This document shows positions 1 through 37,984 of a stretch of DNA of 37,984 nt, piece by piece; position 1 is the first letter of the stretch, and every line of letters begins with the position of its first letter. Source of the DNA: a virus. The notes beneath the pieces are model-generated. The model saw nothing but the letters and a program-made list of their open reading frames with translations. It was not told the origin of the DNA and did not search any database. Position numbers and translations under genes: made by a program. The stretch covers positions 1 through 37,984 of the IMG/VR virus record IMGVR_UViG_3300036781_000188; one strand, written 5' to 3'.

Positions 1-276
1 GACTTAGGTCAAGCCCCGCTCAAGCATGCGCGCGCGTCTCTAAATCAATATCAAGATTCATTCTTAAAGAAGGATGATTTGGATCTGGAAGGGGGGGCAT
101 CCGAACCGCTGGTGAACGTGAACAAATATGTCGATACGCAACTCTACGCCGCCTGCGTTGCATTGTCGGCAGAGAAGGTCCCGAAGTTCCTGGATCACAA
201 GCTGTTCCCGCTCAGCCTCGTGACAAAGGCGCAAGCGTCCATAGCAAGCCAGCCAGCTTCAGACGAACTTCACTAG
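1..276 (+). CDS. C-terminal part of an unknown protein, cut by the left edge
   Basis: The frame is open from the first base of the window to the TGA at 274-276, giving 91 residues without a start, so this is most simply the end of a gene that begins outside the window. A TTG at 79 with an AAGGA-type site four bases upstream could instead start a 65-residue protein. The visible part has no motif I recognise; it ends in a mixed helix-forming segment and a polar tail (QPASDELH). It lies ahead of a train of overlapping small accessory genes in the same direction. Function unknown. Confidence 0.45.
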   Translation, partial: DLGQAPLKHARASLNQYQDSFLKKDDLDLEGGASEPLVNVNKYVDTQLYAACVALSAEKVPKFLDHKLFPLSLVTKAQASIASQPASDELH

Positions 277-311
277 CCCGAGCAGCCTAACCCCCTCACT
301 GAGGAATGAGA

Positions 312-578
312 ATGAGCGAGATAGCGGAAGACGTGATGAAGGCGGCCCGCGAGCACATCGAAGCTATCCGCGACGCGGTGATCGATGAGTACCACGAGGT
401 CAAGGTTGCGGTTCCGCCCGAAACACTTCTGGCCAAGGCCATCCTTGCCGAGCGTGAGCGGTGCGCCAAGATCGCGGCGGCGCATCAACGAGCGAAGACA
501 ACGCTTTCGGGACCCGGCGCGGCCACACTGACGGCGAAGTCGATTGGCTACTCCATCCGTTCCGGAGAATCCCCATGA
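312..578 (+). CDS. Small acidic phage protein with AKAILAERER motif
   Basis: An 88-residue protein. I chose ATG 312 rather than ATG 306 because the GAGGA site at 301-305 is six bases before 312. It starts MSEIAEDVMKAA and carries AKAILAERER near residue 45. The same two blocks occur in the gene at 28689-28952, so the two are paralogues or share a mobile domain. The C-terminus is Ser/Thr-rich and looks disordered. It overlaps the next gene by four bases (ATGA), so translation is probably coupled. The pattern is familiar from hypothetical proteins of alphaproteobacterial phages, but I know of no function. Confidence 0.7.
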   Translation: MSEIAEDVMKAAREHIEAIRDAVIDEYHEVKVAVPPETLLAKAILAERERCAKIAAAHQRAKTTLSGPGAATLTAKSIGYSIRSGESP

Positions 579-847
579 CCAAGACCATCGCTGAAGTGGA
601 AGCCGAGATAGGCGTCATCTTCAACCCATCCGATGGCCGCAGTTGGTATCGCCTGCTCGGCAATGACTTCGGGGATTTCGACACTACATGCGGCCACTAT
701 AGGCGAACTGACGAAGACGGGATGCTGGTCCTCCTTCGCGACGACACGATGACTGAGGTACGCGCCTATCCTCATAGCCCCGGCGTACTGGCATCTGGAT
801 GGCGTCACGTTATTGAAGTCGAAGAGGGTGCTGATGACCAAGATTGA
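575..847 (+). CDS. Hypothetical small phage protein
   Basis: A 90-residue acidic protein beginning MTKTIAEVEAEIG, with several aromatic residues and a C-terminus rich in Glu and Asp. The ATG overlaps the previous stop as ATGA, and CCGGAGAA upstream provides a ribosome site. It overlaps the next gene by 14 bases. No membrane segment, signal peptide or known motif is visible. It is part of the coupled train of small rightward genes from 312 to 2155. Function unknown. Confidence 0.7.
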   Translation: MTKTIAEVEAEIGVIFNPSDGRSWYRLLGNDFGDFDTTCGHYRRTDEDGMLVLLRDDTMTEVRAYPHSPGVLASGWRHVIEVEEGADDQD

Positions 848-1145
848 GGATACGGCAGTGCCGGAGATGGTGCCTTACTACGTCGCGGGTGGCTCACTGA
901 TGAGCGAGCTTCAAACTTGGCCGTACGTCGCGGGGGTGTTGCTTCCCAGCGCGTGCTTGTCCTTCGCGATGGGTGTGTTTTTTGGCGGCTTGTGGGTTGC
1001 TGCCTTCGGTGCCTTGGGCGTGTTCATGTTGGGGTTGGCCGTATATGCCACGAATCGTGCGATGGAGGCGCGCTCTTTGGCTGCTGCTCACGCCTTTGCA
1101 CTCCGCCTCCGCGCCTCCCTCAATCAAGAGGGAGAAGGGGAATGA
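834..1145 (+). CDS. Small membrane protein
   Basis: A 103-residue protein whose start was set at ATG 834 because GAGGG at 824-828 lies just upstream. The middle (about residues 30-72) is hydrophobic and Gly/Ala/Phe-rich, enough for two transmembrane helices. The C-terminal 30 residues are charged and probably cytoplasmic. The start lies inside the end of the previous gene and the stop overlaps the next start as ATGA. It could be an accessory or superinfection-related membrane protein, but nothing in the sequence assigns a role. Confidence 0.7.
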   Translation: MTKIEDTAVPEMVPYYVAGGSLMSELQTWPYVAGVLLPSACLSFAMGVFFGGLWVAAFGALGVFMLGLAVYATNRAMEARSLAAAHAFALRLRASLNQEGEGE

Positions 1146-1315
1146 GCAGTGTAACTGAGCATCGAATTATTGTGGAGCGGATGAAGGCAATCGCGGAAGC
1201 CGCTTACGCCGCCTACTCGAAGCGCACCGACGATCTGAACCGTGACCGGTACGTAGCCGCTGTAACCGCGTGGAAAACGGCGGAGATGGTTTGGCTGATG
1301 GATATGTCAAAATGA
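1142..1315 (+). CDS. Hypothetical 57-aa helical protein
   Basis: A 57-residue protein with alternating charged and Ala-rich stretches, predicted by eye to be all helical. Its ATG overlaps the previous stop, and GAGAAGGGG directly upstream serves as the ribosome site. The end overlaps the next gene by four bases. No known domain. It is short, but tight coupling on both sides and a good ribosome site argue that it is real. Confidence 0.6.
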   Translation: MSSVTEHRIIVERMKAIAEAAYAAYSKRTDDLNRDRYVAAVTAWKTAEMVWLMDMSK

Positions 1316-1524
1316 GCACGCCCAAGTGGTGCACGAGCTGGTGGGGCCACAAGTTCGAGGCTCGGTATTCCTATGAACCTGGACGTAGCCTGTCCGCAAA
1401 CGAATTGTTTTGGACGCCATACGAGCAACGGAGAGCTGCGATTCTCGCTACGCAAAAGCGAACCTACGAAGGCGATGTCTGCATTCGTTGCGGCTGCGTC
1501 GTCAATCGCAGGGAGGCGGAATGA
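1312..1524 (+). CDS. Hypothetical 70-aa protein with C-terminal CxxCxC
   Basis: A 70-residue protein with Trp-rich N-terminus (WCTSWWGHKF) and a CIRCGC cluster near residue 60 that could hold a metal, although only three cysteines lie in the cluster and Cys7 would have to complete the site. It is joined to both neighbours by ATGA overlaps. The sequence suggests a small zinc-binding accessory protein of the early or middle region. No named family recognised. Confidence 0.6.
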   Translation: MSTPKWCTSWWGHKFEARYSYEPGRSLSANELFWTPYEQRRAAILATQKRTYEGDVCIRCGCVVNRREAE

Positions 1525-1763
1525 GCGAGTGGCAGGATATCGAGACTGCGCCATTTACCTTAGATGGCGCCGGCAAAAAATGGATCGGCCCCATGCTGTT
1601 TGGTAAGTGGAGAGACTGGGGTTTTGAGAGCTGGGTGGGTCAGCTTGACGCGGGCGACATTTGGCTAGGTCGTGACGGAGAGGGGGCGTGTTGGGAAACA
1701 GATGAGCCCACGCACTGGTCTCCCCTCCCATCCCCACCCGTCAATCGCAAGGAGCAGACATGA
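1521..1763 (+). CDS. DUF551-like small protein
   Basis: An 80-residue protein that opens MSEWQDIETAP and closes with THWSPLPSPP. These two blocks frame the DUF551 family, in which a Trp-x-x-Ile-x-x-Ala-Pro start and a THWMPLP-type end are typical. Members are common in phages and prophages; their function is unknown. The upstream GGGAGGCGGA forms the ribosome site. It overlaps both neighbours by four bases. Confidence 0.7.
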   Translation: MSEWQDIETAPFTLDGAGKKWIGPMLFGKWRDWGFESWVGQLDAGDIWLGRDGEGACWETDEPTHWSPLPSPPVNRKEQT

Positions 1764-2155
1764 GCGTAGAGATGTTCTCCGAGGTAGCCGAGCACTTCAA
1801 CGAACCCATGCTTGCCGGCTTCGATGTCGTTCGCTGCATTGGCTACGGGGAGGATGAAGACGACTGCTACGTGATCTATCGCCGGCCAGGCGGGGAGATC
1901 ATCTGGCATACCATGGTGGGCGGATACATGTTCCTGTCGCTGCTGAAAATGCAGGGGCGCGTCGTCTCAACGACCGGGGAGGAATGGAACGACTTGTCCC
2001 GCCTCGATAACATGCTGACGCTAAACGATGCCCCCAAAGAAGATAAGATGATGTGCGTGTTTCGTGACGATGAGACGCGGTCAGCGGAAGACTACCGCAA
2101 TGCCGCGGGCGACTTCAACGGGTACATCACTTGGCCGAAACGCCGCATCCGCTAA
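1760..2155 (+). CDS. Hypothetical acidic protein, 131 aa
   Basis: A 131-residue protein with an acidic first half (GEDEDDCY around residue 30) and a mixed alpha/beta look. The ATG overlaps the previous stop and is preceded by AAGGAGCAG. No membrane segment or known motif. It is the last member of the tightly overlapped train; a 29-base gap follows before the next gene. Function unknown. Confidence 0.65.
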   Translation: MSVEMFSEVAEHFNEPMLAGFDVVRCIGYGEDEDDCYVIYRRPGGEIIWHTMVGGYMFLSLLKMQGRVVSTTGEEWNDLSRLDNMLTLNDAPKEDKMMCVFRDDETRSAEDYRNAAGDFNGYITWPKRRIR

Positions 2156-2184
2156 ATCCACCTAACTCCACCAAGGGGCAAGAC

Positions 2185-2790
2185 ATGGCTAGAAAGCGCA
2201 AGACGGGCACGCGTGAGCCTAACGGCCGGCTCTCCCGCAAGCCGGAAGATCGTAAGGTCCGCGACAAGGCTGAGGTCAAGGCCGCTGACTGGGACACCAT
2301 GGGCACGGCCCTCCTAGCCCGCCACCGAGTGCATAAGGTAGATCCGATGAACCTCAAGGACCAGAAGGCCGGAACCGCGATCGGCCGCTATTGCCTGCAG
2401 GGCCTTGTCACAGAAGCCCAGTACGATGCGGCGATGACGTATCTCGAGGAACGCGAGCGATATCTGCAATGCATCCAGGCGCCTCGCCAGCCCGGCGCTG
2501 TGGACCTAAACGCCACCCGAGGTCAATCCGTCGCCAGCGAGAACGTCTCGCGCACTCAACAGCTACGCTCCTCGATGCGGGCAACCGAGGCCGCCATCAT
2601 GGCAAAGCAGATCGAAGTCGGCAACACCGGCAACCTGTTCGGCGCCCTCCATGCAGTGCTCATCATGGACGTGCAGTTAGACCATCTGCTCGGAGATTTG
2701 CGGACGGCACTCAACGCGCTCATCCGGCGCTACAGGATATCTGCGGAACGAACCTCAACCTCGCTTGACGTACATCGCGAACCAGCATAG
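2185..2790 (+). CDS. Candidate late regulator (position only), unknown family
   Basis: A 201-residue protein. Start taken at ATG 2185 with AAGGGG at 2173-2178. The first 45 residues are strongly basic (RKRKTGTREPNGRLSRK) and look nucleic-acid binding; the rest is helical, with a GTAIGRYCLQGLVTEAQYDA segment. This GRLSR...GT.xGR...G.x...QY pattern occurs in uncharacterised alphaproteobacterial phage proteins encoded ahead of late operons. It sits where P22 and lambda encode the antiterminator Q (gp23), just before a possible promoter and two terminators. A Q-like role is inference from position and charge only; no sequence match to Q is seen. Confidence 0.55.
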   Translation: MARKRKTGTREPNGRLSRKPEDRKVRDKAEVKAADWDTMGTALLARHRVHKVDPMNLKDQKAGTAIGRYCLQGLVTEAQYDAAMTYLEERERYLQCIQAPRQPGAVDLNATRGQSVASENVSRTQQLRSSMRATEAAIMAKQIEVGNTGNLFGALHAVLIMDVQLDHLLGDLRTALNALIRRYRISAERTSTSLDVHREPA

Positions 2791-2791
2791 T
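2764..2791 (+). promoter_or_regulatory. Possible late promoter in the 3' end of the 2185 gene
   Basis: TTGACG (2764-2769) and CATAGT (2786-2791) are separated by 16 bases, a fair sigma-70 match. Transcription would start near 2798, upstream of two intrinsic terminators at 2824 and 2882 and the first virion gene at 2936. The geometry resembles a PR'-tR' late-control point. The -10 has only four of six consensus bases. Confidence 0.35.
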
Positions 2792-2823
2792 CACTTTGCT
2801 CATGGTCGCCACACGCGACTGAT

Positions 2824-2853
2824 AGCCCGCCCGAGGAATCGTGGCGGGCTTTG
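2824..2853 (+). terminator. Intrinsic terminator, first of a tandem pair
   Basis: AGCCCGCC (2824-2831) pairs with GGCGGGCT (2843-2850) around an 11-base loop, followed by TTTGCGTTT. It ends the small-gene unit or acts as a tR'-like stop at the head of the late operon. Confidence 0.7.
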
Positions 2854-2881
2854 CGTTTCCCGATCAGACCTAAGCAGTTCC

Positions 2882-2907
2882 AGCCCGCCAGAAGCGCGGG
2901 CTTTTTC
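2882..2907 (+). terminator. Intrinsic terminator, second of a tandem pair
   Basis: AGCCCGC (2882-2888) pairs with GCGGGCT (2896-2902) and is followed by TTTT. The stem repeats that of the terminator 58 bases upstream. It lies just 14 bases before the ribosome site of the gene at 2936. Confidence 0.75.
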
Positions 2908-2935
2908 GCGTTTTCTCCCCGGAAAGGTCGCCAAC

Positions 2936-3634
2936 ATGGTAGCTGCGCTATTCAAGGCCCTCAGCGGCTGCTTCACCATTTCCGATGAAACCGGGAACTA
3001 CCGTGCGCAGGTAACCTCCGATAGGGCGCTCGTCGTTACCCCCTTTTCTGGCGGCACCGCTCAGGATGTGAACCTGACGAAAGTCGGCGGCTCCAATATC
3101 ACTCTGGGCGCCAAGACCGCGGCTAACTCCCTTCCCGTCGTGCTGGCGACCGACACTGGCGTCATGGGCTTTGCCTATTCCGCCCCAGTGACCGTCACGC
3201 GCCCCGCCAACCAGACGCCATACACCGCCAATGACGTGGTCGGCGGAGCCATCACATTCCCCAGCATGGGCCCGAGCGCCGGCCGCATCATGCTGACCTC
3301 GTCGCAGCTCGAACTCGATATCGCTGCCATCCCGACAGGCATGACGAGCTTCTTCCTCGCGCTTTACAACGTCACGCCGCCATCGGCGCTGGCCGACAAC
3401 GCACCGTGGGACTTGCCGAGCGGCGATCGGGCATCGTTCCTCGGCATCGTGCAGCTCGGATCGCCGGTCGATCTGGGCTCGACGCTCTACATCGAGCAGA
3501 ACATCATCAACAAGCAGATCAAGCTCGCGGGCACGTCGCTGTTCGGCTACCTCGTGACGGCAGGTGGCTACACGCCAGCAGCGAACTCGGAAGTCTATGT
3601 GCCGACGCTGCACGCAGTTGGGCTGGGCTACTGA
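2936..3634 (+). CDS. Beta-rich virion-associated protein
   Basis: A 232-residue protein; ATG 2936 is chosen because GGAAAGG is at 2921-2927 and an upstream open stretch in the same frame would run through two terminators. The sequence is rich in Thr, Ser, Gly and Val and poor in charge, as in beta-sheet appendage proteins. An N-terminal segment containing SLPVVLATD, frequent in phage structural proteins, leads into a jelly-roll-like C-terminal half. Stop and next start overlap (TGATG). It opens a cassette of similar proteins ahead of the terminase, so a virion surface or head-decoration role is likely. The exact role is not visible. Confidence 0.65.
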   Translation: MVAALFKALSGCFTISDETGNYRAQVTSDRALVVTPFSGGTAQDVNLTKVGGSNITLGAKTAANSLPVVLATDTGVMGFAYSAPVTVTRPANQTPYTANDVVGGAITFPSMGPSAGRIMLTSSQLELDIAAIPTGMTSFFLALYNVTPPSALADNAPWDLPSGDRASFLGIVQLGSPVDLGSTLYIEQNIINKQIKLAGTSLFGYLVTAGGYTPAANSEVYVPTLHAVGLGY

Positions 3635-4434
3635 TGATCCCGCCGTTCCCGGTTGTATTTGCGTCCCCTTCATTTTTGCCAGAGTCGCTGGCTCTGTTTG
3701 CCCGCTTCACAACGCCTCCGTCTCAGGCGCGGAAAGTTCTAATTAACAACCGCATCAGCGCCCTGATAAGTTCTGGCGTATGGTCGAAACTGGATTGTGA
3801 CTGGGTGATGGCGGCTGCGGATGCCCAATCCGCTCGACTAAACTGGAAGCAGAGCCAGTATGATCTGACGCCAGTGTCATCTCCGGCTTTCGGTGCTGAC
3901 CGAGGATATACGAGTGATGGGATCAGCTCTTACCTATCAAGCGGGTTCGTCCCGCTCACCGCACCTGCTGCACAGTTCTCTCTCAATAGCGCCTCGATGG
4001 GGTTTTACTCGCGCACCAACAATTCAGGCGCCGTAGTCGATATCGGCAGCCGAATTACGTCTACGGTGGCGCAGACTTTCATTCAGGCCAGGCTTGCTAC
4101 CAACCAGTCGGTTTATCGCGTTAACCAGACAGCGAATGGTACGTCAGTCGCGAATGCGGACAGTTCTGGGGCGTTCGTCGCCCGTAGAAGTGATGCAGCG
4201 ACCGCAGCAATATTCCGCAATGGTAGCGTGATCGGATCAGACCCGGCCATCGCATCTGGTGCATTGTCGTCGGCAGAGATCGTGGTATGCGCTCTTAACA
4301 CGGGCGGCGCTGTGTCAGCATTCACCACTAGACAATACGCCATTGCTCATATTGGCGCGTCACTGTCTGACGCGGAAATACTCTCCAAATATAACGCTGA
4401 TCTTGCTTACCTTCAGGCTGTAGGAGCTGCATAA
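3634..4434 (+). CDS. Virion or fibre-like protein, LamG/concanavalin-like
   Basis: A 266-residue protein coupled to the previous gene by TGATG. The body resembles a concanavalin/LamG-like fold common in alphaproteobacterial prophages: DRGYTSDGISSYLSSGF, a FRNGSVIG-type hairpin, then ALSDAEI-like and a terminal YLQAVGAA. Such proteins are usually surface appendages that touch carbohydrates. By eye the base composition is lower in GC than its neighbours (several TTA, ATA and AAT codons), suggesting a separate origin. AGGAG near the end serves the next gene. Family assignment is from pattern memory only. Confidence 0.6.
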   Translation: MIPPFPVVFASPSFLPESLALFARFTTPPSQARKVLINNRISALISSGVWSKLDCDWVMAAADAQSARLNWKQSQYDLTPVSSPAFGADRGYTSDGISSYLSSGFVPLTAPAAQFSLNSASMGFYSRTNNSGAVVDIGSRITSTVAQTFIQARLATNQSVYRVNQTANGTSVANADSSGAFVARRSDAATAAIFRNGSVIGSDPAIASGALSSAEIVVCALNTGGAVSAFTTRQYAIAHIGASLSDAEILSKYNADLAYLQAVGAA

Positions 4435-4764
4435 ATGTCTACTCAGAACTGGGTTATTATGACGCCCGCTCAGCGGGTTACCCTCAATGCCGGAACTTCT
4501 GGCTGGGGTAGCGGGCAGGTGCTGGTTGGTGGCCGCGTTGTGGACAACACCACGCCAGGGATCGGCCTTAACATCAACCCCGATGCAGAGGATTTCGAGC
4601 CGGGGGATGTCGTGACCCTCGTCGGCAATTATGTGACGCCGAAGCGCTGCGTCGATGACCCCGAGTACATTCTCTACGCTGCTGATGCAGTAGCGATGTT
4701 GATTACGCTGCCGTGGTGCATGCTTGAGAGCGAAACCATCTTCGCCCCGGATGCCCCGATCTGA
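4435..4764 (+). CDS. Hypothetical small virion-cassette protein
   Basis: A 109-residue protein beginning directly after the previous stop (TAA then ATG), with AGGAG at 4422-4426 in the end of the upstream gene. The sequence is Gly/Val-rich with short predicted strands and two cysteines. The segment GQVLVGGRVVDN followed by ITLPWCMLESETI looks like a compact beta domain. It is translated with the fibre-like protein upstream and may be its partner or a minor decoration protein. No motif gives a definite role. Confidence 0.6.
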   Translation: MSTQNWVIMTPAQRVTLNAGTSGWGSGQVLVGGRVVDNTTPGIGLNINPDAEDFEPGDVVTLVGNYVTPKRCVDDPEYILYAADAVAMLITLPWCMLESETIFAPDAPI

Positions 4765-4848
4765 GCCCAACCCTAAGCGCCCGGCGGGGCTGGCCTACCG
4801 CCGCCGGAACCTATGCGCTCATGACAGGCCAGAACAAGGAGGCCCAGT

Positions 4849-5358
4849 GTGGCTAACGTAGTAACCCAGCTGTTCACTGCCGGCTTCCGGCAGATCGACG
4901 GCTCAGCACTCAACAGGGCATTCGCCCAGATCAACGCCGCCTTCAATGGCACGACGACCGGCACTTACACCGGCACGTTCAACGGCGTCATTGGCGGGAC
5001 CACCCCGGCTGCAGCCAACTTCACCTACGCTCGAGAGAGCGTGGCCGACGGGCTGACTGCCGCGGGCACGACCCGAGCGGACGCGCTGCAGCTTGCGGCG
5101 CAGATGAACATCCTCTCAACTGCAGCAGCCAGCACGGGCGTCGTCTTGCCCGCGGCTACCGCGGTCGGGGCTGGCGGATCGGTCATCGTGTTCAACGATG
5201 GCGCGAGTCCCGTGAAGGTCTATGCGACCGGCTCTGAAACAATCGATGGGACGGCGGGTGCTACCGGCGTCACTCTGACCAACGCGCTTCGCTGTGAGTT
5301 CTACCTGACGACCACGCTCAAGTGGAAGTCCGCCAAGCTTGGCGCGACCAGCACCTGA
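4849..5358 (+). CDS. Virion-associated repeat-rich protein, 169 aa
   Basis: The start is GTG 4849, with a near-perfect AAGGAGG at 4836-4842. The N-terminal 35 residues (ALNRAFAQINAAFNG) are helical and could anchor the protein to the particle. The rest is a Gly/Ala/Thr-rich beta domain with NDGASPVKVYATGSETIDG, a pattern seen in many phage appendage and decoration proteins. It has no transmembrane segment. The 84 bases before it contain no gene. Role inferred as structural from composition and cassette position. Confidence 0.65.
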   Translation: MANVVTQLFTAGFRQIDGSALNRAFAQINAAFNGTTTGTYTGTFNGVIGGTTPAAANFTYARESVADGLTAAGTTRADALQLAAQMNILSTAAASTGVVLPAATAVGAGGSVIVFNDGASPVKVYATGSETIDGTAGATGVTLTNALRCEFYLTTTLKWKSAKLGATST

Positions 5359-5398
5359 TCCCTCCCATCAATCCCTGAATTTCGAAAGGAACCTGACA

Positions 5399-5974
5399 AT
5401 GTCCGGTTTGTACAACAACGGCCTTCCGCAGAACTCGGTGTTCACCGGTTCTGAAATTCTCAACCTCGACACGCAACTCACCGCCGGTCAGCCGCCGCAG
5501 AGTTCGATGTCCAGCCTCGTCCAGCTCGCGACCGCCATCAAGTACCTCAACCACTCTCTCGACAAGACGATGGTCGCCGGTACTCGCTACTATGTCGGCA
5601 TCACGCTCGGCACCGCAGCGCTGCTGACCGGCATCGAAGCGCTCGTGGGCTCGACCGGCGGCACCGACCTGTGGAACTTCGAGCTGCACGACTCGACCGG
5701 CGCCACGGTGGCCACGTCGCTTCTCACCGGCACCACTGCGGGCACTGCGAACACCTTCCAGCGCCTGGCCTTCACCTCCACGTATCAGGCTGCGGCTGGC
5801 ACCTACTACATCGCCGTCCAGTCCAACGGCACCACGGCAAAGCTTGGCACCTATGCATCGGCCGGCCTGCCGCTCGTAACTGGCTCCGCCACCGGCACGC
5901 TGGGCACCCCGGCATCGATCACGCCGCCGACGACCTACACGGCCAATCTCGGGCCGATCGCGCAGGTCTACTGA
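5399..5974 (+). CDS. Virion-associated beta-rich protein, 191 aa
   Basis: A 191-residue protein starting at ATG 5399 after GAAAGGA. An N-terminal SGLYNNGLPQNSVFTGSEIL block is followed by a Thr/Gly/Ala-rich beta domain with regular GT and YYV/YYI repeats (YYVGITLG, YYIAVQSNG). Such low-charge sheet proteins are usual for phage decoration or appendage proteins. A terminator follows at 6004, so it may end a transcription unit that began at 2936. The exact role is unknown. Confidence 0.65.
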   Translation: MSGLYNNGLPQNSVFTGSEILNLDTQLTAGQPPQSSMSSLVQLATAIKYLNHSLDKTMVAGTRYYVGITLGTAALLTGIEALVGSTGGTDLWNFELHDSTGATVATSLLTGTTAGTANTFQRLAFTSTYQAAAGTYYIAVQSNGTTAKLGTYASAGLPLVTGSATGTLGTPASITPPTTYTANLGPIAQVY

Positions 5975-6003
5975 CTTCACACTAACCGCCCGCGCCGTTT
6001 GCG

Positions 6004-6030
6004 AGCCACCTCAGGGTGGCTTTTTTATTT
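6004..6030 (+). terminator. Intrinsic terminator directly before a ribosome site
   Basis: AGCCACC (6004-6010) and GGTGGCT (6015-6021) form a seven-pair stem with a TCAG loop, followed by TTTTTATTT. The ribosome site GAGGTGAG of the next gene begins at 6031. Confidence 0.8.
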
Positions 6031-6041
6031 GAGGTGAGATG

Positions 6042-6473
6042 ATGGGCAAGAGCCGGTCAACCAGCAATTCTTCCCTGAATCTCATCTTTAACGCAACGGC
6101 GTGGGCCAACATCGCGGACAATGCGGCGTCATCGCCCGCGACCAACCTCTATGTCGCCCTGCATACTGCCGACCCGGGCGTTACCGGCACGCAGTCCACC
6201 AGCGAAGTGACCTACACCTCGTATGCTCGCGTTGCGGTGGCGCGAACCACGGGCGGCTGGTCGGCCTCGACGCTGGCATCTACGTCGCCCGTCGCGGCAA
6301 TCACCTTCCCTGCCGGCACAGGCGGCTCAGGCACGGCAACCTACGCCTCGGTCGGCATGCTGTCCTCCGGTGCAGGCATCATCCTCTACAGCGGCCCTAT
6401 CACGCCAAGCATCGTGCTCGGCAACGGTATCACGCCCCAGATCACAACCGCCTCCGTAATCACCGAGTCATAA
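6042..6473 (+). CDS. Phage virion protein of the 'YVALHTADPG' type
   Basis: A 143-residue protein (ATG 6042; ATG 6039 is possible, but GAGGT at 6031-6035 is better spaced from 6042). It carries LYVALHTADPG, TYTSYARVAVAR and YSGPI...GNGITP, the hallmark blocks of a widespread small structural protein often annotated as tail-fibre-like or hypothetical. The fold is probably all beta. It is the first gene after a terminator, and the next gene begins four bases after its stop. Virion role likely, precise location unknown. Confidence 0.7.
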   Translation: MGKSRSTSNSSLNLIFNATAWANIADNAASSPATNLYVALHTADPGVTGTQSTSEVTYTSYARVAVARTTGGWSASTLASTSPVAAITFPAGTGGSGTATYASVGMLSSGAGIILYSGPITPSIVLGNGITPQITTASVITES

Positions 6474-6477
6474 ATCC

Positions 6478-6678
6478 ATGGGCAAGAAGACAACGGTTTC
6501 GGCTGTCGCCTCCATGACCTCGCATGGCATCATCGGGGCAGACGGCGATCTCAACGCCCGCATTGTCGGCGCCATGGTTGAGGCGGTGAAGAAAGCGCAG
6601 GCGGCCGGACTCAACGATCCCGAAGCCTTGCGGCATGCTCAGCTCGAGGCGCGGGACGCAGTTCTGGCCGCCCGGTGA
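6478..6678 (+). CDS. Small helical protein, 66 aa
   Basis: A 66-residue protein with basic first residues (MGKKTT) and a helical second half (AMVEAVKKAQAAG... AQLEARDAVLAAR). The start follows the previous stop by four bases and its TGA overlaps the GTG of the next gene. It is likely a small assembly or accessory factor of the neighbouring virion proteins. No family recognised. Confidence 0.55.
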   Translation: MGKKTTVSAVASMTSHGIIGADGDLNARIVGAMVEAVKKAQAAGLNDPEALRHAQLEARDAVLAAR

Positions 6679-7958
6679 CATTCCCCTCCGTACAGGGCAC
6701 GCCGGTAACAACAGCTGCCGGCACTATCACCACCAGTATCGGTGTCAGCCTGCCGTCCAGCATCGCTGCCGGCGAAACGCTGTTCATCTACTGCGCTCTA
6801 ACCGCCGCACCTGGTGGGGACACCATTGCTACCCCAGCGGGGTGGGTGGGCAACGGCCCGTTTGGCGTCAATCGCACGGAGTATTTTTTTACCCGGGTCG
6901 CCACCGGGGCTGAAGGCGCGACTGTCACCTTCACCAAGACGGGCACGGCGGCTGCTACTCGCTGGGCAGCCTTCCGGGTTGCGTCTGCCGGCACGCTGTA
7001 CATATCGAGTGTGGCATCGGGATCGAGCGCGGCTCCTGATCCTCCGAATCTGACGATCGGGGCCGCAGCGGATTACCTTTGGTTCGCCGCTGATGCCTCG
7101 GGGGCGGCAGTCAACACGTTCCCGACGAACTACACCACTGGCGCTGTCACGCTCCCGAACAGCGCGGGGGGCATCGGGTACCGCCAACTAAACGCCTCTT
7201 CGGAAGACCCCGGCACATTTGCACTGTCGGGTTCGGCCGTATGGGATACGTTAACCCTCGCCTTCGGCCCCAGCGTGGCTCTGGCCAACTGGAACGCCGC
7301 GGGCGCGGGCTCTGTAAGCGCAGTAAGCGCATCGACCGCCCGCAGTGCATTGGCCGCGTCTGGCGTGGGAGCTGTGGCGGCTCAAGGCATAGCACTGGCT
7401 CGTGGTGCAATGAGCGCCTCAGGCATCGGCGCCGCCGCATGGCGCGGGACAGGCATTTCGTTCGTTGCCCTCGTCGCAGCTGGCGCGGGCGGTCTCGCGT
7501 TCGTCGGGGAACCGATCTACCAGACGCCGCCGCAACGCACGGCGACTGTCCCATTCATCTCCCGCTCGCTGCTTCTCAAGCGCGAAAGCCGGGAACAAAC
7601 AGTACCGACACGAGACAGAAGCGCAACCGTCCTCCCGGTCTCGCGCCTCGTCATCGTGCCACGCTATCCGAGGATCGACATGCCCCTGACGTGGTCAAGC
7701 AAAGACCCCGATGAGCTGCTGGACTACAGCCTCAACTGGTCCCAGGCCCTCGCTGGCGACACGATATCCACCTCCGACTGGGCAATCAGTGGCGATGGCG
7801 GCCTTGTCGAGAACCACGCAACGAAATCCTCGTCAGCGACTGTGATCTGGCTCGAGGATGGCGGCCTCAATCAGACCTACACCGTGACCAACACGATCGG
7901 CACCGCCGGCGGCAGGACGTTCCAGCAGTCGGTGAACATTCGGATACTGAGCAACTGA
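6675..7958 (+). CDS. Large virion surface protein with C-terminal Ig/BACON-like domain
   Basis: A 427-residue protein that starts with GTG 6675 overlapping the previous stop. Residues about 1-210 form a jelly-roll-like domain of the kind seen in phage decoration proteins (AGWVGNG..., then a WDTLTLAFG strand). Residues 215-275 are an Ala/Gly-rich low-complexity linker. After a basic stretch, the C-terminal 90 residues (SSKDPDELLDYSLNW ... VNIRIL) match a domain common on phage proteins, which often binds surfaces. It fits a head fibre or decoration protein. Assignment is by pattern only. Confidence 0.65.
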   Translation: MTFPSVQGTPVTTAAGTITTSIGVSLPSSIAAGETLFIYCALTAAPGGDTIATPAGWVGNGPFGVNRTEYFFTRVATGAEGATVTFTKTGTAAATRWAAFRVASAGTLYISSVASGSSAAPDPPNLTIGAAADYLWFAADASGAAVNTFPTNYTTGAVTLPNSAGGIGYRQLNASSEDPGTFALSGSAVWDTLTLAFGPSVALANWNAAGAGSVSAVSASTARSALAASGVGAVAAQGIALARGAMSASGIGAAAWRGTGISFVALVAAGAGGLAFVGEPIYQTPPQRTATVPFISRSLLLKRESREQTVPTRDRSATVLPVSRLVIVPRYPRIDMPLTWSSKDPDELLDYSLNWSQALAGDTISTSDWAISGDGGLVENHATKSSSATVIWLEDGGLNQTYTVTNTIGTAGGRTFQQSVNIRILSN

Positions 7959-7970
7959 AAGGGACTCCAT

Positions 7971-8231
7971 ATGGCTGAATTCATGAGCTTTGATCCCCAC
8001 GAAGACTCGATGGCGCCTCTCACTCAGGCAAAGCTTGCTGCGCTCGAAACCGGCACTCAGTGCTTTGGCGTTCTCATTGAATCGCTGCGCAAGTCTATCT
8101 CCAACGGAGACCATGTCCCGGAAACTGTGCTGTTGGCGCTGGAGAAGATCGATGGCATCCGCGAGCGCGTGGGCTTCACGCCGCTTCAGATCCCGTGGCC
8201 CAAAGACGGCGCCATTAACGTCGCGTGGTAG
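7971..8231 (+). CDS. Hypothetical 86-aa protein
   Basis: An 86-residue, mostly helical protein with AAAGGGA upstream. The sequence contains a FGVLIESLRKSI helix and ends with a Pro/Trp-rich tail. It closes the virion cassette ahead of the terminase genes; the next 80 bases contain no gene. No family recognised. Confidence 0.6.
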   Translation: MAEFMSFDPHEDSMAPLTQAKLAALETGTQCFGVLIESLRKSISNGDHVPETVLLALEKIDGIRERVGFTPLQIPWPKDGAINVAW

Positions 8232-8311
8232 AATAAACGTATCGTTGTACGGCCTTGAGGAGCCTCCCGGGCTCAAAAATTGCCGGGGTAGTATGGATGG
8301 ATTTTGCGTAG

Positions 8312-8758
8312 ATGGCTGCTCCTATCGGTAATCAGTTCTGGAAGCAGCGGAGCACTCACGGCCCCAAGCCGATCTTTTCCGACCCTGATGTGCTGTGGGA
8401 AGCGTGTCTAGAGTATTTCGAGTGGGTCGATGCCAACCCGCTGTATGAGGCGCAGGCGTTCGCATACCAAGGCAGCGTAAAGATCGAGAGCATCGCCAAG
8501 ATGCGCGCGATGACCATTTCGGGGCTCTGCATCTTCCTCGATGTCTCGGTGGATGCTTGGGAAGATTACCGCAAAGGGAAAGATTTAGGCGGAGTCACCA
8601 CGCGGGTGGAACAGATCATCCGCGATCAGAAGTTCTCAGGCGCCGCTGCCGGGCTGCTCAACCCCAACATCATCGCTCGCGATCTAGGGCTTGCCGACAA
8701 GCAGGAGCACACGGGCGGCCTAAGCGTGGTGATCTCACCCTCCGATGCCGAACTATAA
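8312..8758 (+). CDS. Terminase small subunit, P22 gp3-like
   Basis: A 148-residue protein that binds the packaging site and recruits the large terminase. It shows the gp3-type signature: [17 protein letters not shown] at the start, [29 protein letters not shown], then [21 protein letters not shown] and [12 protein letters not shown]. The length matches the family. GGATGGA lies upstream. The last 14 bases overlap the large subunit. By analogy with P22, the DNA-recognition pac site may lie within or near this gene; I cannot place it. Confidence 0.9.
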
Positions 8759-10067
8759 GCCCAACCCCGGCCAGCAGCGGGCAACCGCTCTCCTGACCGG
8801 CCCCCAACGTCACACCCTGCTCGCGGGAGGCGCGCGCTCCGGCAAGACGTTCCTGCTCACTCGGGCCGTGGTGGTCCGCGCGCTGAGAGCGGAAGGCTCA
8901 AGACATGCTATCCTTCGGTTTCGCGGCAATGCTGCCCGAGCATCGATCGGCTTGGACACTCTGCCCAAGGTGATGTCTGTCTGCTTCCCAGACGTGAAGC
9001 TAACGGAACATCGTCAGGATGGTTTCTTCGAACTGCCGAATAAGTCGCAAATTTGGGTTGGCGGCTTGGATGATAAGGAGCGCGTTGAGAAGATCCTCGG
9101 GCAGGAATATTGCACCCTCTATTTTAATGAGTGTTCGCAGATCCCTTACTCGTCCGTGATGGTCGCGCGCACCCGTCTGGCGCAGCAGGTCGATGGGCTG
9201 AAACAGCGGGCCTACTACGATCTGAACCCTGGCGGCGCGAACCACTGGACCAACCTCGAGTTCGGCAGGCACGTCGATCCGGGCTCCGGACAAGCTCTGC
9301 CCGATCCCGACAACTACCAGCGTGCGTTCATCAACCCCCAAGAAAACTCGGACAATCTATCTAGTGAGTTTCTGACCAGCCTGAGCAACCTGCCTACCAA
9401 GCAGCGCAAGCGGTTCTTTGAAGGCGAATACATTGAGGAGATCGACGGGGCGCTCTGGACCATCGAAAAGTTGGACCAGCACCGTGCGGATGTAAGCCCT
9501 GACCTGAAACGCATAGTTATAGCCGTCGACCCTTCGGGTTGCTCTGGCGACGAAGACACCAGGTCGGACGAAGTCGGCATCATCGTGGCAGGTCTCGGTG
9601 AAGATGGAGCGGCGTATATCCTTGAGGACTTGAGCGGGCATCACGGGCCGGCCGGCTGGGCTGCGCTTGTCGTCTCGGCTTACGAACGCTGGGGCGCGGA
9701 TTGCGTGATCGCTGAAACGAACTACGGGGGCGCCATGGTGAAGGAAGTCATCAAGGCGCACGGCGCGCACCTGCCATTTCGGGAGGTCAAGGCCTCGCGT
9801 GGCAAACATGTCCGGGCGGAGCCGATCGCCACGCTTTATTCACAGGGCAAGGTTCGCCACTTCGGTCGGTTCCCTCGGCTCGAGGATCAACTGCTGGCGT
9901 TCTCCGCGGCTGGCTATACCGGCGACAAGTCACCCGACCGGGCTGACGCAGCTGTTTGGGCGATCTCTGATTTGTTCCCGTCGATCGTTGCCACCAAGAA
10001 ATCATCGACAATGCCCAAACTCCAAGCCCCAGGCAATCTCGGTGCACAAGGATGGATGGGCCGATGA
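8745..10067 (+). CDS. Terminase large subunit (packaging ATPase and nuclease)
   Basis: A 440-residue motor that drives DNA into the prohead and cuts the concatemer. Walker A is GGARSGKT at residues 28-35 and the Walker B/catalytic carboxylate is YFNE at 126-129. The nuclease domain begins at AVDPSG (D262), with a later acidic pair in DRADAAVW near residue 408. Length is normal for the Terminase_6-type family. It overlaps the small subunit by 14 bases and precedes the portal by 21 bases. By analogy with P22, headful packaging is likely. Confidence 0.95.
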
Positions 10068-10088
10068 TTAGCGTATGCGAGGCTGTTC

Positions 10089-12287
10089 GTGGCTGACGTT
10101 GACGATGATGCTGACAACAGCGACCTCAGGGACAATGAGAAGATTGTCAAAGAGGCTCGCGAGCGCTTTGCGGTCTGCGAAGGCTATTACTCGTACGCCT
10201 ATTCCATGTGGCGGGAAGACTACCGCTTCGGGCACGCCGATTCCGACAACATGGCCCAGTGGCCCGACGCGATGCTGACGACGCGAGAAATCGCGCAGAA
10301 GCCGACGCTGATCATCAACAAGACCCGTATCCACTGCCTGCAGATCGTCAACGATGCCAAGCAGAACAAGCCGGGCATTGTGGTGCACCCCACCACGACC
10401 GAGGCAACCTATCGCGCTGCCGAAATCTTCGAGGATGTGGTACGACACATCGAATATCGATCCCGCGCCCAGCAAGCTTATGACAAGGCGAGCGAGAACC
10501 AGGTGTTCGGGGGTCTCGGCTTTTGCCGCGTCACGACCGAATATGCCAGCGCGAACGGCTTCGATCAGGAAATCCGTATCGGCGGCGTTCGCGACCCGCT
10601 GTCGATCTACATGGACCCCGACGCCAAGGAGACCGACAAGTCGGACGCCGAGTACGGCTTTGAATTCGATGACATGTCGGTGGAGAAGTTCAAGCGCGAT
10701 TACCCAGGCCACCCCGAGGCGGTAAACGCCGCCACCCTGAACAACACCTCGTTCGATGGCTGGCTGACCAAAGAGCATGTGCGCGTTGCCAACTACTGGC
10801 GCAAGAGGCACAAGAAGGTGGTTCTGGTCTCCATTCTGGACCCGAATACGGGCGAGCGGCGCACGGTTCCGAAAAAGACCCTCAGTCCTGAACTGATCAA
10901 GTTGATCAAGCGGGACAAGTCGTGGGACTACCGCGAGCGCGACAGTGACGAAGTGACCGTCGAGTGCATCAAGATCGCCGGCAGCTCGGTGATCGACCGG
11001 TACGACTGGCTGGGCAAGTGGATTCCGCTTGTGCCGTGTATCGGAGAGGAAGTGATCCTCGATGGCCAGTTGGACCTCAAGGGCCATGTGCGCTATCTCA
11101 AGGATGCGCAACGCATGTACAACTACAACACTTCCGCAGAGGTGGAATTCGGCGCACTGCAGACCAAAATCCCATTCCTCGGGCCAGCCGACGCCTTCGA
11201 GGGCTACGAGGAATACTACGCCAACGCGAACCTGCAGAACCTGGGGTTTCTGCCTTACAAGCACCGTGACGACCAAGGGCAGGAGATCCCTGCTCCCAAG
11301 CGCGTAGACCCGCCCCAGATGTCGGCAGTCTACCTGAAGGGCATGGAGATCGCCCAGCAGGAGCTGATGATGGCTTCCGGCCAGTATCAGTCGCAGATGG
11401 GTGAGCAGGAAAACGCCAAGTCGGGCAAGGCGATTGCCGAGCGCCAGCGTCAGGGTGACAATGCGACTTACCATTTTGTGGATAACCACGCGATCATGGT
11501 CCGCCAGATCGGCCGCATCGTGGTGGACCTGATCCCCAAGATTTACGACACAACCCGCATTCTCCGCATCCGCGGCGACGATGGCATGATGAAGAACATC
11601 ACCATCGACCCGCAGGCTCAGCAGGCCGTGCAGGAGCAGAAGGACATCCAGCGTCAGGAGGTCGAGATCATCTTCAACCCGAACGTAGGCGAGTATGCGG
11701 TTGAGGTAGATGTGGGTCCGAGCTTTGCGACAAAGCGCCAGGAAGCTTGGAACGCCATCGTTCAAATTCTCACGCAGTCCCCGCAGCTCATCCCGATCGT
11801 GGGCGATCTGCTGTTCCAGAATGCCGACTTCCCGGGCGCCGACGAAATCGCGGTCCGCCTCCGTCGCATGACGCCGCCCCAGGCCCTTGGCGACAATCCT
11901 TCGCCGCAGGACGAACAGATGCAGGCTCATATCGGCCAGCTTACCCAGCTTGTGGCGGAATTGAACCAGAAGCTTGTTAACAAAGACGCCGACGCCAACA
12001 TTCGTGCGTTCGAGGCGTCGGTCAAAGCCTTCGAGGCCATGTCCAAGCGGCTGCAGGTTATCGGCAACGCCGGACCAATCGTTACGCCCGAGCAGGAACA
12101 GCCGATCATCGCTGCCACGCTGGGCAATATGCAGATGCAGCCGACGCCGGACGCGGTGCCTCAGCCGCAGATTCCTCAGATGCAGCAGCCCATGCCTGAT
12201 CCGATGTCTGGAGCGCCGGGCGCTCCGGCGCCTGCCCCAGATGAGCCGTTGATGCCTCCTCAGCAAGTTGTGGGCCCGCAGGGATGA
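10089..12287 (+). CDS. Portal protein, P22 gp1-like
   Basis: A 732-residue P22-type portal, close to the 725 residues of P22 gp1; it forms the DNA entry ring at one head vertex. GTG 10089 is the start, with GCGAGG at 10077-10082. The N-terminal half has the stem and wing region (MTTREIAQKPTLIINKTR-like, then FCRVTTEY and DPLSIYMDPDA). The C-terminal third is a long helical barrel with Gln-rich segments and a Pro/Gln/Met-rich tail. It ends in an ATGA overlap with the next gene. Antisense reading frames across it are composition artefacts. Confidence 0.92.
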   Translation: MADVDDDADNSDLRDNEKIVKEARERFAVCEGYYSYAYSMWREDYRFGHADSDNMAQWPDAMLTTREIAQKPTLIINKTRIHCLQIVNDAKQNKPGIVVHPTTTEATYRAAEIFEDVVRHIEYRSRAQQAYDKASENQVFGGLGFCRVTTEYASANGFDQEIRIGGVRDPLSIYMDPDAKETDKSDAEYGFEFDDMSVEKFKRDYPGHPEAVNAATLNNTSFDGWLTKEHVRVANYWRKRHKKVVLVSILDPNTGERRTVPKKTLSPELIKLIKRDKSWDYRERDSDEVTVECIKIAGSSVIDRYDWLGKWIPLVPCIGEEVILDGQLDLKGHVRYLKDAQRMYNYNTSAEVEFGALQTKIPFLGPADAFEGYEEYYANANLQNLGFLPYKHRDDQGQEIPAPKRVDPPQMSAVYLKGMEIAQQELMMASGQYQSQMGEQENAKSGKAIAERQRQGDNATYHFVDNHAIMVRQIGRIVVDLIPKIYDTTRILRIRGDDGMMKNITIDPQAQQAVQEQKDIQRQEVEIIFNPNVGEYAVEVDVGPSFATKRQEAWNAIVQILTQSPQLIPIVGDLLFQNADFPGADEIAVRLRRMTPPQALGDNPSPQDEQMQAHIGQLTQLVAELNQKLVNKDADANIRAFEASVKAFEAMSKRLQVIGNAGPIVTPEQEQPIIAATLGNMQMQPTPDAVPQPQIPQMQQPMPDPMSGAPGAPAPAPDEPLMPPQQVVGPQG

Positions 12288-12496
12288 ACGGCGAAACGCT
12301 CGTTGTGACGCTCAAGCGCCCGACGGCAAAGCTTATCAGGGACACCAAGCTCGATCTGTGGGCGGCATGGGAAGCCGAGAACGAGATGCCGGGATATCCG
12401 GTCGTCTATCGGGGCTTTGACCTGATGGAGGATGCGCCGTTCGCGCAGATCACAATCCGGGCGGCAGTGCCCAGAACCATGAAGTGGAACGGATGA
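12284..12496 (+). CDS. Hypothetical 70-aa protein with AAWEAEN motif
   Basis: A 70-residue protein coupled to the portal by ATGA. A block P-x3-LI-x6-L-x-AAWEAEN lies at about residues 14-34. The same block recurs at the C-terminus of the zinc-finger protein at 13462-13794, with 16 identical bases (TGGGAAGCCGAGAACG). No known family. P22 has no genes between portal and scaffold, so this and the following five genes are an insertion relative to P22. Confidence 0.6.
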   Translation: MNGETLVVTLKRPTAKLIRDTKLDLWAAWEAENEMPGYPVVYRGFDLMEDAPFAQITIRAAVPRTMKWNG

Positions 12497-12816
12497 TGGC
12501 CGGTCGTGCCACCAAACTCGTCAAGCAGACTGCCAAGGAAATGGCCGGCGCCTTCTATGATGGGCAGGACATGTTCCGTGACGGGCGAATGAGCCGCACC
12601 GAGCGGTTCCGCATCAAGGCGGGCTCGCAGGGGCAGTTCGTCAACACCTACTGGCACGATTTCGTGGTGCTGGCACGCAAGAACCTGGCGCAGATGCTTG
12701 CCGACCCGGGCCGGTCCCAATCCGACAAGGATGCCATCTACGACGCGCTGCTCGAAGAGCGTGGCGCTTATACCGATGAGCAGATGGCCGCTCCCAGCAT
12801 CATGAGGCTGAACTGA
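12493..12816 (+). CDS. Hypothetical 107-aa protein
   Basis: A 107-residue, mostly helical protein with basic N-terminus (MMAGRATKLVKQTAKEMAG) and Phe/Arg-rich middle. ATG 12493 overlaps the previous stop by four bases; ATG 12496 is an alternative. Its stop overlaps the next start as TGATG. The sequence includes MFRDGRMSRTERFR and QFVNTYWHDFV. It is a familiar type of uncharacterised protein behind portal genes. No function assigned. Confidence 0.6.
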   Translation: MMAGRATKLVKQTAKEMAGAFYDGQDMFRDGRMSRTERFRIKAGSQGQFVNTYWHDFVVLARKNLAQMLADPGRSQSDKDAIYDALLEERGAYTDEQMAAPSIMRLN

Positions 12817-13034
12817 TGTCGAAAAACAGACGCAGAAAGTACCAAGCTGAAATGGGGAAAATGGCCACGCCGGTCGACCATTTCATCAAAACCGTTCGTG
12901 CTGGGATAGCCGTCATCACCGAGCAGACCAAAGGCGCAGATACCCCGCTCAGGGGGCGGTCCGGCCCGACGCAGTGGAGCGTTCATGCTGGGGGCGCCAT
13001 TACGTTCGACAAGTCGTTCGAGAAAATCCAATGA
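12816..13034 (+). CDS. Hypothetical basic 72-aa protein
   Basis: A 72-residue protein beginning MSKNRRRKYQAEMGKM, strongly basic, possibly nucleic-acid binding. It is coupled to the gene before by TGATG and to the gene after by ATGA. The second half has a short strand-rich segment (TQWSVHAGGAITFDKSF). No family recognised. Confidence 0.55.
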   Translation: MSKNRRRKYQAEMGKMATPVDHFIKTVRAGIAVITEQTKGADTPLRGRSGPTQWSVHAGGAITFDKSFEKIQ

Positions 13035-13246
13035 CCCAACCCAGATTTCGAGAATGGATGAACACGATGACCGACGAAAAACGCAATTACCCTGAAATCG
13101 AGCTACGTCAGTGGTGCCTTCAGACAGCTACCCCCATCGCACTCAATCAAGGTGAGGCTGCACTAGATGTGGCGCGAGAAATCTACGCCTGGATCACGGA
13201 GGGCGATCAGGAACAGGAACCGTCTCCTCTGAAGGCTGTGGCGTAA
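13031..13246 (+). CDS. Hypothetical 71-aa protein
   Basis: A 71-residue acidic helical protein with ELRQWCLQTA and ALDVAREIYAWI helices, resembling small phage proteins that may fold as a three-helix bundle. The ATG overlaps the previous stop. A one-base gap precedes the next start (TAA A ATG). No function visible. Confidence 0.6.
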   Translation: MTQPRFREWMNTMTDEKRNYPEIELRQWCLQTATPIALNQGEAALDVAREIYAWITEGDQEQEPSPLKAVA

Positions 13247-13247
13247 A

Positions 13248-13460
13248 ATGGCCAAGACCAAAGTCGAATCTCCCGTTGTCGAAATGGCGGAGCAGACCAA
13301 GTGGCGGGCTGAGGACGCCTTGCGCGACCTGACCCGCGCAGAAGAACACCGCGCCGACCCCAAGCTCATGAAAGAGGTCGAAAAGATGCGCAAGGAGAAG
13401 ATGAAGGCCCTTGCGTCGATCAAGTGCGAAGTTTCGCCCATGTCGAAAGGCATGAAGTAA
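13248..13460 (+). CDS. Hypothetical 70-aa coiled-coil protein
   Basis: A 70-residue protein, highly charged with Lys/Glu heptad-like spacing from about residue 12 to 55 (DALRDLTRAEEHR... EVEKMRKEKMKA), so likely a coiled coil. It is similar in style to small uncharacterised proteins next to scaffold genes. The next gene starts one base after the stop. No family assigned. Confidence 0.6.
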   Translation: MAKTKVESPVVEMAEQTKWRAEDALRDLTRAEEHRADPKLMKEVEKMRKEKMKALASIKCEVSPMSKGMK

Positions 13461-13461
13461 G

Positions 13462-13794
13462 ATGGAACCAGTCTTGGTACGGGATTTGGGCAATGGTGTT
13501 GTGCTGATGCAAGAACGCGGCCACGGTGTACCGTGCCCGAAATGCCACGGCGACGGATACACCAGTTCTCTCGCAAAGGGCTATCGATCGGGCCGCCGAT
13601 ACAGGTGCCGATACTGTGAAGGTCATGGGTATTTCTGGACGGAGAGTGTTGTGCCCAAGATGAATGGAATTCCATTAAGCGACCGCAGCCGTCATTTGAT
13701 GACGGAGCCGGTTCAGCTCCTTATAGCCGAACGCACCAAAACCTCGATTTTGGCCGCGTGGGAAGCCGAGAACGTAATTTACAGCCCGGCATAA
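13462..13794 (+). CDS. DnaJ-like zinc-finger protein with AAWEAEN tail
   Basis: A 110-residue protein. CPKCHGDG at about residues 25-32 and CRYCEGHG at about 49-56 form a pair of CxxCxGxG-type knuckles like half of the DnaJ cysteine-rich domain, expected to bind one zinc. The C-terminal 30 residues share a LI...LAAWEAEN block with the gene at 12284. A zinc-finger protein between portal and scaffold could aid folding or assembly of head proteins, but that is inference from the DnaJ resemblance and position. Confidence 0.65.
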   Translation: MEPVLVRDLGNGVVLMQERGHGVPCPKCHGDGYTSSLAKGYRSGRRYRCRYCEGHGYFWTESVVPKMNGIPLSDRSRHLMTEPVQLLIAERTKTSILAAWEAENVIYSPA

Positions 13795-13846
13795 ACCGAA
13801 CGGAGGCGGTTCCTCCGATCTTCAACCCTGAAAAGGTGAAATTCGA

Positions 13847-14803
13847 ATGACGACTTCTGCCATCATGCGTGCTGCCAACTACCTCGGCGCTCCCCGCGTC
13901 GTGTCCTATCCCGATCCCGAGGACGCCCCGGCTGCTGCGGCCCCTGCGGCTGAGCCTGTCGCCGTAGCCCACGCCTCCGATGACATCCCCGTTGAGACTT
14001 CCTCCCGCGAGCCGCTGGTTGTTGCCAAGGAAGCCCCGGTCGAGACTGAAGGCAACGTGGCTGATGAAGGGGTCACGGCCGATGCTGGCGCCGCGGATGG
14101 CGAACGCCGGAAGCCGCCCAAGCTGCCCGACTGGGCCCAGGCACAGCTCAACAACATGGCAGCCGAGAAGCGCATCGCCGAGCGCGAAGCCAAGCGCATG
14201 GCGGATGAACTCGCTGCGCTGCGCAATCCTCCCGCTGCGGCCTCGGCTGCTACGCAGGCGGATGCTGCGGCCGCTCAGGAAGCCGCCCCGAACGGGGGTT
14301 ACAGAACGCAAGCCGACTTCGATGCAGCCGTCGAAGCTGCGGCCGCCAAGCGCGAGGCGACTGTACGTGCGCAGCAGGCTCAGGCGGATTTTGACGCGGC
14401 ATGCAATGCCGCCTATCAGTCGGGCAAGGCCCACCCCGAAATGGCAGATCATTTTGACGACGCCGTAAAGAACCTCCAGAGTCTCGGCTTCATGAACCGC
14501 GACATGTTGGATCTGGTCGTGGCCACCGAAGACCCGGCCAAGGTGCTGTTCGAACTCGGCAGCGATCCTGACAAAGCGGCGTCTATCCTCTCGCTCCCGC
14601 TGGCCAAGCGCGCCGTGGAGATCGCCAAGCTTTCCGTGGTGCCTGCGGCCAAGAAGGCCCCCGTGCCGCTGTCCAATGCTCCTCGCCCTGTTACCCCGAT
14701 CGATGGGAGCGCCCGCACCAGTGCGGAGCCCAGCGACAACGACAGCGACGAGGTGTTCTTTGCCAAGCGTGAAGCCCAGCTTCGCGCCAAAAACGCAGCC
14801 TGA
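13847..14803 (+). CDS. Scaffolding protein
   Basis: A 318-residue protein, Ala/Pro/Glu-rich at the N-terminus and then strongly helical with coiled-coil character (AEKRIAEREAKRMADELAALR; AAKREATVRAQQAQADF). This composition, its length and its place between portal and coat identify it as the internal scaffold, corresponding to P22 gp8 in position. It would copolymerise with the coat protein and leave the prohead on maturation. The C-terminal basic end (FAKREAQLRAKNAA) is where P22 gp8 binds coat. AAAGGTG lies upstream. Confidence 0.8.
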   Translation: MTTSAIMRAANYLGAPRVVSYPDPEDAPAAAAPAAEPVAVAHASDDIPVETSSREPLVVAKEAPVETEGNVADEGVTADAGAADGERRKPPKLPDWAQAQLNNMAAEKRIAEREAKRMADELAALRNPPAAASAATQADAAAAQEAAPNGGYRTQADFDAAVEAAAAKREATVRAQQAQADFDAACNAAYQSGKAHPEMADHFDDAVKNLQSLGFMNRDMLDLVVATEDPAKVLFELGSDPDKAASILSLPLAKRAVEIAKLSVVPAAKKAPVPLSNAPRPVTPIDGSARTSAEPSDNDSDEVFFAKREAQLRAKNAA

Positions 14804-15041
14804 CGACAAACTGATCCGACCGCGGCCCGGATAATGGCCGTTGAAGCGCTCGCATAAACTATGCGCCTGACGAGCAGCGCATCGGACCCGGCACGATAGT
14901 CCCGAGACGGCCCGCTTTCACCTCGCTTACGGGCAGCGAGAACCCCACCCGGCACAGCACCATCGGCATAACCACCCGCCAACCAGCGGGCGCCTTTGCG
15001 CGTGCCTCGAAAGCAAAACAGGCCAATCGAGGATATTCCCA
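14804..15041 (+). other. 238-base gap between scaffold and coat genes
   Basis: No supported gene lies here. Imperfect hairpins such as CGGCC...GGCCG (about 14821-14839) and CCCGC...GCGGG (about 14975-14992) are visible; neither has a convincing T-run. The gap may hold a promoter or an mRNA-stability element for the strongly expressed coat gene, but I see no clear promoter. Confidence 0.4.
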
Positions 15042-16328
15042 ATGGCTAATTCTCTTCTCACTACGAGCCGCATCACCCGAGAAGCCGTGATGCTGTTCGT
15101 CAACTCCAACGCGCTCCTTGCCAACGTCGATCGTCAGTACGATAGTGACTTCGGCAAGGCCGGCGAAAAGATCGGCTCGCAGCTTCGCATCCGGCTGCCC
15201 AACGACTACGTTCCGGTCAAGGGCCCGGCGGCGTCCATCCAGGACACCACTGAACAGCAGACCGTGCTGACGCTGGCCACTCAGGCCCACGTTGACGTGT
15301 CGTTCAGCACCGCCGATCTGCTGCTCAGCGTCGATGACTTCCGCGAAATCATCCTCAAGCCGATGATGAACAACCTCGCGGGCCAGGTCGCCGTCGATGT
15401 GATGGCCACGATGGAATACGGGTATATCCCGCTGCCCAACGTGAACGGCTCCTCGCCAATCGCCGCGCCGCTCACGGCCACGACCGGCGGCGTGTGCAAC
15501 ATCGCTCCGAACTACGCGGCCGATGGCACCACGCTCATCTCGCCCTCGAGCGGGACCCTGCTTGACGCCCGCGCCATTCTGGCCAACAACTCGGCACCGA
15601 GTGGCGCCCGCAAGCTGGTTTTCGATCCGCGCACCAATGCCCGTGTCGTCAACTCGCTGACCGGCCTGCTCAACCCTGCCACGAAGATTTCGTCGCAGTA
15701 CGAGTCCGGCCAGATGATGAGCGGCCTCGGCTACGCCGCCATCTTCGAAGACCAGACCGCCATCAAGCACACCACCGGCACCTTCACCGCCGGCACCGTG
15801 AGCACTGGCGGCCAGACCGGCTACAGCGTTACCACGAACGCCATCACCGGCACCCTGAACGTCGGCGACATCATCACCATTGCCGGCGTCAACGCCGTCA
15901 ACCGCGTGACCAAGCAGACCACTGGCGAGCTGCGCACCTTCGTGGTGACCGCCGCCGTCGCCAACGGTGGAACCACGATCAACATCTATCCCGCGATCGT
16001 GCCCCCGGTGAATGGCAATGCGGTCCAGTACCAGACCGTGACCGCCTCGCCGGCCAGCTCCGCCGCCATCACCATGATCATCGCCCCGAGCACCACGTAC
16101 CGCAACAACGTGGCCTACGCCCCGGAGTGCCTGACCATGGTCAGCGGCGACCTCCCGCTGCCCAAGAACGTCGATGCGGCCCGAGCCAAGTACTCCAATG
16201 TGTCGATGCGCATGGCCACTCAGTGGCAGGTGGGTACCGACCAGGAAGTGACTCGCATTGATACTTTATACGGAGCGCTCTTGACGCGCCCGGAATGGGG
16301 CGTTCGTGTGCCAGACATCATTAGCTAA
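15042..16328 (+). CDS. Major capsid protein, P22 coat (gp5)-like
   Basis: A 428-residue coat protein, against 430 for P22 gp5. The N-terminal ANSLLTTSRITREAVMLFVN, then ILKPMMNNLAGQVAVDV and the C-terminal block with ALLTRPEWGVRVPDIIS are typical of the P22 coat family, an HK97-fold protein with an added insertion domain. The middle (about residues 240-340) is Thr/Gly/Val-rich with DIITIAGVNAVNRVTKQ, as in the family. GAGGA at about 15028 is the ribosome site. The coat gene is followed by a homing-type endonuclease. Confidence 0.93.
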   Translation: MANSLLTTSRITREAVMLFVNSNALLANVDRQYDSDFGKAGEKIGSQLRIRLPNDYVPVKGPAASIQDTTEQQTVLTLATQAHVDVSFSTADLLLSVDDFREIILKPMMNNLAGQVAVDVMATMEYGYIPLPNVNGSSPIAAPLTATTGGVCNIAPNYAADGTTLISPSSGTLLDARAILANNSAPSGARKLVFDPRTNARVVNSLTGLLNPATKISSQYESGQMMSGLGYAAIFEDQTAIKHTTGTFTAGTVSTGGQTGYSVTTNAITGTLNVGDIITIAGVNAVNRVTKQTTGELRTFVVTAAVANGGTTINIYPAIVPPVNGNAVQYQTVTASPASSAAITMIIAPSTTYRNNVAYAPECLTMVSGDLPLPKNVDAARAKYSNVSMRMATQWQVGTDQEVTRIDTLYGALLTRPEWGVRVPDIIS

Positions 16329-16357
16329 CCTCTAGCTATTTGAGGCGATGCTTGATA

Positions 16358-16386
16358 CTCTCGGGGTGTGGAAATCATCCCGAGAG
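16358..16386 (+). promoter_or_regulatory. Hairpin covering the ribosome site of the endonuclease gene
   Basis: CTCTCGGG (16358-16365) pairs perfectly with CCCGAGAG (16379-16386) around a 13-base loop. The right arm includes most of GAGAGG, the ribosome site for GTG 16393. No T-run follows, so it is not a classic terminator. It would close the site on transcripts coming through the coat gene. Confidence 0.55.
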
Positions 16387-16392
16387 GCAACT

Positions 16393-17040
16393 GTGGGACA
16401 ATTAATTGATATTGTTGGGGAAAAGTACGGGCGCATGCTCGTTATCAGCAAGGCTCGTTCGCTGGACGGCAACGCAAGATGGAATTGCCGATGCGACTGC
16501 GGGACCGAGAAGGTTGTCTACGGCCAAGACCTCAGACGCGGCAAGGTAGTGAGTTGCGGTTGCCACAAGGCAGAGATGGCCAGCAAACGCGCCACGCACC
16601 GAATGAGTGGGCACCCGGCGCACAATTCATGGAAATCCGCGAAGGCGCGGTGCGAAGTACCGACTACCGAGGGATACGAACAATATGGTGGGCGCGGCAT
16701 CAAAGTCTGTGACCGCTGGCAATCGTTCGAGAATTTTTGGATCGATATGGGACCGACATGGCGTCCCAATCGGTCTTTAGATCGCCACCCAAATCAGGAT
16801 GGCAACTACGAACCCGGGAACTGCCGGTGGGCCACTGCCAGCCAGCAAGGACGGAACCGGCGGACGAACCACACGATACAGACGCCGTCTGGTCCGATGA
16901 TGATTGTCGAAGCGGCTGAGAAATATGGTCTTGATCCAAGGACCATTGCGGCGCGCATCCGCTACGGCTGGACGGACCCAAACGAGTTGGTAAAGCCGCC
17001 GATGAAGAAGACCGAATACCTAAAGCAGTACCGCAAGTAG
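16393..17040 (+). CDS. Free-standing homing-type (HNH-like) endonuclease
   Basis: A 215-residue protein. GTG 16393 is preferred over an upstream ATG 16348 because GAGAGG is at 16382-16387 and family members begin near the GEKYGRMLV block. A zinc-ribbon-like part (CRCDCG ... CGCH) is followed by EQYGGRGIKVCDRW, SLDRHPNQDGNYEPGNCRWAT-type residues and NRRTNHT, then a helix-turn-helix-like end (AAEKYGLDPRTIAARIRYGW). This is a common phage endonuclease family that spreads itself between genomes. It lies alone between coat and the next structural gene. By eye it is lower in GC than the coat gene. Confidence 0.8.
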   Translation: MGQLIDIVGEKYGRMLVISKARSLDGNARWNCRCDCGTEKVVYGQDLRRGKVVSCGCHKAEMASKRATHRMSGHPAHNSWKSAKARCEVPTTEGYEQYGGRGIKVCDRWQSFENFWIDMGPTWRPNRSLDRHPNQDGNYEPGNCRWATASQQGRNRRTNHTIQTPSGPMMIVEAAEKYGLDPRTIAARIRYGWTDPNELVKPPMKKTEYLKQYRK

Positions 17041-17063
17041 CGACTGCCCCCATTGACCCCCCC

Positions 17064-17092
17064 AAGGCCCCTCACGCAGGGGCCTTTTCTAT
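17064..17092 (+). terminator. Intrinsic terminator before the 17104 gene
   Basis: AAGGCCCCT (17064-17072) and AGGGGCCTT (17078-17086) form a nine-pair stem with TTCTATT after it. The ribosome site GGAG begins two bases later. The right arm, T-run and ribosome site are repeated at 20847-20866. Confidence 0.8.
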
Positions 17093-17103
17093 TGGAGCAT
17101 CCC

Positions 17104-17469
17104 ATGACAGAGCGCGAATACCCTCGGTGGGTTCACTGCCCCGGCACAATTCCGGGTCGCAAGTCTGCCCTCGTGAACGATGCGACTGCCGAAGCGGCTC
17201 AGCTTGCCGCTTGGGGTATTGAGCCTGAGGCCGCACAGATCGCGGCCGAGGCGGTTCGACAAGTCAACGACAACAGGTTGATGGCTTCCGAACCCGGCTA
17301 TCTCACGCAGCCCGCACACGACGGCGGCCGCAAGCCGGGCGGCTCGCTAAAGCAGCCCGACGATGATCTGCCGGCCCTGCGCATCGCCTATAAGGAAAAG
17401 TTCGGCAAGAAGGCTTTTGGCGGCTGGGACGCTGCTGAAATCACCAAGCGCATGGAAGCTGCAGCCTGA
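17104..17469 (+). CDS. Hypothetical head-region protein, 121 aa
   Basis: A 121-residue protein starting at ATG 17104, GGAG at 17094-17097. An in-frame upstream extension would run back through the terminator and is rejected. The N-terminus has a WVHCPGTIPGRK stretch, and the C-terminus GKKAFGGWDAAEITKRMEAA is helical. It sits between the coat (plus endonuclease) and gp4-like genes, and its TGATG overlap couples it to the gp4-like gene. It may be a head accessory protein; no family recognised. Confidence 0.6.
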   Translation: MTEREYPRWVHCPGTIPGRKSALVNDATAEAAQLAAWGIEPEAAQIAAEAVRQVNDNRLMASEPGYLTQPAHDGGRKPGGSLKQPDDDLPALRIAYKEKFGKKAFGGWDAAEITKRMEAAA

Positions 17470-18212
17470 TGGCTCTCACCGACTCCACCTTTGGCGATAT
17501 CGTACTCGCCGCGCTGCGCAACACCGGCATTGTTGGTGTTGGTCAGACAGCGCTGCCTGAGGACTTGAACCAGGCATGCGCCGCGCTCAACAACATGATC
17601 GCGCAGTGGCAGCAGCGGCGCTATCTGGTCTACCGTCTGGTGGAATATACCGTCCCCTGCAACGGCTCGCAGTACTACGAAATCGGCCCCGGCGGCGATA
17701 TTTCGGTGGCGGAGCGCCCCGCGGCCATCAACGCCGCATTCGCGCGCCAACTCATCAACGACAACCCCAATCAGATCGACTATCCGGTTGTGGTGCTCCC
17801 GTCGCGGGAAACCTACTCGCAGATCGCGATGAAGTCGCTGCAGAGCTTCCCGCAGTGGTGCTGGTACGACGCCGCCGTGCCGCTGGGCAAACTGTTCGTC
17901 TACCCCGTAATCTCAAACCAGTTCGATCTGCACGTCATCTTCCGCGAGCAGCTGCAGACGGCGATGGCGCTGACCGACGAGATCAACCTGCCGGCAGAGT
18001 ATAAGGAAGCCCTCGTCTACAATCTCGCCATCCGGCTCAGCGCTAACTACGGGGTGCCCCTCAATCCCGCAGTTGCCGGCCTCGCAAGGGCTGCGCTGGA
18101 AACCATGCGCACGGTCAACGCTCAAGTCCCCACGATGGGAATGCCGCTCATCCTTAGAAACGATGCGCGATACAACATCTTCAGCGATCAAAGCGGCCCG
18201 GGGACTTACTGA
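17469..18212 (+). CDS. Head-completion / tail accessory factor, P22 gp4-like
   Basis: A 247-residue protein that in P22-like phages binds beneath the portal and closes the filled head. The N-terminus (DIVLAALRNTGIVGVGQTAL, then LNNMIAQWQQRRYLVYRL) is characteristic of the gp4 family, and the rest (YPVVVLPSRETYSQIAMKSL, WYDAAVPLGKLFVYPV) continues the match. The length is larger than P22 gp4 (166 residues) but usual for related phages. Coupled by overlapping stop/start to both neighbours. Confidence 0.85.
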   Translation: MALTDSTFGDIVLAALRNTGIVGVGQTALPEDLNQACAALNNMIAQWQQRRYLVYRLVEYTVPCNGSQYYEIGPGGDISVAERPAAINAAFARQLINDNPNQIDYPVVVLPSRETYSQIAMKSLQSFPQWCWYDAAVPLGKLFVYPVISNQFDLHVIFREQLQTAMALTDEINLPAEYKEALVYNLAIRLSANYGVPLNPAVAGLARAALETMRTVNAQVPTMGMPLILRNDARYNIFSDQSGPGTY

Positions 18213-19927
18213 TGACCCGGATTGCCCTGCTCGGCGGCGCCTACCAGAGCCGTTCCATCATCGCTTCGGCCCAGGAGGCCGTCAATCTATACAGCGAGGC
18301 AAACCAGCAGGACGGCCAGCCCACTGTCCCGGCCACGTCCTACCCCACGCCGGGCCTGCAGCTGATCAGCGCGGCCCCCTATCCGTCCAACATGCGGACG
18401 CTCTACCGCGCCTCGAACGGCAGCCTCTATTCCGTCATCGCCACCAGCGTCTATGCGGTCTCCAATGCCTACGTCTTCACCCTGCTCGGGTCCATTCCGA
18501 ACAACACCTCCCCGGTGTGGTTCGCCGACAATGGCCAGGTGATCGTGCTGGTTGACGGGTCCGCCGTTGGTTATGCGATCGACATGACCACGGACGCTTT
18601 CGGAACAATCACCGACCCGGCGTTCTATGGCGGGACCTCTGCGGCATATCAGGACACGTTCTTCATCTTCAACCGGCCGAACACGGACCAGTTCTATATC
18701 TCGATGAGCAATGTTAGCTACGACATGCTGACCGGGACCCCGGGCGGCGTCTACGCTGGCAGCGTCATCACACCGGGTTCTGGCTATGTGGACGCGGTCT
18801 ACACCAACGTTCCACTGACCGGCGGCACGGGCTCAGGGGCTCAGGCGACGATCACCGTGACGGGCGGCGTCGTCACCGCTGTAACGGTCACCGAAGACGG
18901 CCAGAACTATAGCATCGGCGACACGCTGAGCGCTAGCAATACCAACCTTGGCGGCTCCGGTTCAGGCTTTGCATACTCGGTAGATGGGGTGCATGGCTCG
19001 GCCTTCGACCCGATCGATATCGCGGCCAAGACTGGCTCTGCCGACAACATCGTGGCCGCGCCGACGGTGCATGGCGAGCTGTGGCTGATCGGGGCGCTGA
19101 CCTCGGAGGTGTGGTATGATGCCGGTGCGGCGGATTTTGCCTATCAACGGATCCAAGGCGCCTATGTCGATCATGGTTGCGCCGCGCCGTACTCGATAGC
19201 GTCGGTGGATATCTCGCTGCTCTGGCTGTCTCAGGACCGGCAGGGCAACTGTATCGTCGTGATGACCGAAGGCTACTCGGTCAAGCGCGTTTCCCCCCAT
19301 GCGCTCGAAGCGGAATGGCAGACCTATTCCGATATCTCCGATGCCATCGGCTATGTGCATCAGATCGAAGGCCACGCCTTCTACGTGCTGACTTTCCCGA
19401 CCGCTGACCGGACTTATTGCTACGACCTGTCGGAGAACCAGTGGCATCGCCGTGCATCGATCGACGGCAACGGCGTCCTTCACAGGCATCGGTCGAATTG
19501 CTTCGCCTTCGCCTATGGCCTCAATCTGGTAGGGGATTACCAGAACGGCAATCTCTATAACCTGACCAACGAGGCGTTCACCGACAACGGGGTGGATATC
19601 CCGCGCATCCGGCAGTTCCCGCATCTGGTGGAAGACGGCAAGCGCGTCGTCTATGACAGCTTCCAAGCCGACATGGCGACGGGGCAGATTGCCGAGGGTG
19701 AAACGGCTACCGCGCCACAGGTGTTCCTGCGCTGGAGCGATACGCGCGGGTTCAGCTATGGCAACTCGGTGGCGCAGTCGATGGGCGGGCCCGGCGAGTA
19801 TCAGGTTTCTCCACAGTGGAACCGGCTGGGCTATGGCCGTGACCGGGTATTCGAGATATCTTGGACAGCCAATGCCGATACAGCGCTTCAGGGGTGTTGG
19901 GTGAAGGTCAGGGCCGCGAATTCGTAA
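18212..19927 (+). CDS. Packaged-DNA stabilisation protein, P22 gp10-like
   Basis: A 571-residue tail-hub protein that plugs the portal after packaging. It begins MTRIALLGGAYQSRSIIASAQ and contains AVNLYSEANQQDG and YPTPGLQLI, the usual start of gp10-type proteins, followed by beta-propeller-like repeats (YRASNGSLYSV, VWFADNGQVIVLVDG, LWLIGALTSEVWYDAG). The length is greater than P22 gp10 (472) because of a Gly-rich insert around residues 180-250 with a GSGYVDAVYTNVPLTGG block. Coupled to both neighbours. Confidence 0.85.
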   Translation: MTRIALLGGAYQSRSIIASAQEAVNLYSEANQQDGQPTVPATSYPTPGLQLISAAPYPSNMRTLYRASNGSLYSVIATSVYAVSNAYVFTLLGSIPNNTSPVWFADNGQVIVLVDGSAVGYAIDMTTDAFGTITDPAFYGGTSAAYQDTFFIFNRPNTDQFYISMSNVSYDMLTGTPGGVYAGSVITPGSGYVDAVYTNVPLTGGTGSGAQATITVTGGVVTAVTVTEDGQNYSIGDTLSASNTNLGGSGSGFAYSVDGVHGSAFDPIDIAAKTGSADNIVAAPTVHGELWLIGALTSEVWYDAGAADFAYQRIQGAYVDHGCAAPYSIASVDISLLWLSQDRQGNCIVVMTEGYSVKRVSPHALEAEWQTYSDISDAIGYVHQIEGHAFYVLTFPTADRTYCYDLSENQWHRRASIDGNGVLHRHRSNCFAFAYGLNLVGDYQNGNLYNLTNEAFTDNGVDIPRIRQFPHLVEDGKRVVYDSFQADMATGQIAEGETATAPQVFLRWSDTRGFSYGNSVAQSMGGPGEYQVSPQWNRLGYGRDRVFEISWTANADTALQGCWVKVRAANS

Positions 19928-20268
19928 TGCCCAACGTCCGCAACGCCGCCATCGTGCCCAGCTCGGCTCAAGCTATCGCAGACGGCTCCGGCCGCGTCAC
20001 AACCCCGTGGCAGCGTTTCTTCAACGCTCTCGTCAGCCCTGCTGCCCCTATCCAGCCTGTAACCCTCACCGGCTCGCCATTCTCCTATCGTGCGGGGTCT
20101 GCTGGAAGTGTTGCCGTAAGCGGCGGGACGGTTAGCGCCATCAGCATCACTCGGGGCACGACGACGATTCCGACCGGTGCGACCTCGGGGACATTTCCTG
20201 TGGCCAATGGCGATACGGTGGCGATCACATATACTGTGGCGCCGACGGTGAGCTTTATCCCAGCTTAA
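19927..20268 (+). CDS. Small virion protein in the gp26 position
   Basis: A 113-residue protein starting at ATG 19927, which overlaps the TAA of the gp10-like gene. It begins NVRNAAIVPSSAQAIADGSG with TTPWQRFFNAL, and its second half is a compact Ser/Thr/Gly/Val-rich beta domain (SAISITRGTTTIPTG). In P22 this slot encodes the gp26 tail needle, but no long coiled coil is present here, so it is either a short plug or an unrelated tail protein. The N-terminal block is common in podovirus virion proteins. Confidence 0.65.
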   Translation: MPNVRNAAIVPSSAQAIADGSGRVTTPWQRFFNALVSPAAPIQPVTLTGSPFSYRAGSAGSVAVSGGTVSAISITRGTTTIPTGATSGTFPVANGDTVAITYTVAPTVSFIPA

Positions 20269-20293
20269 CCCCGGCAATCAGCAAGGACAGGCC

Positions 20294-20590
20294 ATGGCAG
20301 CCGAGGTTGATCACCAAGTTCACCGCCCACAGGCTAAAGATGTAGACGCGAAGCAGTTTCTCGGCATCGTTTACGACCTGAATGTCAAAGAAAACGGCTG
20401 GGCGATGCGGTTTGACGTTGAGGACACGTTCAGCCCAAGGTTTCCCAAAAAGGTGTTGATGGCAAAGGCGCAGAAGCTGATCGACCAAGGGCTGATGCGT
20501 GGATGCGCCTGCGGGTGCCGCGGCGATTACGTGGTTGAGCGCGAAGGCTGCGACCTCATTGGGCGCCCCTACCATGGGATAGACTACTAG
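20294..20590 (+). CDS. Hypothetical 98-aa protein with CACGC cluster
   Basis: A 98-residue protein with AAGGACA upstream. The N-terminus is acidic and polar; the C-terminus carries GCACGCRGDY, a cysteine cluster of possible structural or metal role, and a helix with KKVLMAKAQKLIDQGLM that looks like part of a winged helix. No family recognised. Followed by the tRNA genes. Confidence 0.6.
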   Translation: MAAEVDHQVHRPQAKDVDAKQFLGIVYDLNVKENGWAMRFDVEDTFSPRFPKKVLMAKAQKLIDQGLMRGCACGCRGDYVVEREGCDLIGRPYHGIDY

Positions 20591-20668
20591 GGCGGCAATT
20601 CTTGCCAATCACCATGTGATGTGGCAGATATTCGATGCTGGCGGCGCACGCTCGCCGCGAACGAATTA

Positions 20669-20737
20669 GCGGCCTCCTACGGAGGTTACTGGCCTTCCAA
20701 GCCGGGGATGACGGTTCGAGTCCGTCAGGCCGCTCCA
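20669..20737 (+). tRNA. tRNA-Gly (UCC), compact
   Basis: GCGGCCT (20669-20675) pairs with AGGCCGC (20727-20733), followed by T and an encoded CCA (20735-20737). The anticodon stem CTGGC/GCCGG surrounds CTTCCAA with anticodon TCC (20696-20698). The T arm is GACGG-TTCGAGT-CCGTC. U73 fits glycine identity. Only 13 bases lie between acceptor and anticodon stems, so the D arm is short (possible CCT/AGG stem). Phage-encoded; reads GGA. Confidence 0.8.
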
Positions 20738-20747
20738 ATATAACCGC

Positions 20748-20822
20748 ATCGGTGTGTTGTAACGGTAGCATGTGGGTCTCCAAAACCCTGCGGCAGAGGT
20801 TCGAATCCTCTCACCGTTGCCA
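20748..20822 (+). tRNA. tRNA-Trp (CCA)
   Basis: ATCGGTG (20748-20754) pairs with CACCGTT (20812-20818) except for one T-T mismatch; G73 and CCA follow (20819-20822). The anticodon loop CTCCAAA gives CCA, and the T arm is AGAGG-TTCGAAT-CCTCT. G73 fits tryptophan identity. The D-arm stem is about three pairs. It follows the Gly tRNA after ten bases, and a terminator comes six bases later, so the two are likely processed from one transcript. Confidence 0.85.
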
Positions 20823-20827
20823 GTCAC

Positions 20828-20858
20828 AAGGCCCTGCCATCCGGTGGGGCCTTTTCTA
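20828..20858 (+). terminator. Intrinsic terminator after the tRNA genes
   Basis: AAGGCCC (20828-20834) pairs with GGGCCTT (20847-20853) around a 12-base loop, followed by TTCTATT. The ribosome site GGAG of the next gene begins at 20861. The right side is identical over 21 bases to the terminator at 17064. Confidence 0.75.
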
Positions 20859-20870
20859 TTGGAGCAATCC

Positions 20871-21644
20871 TTGCCATTGCCAAGCCTTTCAGTCCGGCGC
20901 GAATACGCGGCCGACACGATCAACGACGTGGTCAATCACCCTCAGGTAAGGCCATGGGTGGGCACTCCGGGCCAAGGCTATATCGACCTGACGCCTGTCG
21001 TAGCAGATCCCCGCAACTACCTGCTGATGGGTACCGGCGGGGGCTTCGTCTTCCACCAGCTCGAGCCCGGCATCTACGAGGCGCATTCGCAATTCGTGCC
21101 GGAAAGCCGCGGCGCCAATGTGCTGACCGCAGCCCGTGACGCGCTCTACTACATGTTCACCCGCACCGATTGCATCGAGGTGCGCACCAAGGTCCCGCAC
21201 GGCAACGTCGGGGCCGCGGTGCTGGGGCGAAAGCTCAGGTTCGAGCTGCAGTTCGAGCGCGACAACGCCTGGCCCACCGAGAACGGCATGGTGGGCGTCG
21301 GCTACTACGCCATCAACATCACGCAGTGGACCAAGGGCGAGGACCGGCTGATCGAAAGCGGGCATGCCTTCCACCAGAAGCTCGAGAGCGCCAAGGAATG
21401 GTACGGGGTGCTGACCCCGATCCATGACGATGACGAGGCGCACGACCGCTATGTCGGGGCGACCGTCGAAATGTTCCGCGCCGGCCAGATTGGCAAAGCG
21501 CTCGGCTTCTATACCCGCTGGGCTCAGTTTGCCGGCTACGGGCCGATTTCCATCATCGCTGAGAACCCCATCGTCATAGACATCGGGGATGCGCTCATCG
21601 CGCTGCGCGGCGACGACTACCAATTCATCATGTGCAGGAGCTAG
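20871..21644 (+). CDS. GNAT-like acetyltransferase-fold phage protein
   Basis: A 257-residue protein; TTG 20871 is chosen because GGAG at 20861-20864 is six bases upstream and any earlier start would lie in the tRNA. The centre, FHQLEPGIYEAHSQFVPESR then NVLTAARDALYYMFTRTDC and VRTKVPHGNVGAAVLGRKL, follows the GNAT acetyltransferase pattern, including the N-terminal ends of the CoA-binding region. Such proteins are frequent in podovirus late operons, where the substrate is unknown. The C-terminal quarter (ALGFYTRWAQFAGYGPI) may be separate. Confidence 0.7.
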   Translation: MPLPSLSVRREYAADTINDVVNHPQVRPWVGTPGQGYIDLTPVVADPRNYLLMGTGGGFVFHQLEPGIYEAHSQFVPESRGANVLTAARDALYYMFTRTDCIEVRTKVPHGNVGAAVLGRKLRFELQFERDNAWPTENGMVGVGYYAINITQWTKGEDRLIESGHAFHQKLESAKEWYGVLTPIHDDDEAHDRYVGATVEMFRAGQIGKALGFYTRWAQFAGYGPISIIAENPIVIDIGDALIALRGDDYQFIMCRS

Positions 21645-21647
21645 CCA

Positions 21648-22301
21648 ATGCCGGTGGGCGCTATCGTGAGCGGTGTTGCGGGGGCCGGTGCCTCGCTCAT
21701 CGGCTCGAAAATGCAGTCGGACGCTACGGCTTCCGCCAGCAAAACCCAGCAGAAAATGTATAAGCAGACGAGGGCCGACCTCGCGCCGTATCGTGCGGCT
21801 GGCGAAACCGGCACCAATGCGCTGATGGCCGCGCTGCCGGAGTTGACTAGCCAGATCAACCTCGATCAGGCATGGCTGCAGCAGACTCCTGGTTATCAGT
21901 TCAACCTCACACAGGGCCTCAAGGGCGTGCAGAACAGCGCGGCGGCTCGGGGGCTTGGAACCTCGGGCGCCGCCCTGAAAGGCGCCGCAAATTACGCAAC
22001 GGGGTTGGCGGATTCCACCTATCAGAACCAGTTCGCCAACGAAATGGCGCAGCGGGACGCGCGGTTCAACCGCCTGATGGGCACGGCCCAGCTCGGTCAG
22101 AACGCCGCGGCTCAGACCGGCGCGTACGGGACACAAACGGCACAAAACATCGGCAACAATACGATTGCGGGGGGCACTGCGGCAGCGGCTGGCGTAGTGG
22201 GGGCCGGCAATGCGTTGACCAATGCCTATGGGCAATACCAAGGCATGCAGTACGCGAACAATCTTATGAACATGTACGCGAAGGCTGCGAAAAATGGCTG
22301 A
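21648..22301 (+). CDS. Ejection (DNA transfer) protein, P22 gp7-like
   Basis: A 217-residue protein beginning with a Gly/Ala-rich hydrophobic stretch (AIVSGVAGAGASLIGSK), then KQTRADLAPYRAAGETGTNAL, the hallmark of podovirus internal virion proteins. The rest is Ala/Gln/Asn-rich helix (QNAAAQTGAYGTQTAQN). The protein would be ejected into the host envelope with the DNA. The P22 counterpart is gp7 by position. AGGAGCTAGCC is the ribosome site. Its end overlaps the next gene by eight bases. Confidence 0.75.
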   Translation: MPVGAIVSGVAGAGASLIGSKMQSDATASASKTQQKMYKQTRADLAPYRAAGETGTNALMAALPELTSQINLDQAWLQQTPGYQFNLTQGLKGVQNSAAARGLGTSGAALKGAANYATGLADSTYQNQFANEMAQRDARFNRLMGTAQLGQNAAAQTGAYGTQTAQNIGNNTIAGGTAAAAGVVGAGNALTNAYGQYQGMQYANNLMNMYAKAAKNG

Positions 22302-23619
22302 CATCGACACTTCATTCTACCCGAAATCCAACCCTAACGGCTTCCTCGACACGGCGGGCGGGTTTGTCGGGCTGGCCAATCAGGCTCAGCAAAATCAGCT
22401 TCTAAAGACCCAGAACAAGCAGACTCAGCTTGACCTCGTGAACAACCAGGTGGGGTCTCTGGTCAACGGCTTTTCGACGTTGGCCGCGATCCCGGGTCTG
22501 AACGCTCAGCATTTTGCTGACTTCGGCCAACGCATGGTGGACGAGGGCGTGATCTCGCCCGAGATATTCTCGGCCGAAATGAAGCAGGTACAGGGTACCG
22601 GCGGCGATCCTGACGCGCTTCGCGCGCTCGCTGGCAATTACGGTCTCCGCGCATTGGAGGCCGGCAAGCGCTTTGAAGTGCAATACGGCTCTCCGCAACT
22701 GATTGATCAGGGAAACGCGCTACTGCCGGTCACGACTTCGCCCCTGACTGGCATTCATCCGATGGGTGCCGCAATCCCAAAGACTTTGTCGCCAACCGAA
22801 CTCTCCGAAAGCGCAACGATAGGGACCACCCCAGAAGGGCAGCCGATTACCGGCACCAAAGGCCAGTTGCTGGAAAAGCAGGGGGTCAATCCACTCACGG
22901 CTCTCCCCAATCCCCAGCCGCTCAATCCGAACAACCCGCTTATGCCGGCTGTGCCCGCACAGCCAGGTGTAGTGACGACCTTGCCGGCCGGCGATGTGGC
23001 GGCGATGGAAGAGACCGGCCGCACCGCTGGCCAGGACCTCGCAGCCGCACGTATCCGTGAGACCAACTTCCAGCGCGATATCCTGCCGCTCACCAAGGCT
23101 ATCCCGGCGTTGGAAGCGCTGGGCAAGACCGGCACGGGCCCCGGAACCGAACAAATCAACGAAATCGCGTCGTTCCTGCAGTCGATGGGCGTGCCCGGCA
23201 TCGACGCCACGAAGGTGAAGAATTTCGATGAGGTGCGAAAGTACCTGTCGCAGTACGCTCAGTCGGGCGACCCCAGCACCAACGACAAGCTGGCCGCTGC
23301 GTTCGCCGCCAACCCCAGCGTGGGGGTATCGAACGCCGCAGCGGTGGACGTGGCGAAGACGGCGCTGGCCTTGCGCAAGCTGCAGAATGCCCAACTGATG
23401 GCGTTCGAGGATTCGGGTCTGCCGGAATCTCAGTACACGAAGTTTGCGGCGCAGTTCAATGCCGGCCAAGACCCACGAGCCTATGGTATCGACATGATGG
23501 ACGACAAGGCACGGGCCGCACTGATTGGCGATATGCAGAAACGAGCTGCGGACGACCCGGAGAGAGTTCGGTTTCTGACTTCTCTCCGGATGGCTAAAAA
23601 GCTGAAGTTGATCCCCTGA
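22294..23619 (+). CDS. Ejection / internal virion protein, P22 gp20-like position
   Basis: A 441-residue helical protein between two ejection proteins, in the place of P22 gp20. The N-terminal half is rich in Gln and Asn (ANQAQQNQLLKTQNKQTQLD) as in other internal virion proteins; there is a Pro/Asn linker around residues 205-230, and the C-terminal half has long charged helices. No catalytic motif. The overlap of eight bases with the gene before and the TGATGG overlap with the next imply coordinated synthesis of all three ejection proteins. Confidence 0.7.
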   Translation: MADIDTSFYPKSNPNGFLDTAGGFVGLANQAQQNQLLKTQNKQTQLDLVNNQVGSLVNGFSTLAAIPGLNAQHFADFGQRMVDEGVISPEIFSAEMKQVQGTGGDPDALRALAGNYGLRALEAGKRFEVQYGSPQLIDQGNALLPVTTSPLTGIHPMGAAIPKTLSPTELSESATIGTTPEGQPITGTKGQLLEKQGVNPLTALPNPQPLNPNNPLMPAVPAQPGVVTTLPAGDVAAMEETGRTAGQDLAAARIRETNFQRDILPLTKAIPALEALGKTGTGPGTEQINEIASFLQSMGVPGIDATKVKNFDEVRKYLSQYAQSGDPSTNDKLAAAFAANPSVGVSNAAAVDVAKTALALRKLQNAQLMAFEDSGLPESQYTKFAAQFNAGQDPRAYGIDMMDDKARAALIGDMQKRAADDPERVRFLTSLRMAKKLKLIP

Positions 23620-26117
23620 TGGCATCCAAAGCGCAAAAGTACCTCGAAGGCTTCGTTGCCCGCGGCTTCACGCCCGTGCAGGCAGCCGTGCTGGCGGGGA
23701 ATTTCGCTCAGGAGAGCGGGTTCAACCCCGAAGCCTACAACCCCGACGAAAATGCTTATGGCGGCTTGCAGTGGCGCCTTGACCGCAAGACCGGCCTCGA
23801 GAACTACGCCAAGGAGACCGGGCGCAAGCCTTCCGACCCAGAAGCGCAGATGGATTGGGTCGTCAAGGAAATGACCGGCAACGAAGCCGCCAACGCCGCG
23901 GCGTTCCTCGGTGCGCAGGACCCCTACACGGCCAACTCGTCGCTTAAACGATACATCAGATATGGCGACAATTCTCAGAACGCGCGGCTAGCGAACGCTT
24001 TGTCCTACATGGGCCAGACCGGCGATGCTGGCGGCAATGCGCTGATGGGTGCCCAGCCGGCGGAGGGCCCCGCCAACCCGCTGTTCGTCAACCCCTCGTT
24101 CGGCGGGGGCTCAATGCCTGGCGTGCCGCAGTGGCCAACCAGCCAGCCAGCTGCCCAGCCTGCCGCGGCAACGCCACAGGACGATAGCGCCCTGCTTGAT
24201 CAGTTCGCGCCTGCGGCAGCGCCTGCGGCAGCGCCCGCAACGGCCTCTGGCGCCCAGCCGGCCGGCCAGAGCGATGACGACCTGCTCAGTTCGTTCCTGC
24301 CGGGCGGCTCGGGCATTGACGTGCCGAGCGCAGGTGGCACTGCAGACGACGACCTGCTACGCTCGTTCATGCCATCGACGCCCGGGACGGGCGATGTCGC
24401 CATGCCGCCCGCGGGGCTCGTACCCGGATCCAAGGAATACGCCGATTGGGCGGTAGAGCAGGCGCGGGCGGGCAAGCGGCTGCCTCAGATCAGCGAGGTG
24501 CCGGAAGACCAACTTCCCCCGCCTACGGACCTGATGGACAAAATCCATGCCGGCGCAGCATCCTACATGGATGCCATGCCGGTAGTCGGGCCGGCGTGGC
24601 TGGACCTTGCTGAAAAGGCCAGGTCTGCCGTGCAGGGCATGCCGCTGGATTCCGTGAAGGCGGAAACCAAGGCGGCGCAAGAGGCTAACCCGATCACGTC
24701 CGGGGTCGCCGGGGTTGCCGGCACGGTGCTACCGCTGGTAGCCGGTGGAGCGACGACGCTTGGCGGCCGGCTGCTCGGGGTCACTGGCGGGCTGCCAGCG
24801 CAAATTGGCATGGGCGCTGCGTCCAATGCGTTGATCTCTGGTGCCGACACGCTCGCCCGCGGAGGTGACATACAGCAAGCAGGGCAAAACGCCCTTATCG
24901 GCGGGGCTATTGGCGGAGCCTTCCCCGCGGCAGGTGCCGCCGTCGGGAAGCTCGGCAATGCGCTGCTGGGCAAAACCTCCCCGGAGGTTGCGAACCTGGC
25001 CGAAGCCGCTATCAACAAATACGGCATCCCGGTCGGCCCGGGGCAGATCACCGAAAGCCCGATGGTCAAGTTCGCGGACTCGGTCGTCAACAAGATGCCT
25101 TTCAGCGGCGGCACGGTATCCAATGCCCAGCAGTCCGCTGCCTTCAACAAGGCGGTGGCCAACACATTCGGGGAGACGGCAGACAAGCTCACCCCCGACG
25201 TGATGGCGCGGGCTCGAGATCGAATTGGCGACGTATTCGAGAACGTGGCCGCCAAAACCCCCGTCATTGTGGCCGACCCGACCTTCGATCAGACCATGAT
25301 TGATGCGGTCACGAATGCCCAGATGAACCTCACCGACCAGCAGATGGGGCCCATCCTCAGGCAGTTCGACAACATCATCGGCAAATTCCAGGATGGCAAC
25401 GGCGCCATCACCGGCAAGGTCTACCAGGAGCTAACGAAAAAAGGGACGCCTCTCGATATCGCCCTCCATTCGTCGGACCCCGGCATCAGGGCGTTCGCGC
25501 GCCAGTCCCGCGAGGCTCTGGATGATGCCTTCGAGCGCTCCGCCCCGCCCGATGTCATGGGCGAACTCAAGGACGCCCGCTCCCAGTGGAAGGCGATGAA
25601 GACCGTCGAAGACCTCGTGGAGAAGTCTCCGGCGGGCGACATCAGCCCCGCGCTGCTGATGAACGCCGTGCGCAACTCCTATGACGGCATGGCCTATGGC
25701 GGCGGCGGCGACCTTGCTCAGCTGGCGAAGATCGGCCAGCAGTTCCTGAAGGCGCCCCCGTCGAGCGGCACGGCAGAACGCCTCGCTGTCATGAATATGC
25801 TGACGAAGGTCGGTGGGGCCGGCGGCCTAGCCGCAACCGCCGTAATGAACCCGGGCTCGCTCCCCATGATGGCGGCAGTAGGCGTTCCGACCGCGGCCGC
25901 ATACCTTGCCGCGGCTAAAGGTGGTGGCGCCCTGCTACGCTCGCCAGGCTTGGCAAACAAGCTGATCGGCAATTCCCTGGGCCGTGCGGCTGCGCCCGGC
26001 ACTCTATCGGGAGGCAACTTGCTACTGCGAGGGGCGTCGGGTGAAACCGCCCTGCAGAACGCAAGGCGGCCGGTAGAAATCACTGTAACTGGCGGCAATC
26101 CGCTGCTCGCTCAGTAG
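23619..26117 (+). CDS. Ejection protein with N-terminal phage lysozyme, P22 gp16-like position
   Basis: An 832-residue protein. Residues 1-130 are a phage tail-lysozyme-type domain (FVARGFTPVQAAVLAGNFAQ, ESGFNP with candidate catalytic Glu32, then DENAYGGLQWR), which would open the peptidoglycan for DNA entry. Residues 145-255 are Pro/Ala-rich with three DDxLLxxFxP-type repeats. Residues 345-420 are Gly/Ala-rich and hydrophobic, likely membrane-inserting, and the C-terminal 400 are mostly helical. Position and layout match P22 gp16, which in P22 has no lysozyme domain that I know of. The 3' end overlaps the convergent gene at 26111 by seven bases. Confidence 0.8.
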   Translation: MASKAQKYLEGFVARGFTPVQAAVLAGNFAQESGFNPEAYNPDENAYGGLQWRLDRKTGLENYAKETGRKPSDPEAQMDWVVKEMTGNEAANAAAFLGAQDPYTANSSLKRYIRYGDNSQNARLANALSYMGQTGDAGGNALMGAQPAEGPANPLFVNPSFGGGSMPGVPQWPTSQPAAQPAAATPQDDSALLDQFAPAAAPAAAPATASGAQPAGQSDDDLLSSFLPGGSGIDVPSAGGTADDDLLRSFMPSTPGTGDVAMPPAGLVPGSKEYADWAVEQARAGKRLPQISEVPEDQLPPPTDLMDKIHAGAASYMDAMPVVGPAWLDLAEKARSAVQGMPLDSVKAETKAAQEANPITSGVAGVAGTVLPLVAGGATTLGGRLLGVTGGLPAQIGMGAASNALISGADTLARGGDIQQAGQNALIGGAIGGAFPAAGAAVGKLGNALLGKTSPEVANLAEAAINKYGIPVGPGQITESPMVKFADSVVNKMPFSGGTVSNAQQSAAFNKAVANTFGETADKLTPDVMARARDRIGDVFENVAAKTPVIVADPTFDQTMIDAVTNAQMNLTDQQMGPILRQFDNIIGKFQDGNGAITGKVYQELTKKGTPLDIALHSSDPGIRAFARQSREALDDAFERSAPPDVMGELKDARSQWKAMKTVEDLVEKSPAGDISPALLMNAVRNSYDGMAYGGGGDLAQLAKIGQQFLKAPPSSGTAERLAVMNMLTKVGGAGGLAATAVMNPGSLPMMAAVGVPTAAAYLAAAKGGGALLRSPGLANKLIGNSLGRAAAPGTLSGGNLLLRGASGETALQNARRPVEITVTGGNPLLAQ

Positions 26118-26347
26118 TTCTTCAGCCAAACAGCCAGCATGATGCCAGCGCAGAACGCGAACATCGCCGCGACTCCGAACAGGATATCGGCGGTCATTTC
26201 TTGGCGATACACAAAGACGAACGCCAACACGGCGATCAAGACAACGAGGTAGTTTCTCGCCAACTTCGGGTCGTCCGGCAGACGCCAGCGGCCGGATTTG
26301 GGGTCGCGGATTTTGTAGTCGTTGGGGCCAAGGTCAAGATCGGGCAT
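26111..26347 (-). CDS. Two-helix membrane protein, superinfection-exclusion candidate
   Basis: A 78-residue protein. ATG 26347 is chosen since GGAG inside the end of the upstream gene is seven bases away; ATG 26374 is possible. A polar N-terminus (GPNDYKIRDPKSGRWRLPDD) is followed by two transmembrane segments (about residues 32-46 and 53-74). It is the last gene of a leftward operon after the Mnt-like and Rap1a/Tai-like genes. In P22 the leftward sieA membrane gene lies in this position, but no sequence match is claimed. A lysogen-expressed membrane exclusion protein is the most attractive role. Confidence 0.6.
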   Translation of the reverse strand: MPDLDLGPNDYKIRDPKSGRWRLPDDPKLARNYLVVLIAVLAFVFVYRQEMTADILFGVAAMFAFCAGIMLAVWLKNY

Positions 26348-26351
26348 TCCC

Positions 26352-26699
26352 TCACTCCGGGCACTTATAAGCATCGGCTAGCGTCCAAAACACCATCACC
26401 ACCGCAGACGTTTCAGGAGGCGTTGCGGGCGGAAGACGTGAGGTTATCAATGCCTGGCGCTTTTGCTCGGCGCTCACCCCGTCTGGCATGCAAGCGAGAT
26501 GCCCAGCGGAGAGCGCTTTAGCAGCTTCGGTGTACCCAGAAAGATACCCATAACAGAACTGAATGCCTGGGCTGTCATCGGAACAGAGTTCTATCAGTTG
26601 TCTTCCGGTAAGGTACTGGGCGCCAACTGATTGCATCGGCGAAATGACGCCGCCCGCCACCAGAGAGAACAGCAACCACAGGGCATTTCTTCGTCTCAT
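26352..26699 (-). CDS. Exported Rap1a/Tai-like protein
   Basis: A 115-residue protein with a Sec-type signal peptide ([17 protein letters not shown], cleavage expected near residue 27). The mature part follows the Rap1a/Tai immunity-protein pattern: [27 protein letters not shown] and a terminal YKC, with cysteines at 39, 49, 70 and 113 that could form two disulfides. Rap1a-type proteins neutralise a type VI peptidoglycan amidase effector in the periplasm. In this phage it could protect a lysogen or modify the envelope. It overlaps the Mnt-like stop by four bases. Confidence 0.7.
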
Positions 26700-26974
26700 C
26701 CTCGCCTCCTCATGGCTTCCTCGAACTCGCGCCGCACCTTCGGGTCGGTGGCGAGTGTGTCGTTAAGATGATCCAGAACCCGCATCATTTCTGAGATTAC
26801 GGGGCTCAGATCGGCCCCAGCAGGAGCATCGAAGCTGCTTTCTAGCCGGGCAACGATTTCGCTGTTCATCGAGCGACCGTTGGCTTTGGCGACCTCAGCA
26901 ATGCGGTCGCGCATGCCTTCCGGAAGGCGGAGATTGAACTGGTCTGAACCGCGGCTGGGGATGCGTGTCGTCAT
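26696..26974 (-). CDS. Mnt-like ribbon-helix-helix repressor
   Basis: A 92-residue protein with an Arc/Mnt ribbon-helix-helix domain: [20 protein letters not shown] then [14 protein letters not shown], almost the classic P22 Mnt sequence pattern, plus a C-terminal coiled-coil segment ([15 protein letters not shown]) that could make tetramers as in Mnt. ATG 26974 has no good ribosome site: GGGGAG lies 20 bases upstream. It faces away from the Arc-like gene across a 89-base region with overlapping promoters, and continues into two leftward genes. Likely represses the antirepressor in the lysogen. Confidence 0.8.
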
Positions 26975-27002
26975 TGCATGGTAGCGGCAACATACTCCCC
27001 GG

Positions 27003-27032
27003 TTGACATCAATGGTCTGTCGATCATATGAT
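27003..27032 (+). promoter_or_regulatory. Rightward promoter of the Arc-like / KilA-N genes
   Basis: TTGACA (27003-27008), an 18-base spacer and TATGAT (27027-27032) form a strong sigma-70 promoter. Start of transcription would be near 27039, 25 bases before the ATG at 27064. It is the counterpart of P22 Pant by position. Confidence 0.7.
27023..27032. promoter_or_regulatory. Palindromic operator candidate shared by two -10 boxes
   Basis: ATCATATGAT is a perfect ten-base palindrome. It contains TATGAT on each strand, so it is the -10 of both the rightward and the leftward promoter. A ribbon-helix-helix dimer or tetramer bound here would switch both off. A second short palindrome, GGTAATACC, is at 27038-27046. 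Confidence 0.55.
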
Positions 27033-27052
27033 ATGCCGGTAATACCAACCAA
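27023..27052 (-). promoter_or_regulatory. Leftward promoter of the Mnt-like operon
   Basis: On the minus strand TTGGTT (27052-27047), an 18-base spacer and TATGAT (27028-27023) face the rightward promoter. Transcription would begin near 27016 and give a leader of about 42 bases. The -35 has only the TTG in common with consensus, so it is weaker than the rightward promoter. Confidence 0.45.
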
Positions 27053-27063
27053 GGAGCAGGCGC

Positions 27064-27288
27064 ATGCCGCGCCATGACGACCAGTTCAACCTCCGCCTTC
27101 CGGAAGGCTGGCGAGAGGCGATCAAAAGCCAGGCTGTAAAAAGCCGGCGTTCTATGAACAGCGAAATCCTCGCCGCGCTTGAGAGTGTGGTGGAGCAGGC
27201 AGCGACGGGGAATGAGTTTGGCGACCAAGTCCCCGCCGCTGCCGATCAGAACGGAGCCTTGCAGGGCTCCATTCGCACCAACGGCTAA
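27064..27288 (+). CDS. Arc-like ribbon-helix-helix repressor
   Basis: A 74-residue protein with [18 protein letters not shown] and [16 protein letters not shown], the same ribbon and helix-turn blocks found in P22 Arc (53 residues) and in the divergent Mnt-like gene. The extra 20-residue tail is polar. AAGGAG at 27051-27056 is seven bases before the ATG. It is first in the rightward operon and 14 bases ahead of the KilA-N gene, as arc precedes ant in P22. Probably represses its own operon. Confidence 0.8.
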
Positions 27289-27302
27289 ACAGGAGCCATC
27301 GG

Positions 27303-28082
27303 ATGACCAATTCTATCACGACGTTGCCGCTCGTCTATAAGGGAGCTGCCATTACGGACAAGGGCGAGCTTCTCTCTCTTACCGATATGTGGCGCGCCGC
27401 TGGCTCCCCGGACGGACGCGCGCCGAATGATTGGCGCGTGCTAGTATCAACGACGGAATTCGCCAACCACGTCGCAGAGATTCTCAATGCCGGGAATTCC
27501 GGCAACGAACTCTTTAAGGTAACCCGTGGCGGCAAGGCGTCGGGCACCTTCGCTCACTGGCAGATCGGCCTCGCTTACGCCAAGTATCTGAGCCCTGAAT
27601 TCCACATGTGGTGCAACCAAGTTGTCCGCGAGCGCATGGAGGGGCACAAGGCCGTCGCCACACTTTCGCCCGATGTCATGGAGCTGATCCGTCGCGACGA
27701 CGGCATCTCGAGGATGCTCGCGCACAAGGTCACGGGGATCGAAGCAACCGTGCAGACACTTGCCGCCGCGGTGGCGGCTATCGTCTCCATCGTTCAGCCG
27801 CCTAGCGTCGGCGTCTACGTCACCGGCAAGACGGCTGGCGAAATTTGGCGCATTGCTGGCTTCCCGCGCATCCGTATCACCAGCTGGTTCAGCAACCGGC
27901 TGTGCGAGATGAACTGCCATATCGACGGCAACCGACGCAACCCGGTCGGGCTCGACCGCGCAAAACTGTTCGACCCCGATAAGGCGGAGAACTGGCTGAA
28001 GAACGGCGGCCGCGCGCTCGTTGAAGAGTACGTCAAAGAGCGGCAGGGGCAGAAGAAGCTCCGGCTCGTCTCTGCGAACTGA
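27303..28082 (+). CDS. KilA-N domain antirepressor-like protein
   Basis: A 259-residue protein with an N-terminal KilA-N DNA-binding domain (about residues 10-115): YKGAAITDKGELLSLTDMWR, NDWRVLVSTTEF, then GGKASGTFAHWQIGLAYAKY and LSPEFHMWCNQVVRERM. A coiled linker (about 130-165) precedes a C-terminal domain (TAGEIWRIAGFPRIRITSWF...), perhaps for binding a repressor. AGGAG lies upstream. Its place after the Arc-like gene matches P22 ant, though P22 Ant has a different N-terminal domain. Antirepressor role is inferred from module and family. Confidence 0.8.
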   Translation: MTNSITTLPLVYKGAAITDKGELLSLTDMWRAAGSPDGRAPNDWRVLVSTTEFANHVAEILNAGNSGNELFKVTRGGKASGTFAHWQIGLAYAKYLSPEFHMWCNQVVRERMEGHKAVATLSPDVMELIRRDDGISRMLAHKVTGIEATVQTLAAAVAAIVSIVQPPSVGVYVTGKTAGEIWRIAGFPRIRITSWFSNRLCEMNCHIDGNRRNPVGLDRAKLFDPDKAENWLKNGGRALVEEYVKERQGQKKLRLVSAN

Positions 28083-28094
28083 GGGGAGGACACA

Positions 28095-28526
28095 ATGGGC
28101 CAATCTCTCAACCGCCGCGCCGCGTTCACAGGCGCTATCGTCTCCGCCGCCGCCCTCGCGATGCCTGTCGCGGCGGCAGTCCGCCCGTCCAATCTGCAGG
28201 GTCTTGTCGATAAGCTGCGCGACGATGCGCAGGCCATCGACCCCACCATCACGAAAGTCTGGGTCTACTACGACGAGTTGATGGGCGGCCCGCGGGGTAA
28301 CCGCGTCTCGCAGCTCTATTTCGAGCGCGACGGCGCGCCGTTCAAACGCGCCGCACTAGCCGCCGACAAGGTGGACAACCTGCAGGCGGATTTGCGTGCC
28401 GCCCTTCACCGCGACCGTGGTGGCGAGTGGATGATTTGCGCAGTCCGTCGCGATGGGCCGGTGGATACCGAGTGGTTCGGCGTTCCCGAAGGCTACGGCC
28501 TCAACAAGGACGGCACGCCCGTCTGA
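28095..28526 (+). CDS. Tat-exported hypothetical protein
   Basis: A 143-residue protein with a twin-arginine type signal peptide: LNRRAAFTGA followed by a hydrophobic Ala-rich segment ending AMPVAAA, cleavage near residue 28. The mature part is charged and alpha/beta, with VWVYYDELMGG, SQLYFERDGAPF and EWFGVPEGYG. GGGAGGA is upstream. It is in the operon after the antirepressor-like gene. Export suggests an envelope or periplasmic effect on the host. No family recognised. Confidence 0.6.
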   Translation: MGQSLNRRAAFTGAIVSAAALAMPVAAAVRPSNLQGLVDKLRDDAQAIDPTITKVWVYYDELMGGPRGNRVSQLYFERDGAPFKRAALAADKVDNLQADLRAALHRDRGGEWMICAVRRDGPVDTEWFGVPEGYGLNKDGTPV

Positions 28527-28606
28527 GAAAACCAGAGTTACGGCGGGAGTTCTCTTACTCAACCCCGCGCCGCTATTCTTCTGAGGCAAGCGCCCTGACT
28601 CAGACT

Positions 28607-28633
28607 GCGGGAAAATGATAGGACTTTTCCCGC
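28607..28633. repeat. Perfect 9-bp inverted repeat
   Basis: GCGGGAAAA (28607-28615) and TTTTCCCGC (28625-28633) are separated by TGATAGGAC. It stands in a 162-base gap between the Tat-exported protein and the next gene. The A and T runs lie inside the stem, so it could terminate transcription in both directions or be a protein-binding site. The rest of the gap shows nothing clear. Confidence 0.6.
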
Positions 28634-28688
28634 AAATCCTCGTGGGTAAAAGGCCCCATTCTTCCCCAGCGACGTTTGGTTCAACATC

Positions 28689-28952
28689 ATGAGCGACATA
28701 CCTGAAGACGTGATGACGGCGGCTCAAGCGGCAGCCTATGCCGTCGAAGGCACCTGCGATGACGGGGCGATTACGAGCGTGAATGGCGTCCGGGTCATCG
28801 CCAAGGCCATCCTTGCAGAGCGTGAGCGCATCGAACGTGAAGGTCTGCCGGGCTGGATTAGGGCCAACGTTTCCGCCTCCGCTCTGGACAACGACTATCT
28901 CAAGACCCTGAGTCAGGGCTTCGCTAGCAAAGTTAGCATGAATCCGCTATAA
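28689..28952 (+). CDS. Small phage protein, AKAILAERER paralogue
   Basis: An 87-residue acidic protein whose first block (MSDIPEDVMTAA) and central AKAILAERER match the protein at 312-578; the DNA around these blocks is also close (GCCAAGGCCATCCTTGC is identical). No strong ribosome site precedes the ATG. The C-terminus differs (LDNDYLKTLSQGF). It stands alone between an inverted repeat and a terminator. Function unknown. Confidence 0.6.
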   Translation: MSDIPEDVMTAAQAAAYAVEGTCDDGAITSVNGVRVIAKAILAERERIEREGLPGWIRANVSASALDNDYLKTLSQGFASKVSMNPL

Positions 28953-28978
28953 ATCGAACACACCACAGGGGCTTCGAA

Positions 28979-29039
28979 TTCCCACGCGCGAACACCTCGG
29001 AGATATCCCTGACTGTCCTTTTGGGCTAGCGCGTGGGGA
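28979..29039. repeat. Long-arm inverted repeat, possible structured RNA
   Basis: TTCCCACGCGC (28979-28989) can pair with GCGCGTGGGGA (29029-29039), 11 pairs with one G-T, around 39 bases. It lies in the 195-base gap before the spike gene, followed by a terminator at 29104. No gene is seen in the gap; a small RNA ending at that terminator is possible. Confidence 0.4.
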
Positions 29040-29103
29040 TGCACTGGCGGCGGTGCCGAGATAGAGCCGGAGTAGCGCCAGGCCCGCCAGAACTACTATC
29101 ATC

Positions 29104-29130
29104 AAGGCCCCCATCTCGGGGGCCTTTTTC
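29104..29130 (+). terminator. Intrinsic terminator before the tailspike-like gene
   Basis: AAGGCCCCC (29104-29112) and GGGGGCCTT (29118-29126) form a nine-pair stem with ATCTC loop and TTT after it. The ribosome site GAGGAA of the next gene begins at 29134. Confidence 0.85.
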
Positions 29131-29147
29131 ATTGAGGAAATCACCCC

Positions 29148-30632
29148 TTGGCCACTCTTCTTCCTTTGCCGAAAATCCAAATCCTCGACAGTAACGGGAA
29201 CCCGTTGGAGGGCGGCACGATCTTCACGGCTATCCCGAACACGATGACGCCGAAGGCAACGTATCAGGATGCAGACTCCCTAATACTGAACACAAACCCT
29301 ATTGTTCTGGATAATTCGGGAGAGGCCATCATTTATGGCAGCGGCATCTACCGATTTATCATCAAGGACAGCGCCGACAACTTGATTTATGATCAGCTAA
29401 CCGCCGACACATCGACCGGCGGTCTCGCCAATGGCGGCGTATCAACTGGCACTGCGAATGCTCAGGTACTGTCGGCCTCGAGCTTCAGCCAGCAGGATGG
29501 TCAGGCGATCACCTTCATCGCCGGCTTCACCAACACCACGGCCATGACGGTCGCCCCTGGCGGCGGCTCGGGCATACCGGTACTGCTCGATAGCTCGACG
29601 GGCCCGATCCCGCTCTCCGGCGGTGAAATCGTGCAGGACAACGAAGTCCTGCTTGTCTACGAGGCCGCCCGCGGCGCCTTCCACCTGGTCAATCCGACCC
29701 CCGGCAATTTCACCGGGGCGACCATCTCGAACGCTACCATCACCAGCTCCGATATCAACACCAGCTCCATCGTGCTGAAGCAGAGCACGGACCCCACGCC
29801 GACGGCTGAAGGTGATATGCAGTGGTCCACGCTGTTCGACAACTTCAAGGTCGGCTCGGGCGCTGCAACCAAGAGGTTCTGGGCCGGGGCTTCGCCGGGC
29901 GCCATTACCGGTTGCACGATTGCCAACAACGCGTCGGACGCCACCAACGACATCGACTTCGGAAGCGGCACCTGCTCGGATAGCACTGCGGCGTTCTACA
30001 TGACGCTGGGCTCCACGCTGACCAAGCGCCTCGATGCGACATGGGCGGCGGGGAACAACCAGGGCGGCCTCTTCTCCGGCTCGATTGCCAATGCCACCTA
30101 TCACTGCTTCATCATCATGCGACCGGATACCGGCGTGGTGGATGCTGGGTTCGATACGAGCCCTGTCGCAGCCAATCGGCCGGGGAGCTACACCTATTTC
30201 AGGCGAGTTGGATCCATCGTGCGGGAGAGCGCCACCATCAAGGCGTTTCACCAGGATGGGGATTATTTCTACTGGGACGTGATGACTCTCGATGACACGG
30301 TCACCACCCCGGGCACGTCTACGATCACACTCACCGTCCCGACCGGCATTTCCGTTTCCGCGCTGTTCAACGGGACGTTTACCGACAGCTCTGGCTCGAG
30401 CGGCTTCAACGGGGCGCTGTTTACCGCGCTGGATACGCCGAACACTTCGCTCAGCTCAAACGCCTTCAGTTTCGGCAGCGCCGTCGGCGGAAACGGCGAC
30501 AACCTCTTCCTCAGCGGCTCGATGCAGGTTCGCACTGACACCAGTGGGCAGGTGAGGAAGACGATCGGGGTCACCCCGACAGCCTTCGGTGTGGCGACTT
30601 ACGGCTGGATTGACCGGCGCGGTCGCACGTAA
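29148..30632 (+). CDS. Tailspike / tail fibre protein with head-binding N-terminus
   Basis: A 494-residue protein, TTG start at 29148 with GAGGAA at 29134-29139. Residues 1-90 (PKIQILDSNGNPLEGGTIF, PKATYQDADS, NTNPIVLDNSGEAIIYGSG, YRFIIKDSADNLIYD) are the head-binding domain used by P22-like and many other podovirus spikes. The rest is Thr/Ser/Gly-rich beta structure ending in a receptor-binding region (GSIVRESATIKAFHQDGDYFYW). No endorhamnosidase-like active site could be judged by eye. It follows the immI-like module as gene 9 does in P22. Confidence 0.8.
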   Translation: MATLLPLPKIQILDSNGNPLEGGTIFTAIPNTMTPKATYQDADSLILNTNPIVLDNSGEAIIYGSGIYRFIIKDSADNLIYDQLTADTSTGGLANGGVSTGTANAQVLSASSFSQQDGQAITFIAGFTNTTAMTVAPGGGSGIPVLLDSSTGPIPLSGGEIVQDNEVLLVYEAARGAFHLVNPTPGNFTGATISNATITSSDINTSSIVLKQSTDPTPTAEGDMQWSTLFDNFKVGSGAATKRFWAGASPGAITGCTIANNASDATNDIDFGSGTCSDSTAAFYMTLGSTLTKRLDATWAAGNNQGGLFSGSIANATYHCFIIMRPDTGVVDAGFDTSPVAANRPGSYTYFRRVGSIVRESATIKAFHQDGDYFYWDVMTLDDTVTTPGTSTITLTVPTGISVSALFNGTFTDSSGSSGFNGALFTALDTPNTSLSSNAFSFGSAVGGNGDNLFLSGSMQVRTDTSGQVRKTIGVTPTAFGVATYGWIDRRGRT

Positions 30633-30653
30633 CCCAACCTGGGGAAACCCTTC

Positions 30654-30845
30654 ATGGCTCAGTTCATCCTTGGCCTGCTGGCGCTCGTCGCCGGCCTATG
30701 GTCGCTCGCCTACTATTTCATCGACCTTCACCTCGCTGCAACCGGCGCGAGTTCGGCGCAGCCCAACGTGTGGCTGCTGATCCTTGCGGGGGCGCTGTTC
30801 GTACTCTCCGCAGGGCTCTGCGCCTTCGCCATCCTCAAAATCTGA
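30654..30845 (+). CDS. Small two-helix membrane protein, possible holin
   Basis: A 63-residue protein with transmembrane segments at about residues 2-22 and 40-61 separated by a polar loop (HLAATGASSAQPN). Size and shape fit a class II-type holin or antiholin. It is immediately upstream of the endolysin gene (14 bases), where holins usually lie. No sequence family recognised. Confidence 0.6.
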   Translation: MAQFILGLLALVAGLWSLAYYFIDLHLAATGASSAQPNVWLLILAGALFVLSAGLCAFAILKI

Positions 30846-30859
30846 CAGGAATCCCGGAG

Positions 30860-31981
30860 ATGACCACCATCCCGCAGAGCGCAACCGCGCTTCTGGACTT
30901 CATCGGCCGCGCCGAGACGGGCGCCACCGACCCGCAGGCCTATGATGTGCTCGTCTTTCATCAGCAGGCCAAGTTGCCCAAGCCGCTGACCGATTTCACT
31001 CTGGACGAGCTGCTGGCCGCGCAGAAAACTTGGGCATCTAGCGGCTGGACGATCAAGGGCAAGCGGCTGCGGGGCTCCGCCGCGGGGAAATACCAGATCA
31101 TCCGCAAGACGCTGGATGGGCTCGTTACGCAATTGGGGCTGCCGGGGGCCACGAAATTCAGCGCCGAAGTGCAGGACCAGCTCGGCTTCGCCTTGCTCAC
31201 CGCCCGGGGGTGGCAGGCCTTCACCAGCGGCCAGATTACGCCCGCGGCGTTCGCGCTGCAGCTTGCGAAGGAGTGGGCCTCGATGCCGGTACTATCCACC
31301 GTCAAGGGGCAGCAGCGCGAGGTGACGCGAGGCGAGAGCTACTACGCGGGCGACGGGATGAACAAGTCCCAGGTTGCCGCCGATGAACTCGAGGCCATCC
31401 TTGCCAAGGTGCGGCCCGAGCCGAAGCCGGCTTCTACCGGCCCAGCAGCCTTCCCGGTCAAGGGCGCGCGCAACAACGAAATCGTCGCGCAGGTCCAGCG
31501 CCGGCTCAAGGAATTGGGCTACAGCGAGATCGGAAATGTGGACGGGGCGTTCGGGGACTATACGGAAAAAGCGATCATCATCTTCCGTCACGACGCCGGC
31601 CTGCCGCTCAACGGTACGATCGACAGCAGCCTGCTTGTCGCCCTCGCCAAGGCGCCTCCCCGCATCGTAGCCCCGGCTCGGCAGGATGCCACCTCGGCTG
31701 AGGTGCGTGAGGTCGTGCCCGAGGCCAAGACCAATTGGTTCACCAAGATCATCGGCCTGTGGGGATCGGCCGGCGCGGCAGTGGTGGCATTCTTCAACTG
31801 GCTGTTCGGCGCGGTGCCTGATGTCCGTGCGGCCATCCAGCCCATTGCTGACCTGTTCGGCGCCATCCCCATCTGGGCCTATGCGCTGATCTTCATTGCT
31901 GGCGGCATCTGGCTTTACCTCAACGGCCAGAAGGGCCTGAACGCCTCCGTAACGGCCGTGCAGGAAGGCGCCCGCCGATGA
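30860..31981 (+). CDS. Endolysin: GH104-like muramidase, PG-binding domain, membrane tail
   Basis: A 373-residue protein with ATG 30860. Residues 8-160 resemble the lambda R / GH104 transglycosylase fold: LLDFIGRAETG with candidate catalytic Glu19, GSAAGKYQIIRKTLDGL and SAEVQDQLGF...RG. Residues 205-265 are a peptidoglycan-binding domain (QVQRRLKELGY, GAFGDYTEKAIIIF). The C-terminal 80 residues contain a hydrophobic helix at about 300-320 and a transmembrane helix at about 336-355, unusual for a soluble endolysin. It overlaps the next gene by four bases. Confidence 0.75.
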   Translation: MTTIPQSATALLDFIGRAETGATDPQAYDVLVFHQQAKLPKPLTDFTLDELLAAQKTWASSGWTIKGKRLRGSAAGKYQIIRKTLDGLVTQLGLPGATKFSAEVQDQLGFALLTARGWQAFTSGQITPAAFALQLAKEWASMPVLSTVKGQQREVTRGESYYAGDGMNKSQVAADELEAILAKVRPEPKPASTGPAAFPVKGARNNEIVAQVQRRLKELGYSEIGNVDGAFGDYTEKAIIIFRHDAGLPLNGTIDSSLLVALAKAPPRIVAPARQDATSAEVREVVPEAKTNWFTKIIGLWGSAGAAVVAFFNWLFGAVPDVRAAIQPIADLFGAIPIWAYALIFIAGGIWLYLNGQKGLNASVTAVQEGARR

Positions 31982-32328
31982 GTTGCGGTCTCGTAGATAT
32001 CGCCTGTTACGTCCAAACCGCAGCCTACGAGTGGTGGACCGGCGTAGGCTTGCTCAACAAGACCCTCATCGTCGGCGGGGTTCTCGCTCTGGTCCTGGGC
32101 GTATCGTGGAGCCTGCTCACGCTCCTCAAGCGTGTCGGCGGCTGGCCGGCGGCTTTAGGCGCCGTGGCGGTCATCCTTGGAGCGTTGCTGGCGCTCTTGC
32201 CTCAAAAGCCCAAGGCAGCAACCACCGAGCATTTCCCAGATGGTCATCCCGATACCAAGGGAGCCTTCGAATTCGGCGTAAACAAGACCAAGCCGAAGAA
32301 GAAGCGCAAGACGATCTTCGACAAGTGA
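31978..32328 (+). CDS. Membrane protein, holin-like
   Basis: A 116-residue protein, ATGA-coupled to the endolysin. Two transmembrane segments (about residues 28-50 and 55-76) are followed by a long polar, Lys-rich cytoplasmic tail (KTKPKKKRKTIFDK), the usual charge pattern of holins. It could be the main holin or an antiholin for the adjacent lysin. No family named. Confidence 0.6.
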   Translation: MSCGLVDIACYVQTAAYEWWTGVGLLNKTLIVGGVLALVLGVSWSLLTLLKRVGGWPAALGAVAVILGALLALLPQKPKAATTEHFPDGHPDTKGAFEFGVNKTKPKKKRKTIFDK

Positions 32329-32336
32329 ACTAGGCT

Positions 32337-32355
32337 CTCCCGTGGGAAACGGGAG
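32337..32355 (+). promoter_or_regulatory. Hairpin over the first ribosome site of the 32365 gene
   Basis: CTCCCGT (32337-32343) pairs with ACGGGAG (32349-32355) around a five-base loop. The right arm holds most of GGGAGGG, the ribosome site for ATG 32365; a second site AAGGA (32380-32384) for the in-frame ATG 32392 stays open. Confidence 0.45.
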
Positions 32356-32364
32356 GGTTAACCC

Positions 32365-32673
32365 ATGAACATCCACCAAAAGGAAAATCGCATGACCGTA
32401 GAAGAAGCAGTGGCCAAGGGTGCGGATACGTTCGCGCAGGCCGAGCAGCGCGCGCACTGGATCAAGAAGAACTTCCGCGACCTGCGGGAGGTATTCGAGG
32501 CGATCCGCGACGGCGGTATGATCGGCGGCCTGGAAACTCAGGCCCTCGCCTCTGAGGCCGATGCACTGGCGACTGTGTTCGAGGCCGATATCTATCGACT
32601 GCATGCTGAACTGACGGCCCGCGCCAAGGAACTTGGCATCGACCTTCCGTCGATTGAATCCGGCGGTCGCTAA
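32365..32673 (+). CDS. Helical lysis-cassette protein with two possible starts
   Basis: A 102-residue (ATG 32365) or 93-residue (ATG 32392) protein. Each start has its own ribosome site: GGGAGGG and AAGGA, both seven bases away. The protein is soluble and helical (AQAEQRAHWIKKNFRDLREVF), with no membrane segment. It lies between two membrane-protein genes. No family recognised. The short form is probably the main product if the upstream hairpin forms. Confidence 0.6.
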   Translation: MNIHQKENRMTVEEAVAKGADTFAQAEQRAHWIKKNFRDLREVFEAIRDGGMIGGLETQALASEADALATVFEADIYRLHAELTARAKELGIDLPSIESGGR

Positions 32674-32694
32674 GCACCAAAGGGGTGACCTGAT

Positions 32695-33183
32695 ATGAGC
32701 GTCTTTCAGATCATCATGCTGTGCGCCGTCCTAGCGATAGCTTGGGTTTCACGGCGTAACTGGCGCGGCCTCGTCTGGCTTGCCGCGCTCGTGCTCAACT
32801 ATCTGGTCACCTCGACTTACTGGCGGATGGGCGGCCAGAATGCCGAAATGGTTGCTGGCCTCGCGGATGCTGCGGTGTGCATTGCAATCTACCTGGCGGG
32901 AAGTCGGCAATGGGAAATGTGGGTGTGGGTATGTTTCCTGGCCTCGTTGCTGGTGAATTTCCTCTATCTCGCCAACAATTTACTGGCACCCGGCGCCATC
33001 CCTCACGATATCTACTCCAGTGTATTGGAGGCGTTGAACATCACCGCTTTGATTGTCATCGGCGGGGTCTCCGCCTCGCTTGAGGGCGGTTATTCCAATG
33101 GGTGGGCTTCTCGTCCTTGGCGGACTGTTTTCGGCCTTGTGCGTCCTTTTGTGGGCGCGATGGACGCAGATAGCGACCGCTGA
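32695..33183 (+). CDS. Four-helix membrane protein of the lysis cassette
   Basis: A 162-residue protein with four probable transmembrane segments (about residues 3-18, 26-42, 57-70, 75-95) and a further hydrophobic segment near 115-128, ending in a polar tail. AAAGGGG is upstream. Its stop overlaps the start of the next gene (TGATGG). Size is large for a holin; it may be a holin-related or host-envelope protein. No named family. Confidence 0.55.
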   Translation: MSVFQIIMLCAVLAIAWVSRRNWRGLVWLAALVLNYLVTSTYWRMGGQNAEMVAGLADAAVCIAIYLAGSRQWEMWVWVCFLASLLVNFLYLANNLLAPGAIPHDIYSSVLEALNITALIVIGGVSASLEGGYSNGWASRPWRTVFGLVRPFVGAMDADSDR

Positions 33184-33419
33184 TGGACGATCTACTAGGC
33201 GCCCTCGCGGGTAGCATTCCCGCCCTCGTCACTACGCACGGCCCGACATTCGTGGTCCTGCTTCTATCGATTGCAGCCAATGTGGCCCTGTTCCGGGAAA
33301 CCCAGCGGCTGAACAAGCTCGTCAACGACGAGATCAAGGCGGGCATCGCCATGGCCACCGGCTTCGAAGAGACCTTTCGCGCCGGCATTGAGGCCATCGG
33401 GAACCGGAGGTCTCGATAG
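33183..33419 (+). CDS. Single-span membrane protein, possible spanin component
   Basis: A 78-residue protein with one N-terminal transmembrane segment (about residues 18-38) and a polar helical remainder (ETQRLNKLVNDEIKAG). It resembles the inner-membrane part of an Rz-type spanin but is short and lacks a clear long coiled coil. It overlaps both neighbours by stop/start. Role by analogy and position only. Confidence 0.5.
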   Translation: MDDLLGALAGSIPALVTTHGPTFVVLLLSIAANVALFRETQRLNKLVNDEIKAGIAMATGFEETFRAGIEAIGNRRSR

Positions 33420-33607
33420 TGGGAATTCTCCGAATGTTCTTTGGCCCCTCGCCAGCCATAAAAGCAGAACGCGCTGAGCTTCGTCGCCACCGGGCCGAAG
33501 CCCAGCGCGCCGCATTTGCCACCCGGGACCAGCTCATTGAAGAGCTGACCCGCAATTTCCTAGCCGATGTGCGTCGACGGCTCCCAAACACACGATCGGG
33601 GGACTAA
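33419..33607 (+). CDS. Small coiled-coil protein, 62 aa
   Basis: A 62-residue protein from GTG 33419, coupled to both neighbours. A hydrophobic N-terminus (MGILRMFFG) precedes a highly charged helix (AERAELRRHRAEAQRAAF), suggesting a coiled coil. It could pair with the single-span protein encoded just upstream. No lipobox is present, so it is not an outer-membrane spanin lipoprotein. Function unknown. Confidence 0.5.
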   Translation: MGILRMFFGPSPAIKAERAELRRHRAEAQRAAFATRDQLIEELTRNFLADVRRRLPNTRSGD

Positions 33608-34086
33608 TGGAATTTCTTCGCAACAGTGCGCTGTGGGTCCTGCTCACGGCGGCTGCAGCATATTGGCTTGCAGTCTTTGCGCTTGGCCCAGACCGGGCTC
33701 GAGATGCGGTAGACATCATCGCGATGGTTGTCGGCATCGCACTTTGCTTCCGTCTCGCCCCTCACGCCATCGACAGGTTCCTCCGCGGCGGCAAACTGCG
33801 CGAGTGGCAGGTCACCATGGGGATGGCGCTGTTCTGGGCCTCGGTGGTGGCTACCGCGCTATGGGGCTTCACGGCTCGCTTCGAGGGCCGGCCTCAATGG
33901 ATGATCGACAGTCCTATAAACGGGTTCTTTCGCTATTGGACCATGGGGTCAGGGCTGTTGTTCCTCTCAGCTCTGTCGTCCGCCCCCACCGGCAACGGCA
34001 ATATGAAGCTCTACTACGTGATCCTGGCCTTTTGCTGCGGCGTCCTCGTTGGGGCTGCGGGGCTCAGATACCTGGCGCTCGTATGA
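33607..34086 (+). CDS. Four-helix membrane protein
   Basis: A 159-residue protein with transmembrane segments near residues 8-27, 36-52, 73-90 and 135-155. It starts at an ATG overlapping the previous TAA and ends in an ATGA overlap with the RlpA-like gene. The layout resembles the protein at 32695-33183 but I see no clear sequence similarity. Probably part of the lysis or envelope module. Confidence 0.55.
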   Translation: MEFLRNSALWVLLTAAAAYWLAVFALGPDRARDAVDIIAMVVGIALCFRLAPHAIDRFLRGGKLREWQVTMGMALFWASVVATALWGFTARFEGRPQWMIDSPINGFFRYWTMGSGLLFLSALSSAPTGNGNMKLYYVILAFCCGVLVGAAGLRYLALV

Positions 34087-34466
34087 TCCGGCACCTCATA
34101 GTCGCCACCTCAGCGGCGGCCGCTATCCTCGTGATGGCGGCCGTTGTGCTTTTCAGTATGCCCGTGCGCGCCAGCGAATGCATCAACACCAAGGTCAGTT
34201 GGTACGGTCGCGAGCACGATGGCCGCAGGACTGCCTCAGGCGCGGTGTTTCATCAATGGGGCCTCAGCGCAGCGATGCCATCCCGGGGCCATCTGGGAGA
34301 GCGTTGGCGGGTGAGCTACGGCAAGCGGTCGGTCGTGGTGACGGTCAACGATACCGGCGGCTTCGCAAAATACGGCAGAGGAATGGATCTGAGCCGCGGC
34401 GCCTTCAGCAGACTGGCGAACGAGACTGTCGGCGTTATTCGAGTGAAGGCTTGCCGGGTAGGGTGA
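34083..34466 (+). CDS. RlpA-like double-psi beta-barrel protein, exported
   Basis: A 127-residue protein with an N-terminal signal anchor or signal peptide (about residues 5-30) and an RlpA-type barrel: VSWYGREHDGRRTASGAVFH, LSAAMPSRG, VVVTVNDTGGF, then MDLSRGAF and GVIRVKACRV. RlpA proteins cut naked glycan strands. The catalytic Asp is present (VNDTGG), but the usual His of the TAAH block is replaced (SAAMPS), as in other small phage-type relatives. It is the last rightward gene. Likely a second peptidoglycan-active protein. Confidence 0.7.
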   Translation: MIRHLIVATSAAAAILVMAAVVLFSMPVRASECINTKVSWYGREHDGRRTASGAVFHQWGLSAAMPSRGHLGERWRVSYGKRSVVVTVNDTGGFAKYGRGMDLSRGAFSRLANETVGVIRVKACRVG

Positions 34467-34520
34467 TCGTGCGGGTCTCTCCCCACTAGTCACCGTTCAA
34501 TCTTTGGTCGCCACCTTCCG

Positions 34521-34538
34521 AAGCCCATCATTGGGCTT
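34521..34538. terminator. Possible bidirectional terminator between convergent operons
   Basis: AAGCCCA (34521-34527) pairs with TGGGCTT (34532-34538) around TCAT. It lies in the 79-base space between the ends of the rightward lysis genes and the leftward operon. Neither side has a long T-run, so efficiency is uncertain. Confidence 0.4.
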
Positions 34539-34545
34539 GCTGAGG

Positions 34546-34776
34546 CTACCATCCCATCTTTAGGCTTTGAGCCAGATCAACCAATTCCTGCATAGTTGCC
34601 TCGCGGGATATGAGGCGGCGGTAAGGCGAGGCCTTCCGCTGGTTATCAGTCTGCTCGCCACCACCGAGGATCATCAGGGCGGCGAAGCATTCTTTGTAGC
34701 CGTGGTTCTCTTCCATATCCCGCGTGCTTTTGCAGGGAAGTACGACTTCATTACCGCAATAGGTGCAGACAGTCAT
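34546..34776 (-). CDS. Hypothetical 76-aa protein with CxxC
   Basis: A 76-residue protein; ATG 34776 has GGAAGG seven bases before. It starts MTVCTYCGNEVVLPC, a zinc-ribbon-like pair, and continues as a charged helix (RLISREATMQELVDLAQ). It is the last gene of the leftward operon and overlaps the gene before it by four bases. Function unknown. Confidence 0.6.
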   Translation of the reverse strand: MTVCTYCGNEVVLPCKSTRDMEENHGYKECFAALMILGGGEQTDNQRKASPYRRLISREATMQELVDLAQSLKMGW

Positions 34777-34991
34777 TGAAGCGCCTTCCAAGGTCCGTTG
34801 TACCGAGATTGTCCGAAACTCTTGCCGAAGCCCCAGGCATCGATGCACTTGCCGTCTATGAAGCACTGGGCCCAGACGATATCGCCGCGCCAGCGAGCGC
34901 CTTTAAACGTCATCGTCGGTGCATCGGCGTTGATGGCGTCGCGGATGGCGAGGTTTCGGTTTACCCACTCCTCTAGCGTCTCTTCTGTCAT
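34773..34991 (-). CDS. Hypothetical 72-aa protein
   Basis: A 72-residue protein with TMTFKGARWRGDIVWAQCFI and CIDAWGFGKSF, a compact alpha/beta or beta-hairpin pattern rich in Trp. It is linked to neighbours on both sides by ATGA overlaps. No known family. Confidence 0.6.
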   Translation of the reverse strand: MTEETLEEWVNRNLAIRDAINADAPTMTFKGARWRGDIVWAQCFIDGKCIDAWGFGKSFGQSRYNGPWKALQ

Positions 34992-35266
34992 TTGGCCTTC
35001 CCGTCCTCCGCTTGGTGAGTGACCGGCTCTGCCAACGAGCGGCTACTGGGCGCCAGACTGGAACGGTGCGGATGCGACCGGTCGCGCTTGCCAATGGCAA
35101 ATGGGGCGGCGCCAAATGCGCCGGCGACGCCCATGCCGAAAGCAGCACTGTCTAGGACCCGCTTGGCTTGAGGGTCGTTCATCTGTGCGGAGCGCTGGTG
35201 AAGCCACGTCACCGCATCCTTGACAGCGGCGCGGTAACCCTGCGTGTATTCCTGTGATCGGCTCAT
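34988..35266 (-). CDS. Hypothetical 92-aa protein
   Basis: A 92-residue protein; ATG 35266 is preceded by a purine-rich AAGGGGGAAG. An N-terminal helix (SQEYTQGYRAAVKDAVTWL, HQRSAQMND) resembles small phage proteins of unknown role. The middle AAFGMGVAGAFGAAPFAIG is hydrophobic but Gly-rich. Four-base overlaps on both sides. Confidence 0.55.
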   Translation of the reverse strand: MSRSQEYTQGYRAAVKDAVTWLHQRSAQMNDPQAKRVLDSAAFGMGVAGAFGAAPFAIGKRDRSHPHRSSLAPSSRSLAEPVTHQAEDGKAK

Positions 35267-35469
35267 CGCGCTTCCCCCTTCTCGGCTCGGACGCGCGGCC
35301 CAACGATAAAGCTCCCCTGACCACGGCCCCAAAAGATCGCAACGTCTTCGCCAACAGCACGGCGGCGTTCACACTCAGACAGCGCTAGCGCTGCAGCCGA
35401 TTGAGCGCCAATCACTCGGGCGACCATGGCGATATGCTCGAGCGTGGCTTCGTCGAGAGGTTTCGTCAT
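35263..35469 (-). CDS. Hypothetical 68-aa protein
   Basis: A 68-residue protein beginning MTKPLDEATLEHIAMVARV. It has an Ala-rich helix and a Gly-rich strand (IFWGRGQGSFIVGPRV). It overlaps both neighbours as ATGA. No family recognised. Confidence 0.55.
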   Translation of the reverse strand: MTKPLDEATLEHIAMVARVIGAQSAAALALSECERRRAVGEDVAIFWGRGQGSFIVGPRVRAEKGEAR

Positions 35470-35651
35470 TTTCTGAGGGCCTCACCAGCAATCCGCATGA
35501 TGACGCCGCCGAAGACCGCCCCCATGCCTACATAGAACATGGAACCGGGGCTCATCCTGAACCCGAAGGCGCAGACGAAAAGCGAGATGCCGCAAAACAG
35601 CAGGAACACGCCCCACCAGACCAATTCCTTGATGGCTTCTGTGGTGATCAT
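35466..35651 (-). CDS. Small two-helix membrane protein
   Basis: A 61-residue protein with transmembrane segments at about residues 11-32 and 36-55, a basic C-terminus (EALRK) and no signal peptide. It is coupled to both neighbours. It may be an envelope-acting accessory protein expressed from the leftward operon; nothing more specific is visible. Confidence 0.6.
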   Translation of the reverse strand: MITTEAIKELVWWGVFLLFCGISLFVCAFGFRMSPGSMFYVGMGAVFGGVIMRIAGEALRK

Positions 35652-35950
35652 TTGCGCATCGCCTCCCGACGCAGCTGGTTGGCATACTCGCGCTGAGCCT
35701 GAACCTGATGGGTGGACCCGCCGCCCTTCTCGCTAGCATCGGCCCATTCGTCGCACTGGTCAGCGGCGTTCAGGAGGATGCGACGCATCTTGTCTATCAG
35801 GCTTTCGGCCCGCTCTTGGCTGTTGGCCGTCGCATTCTCCGCATTGCGGCGCCGTACATCCTCTGCCCAAGATGACCGCTCAGGTCGAGCGCCACCCGGC
35901 AAGCGCGGATCGACAAAAACCTTACCGTTCTCTGTCTCTATCATCGTCAT
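35648..35950 (-). CDS. Hypothetical 100-aa protein
   Basis: A 100-residue protein; ATG 35950 has AAAGGA at a suitable distance, ATG 35944 is an alternative. The N-terminus (GKVFVDPRLPGGARPERSSW) is extended; the rest is a charged helical segment (ESLIDKMRRILLNAADQCDEW, then ANQLRREAM) that may be a helical hairpin. No family recognised. Confidence 0.55.
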   Translation of the reverse strand: MTMIETENGKVFVDPRLPGGARPERSSWAEDVRRRNAENATANSQERAESLIDKMRRILLNAADQCDEWADASEKGGGSTHQVQAQREYANQLRREAMRK

Positions 35951-35984
35951 CTCATCTTCCTTTGGTTAGAACAAAGACATTGGG

Positions 35985-36224
35985 TTAGTCCGAGCGCGCG
36001 ATGATGCGGCTTTGCAACTCCGCCACCGCGCCAATCAGGGCGTACCGTTCGTCGGTAATCGTGTAGGTGGTAGAGGCAGCGCGGCCCTTTTCTGTCCATG
36101 CCATCGCGAAGCCGGTGAGGCCTGTGGATTTGGCCTTTTCCAGCAATTCCTCAAGACGCGTTATACAAGCGGCGTTGACCTCGTCCCGCCATACGTCCGA
36201 TTCCGTTACCAGCTTGATCGTCAT
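35985..36224 (-). CDS. Hypothetical 79-aa protein
   Basis: A 79-residue alpha/beta protein with an ATG overlapped by the previous stop and AAGGTGG upstream. It contains an helix-forming ACITRLEELLEKAKSTG segment and ends with a Leu/Ala-rich helix (YALIGAVAELQSRIIARS). Function unknown. Confidence 0.6.
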   Translation of the reverse strand: MTIKLVTESDVWRDEVNAACITRLEELLEKAKSTGLTGFAMAWTEKGRAASTTYTITDERYALIGAVAELQSRIIARSD

Positions 36225-36418
36225 ATGAGGTCCACCTTAAAGGGCCCCCGAAGGGCGGGTGGGCGTTGCTTCAATTGCCGAACTTCGCGGCGAAGGCTTG
36301 CCTCCAGCTCCGGCGTGCAAGGCCGCTCGGCGTGCTTATAGGGCACGCCCAGACTTTGAGCGATCTTGCGGAGCGAGTGGGCGCTCTCCTTGCGTTTTCG
36401 CGGCGGCTTTCCCATCAT
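36221..36418 (-). CDS. Small basic helix-turn-helix-like protein
   Basis: A 65-residue basic protein (MMGKPPRKRKESAHSLRKI). The segment ESAHSLRKIAQSLGVPYKHA looks like a helix-turn-helix with a conserved AQSLGV turn, and the C-terminus is Arg-rich. It could be a DNA-binding regulator of the leftward operon. ATG 36415 is an alternative start. Overlaps the next gene by four bases. Confidence 0.55.
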   Translation of the reverse strand: MMGKPPRKRKESAHSLRKIAQSLGVPYKHAERPCTPELEASLRREVRQLKQRPPALRGPFKVDLI

Positions 36419-36471
36419 AAATCCTCAGAACGAACCGTGTTTACGTGAAAGACAGGGGGTTAGGCGGGCGG

Positions 36472-36627
36472 TCACTTCACAATCGAATTGAAGCGATCGA
36501 AGAATTTCTTCCACTTACGGCGCATCGCAGCGGCCTTCTTTGGATCGGTCGGCGGGAGGTAAGTTGGTCGCTTGTCGGCCTCCATCTCCCTGCGAAGTTT
36601 GGCGATGTAGTCGATGCTGCTCGTCAT
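36472..36627 (-). CDS. Small helical basic protein, 51 aa
   Basis: ATG 36627 with GGAG six bases upstream gives 51 residues: an N-terminal helix (SSIDYIAKLRREMEADK), a Pro-rich turn (PTYLPPTDP) and a basic amphipathic C-terminus (AMRRKWKKFFDRFN). It sits in the leftward operon between 36221-36418 and 36785-36979. The length is short, but the ribosome site and coding-like codon use support it. Function unknown. Confidence 0.55.
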   Translation of the reverse strand: MTSSIDYIAKLRREMEADKRPTYLPPTDPKKAAAMRRKWKKFFDRFNSIVK

Positions 36628-36761
36628 CTCGTTCTCCGTTGGAGCTAGGCTCAGAACAAACCATGTCGGCTTGCACAGATTGCGAACTGATACGTCCCGG
36701 TGTTTCCAAAACGTTCACGGCCTTTCCGGGTCTTAAGCTCGTGAAATACCTAAACACCTAT

Positions 36762-36781
36762 GCCCTCCGAAGGCAGAGGGC
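36762..36781 (-). terminator. Hairpin after the 36785 gene
   Basis: On the minus strand GCCCTC and GAGGGC form a six-pair stem just after the stop codon. It lacks a T-run, so it may be a weak terminator or a processing site. The rest of the gap from 36628 to 36784 shows no gene. Confidence 0.35.
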
Positions 36782-36784
36782 GGG

Positions 36785-36979
36785 TTAGCTGGAGAACAGC
36801 CGCTTGTGGAATTTCCGCAGCTCACGTTTGACACGGCGCCGATCGCGATAGCGGTTGGCCTCGAGTACGCCGGCGACCTGTTCGATGTACGGCGTCAGAT
36901 ATATGCGCAGCACGCCCGGCGCGCGGATGACGACGGCGGGCAGCGTGAGAAACCAAAGGGTAGTGCCGCGGTCAATCAT
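36785..36979 (-). CDS. Hypothetical 64-aa protein, one membrane segment
   Basis: A 64-residue protein starting at ATG 36979, eight bases inside the end of the previous frame. A hydrophobic helix (about residues 8-28, LWFLTLPAVVIRAPGVLRI) is followed by a strongly basic C-terminus (RYRDRRRVKRELRKF). It may be a small inner-membrane protein. In the integrated state it would be close to the reconstituted host tRNA. Function unknown. Confidence 0.55.
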   Translation of the reverse strand: MIDRGTTLWFLTLPAVVIRAPGVLRIYLTPYIEQVAGVLEANRYRDRRRVKRELRKFHKRLFSS

Positions 36980-37349
36980 CGCCAATCCCGCCGTACATGA
37001 GGAAGGCCGCCATCCGCCGAAGCTGCTCGCGAGTCGGAAGGCGGCGTAGCTCTTCTTGACGGCGCAGCGCCAGTTCGGCGGCCGCACAAAGAACGGCGTT
37101 AGGTTCGGAGAACCCGAAACCACCCCGCACGCGAGCGCCTAAACCTCTGATATCAATTGTAAAATTGGTGGGGGTAGAGGGACTTGAACCCCCAACCAGA
37201 CCGTTATGAGCGAACAGGTTCACAGCGACACAGGCTCCTTTCCGGGATAAAAGCAGTCCGTACAAAGCCATAAGCTCCAAGAATTGCCGTTGTGTTCGGC
37301 AACCAGCGGTTCGGAAAACCTGAAAGCGCACCGCATGTTCATCATTCAT
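36972..37349 (-). CDS. ORF running through the tRNA-derived attP core
   Basis: The frame begins at ATG 37349, overlapping the integrase stop by ATGA, and gives 125 residues through the tRNA 3' half (decoded there as GGSSPSTPTN) to 36972. The last 50 residues (ALRRQEELRRLPTREQLRRM) look like a real helical protein and could also start at GTG 37130, downstream of the att core. Recombination at the core would separate the N-terminal and C-terminal parts. Whether the long form is made is uncertain. Confidence 0.4.
   Translation of the reverse strand: MNDEHAVRFQVFRTAGCRTQRQFLELMALYGLLLSRKGACVAVNLFAHNGLVGGSSPSTPTNFTIDIRGLGARVRGGFGFSEPNAVLCAAAELALRRQEELRRLPTREQLRRMAAFLMYGGIGDD
37166..37212 (-). repeat. 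attP core: 3' half of a CAU-anticodon tRNA
   Basis: On the minus strand this reads from the anticodon loop CTCATAA (37210-37204) through CGGTC, a T arm with TTCAAGT, acceptor strand TACCCCC and ACCA (37169-37166). The matching 5' half, which should begin GGGGGTA and include GACCG before the loop, is absent, and pairing breaks just upstream. So this is a tRNA fragment, not a tRNA gene. It lies downstream of the integrase, the usual place for attP of tRNA-targeting phages. The host target is a tRNA-Met or tRNA-Ile2 gene. Confidence 0.8.
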
Positions 37350-37984
37350 ACCACCAAGGCCGGCTTGGTGAAATCCAGGATGGCCGCTTCTTCTCGCAAA
37401 TGATCCGGTGCGAATCTGCCGTAGACCTTCTCGGTAACGGCCGTCGAGCTGTGGCCGAGGTACTGGCTAACGCGTTCCATTTTGATCCCCTTGGAAACTA
37501 GATGGACGGCCGCTGTGTGCCGCAGGGTATGGGGAGAGATTGTTGGGCGCTTTACTCCACCGCGTATCTCGGCGAACCCAGCCGCCAAGGCAGCGGCATT
37601 GAAGCCGGTCTTGATGGAAAGCACAGCTGATCCAGCCCACTCCACCACGTTATCGGTAAGCGCGCCCTTCTTCGCATGCGAGAGGGCGGCCCTCAGCCCG
37701 TCGTTCATCGGCACCACAGCGCGGCCCTTGCGGGGGCCCGTTTCCGTAGTGCGCAGGTTGACGTGTCCACGCTCGAAATCCACACGTTCCCATGTCAGCT
37801 CGAGAATGGCCCCGATGCGCCCCGCGGTGCTCAGCATTAGCAGAATCGCCAGTTGTATATGGTGCGCCTTGGGTACGGCTAAGAGCCGGTGTATCTCAGC
37901 TTCGGTCAGCCAGCGCTCTTTGGGCATTGGCTTGGCTGGCCGCTCGACTTTGGCGGCTCGGGCGATGACACCTTTATCTACACC
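37346..37984 (-). CDS. int: Tyrosine integrase, C-terminal part
   Basis: The open frame continues to the right edge without a start, so 212 residues of the C-terminal catalytic domain are seen. Counting from MPKERW at 37927, the catalytic residues are R37 (AGRIGAIL), H133 and R136 (HTLRH), H159 (LGHSS) and the nucleophile Y169 (EKVYGRF). The TEAEIHRLL segment before them is also typical. The enzyme recombines the tRNA-derived core 140 bases downstream of its stop with the host tRNA gene. N-terminal arm-binding and core-binding regions lie outside the window. Confidence 0.92.
   Translation of the reverse strand, partial: GVDKGVIARAAKVERPAKPMPKERWLTEAEIHRLLAVPKAHHIQLAILLMLSTAGRIGAILELTWERVDFERGHVNLRTTETGPRKGRAVVPMNDGLRAALSHAKKGALTDNVVEWAGSAVLSIKTGFNAAALAAGFAEIRGGVKRPTISPHTLRHTAAVHLVSKGIKMERVSQYLGHSSTAVTEKVYGRFAPDHLREEAAILDFTKPALVV

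Follow-up and report, generated by a model that had tools for sequence, protein, structure and literature searches.

In Salmonella phage P22, the immI region (mnt, arc, sar and ant), whose layout is described as an "ant moron" in a section of PMC2629481, is flanked by gene 16 and the tailspike gene and comprises two divergent Arc-family repressor genes, the antirepressor gene ant following arc, and leftward accessory genes (sieA and orf59a). The promoter of its antisense RNA, Psar, is on the antisense strand of ant, at 6-34 nt inside the gene. The c4 antisense RNA of P1/P7 (discussed in part of PMC12197685) is another case in which antirepressor synthesis is controlled by RNA. The excerpts of the literature covered here describe sar only for P22 and P22-like phages. 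Unlike sar, c4 is not known to be paired with Arc-type repressors, and its layout differs.

The window analyzed here, the whole 37,984-nt stretch of the IMG/VR virus record IMGVR_UViG_3300036781_000188, carries a module that at the sequence level is of the P22 immI type, with a KilA-N gene substituted for ant (Table 1). Two Arc-family (ribbon-helix-helix, RHH) genes diverge at 26696-27288, and the KilA-N gene follows the right one in the same direction after a gap of 14 nt; both the divergent pair and its KilA-N neighbor had been recognized in the sequence-only reading, and profile scores confirm them. The module is bounded on the left by an ejection gene of the P22 gp16 type and on the right by a tailspike-like gene. 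This placement had been called exactly that of P22, which holds for the two boundaries, but two small ORFs at 28095-28952 separate the KilA-N gene from the tailspike-like gene, and two leftward genes at 26111-26699, at the place of sieA and orf59a in P22, separate the ejection gene from the left RHH gene. The left RHH gene and the Rap1a-like gene overlap, the stop of the former with the start of the latter; the 87-aa protein encoded beyond the Rap1a-like gene has no PHROG match and no Pfam match above its cut-off. The gene directly 3' of KilA-N encodes a protein without a Pfam or PHROG match, and its membership in the module is uncertain. N-termini resembling that of this protein occur in other modules, the N-terminal motif having been picked after viewing the sequences. 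There also appears to be a hidden antisense RNA encoded here, which would silence the KilA-N gene. This putative sar-like element, overlooked by the sequence-only reading, is new here and is the best-supported P22 feature at this locus.

Table 1. Features of the module and its boundaries in the window.
Feature	Position	Strand	Evidence
gp16-position DNA-ejection protein, N-terminal phage lysozyme domain (left boundary)	23619..26117	+	phrog_26400 DNA ejection protein E 4e-50; PF18013 E 4.5e-22
87-aa putative membrane protein, last of the leftward genes (P22 sieA position)	26111..26374	-	ORF; hydrophobic segments by eye
Rap1a-like protein, signal-like N-terminus (by eye)	26352..26699	-	PF18602 E 3.8e-9, 37.4 bits vs cut-off 27.7
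Mnt-position RHH repressor, Arc family, contacts Q-N-R, 92 aa, ATG at 26974	26696..26974	-	Pfam Arc 76.2 bits vs cut-off 20.4; 1arq E 3.7e-6; 1mnt E 3.8e-5
Divergent control region	26975..27063		between the two RHH genes
Rightward promoter-like site TTGACA-18-TATGAT (11 of 12)	27003..27032	+	sequence match
Arc-position RHH repressor, contacts Q-N-R, 74 aa	27064..27288	+	Pfam Arc 52.8 bits; 1mnt E 8.7e-5
Predicted sar-like antisense RNA (ends approximate and inferred), spanning the KilA-N ribosome-binding site to the start codon	27246..27303	-	fold z
Stem predicted for the antisense RNA (10 bp, loop 6 nt; 6-bp core 27253-27270), within the 3' end of the Arc-position gene	27249..27274	-	fold, covariation
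KilA-N protein, presumed antirepressor, 259 aa	27303..28082	+	Pfam KilA-N 51.8 bits vs cut-off 23.8; phrog_129 "transcriptional regulator" E 2.8e-27
Antisense promoter-like site TAGACG-16-TAGAAT, TG extension	27310..27337	-	in KilA-N codons 3-12
Small protein, Tat-like signal NRRAAFTG (by eye), directly 3' of KilA-N	28095..28526	+	ORF
Tailspike-like protein (right boundary)	29148..30632	+	weak match to tailspike head-binding domain 7eeq, E 4e-4

Both RHH proteins contain the QFNLR and RSMNSEI blocks, are assigned to Arc-like families in PHROGs, and account for all Arc matches in the whole contig. The proposed Arc/Mnt fold was borne out by sequence search, where both proteins match solved Arc, Mnt and AmrZ, but only partly by the AlphaFold model of the left protein (pLDDT 76.7, pTM 0.41): its best Foldseek rows are AmrZ (E 2.9e-3), followed by Arc (from E 0.038 upwards), both with probability 1.00. 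No row reaches E <= 0.001, and Mnt is absent from the best 50 rows. Two C-terminal helices of this model lie outside the RHH part; Mnt has a C-terminal helical region for tetramerization. The contact residues of the left protein are Gln-Asn-Arg as in Arc, whereas P22 Mnt has His-Asn-Arg, and its identification as Mnt is not upheld: on its predicted contacts, the protein is Mnt by position only.

The control region between the two genes shows no operator word repeated beyond chance (p 0.965) and no palindrome above chance (p 0.49). The window differs from P22 in its KilA-N gene, in the Arc-type contacts of its left repressor, and in having no recognizable distinct operators. Most relatives have a repeated word in the interval separating the two repressor genes, and the DNA-contact residues tend to agree between paired repressors across modules, which suggests that paired repressors share operators; the operator-word p-values over locus pairs assume independent pairs, which these are not, and one pair (L281) was left out of this test due to bad coordinates. 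Agreement in the first contact column repeats in a later sample of repressor pairs (12 observed vs 4.7 expected), while the middle contact column falls short of significance (4 vs 1.9, p 0.076). Non-contact column 5 ranks second in that sample (z 3.0).

The proposed immI-like switch is supported in its gene content, order, direction and place. The names "Mnt" and "antirepressor" apply by position only, because the left repressor has Arc-type contacts, no operator was recognized, Pfam finds KilA-N as the sole domain of the presumed antirepressor and no P22_AR_N, and the contig, both ends of which are cut, has no HTH_3 match that would be a candidate for the antagonized repressor. The KilA-N protein might instead bind DNA and regulate genes of the phage or host, the Arc pair then controlling a moron-type regulatory gene. 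KilA-N is indeed described as a DNA-binding domain (in part of PMC10434257), the cassette is found in differing phage contexts, and the C-terminal part of the KilA-N model is weakly similar to small DNA-binding domains. The best row of that comparison has only Z 4.2, so no fold is claimed for the protein, whose model is poor (pLDDT 58.3, residues 1-97 mostly of low confidence). Against this alternative, which we consider unlikely, the slot after the Arc-position gene holds in other modules several families that carry antirepressor names, P22_AR_N and ANT among them; these names are annotation rather than tests, and the share of KilA-N in the tally of families in this slot is inflated by the use of KilA-N queries.

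Related modules show that the arrangement is a recurrent unit. A divergent Arc pair ahead of a KilA-N gene was found in 22 distinct modules, 15 with direct adjacency and seven with a small gene between, and a class-wide Arc search, with matches in 18 of 385 genomes, contributed one new divergent pair (L198). Among the 22, Paracoccus phage vB_PkoS_Pkon1 (p51-p53) resembles the window in its divergent Arc pair, in the KilA-N protein encoded next (45% identity) and in an antisense promoter-like site at +15, but it is a siphophage with the module among tail genes, and its record annotates no antisense RNA. Besides the module, Pkon1 carries an integrase and, separately, a CI/Cro region; KilA has no mention in the main text of the Pkon1 paper. 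In Acetobacter phage phiAX1 (PhiAX1_530-570) the divergent Arc pair and KilA-N gene lie, as in the window, directly after a lysozyme-like gene, but a small gene between Arc and KilA-N bears the antisense promoter-like site (score 9.6, +12).

The antisense promoter-like site of the window, 7-34 nt inside the KilA-N gene, is by sequence match at the position of P22 Psar. By itself it is borderline, with a weak -35 (TAGACG) and p 0.05 against synonymous recoding. Of 15 loci with KilA-N directly after Arc, 10 have the top antisense score out of about 570 positions at the KilA-N start (the exceptions being L008, L050, L111, L118 and L141), compared with none of six loci having a gene between; in P22, judged by hand, it falls at the ant start. 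Where a gene does intervene, that gene itself bears the site in five of seven modules. A score of at least 6 at +5..+30 was obtained for 14 of 19 Arc-adjacent KilA-N genes, none of six with Arc farther away, a somewhat high 28 of 112 without Arc, and 7.1% of 764 other ORFs.

The sar-like feature appears common to many phage switches of the Arc-pair type. Among 92 modules, in which the Mnt and Arc roles at non-KilA loci were assigned by profile, six are such that the gene following the Arc-position partner could not be identified, and one with a 1-nt gap (L243) was counted in neither the gap nor the overlap class. Where a gap precedes the next gene, the site is found on it in 35 of 57 modules (34 of 56 without P22, which is misoriented in these counts and in the other-side count); on genes overlapping the Arc-position partner it is found in 2 of 28, and on the other side of the pair in 9 of 61. 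With P22 dropped, 32 of 54 related modules form a single peak at +5..+30, compared with 0-19% in other antisense bins, 9% on the sense strand and 4% at control positions. Synonymous recoding lowers the mean antisense score from 6.81 to 4.14 (Wilcoxon 1e-9), 18 of the 54 having p <= 0.05 individually. The peak recurs in the later sample (11 of 29 vs 0-3 of 29 in 13 other bins; binomial p 3e-8). Relatedness among loci was reduced rather than removed, the sites of L036, L047 and L117 being nearly identical.

The predicted RNA folds better on the antisense strand than on the sense strand, both in the window (z -2.66 vs -0.67) and in related modules (-2.57 vs -1.35, n=34); antisense folding is weaker in overlapping modules (-0.33, n=29), and gap modules without the promoter-like site also fold somewhat well (-1.80, n=22). 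In the 10-bp stem, 91.7% of cells are paired on the antisense strand vs 73.3% on the sense strand, a comparison that favors the antisense strand for one of six sequences since the stem was defined from the window antisense fold. Covariation is equal on the two strands (six pairs each), so that the share of paired cells alone separates them. An Rfam search of 26000-28600 gave one sub-threshold match (RF00481, 20.8 bits vs 65, E 0.78).

These data bear on a second alternative, an immI-like switch lacking the antisense RNA, in which AT-rich gene starts and a sense-strand structure controlling KilA-N translation would produce the promoter-like signal and the hairpin as by-products. It could account for the weak window -35 and borderline recoding p, for a core 6-bp hairpin paired in 94.4% of cells on either strand, for covariation on both strands, and for the lack of a terminator U-tract after the antisense hairpin. 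The window hairpin, with a loop of 6 nt and no clear U-tract, differs in this from P22. This alternative fits poorly with a peak that is seen only at +5..+30 of the antisense strand and is repeated in the later sample, with the rarity of the site at Arc-overlapping gene starts and other ORFs, with the better folding in antisense, and with outer four base pairs that are paired mainly in antisense (87.5% vs 41.7%), and we regard it as improbable. A third alternative, in which the RHH pair serves as an antitoxin or in maintenance with no tie to lysogeny, is very improbable: RHH antitoxins are structurally related, but the FitA-like RHH scores (21.5 and 22.6 bits) are under the cut-off of 27, the Arc scores are far over theirs, no toxin family was found by Pfam and PHROGs among 10 window proteins scanned, and recurring copies of the module contain antirepressor-type genes.

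We therefore favor, with a probability of roughly two in three, an immI-type anti-immunity switch in the late operon of an integrase-carrying P22-type podophage, with sar-like antisense control of KilA-N. Two genes for paralogous Arc-family repressors face each other. In the lysogen the left repressor would turn off the rightward promoter and be made together with the two downstream genes, which may serve superinfection exclusion. After infection, before repressor accumulates, this promoter would yield the right repressor and KilA-N; KilA-N would inactivate a prophage repressor encoded elsewhere, and the right repressor would later shut the region. The late genes around the cassette run in its direction, so that late transcripts would read through KilA-N. 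A short antisense RNA, starting in the first KilA-N codons and ending after the hairpin, would mask the KilA-N ribosome-binding site and stop translation, as sar RNA does on P22 ant.

A broader claim, for which we see even odds, is that sar-like antisense RNA is general in divergent-Arc modules whatever the antirepressor family, although not annotated there before, and that many pairs have co-evolved to the same operators, forming an RHH counterpart of CI/Cro rather than P22's two specificities. The paired contact residues make the question of shared vs separate operators directly testable and provide a data set for the recognition code of beta-sheet DNA binding. If sar is standard in Arc-type modules, antisense silencing of the antirepressor within a late operon would be a common solution, and in many phage genomes a hidden promoter, not protein function, would constrain the N-termini of these genes.

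The coordinates and directions of the small gene pair and of the KilA-N gene in the sequence-only reading were confirmed, and so was its assignment of both small proteins to the Arc/Mnt type. At a cut-off of 20.4 bits, Pfam Arc scored 76.2 bits for the protein of the left ribbon-helix-helix (RHH) gene and 52.8 bits for the right one, these being the only Arc-family matches in the whole contig, and a sequence search matched both to solved Arc, Mnt and AmrZ. In a Foldseek comparison with the predicted model of the left RHH protein (pLDDT 76.7), the best rows were AmrZ (E 2.9e-3) and Arc (E from 0.038 upwards), at probability 1.00. The contig, an IMG/VR record, is cut at both ends: a frame is open at base 1, and on the right the sequence breaks off within an ORF that looks integrase-like by eye.

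Features of the module and its surroundings in the window
Feature	Position	Strand	Remark
ORF with HNH-endonuclease-like motifs	16348-17040		by eye; next after ORF 15042-16328
Ejection protein	upstream of module		PHROG match
Rap1a-like and small membrane protein	26111-26699	-	leftward group at the place of P22 orf59a / sieA
Left RHH gene	26696-26974	-	Mnt position
Rightward promoter-like site	27003-27032	+	promoter scan
Right RHH gene	27064-27288	+	Arc position
10-bp stem	27249-27274
KilA-N gene	27303-28082	+	directly after right RHH gene
Antisense promoter-like site	27337-27310	-	promoter scan; within first KilA-N codons
Small protein, Tat-like twin-arginine signal	28095-28526		directly 3' of KilA-N gene; no Pfam or PHROG match
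Tailspike-like gene	downstream of module

In the P22 record, the leftward sieA and orf59a are followed by mnt, arc, the antisense RNA sar, whose promoter lies a little way into ant, and then by ant itself and gene 9; the window has, in matching order, a membrane protein, a Rap1a-like protein (its gene start overlapping the left RHH stop), the two RHH proteins and the KilA-N protein. The Rap1a-like and membrane proteins are candidates for superinfection exclusion. At the three compared RHH positions, which we take from the Arc and Mnt literature to be the DNA-contact residues, the left RHH protein has Gln-Asn-Arg, as Arc does, whereas P22 Mnt has His-Asn-Arg. The epsilon34 paper (PMC2629481), in the part consulted, names this region of P22-like phages the "ant moron" and describes it as variable. 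The type of switch claimed earlier stands: judged from its sequence, the window module is an immI-type switch, with gene identities assigned by position and the KilA-N protein as the presumed antirepressor. A predicted antisense RNA, overlooked in the sequence-only reading, is well supported. A promoter scan over 3.2 kb of the window gave three sites against 0.7 expected, and the antisense one lies 7-34 nt inside the KilA-N gene, as Psar lies 6-34 nt inside ant.

Relatives were collected with the KilA-N protein and an alignment of related proteins as queries against phage records and both viral and genome contigs, which gave at least 194 sequences including the window (loci L033-L035 came from an ejection-protein search). 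Among the matches listed, 32 of 194 sequences had an Arc match. After merging copies of one contig, a divergent Arc pair preceded KilA-N in at least 22 modules including the window; KilA-N followed the pair directly in at least 15 of them, and at least seven (L037, L129, L138, L167, L169, L170 and L172, with L167 and L172 being near-copies) had a small gene in a stretch of about 260-420 nt before KilA-N. Among the genome contigs listed, seven carried an Arc match (L038, L040, L045, L047, L050, L053 and L111), six having names that we take to be alphaproteobacterial and one that of Acidovorax. Phages of more than one type thus carry the cassette: Pkon1 is a siphophage with an integrase and a CI/Cro region separate from the module, and in phiAX1, as in the window, the module follows a lysozyme-like gene. 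By a crude pattern, Tat-like N-termini in the gene immediately following the Arc-position repressor were seen in five of 86 modules (L246 doubtful) and in eight of 35 later ones; the loci listed with such a small protein are the window, L129, L224, L250, L275, L329, L330, L334, L341, L347, L348, L358 and L367.

When antisense sites were ranked by one fixed score, taking the best site per 600-nt region, the top site fell at the KilA-N start in ten of the 15 loci with KilA-N directly after Arc, and likewise in P22 ant, but in none of six loci with an intervening gene. The intervening gene itself scored at least 6 in five of seven modules (L037, L167, L169, L170 and L172), L129 and L138 staying below this score. 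Scores of at least 6 were found for 14 of 19 Arc-adjacent KilA-N genes vs 7.1% of 764 other ORFs, for 28 of 112 KilA-N genes that lack Arc and for none of six with Arc farther off.

A widened search for any divergent Arc pair yielded at least 113 pairs, 92 of them unique. The site was present in 35 of 57 modules in which the gene after the Arc-position partner is set apart from it (gap modules; 34 of 56 when P22, whose partner roles the profile had reversed, is set aside), as opposed to two of 28 in which the genes overlap (Fisher 1e-6); on the opposite side of the pair it was found in 9 of 61 genes. With near-copies (80% identity) removed, 32 of 54 modules had the site in the +5..+30 bin, compared with 0-19% in other antisense bins, 4% inside the gene and 9% on the sense strand. 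Synonymous recoding of the first codons lowered the mean score from 6.81 to 4.14 (Wilcoxon 1e-9), single modules reaching p <=0.05 in 18 of 54 cases (window p 0.05). A later sample, for which another Arc-type query was used and already-seen pairs were taken out, gave 11 of 29 in the +5..+30 bin (binomial 3e-8) and 0-3 of 29 in 13 other bins, one of six in overlapping modules and one of 18 on the opposite side. The N-terminal motif [HYND][SN][TI], picked after sequence inspection, occurred in 20 of 49 signal-bearing genes vs 7 of 72; these genes belong to different families.

The 95 nt 5' of the start codon also fold preferentially on the antisense strand: in gap modules with the site (n 34) the mean fold z was -2.57 vs -1.35 for sense (p 9e-7), with a weaker -0.35 inside the gene. 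Folding was intermediate in gap modules without the promoter-like site (z -1.80, n 22), and overlapping modules had no excess (z -0.33, n 29). The window values were -2.66 (antisense) and -0.67 (sense, over a stretch 27 nt longer). For the 10-bp stem, 91.7% of antisense cells were paired in six alignable modules, a level reached in none of 500 shuffles, and six pairs were changed on both sides (3/500 shuffles); the sense-strand stem, with 73.3% of cells paired, had six both-side changes too, the strand difference coming from the outer four pairs (87.5% antisense vs 41.7% sense). Unlike a textbook terminator, the tail after the window stem is not U-rich. A second hairpin type, GCCGCG-N6-CGCGGC, whose loop contains the stop codon of Arc, lies at the end of the Arc-position gene in L036, L047 and L117, near the place of the window hairpin.

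Partner identity was compared with shuffled partners in each alignment column of the 92 pairs. Identity was in excess in the middle contact column (28 vs 7.1 expected, z 8.6) and the first (39 vs 16.4, z 6.6); the third (z 10.5, p 0.009) is Arg throughout except in one pair, whose partners have Asn and Lys, and the best other column reached z 4.2. In clustered sets, both variable contact columns ranked first in 23 KilA-type pairs and separately in 66 others. Among the 35 pairs of the later sample, the first column repeated (z 4.5) but the middle one did not (z 1.9, p 0.076). Six-letter words were repeated beyond shuffles in 71 of 91 intergenic regions, and modules with a shared left-repressor contact triad shared more words, even with the remaining protein only 30-50% identical (0.15-0.17 vs 0.08). 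Examples of repeated words picked out by eye are TGCCACAC with contacts His-Arg-Arg, TACCA..TGGTA with Gln-His-Arg, and TGACGCC/GGCGTCA with Arg-Thr-Arg or Arg-Ser-Arg. These results suggest that the two repressors of a pair often recognize common operators. At the DNA level the window gives no sign of this, its intergenic region having one repeated word vs 3.8 expected (p 0.965) and palindromes not beyond chance; that of P22, with two distinct annotated operators, had no significant word excess (p 0.11). L050 (Pseudogemmobacter) carries two divergent Arc pairs in tandem (7181-7960 and 9175-9685) with triads QNR/QAR and RTR/STR, and the repeated words between their genes differ by eye.

In titles and abstract openings of the open-licence literature, no sar-like RNA was described beyond P22-like phages. 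Known cases of RNA control include c4 of P1/P7 (PMC12197685) and, in phage 24B, the small RNA 24B_1, which acts on an antirepressor gene; in the consulted parts, a table in PMC10434257 lists an Arc-like gene and a KilA-N gene of a Psychrobacter phage in divergent orientation without linking them, and repressor-antirepressor pairs of the Bro-Xre kind are discussed (PMC2701414).

Since the cassette lies among late genes in the same direction, late read-through would lead to translation of the KilA-N gene. In the P22-like phage UAB_Phi20, sar is reported to inhibit translation (arc being named) of the late-promoter transcript (PMC12111858), and a review has ant translation blocked by sar (PMC12197685). 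With a protein entered under every family matched, the 56 gap-type genes include 14 KilA-N (a share inflated by the queries), 13 ANT, 6 Rha, 6 Bro-N, 2 ORF6N, 1 AntA and 1 P22_AR_N, and the 29 overlapping genes 6 KilA-N, 5 ANT, 3 P22_AR_N, 3 Bro-N, 2 AntA, 2 Rha and 1 ORF6N. The predicted antisense RNA seems to be a general feature of immI-type modules. KilA-N genes without Arc close by score high more often than other ORFs, and antisense control may reach modules with other repressors. Any antirepressor in this slot would need the same silencing of the late transcript, in keeping with the variety of families that occupy it.

Follow-up and report, generated by a model that had tools for sequence, protein, structure and literature searches.

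A viral DNA record of 37,984 bases (61% G+C; this whole stretch is called the window below) contains at positions 27023–27032 a 10-bp palindrome, ATCATATGAT, from which TATGAT can be read on either strand. The question raised by this site is whether it was selected as the common −10 element of two face-to-face promoters, as suggested in an earlier note on this DNA, or arose in another way, and what kind of control region surrounds it.

Predicted opposed promoters around the palindrome

The palindrome lies within the 89-bp gap separating two divergent genes (26696–26974, minus strand, and 27064–27288, plus strand) and is present in a single copy in the record, where no other site was found at ≤1 mismatch. 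Both promoters named in the earlier note were found as described. The predicted rightward promoter, TTGACA-18-TATGAT (27003–27032, plus strand), has its −35 element at 27003–27008, its −10 element at 27027–27032 and a predicted start at ~27039; it matches 11 of 12 consensus positions. Its score of 13.2 makes it the single top site on both strands of the 38-kb record, and it is very unlikely to be a chance occurrence. For scoring, we used a simple weight matrix for sigma70 that reflects base frequencies in promoters of E. coli; it took the place of a positional test at 5/6 hexamer matches that was too coarse. The leftward counterpart, TTGGTT-18-TATGAT (27023–27052, minus strand; −35 at 27052–27047, −10 at 27028–27023, predicted start ~27016), matches 8 of 12 consensus positions, and its −35 element agrees with TTGACA at only three of six. 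The score of this promoter is 7.7, a value that 18 sites of the record attain (~0.03 expected in 110 bp of a single strand); among leftward candidates between the two genes it ranks first, and by sequence it is only a fair one. The two −10 hexamers have the TA at 27027–27028 in common, and the predicted starts are separated by 23 bp.

Shared −10 elements are a known promoter class. Bidirectional promoters are defined by divergent starts 7–25 bp apart whose −10 elements overlap reciprocally (PMC10268837). Such promoters are common: by the count of Warman et al. (PMC12825309), shared symmetrical −10 elements gave rise to 19% of detected E. coli RNAs. The region studied here resembles them in that the −10 hexamers overlap on opposite strands and the distance between starts falls within this range; the commonest spacing in the class is 18 bp, compared to the 23 bp that we predict from sequence alone. 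It differs from them in that both directions are likely to be under the control of two phage repressors. Since TATAAT is nearly self-complementary, −10 elements overlap frequently by chance, namely in 25% of dinucleotide-shuffled intergenic regions having promoter-like sites in both directions. The sharing of a −10 is in itself not surprising.

A probable immunity-I-like cassette

Among the products encoded by the record are a portal (Pfam, E=6e-155) and a coat protein (E=1e-35) of the P22 type, an integrase, terminase subunits and two ejection proteins; none of its genes was recognized as that of a primary repressor. Two tRNA genes (20669–20734 and 20748–20819, plus strand) are located in the structural region and were the only elements revealed by an Rfam scan of the window. 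In P22, genes 7, 20 and 16 are followed by sieA and mnt on the minus strand, arc and ant on the plus strand, and gene 9. In the window, the position of gene 16 is held by a gene for a DNA-ejection protein (23619–26117, plus strand; phrog_26400, E=4e-50) with a phage lysozyme domain, which forms the left border of the cassette. Both divergent genes code for ribbon-helix-helix (RHH) proteins with sequence similarity to the structurally solved repressors Arc, Mnt and AmrZ: an Mnt-like one on the left (26696–26974, minus strand; Pfam Arc, E=1.7e-21) and an Arc-like one on the right (27064–27288, plus strand; Pfam Arc, E=3.5e-14). The latter gene is preceded by AAGGAG at 27052–27057, and the ATG of the former lacks a good Shine-Dalgarno sequence. 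The two proteins are 58% identical over 45 aa, and their alignment shows that both keep QFNLR at the position of the strand with which Arc contacts DNA bases.

Downstream of the Arc-like gene, in the position of P22 ant, there is a KilA-N gene (27303–28082, plus strand; Pfam KilA-N, E=8e-14), whose position makes its product probably an antirepressor. Pfam revealed no P22 Ant domain in this protein; therefore, we refer to the locus as an immI-like cassette rather than P22 immI proper. Further downstream, the gene at 29148–30632 is by its position, with no family match, a probable tail gene. It is preceded by a strong terminator-like hairpin, AAGGCCCCCATCTCGGGGGCCTT, followed by TTT (29104–29126, plus strand), that resembles the terminator of P22 ant, located ahead of gene 9. 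On the other side, the Mnt-like gene is followed on the minus strand by a small Rap1a-like gene (26352–26699; Pfam Rap1a, E=3.8e-9), which occupies the slot of P22 sieA, and by the last open reading frame of the leftward group, a small membrane-protein-like gene (26111–26374).

We consider it likely that the region controls an immunity-I cassette (immI, or ‘ant moron’, of P22) in a P22-like temperate phage, a type of locus that the earlier note missed. The gene families and their synteny are read directly from the sequence; the roles of the proteins are inferred. The likeness covers a divergent pair of Arc-family genes, arranged and oriented as in P22 with a third gene downstream, the slot past the ejection genes and before the tail gene, and, by sequence, opposed overlapping promoters of which the stronger points toward arc; such promoters are an already known feature of immI. 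It may extend to Arc-style half-sites, which as read in the window are 12 bp apart, and to a putative antisense promoter at +35 within the third gene. According to the P22 annotation, Pant occupies 14793–14821 (plus strand) and Pmnt 14798–14826 (minus strand), the Arc and Mnt operators 14798–14818 and 14822–14844, respectively, and sar RNA runs against the arc-ant junction. Pant reads TTGACA-17-TATATT and Pmnt TTGAGA-17-TATCAT, so the two P22 promoters are almost fully superposed. Counted from TTGACA, the leftward −10 is at +5 in P22 and at +20 in the window, where the leftward promoter is also weaker. The Arc and Mnt operators of P22 are separate and different in sequence, whereas those proposed below for the window are similar and overlap. 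The third gene also differs, being Ant in P22 and KilA-N here. This difference, the weakness of the leftward promoter, the poor Shine-Dalgarno sequence of the mnt-like gene, the imperfection of the putative operators and the absence of an identified primary repressor gene count against the immI reading.

The slot named ‘ant moron’ is variable (PMC2629481), in line with what we observed in relatives. In the nearest relative by ejection protein (L108, 64% identical) it holds other small genes (8481–10593), which shows that the cassette is mosaic; L108 does have a gene related to the membrane-protein-like gene of the window; with the cassette absent, L108 allowed no comparison of it. In another relative (L219), the RHH genes and operators ahead of a related KilA-N gene are different ones. 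Paracoccus phage vB_PkoS_Pkon1 and Acetobacter phage phiAX1 share with the window a divergent Arc/Arc pair followed by KilA-N, with TTGACA or TTGACG directed toward the right RHH gene; in phiAX1 one gene lies between the arc-like and KilA-N genes. Their operator sequences differ from ours and the palindromic −10 is absent. In one phage locus (L071, 4714–7843) three divergent RHH gene pairs follow one another, each with its own intergenic region.

The Arc-like proteins of the window (27220–27288), L109 (3890–3981), L219 and L009 have in common a C-terminal tail, EFGxxxPxAAx...ALQG. The DNA of this tail forms a hairpin, GGAGCC-TTGCAG-GGCTCC, whose arms are altered in L109 and L009 and still pair. 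A hairpin, GCCTTGCAGGGC, was rejected as a general RNA element: its matches were mostly in unrelated coding sequences, and true relatives were found only in L109 (identical to L213), L219 and L220.

A role of the two RHH genes in partition, or as an antitoxin-like pair, instead of in immunity control is very improbable. In its favour, the label ‘partition protein ATPase’ is attached to two PHROG families that both proteins match, and weak matches of the FitA/HicB type were found for the left protein. The P22 Mnt record bears the same label, however; neither an ATPase nor a toxin gene is adjacent, and the gene order is that of immI.

Family-wide promoter arrangement and the origin of the palindrome

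Using both RHH proteins and the KilA-N protein as queries, we gathered loci with 94 distinct intergenic regions and oriented them heuristically, with the shorter RHH gene pointing right. TTGAC directed toward the arc-like gene was found in 78 of them, compared to 13 in shuffles; in the direction away from it the numbers were 17 and 10.5. The rightward promoter sequence is thus a family-wide feature, and the promoter is presumably active. Good promoter sites in both directions were present in 46 loci (mean of shuffled sets, 11). In 16 of these 46 (35%, vs 3.5% in shuffles) the leftward −10 is located ~36 bp to the left of the rightward one, and four (9% vs 3%) have the P22-like geometry. Overlapping −10 elements occur in eight (17%) and are not enriched, given the 25% in shuffles. 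From these counts, opposed overlapping promoters are a family trait, and a shared −10 is not more frequent than in shuffled sequences. The exact promoter was found in no other viral contig; the relaxed pattern TTGACRTCAATGGTNTGTC recovered only the L008 contig.

L008, which has the nearest intergenic relative (oriented sequence TTGACGTCAATGGTATGTCAGGCATATGGTCTGCTCGACATACCA), suggests how the palindrome could have arisen. In it, TGGTATG-5-CATATGG and TGGTCTG-5-CATACCA form two Arc-style sites, which begin 10 and 26 bp past the first T of TTGACG and overlap at the TGG of CATATGG. At equal distances from TTGAC the window has two putative operators, A (TGGTCTG-tcgat-CATATGA, 27013–27031) and B (TGATATG-ccggt-AATACCA, 27029–27047), with three and two mismatches to TGGTATG/CATACCA, respectively. 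The half-sites, 7 bp each, are 12 bp apart, the spacing of the P22 Arc site. Two half-site pairs with ≤3 mismatches each arose in 0.1% of shuffles of the window intergenic region, a value that flatters the match since the half-site motif, taken from L008, L003 and L141, was picked with the window in view. A weak third operator-like site (TGGTAGC-ggcaa-CATACTC, 26979–26997; four mismatches) adjoins the mnt-like start, and a similar CATACTA is present to the left of TTGAC in L008 and L141.

Inverted repeats in the family are odd-centred, with spacers of 1, 3, 5 and 7 most enriched and those of 0, 2 and 4 hardly or not at all. The 21-bp P22 Arc operator is likewise odd-centred and ATCATATGAT is even, on which ground we rejected the palindrome as an operator centre. 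Against the two-operator reading, no perfect inverted repeat was found in the window intergenic region. Probably, the palindrome came about as a side effect where two adjoining Arc-style operators overlap head to head at CATATG. Operators A and B would together cover the core of both promoters (27013–27047), and the flanking genes are both of the Arc/Mnt type; this is in line with the earlier suggestion that repressor binding would cover both promoters. The idea of the shared palindromic −10 as a designed element found no support, given its frequency in the family, the odd-centred operators and the situation in L008. There, the rightward TATGGT is kept at the same 18 bp and the leftward counterpart reads TATGCC; therefore, use of the −10 in both directions is not conserved in L008.

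It is improbable that the palindrome was selected as the core of a bistable switch, with polymerase bound in one orientation physically excluding the opposite operon. The overlap of the −10 hexamers and the predicted starts, whose distance fits the definition of bidirectional promoters, speak for this reading, as does the strength of the rightward promoter, for interference does appear once one direction is strongly activated (PMC12825309). Against it stand the chance-level sharing of −10 elements in the family, the loss of the leftward half in L008 and the poor leftward −35. Moreover, five E. coli bidirectional promoters had basal transcription too weak for the two directions to compete (PMC12825309). 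Of the exclusion proposed in the earlier note, occupancy by one polymerase at a time follows from the geometry, and exclusion of one operon by the other is unsupported; bistability is likewise conjectural.

A somewhat unlikely, still plausible alternative is that the leftward promoter lies elsewhere or is of another kind, for example with a −10 TATGTT near 26989–26994 or activation by the Mnt-like protein, the TATGAT of the minus strand being a side effect of operator overlap. In 15 relatives the best leftward −10 is found 14 bp to the left of TTGAC, where the window has TATGTT, and the −35 proposed for the overlapping promoter is poor. Yet TATGTT has no usable −35, for which reason a promoter at this common offset of −14 was rejected, and TTGGTT-18-TATGAT is the best-scoring leftward candidate. 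As to a compacted immI switch, in which the operator overlap has been turned into a palindromic −10 used both ways, we regard it as doubtful; if true, a single 35-bp site would be contested by polymerase in both orientations and by two paralogous repressors that have one DNA-contact strand in common.

A predicted sar-like antisense RNA and the proposed logic of the cassette

Within the KilA-N gene the minus strand carries a predicted antisense promoter (27310–27337; score 9.5) that reads TAGACG-16-TAGAAT, has a TG ahead of its −10 and extends from +35 to +8 of the gene. The sar promoter of P22 extends from +35 to +7 of ant and has the same score of 9.5. The predicted RNA (27249–27303, minus strand; fold z=−2.35) consists of hairpins at 27278–27302 and 27249–27274. 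The loop of the first is complementary to the Shine-Dalgarno region of KilA-N; the second has no clear T-run, and the 3′ end given here is tentative. In 80 relatives, 32 best leftward sites score 7 or higher; 22 of them are located at offset 0–9 of the ant-position gene, 15 of these 22 at exactly +7. These sites are not fully independent of one another, since some loci are close kin. In 29 loci of this sort the fold surpasses that of shuffled sequences by a mean of 3.2 sd, and the two-hairpin form is common to the window, its relatives and P22. The Rfam sar model matched P22 and one of nine relatives scanned; it gave no match in the window, with chance-level matches only at ~27150–27400. A sar-like promoter with a predicted two-hairpin RNA, in the position of window 27235–27337 (minus strand), was observed in many of the loci L002–L211, with varied ant-position genes, and is mostly missed by this model.

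Taken as an immI-like cassette, the locus may operate as follows. The rightward promoter would express the Arc-like repressor and the KilA-N protein, and the leftward one the Mnt-like repressor and two small genes. Both RHH proteins, through QFNLR, probably bind the adjoining operators, and either of them bound at 27013–27047 would most likely block both promoters. In a prophage, the Mnt-like protein would hold the rightward KilA-N operon off. Once the phage has entered a naive cell, the first to fire would be the strong rightward promoter, and the Arc-like protein, made together with the KilA-N operon, would then shut this promoter down. Translation of the KilA-N gene is probably locked further by the short antisense RNA originating within it.

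These results would extend the logic of P22 immI, in which two Arc-family repressors and an antisense RNA guard an antirepressor, to a cassette with KilA-N, carried by a phage of high G+C content that is distant from those of enterobacteria. They also indicate that an eye-catching palindromic −10 can come from operator overlap and not from selection for a two-way promoter. The most useful lead is the sar-like RNA, with an antisense promoter that is found family-wide near +7 and lies largely outside the Rfam sar model.
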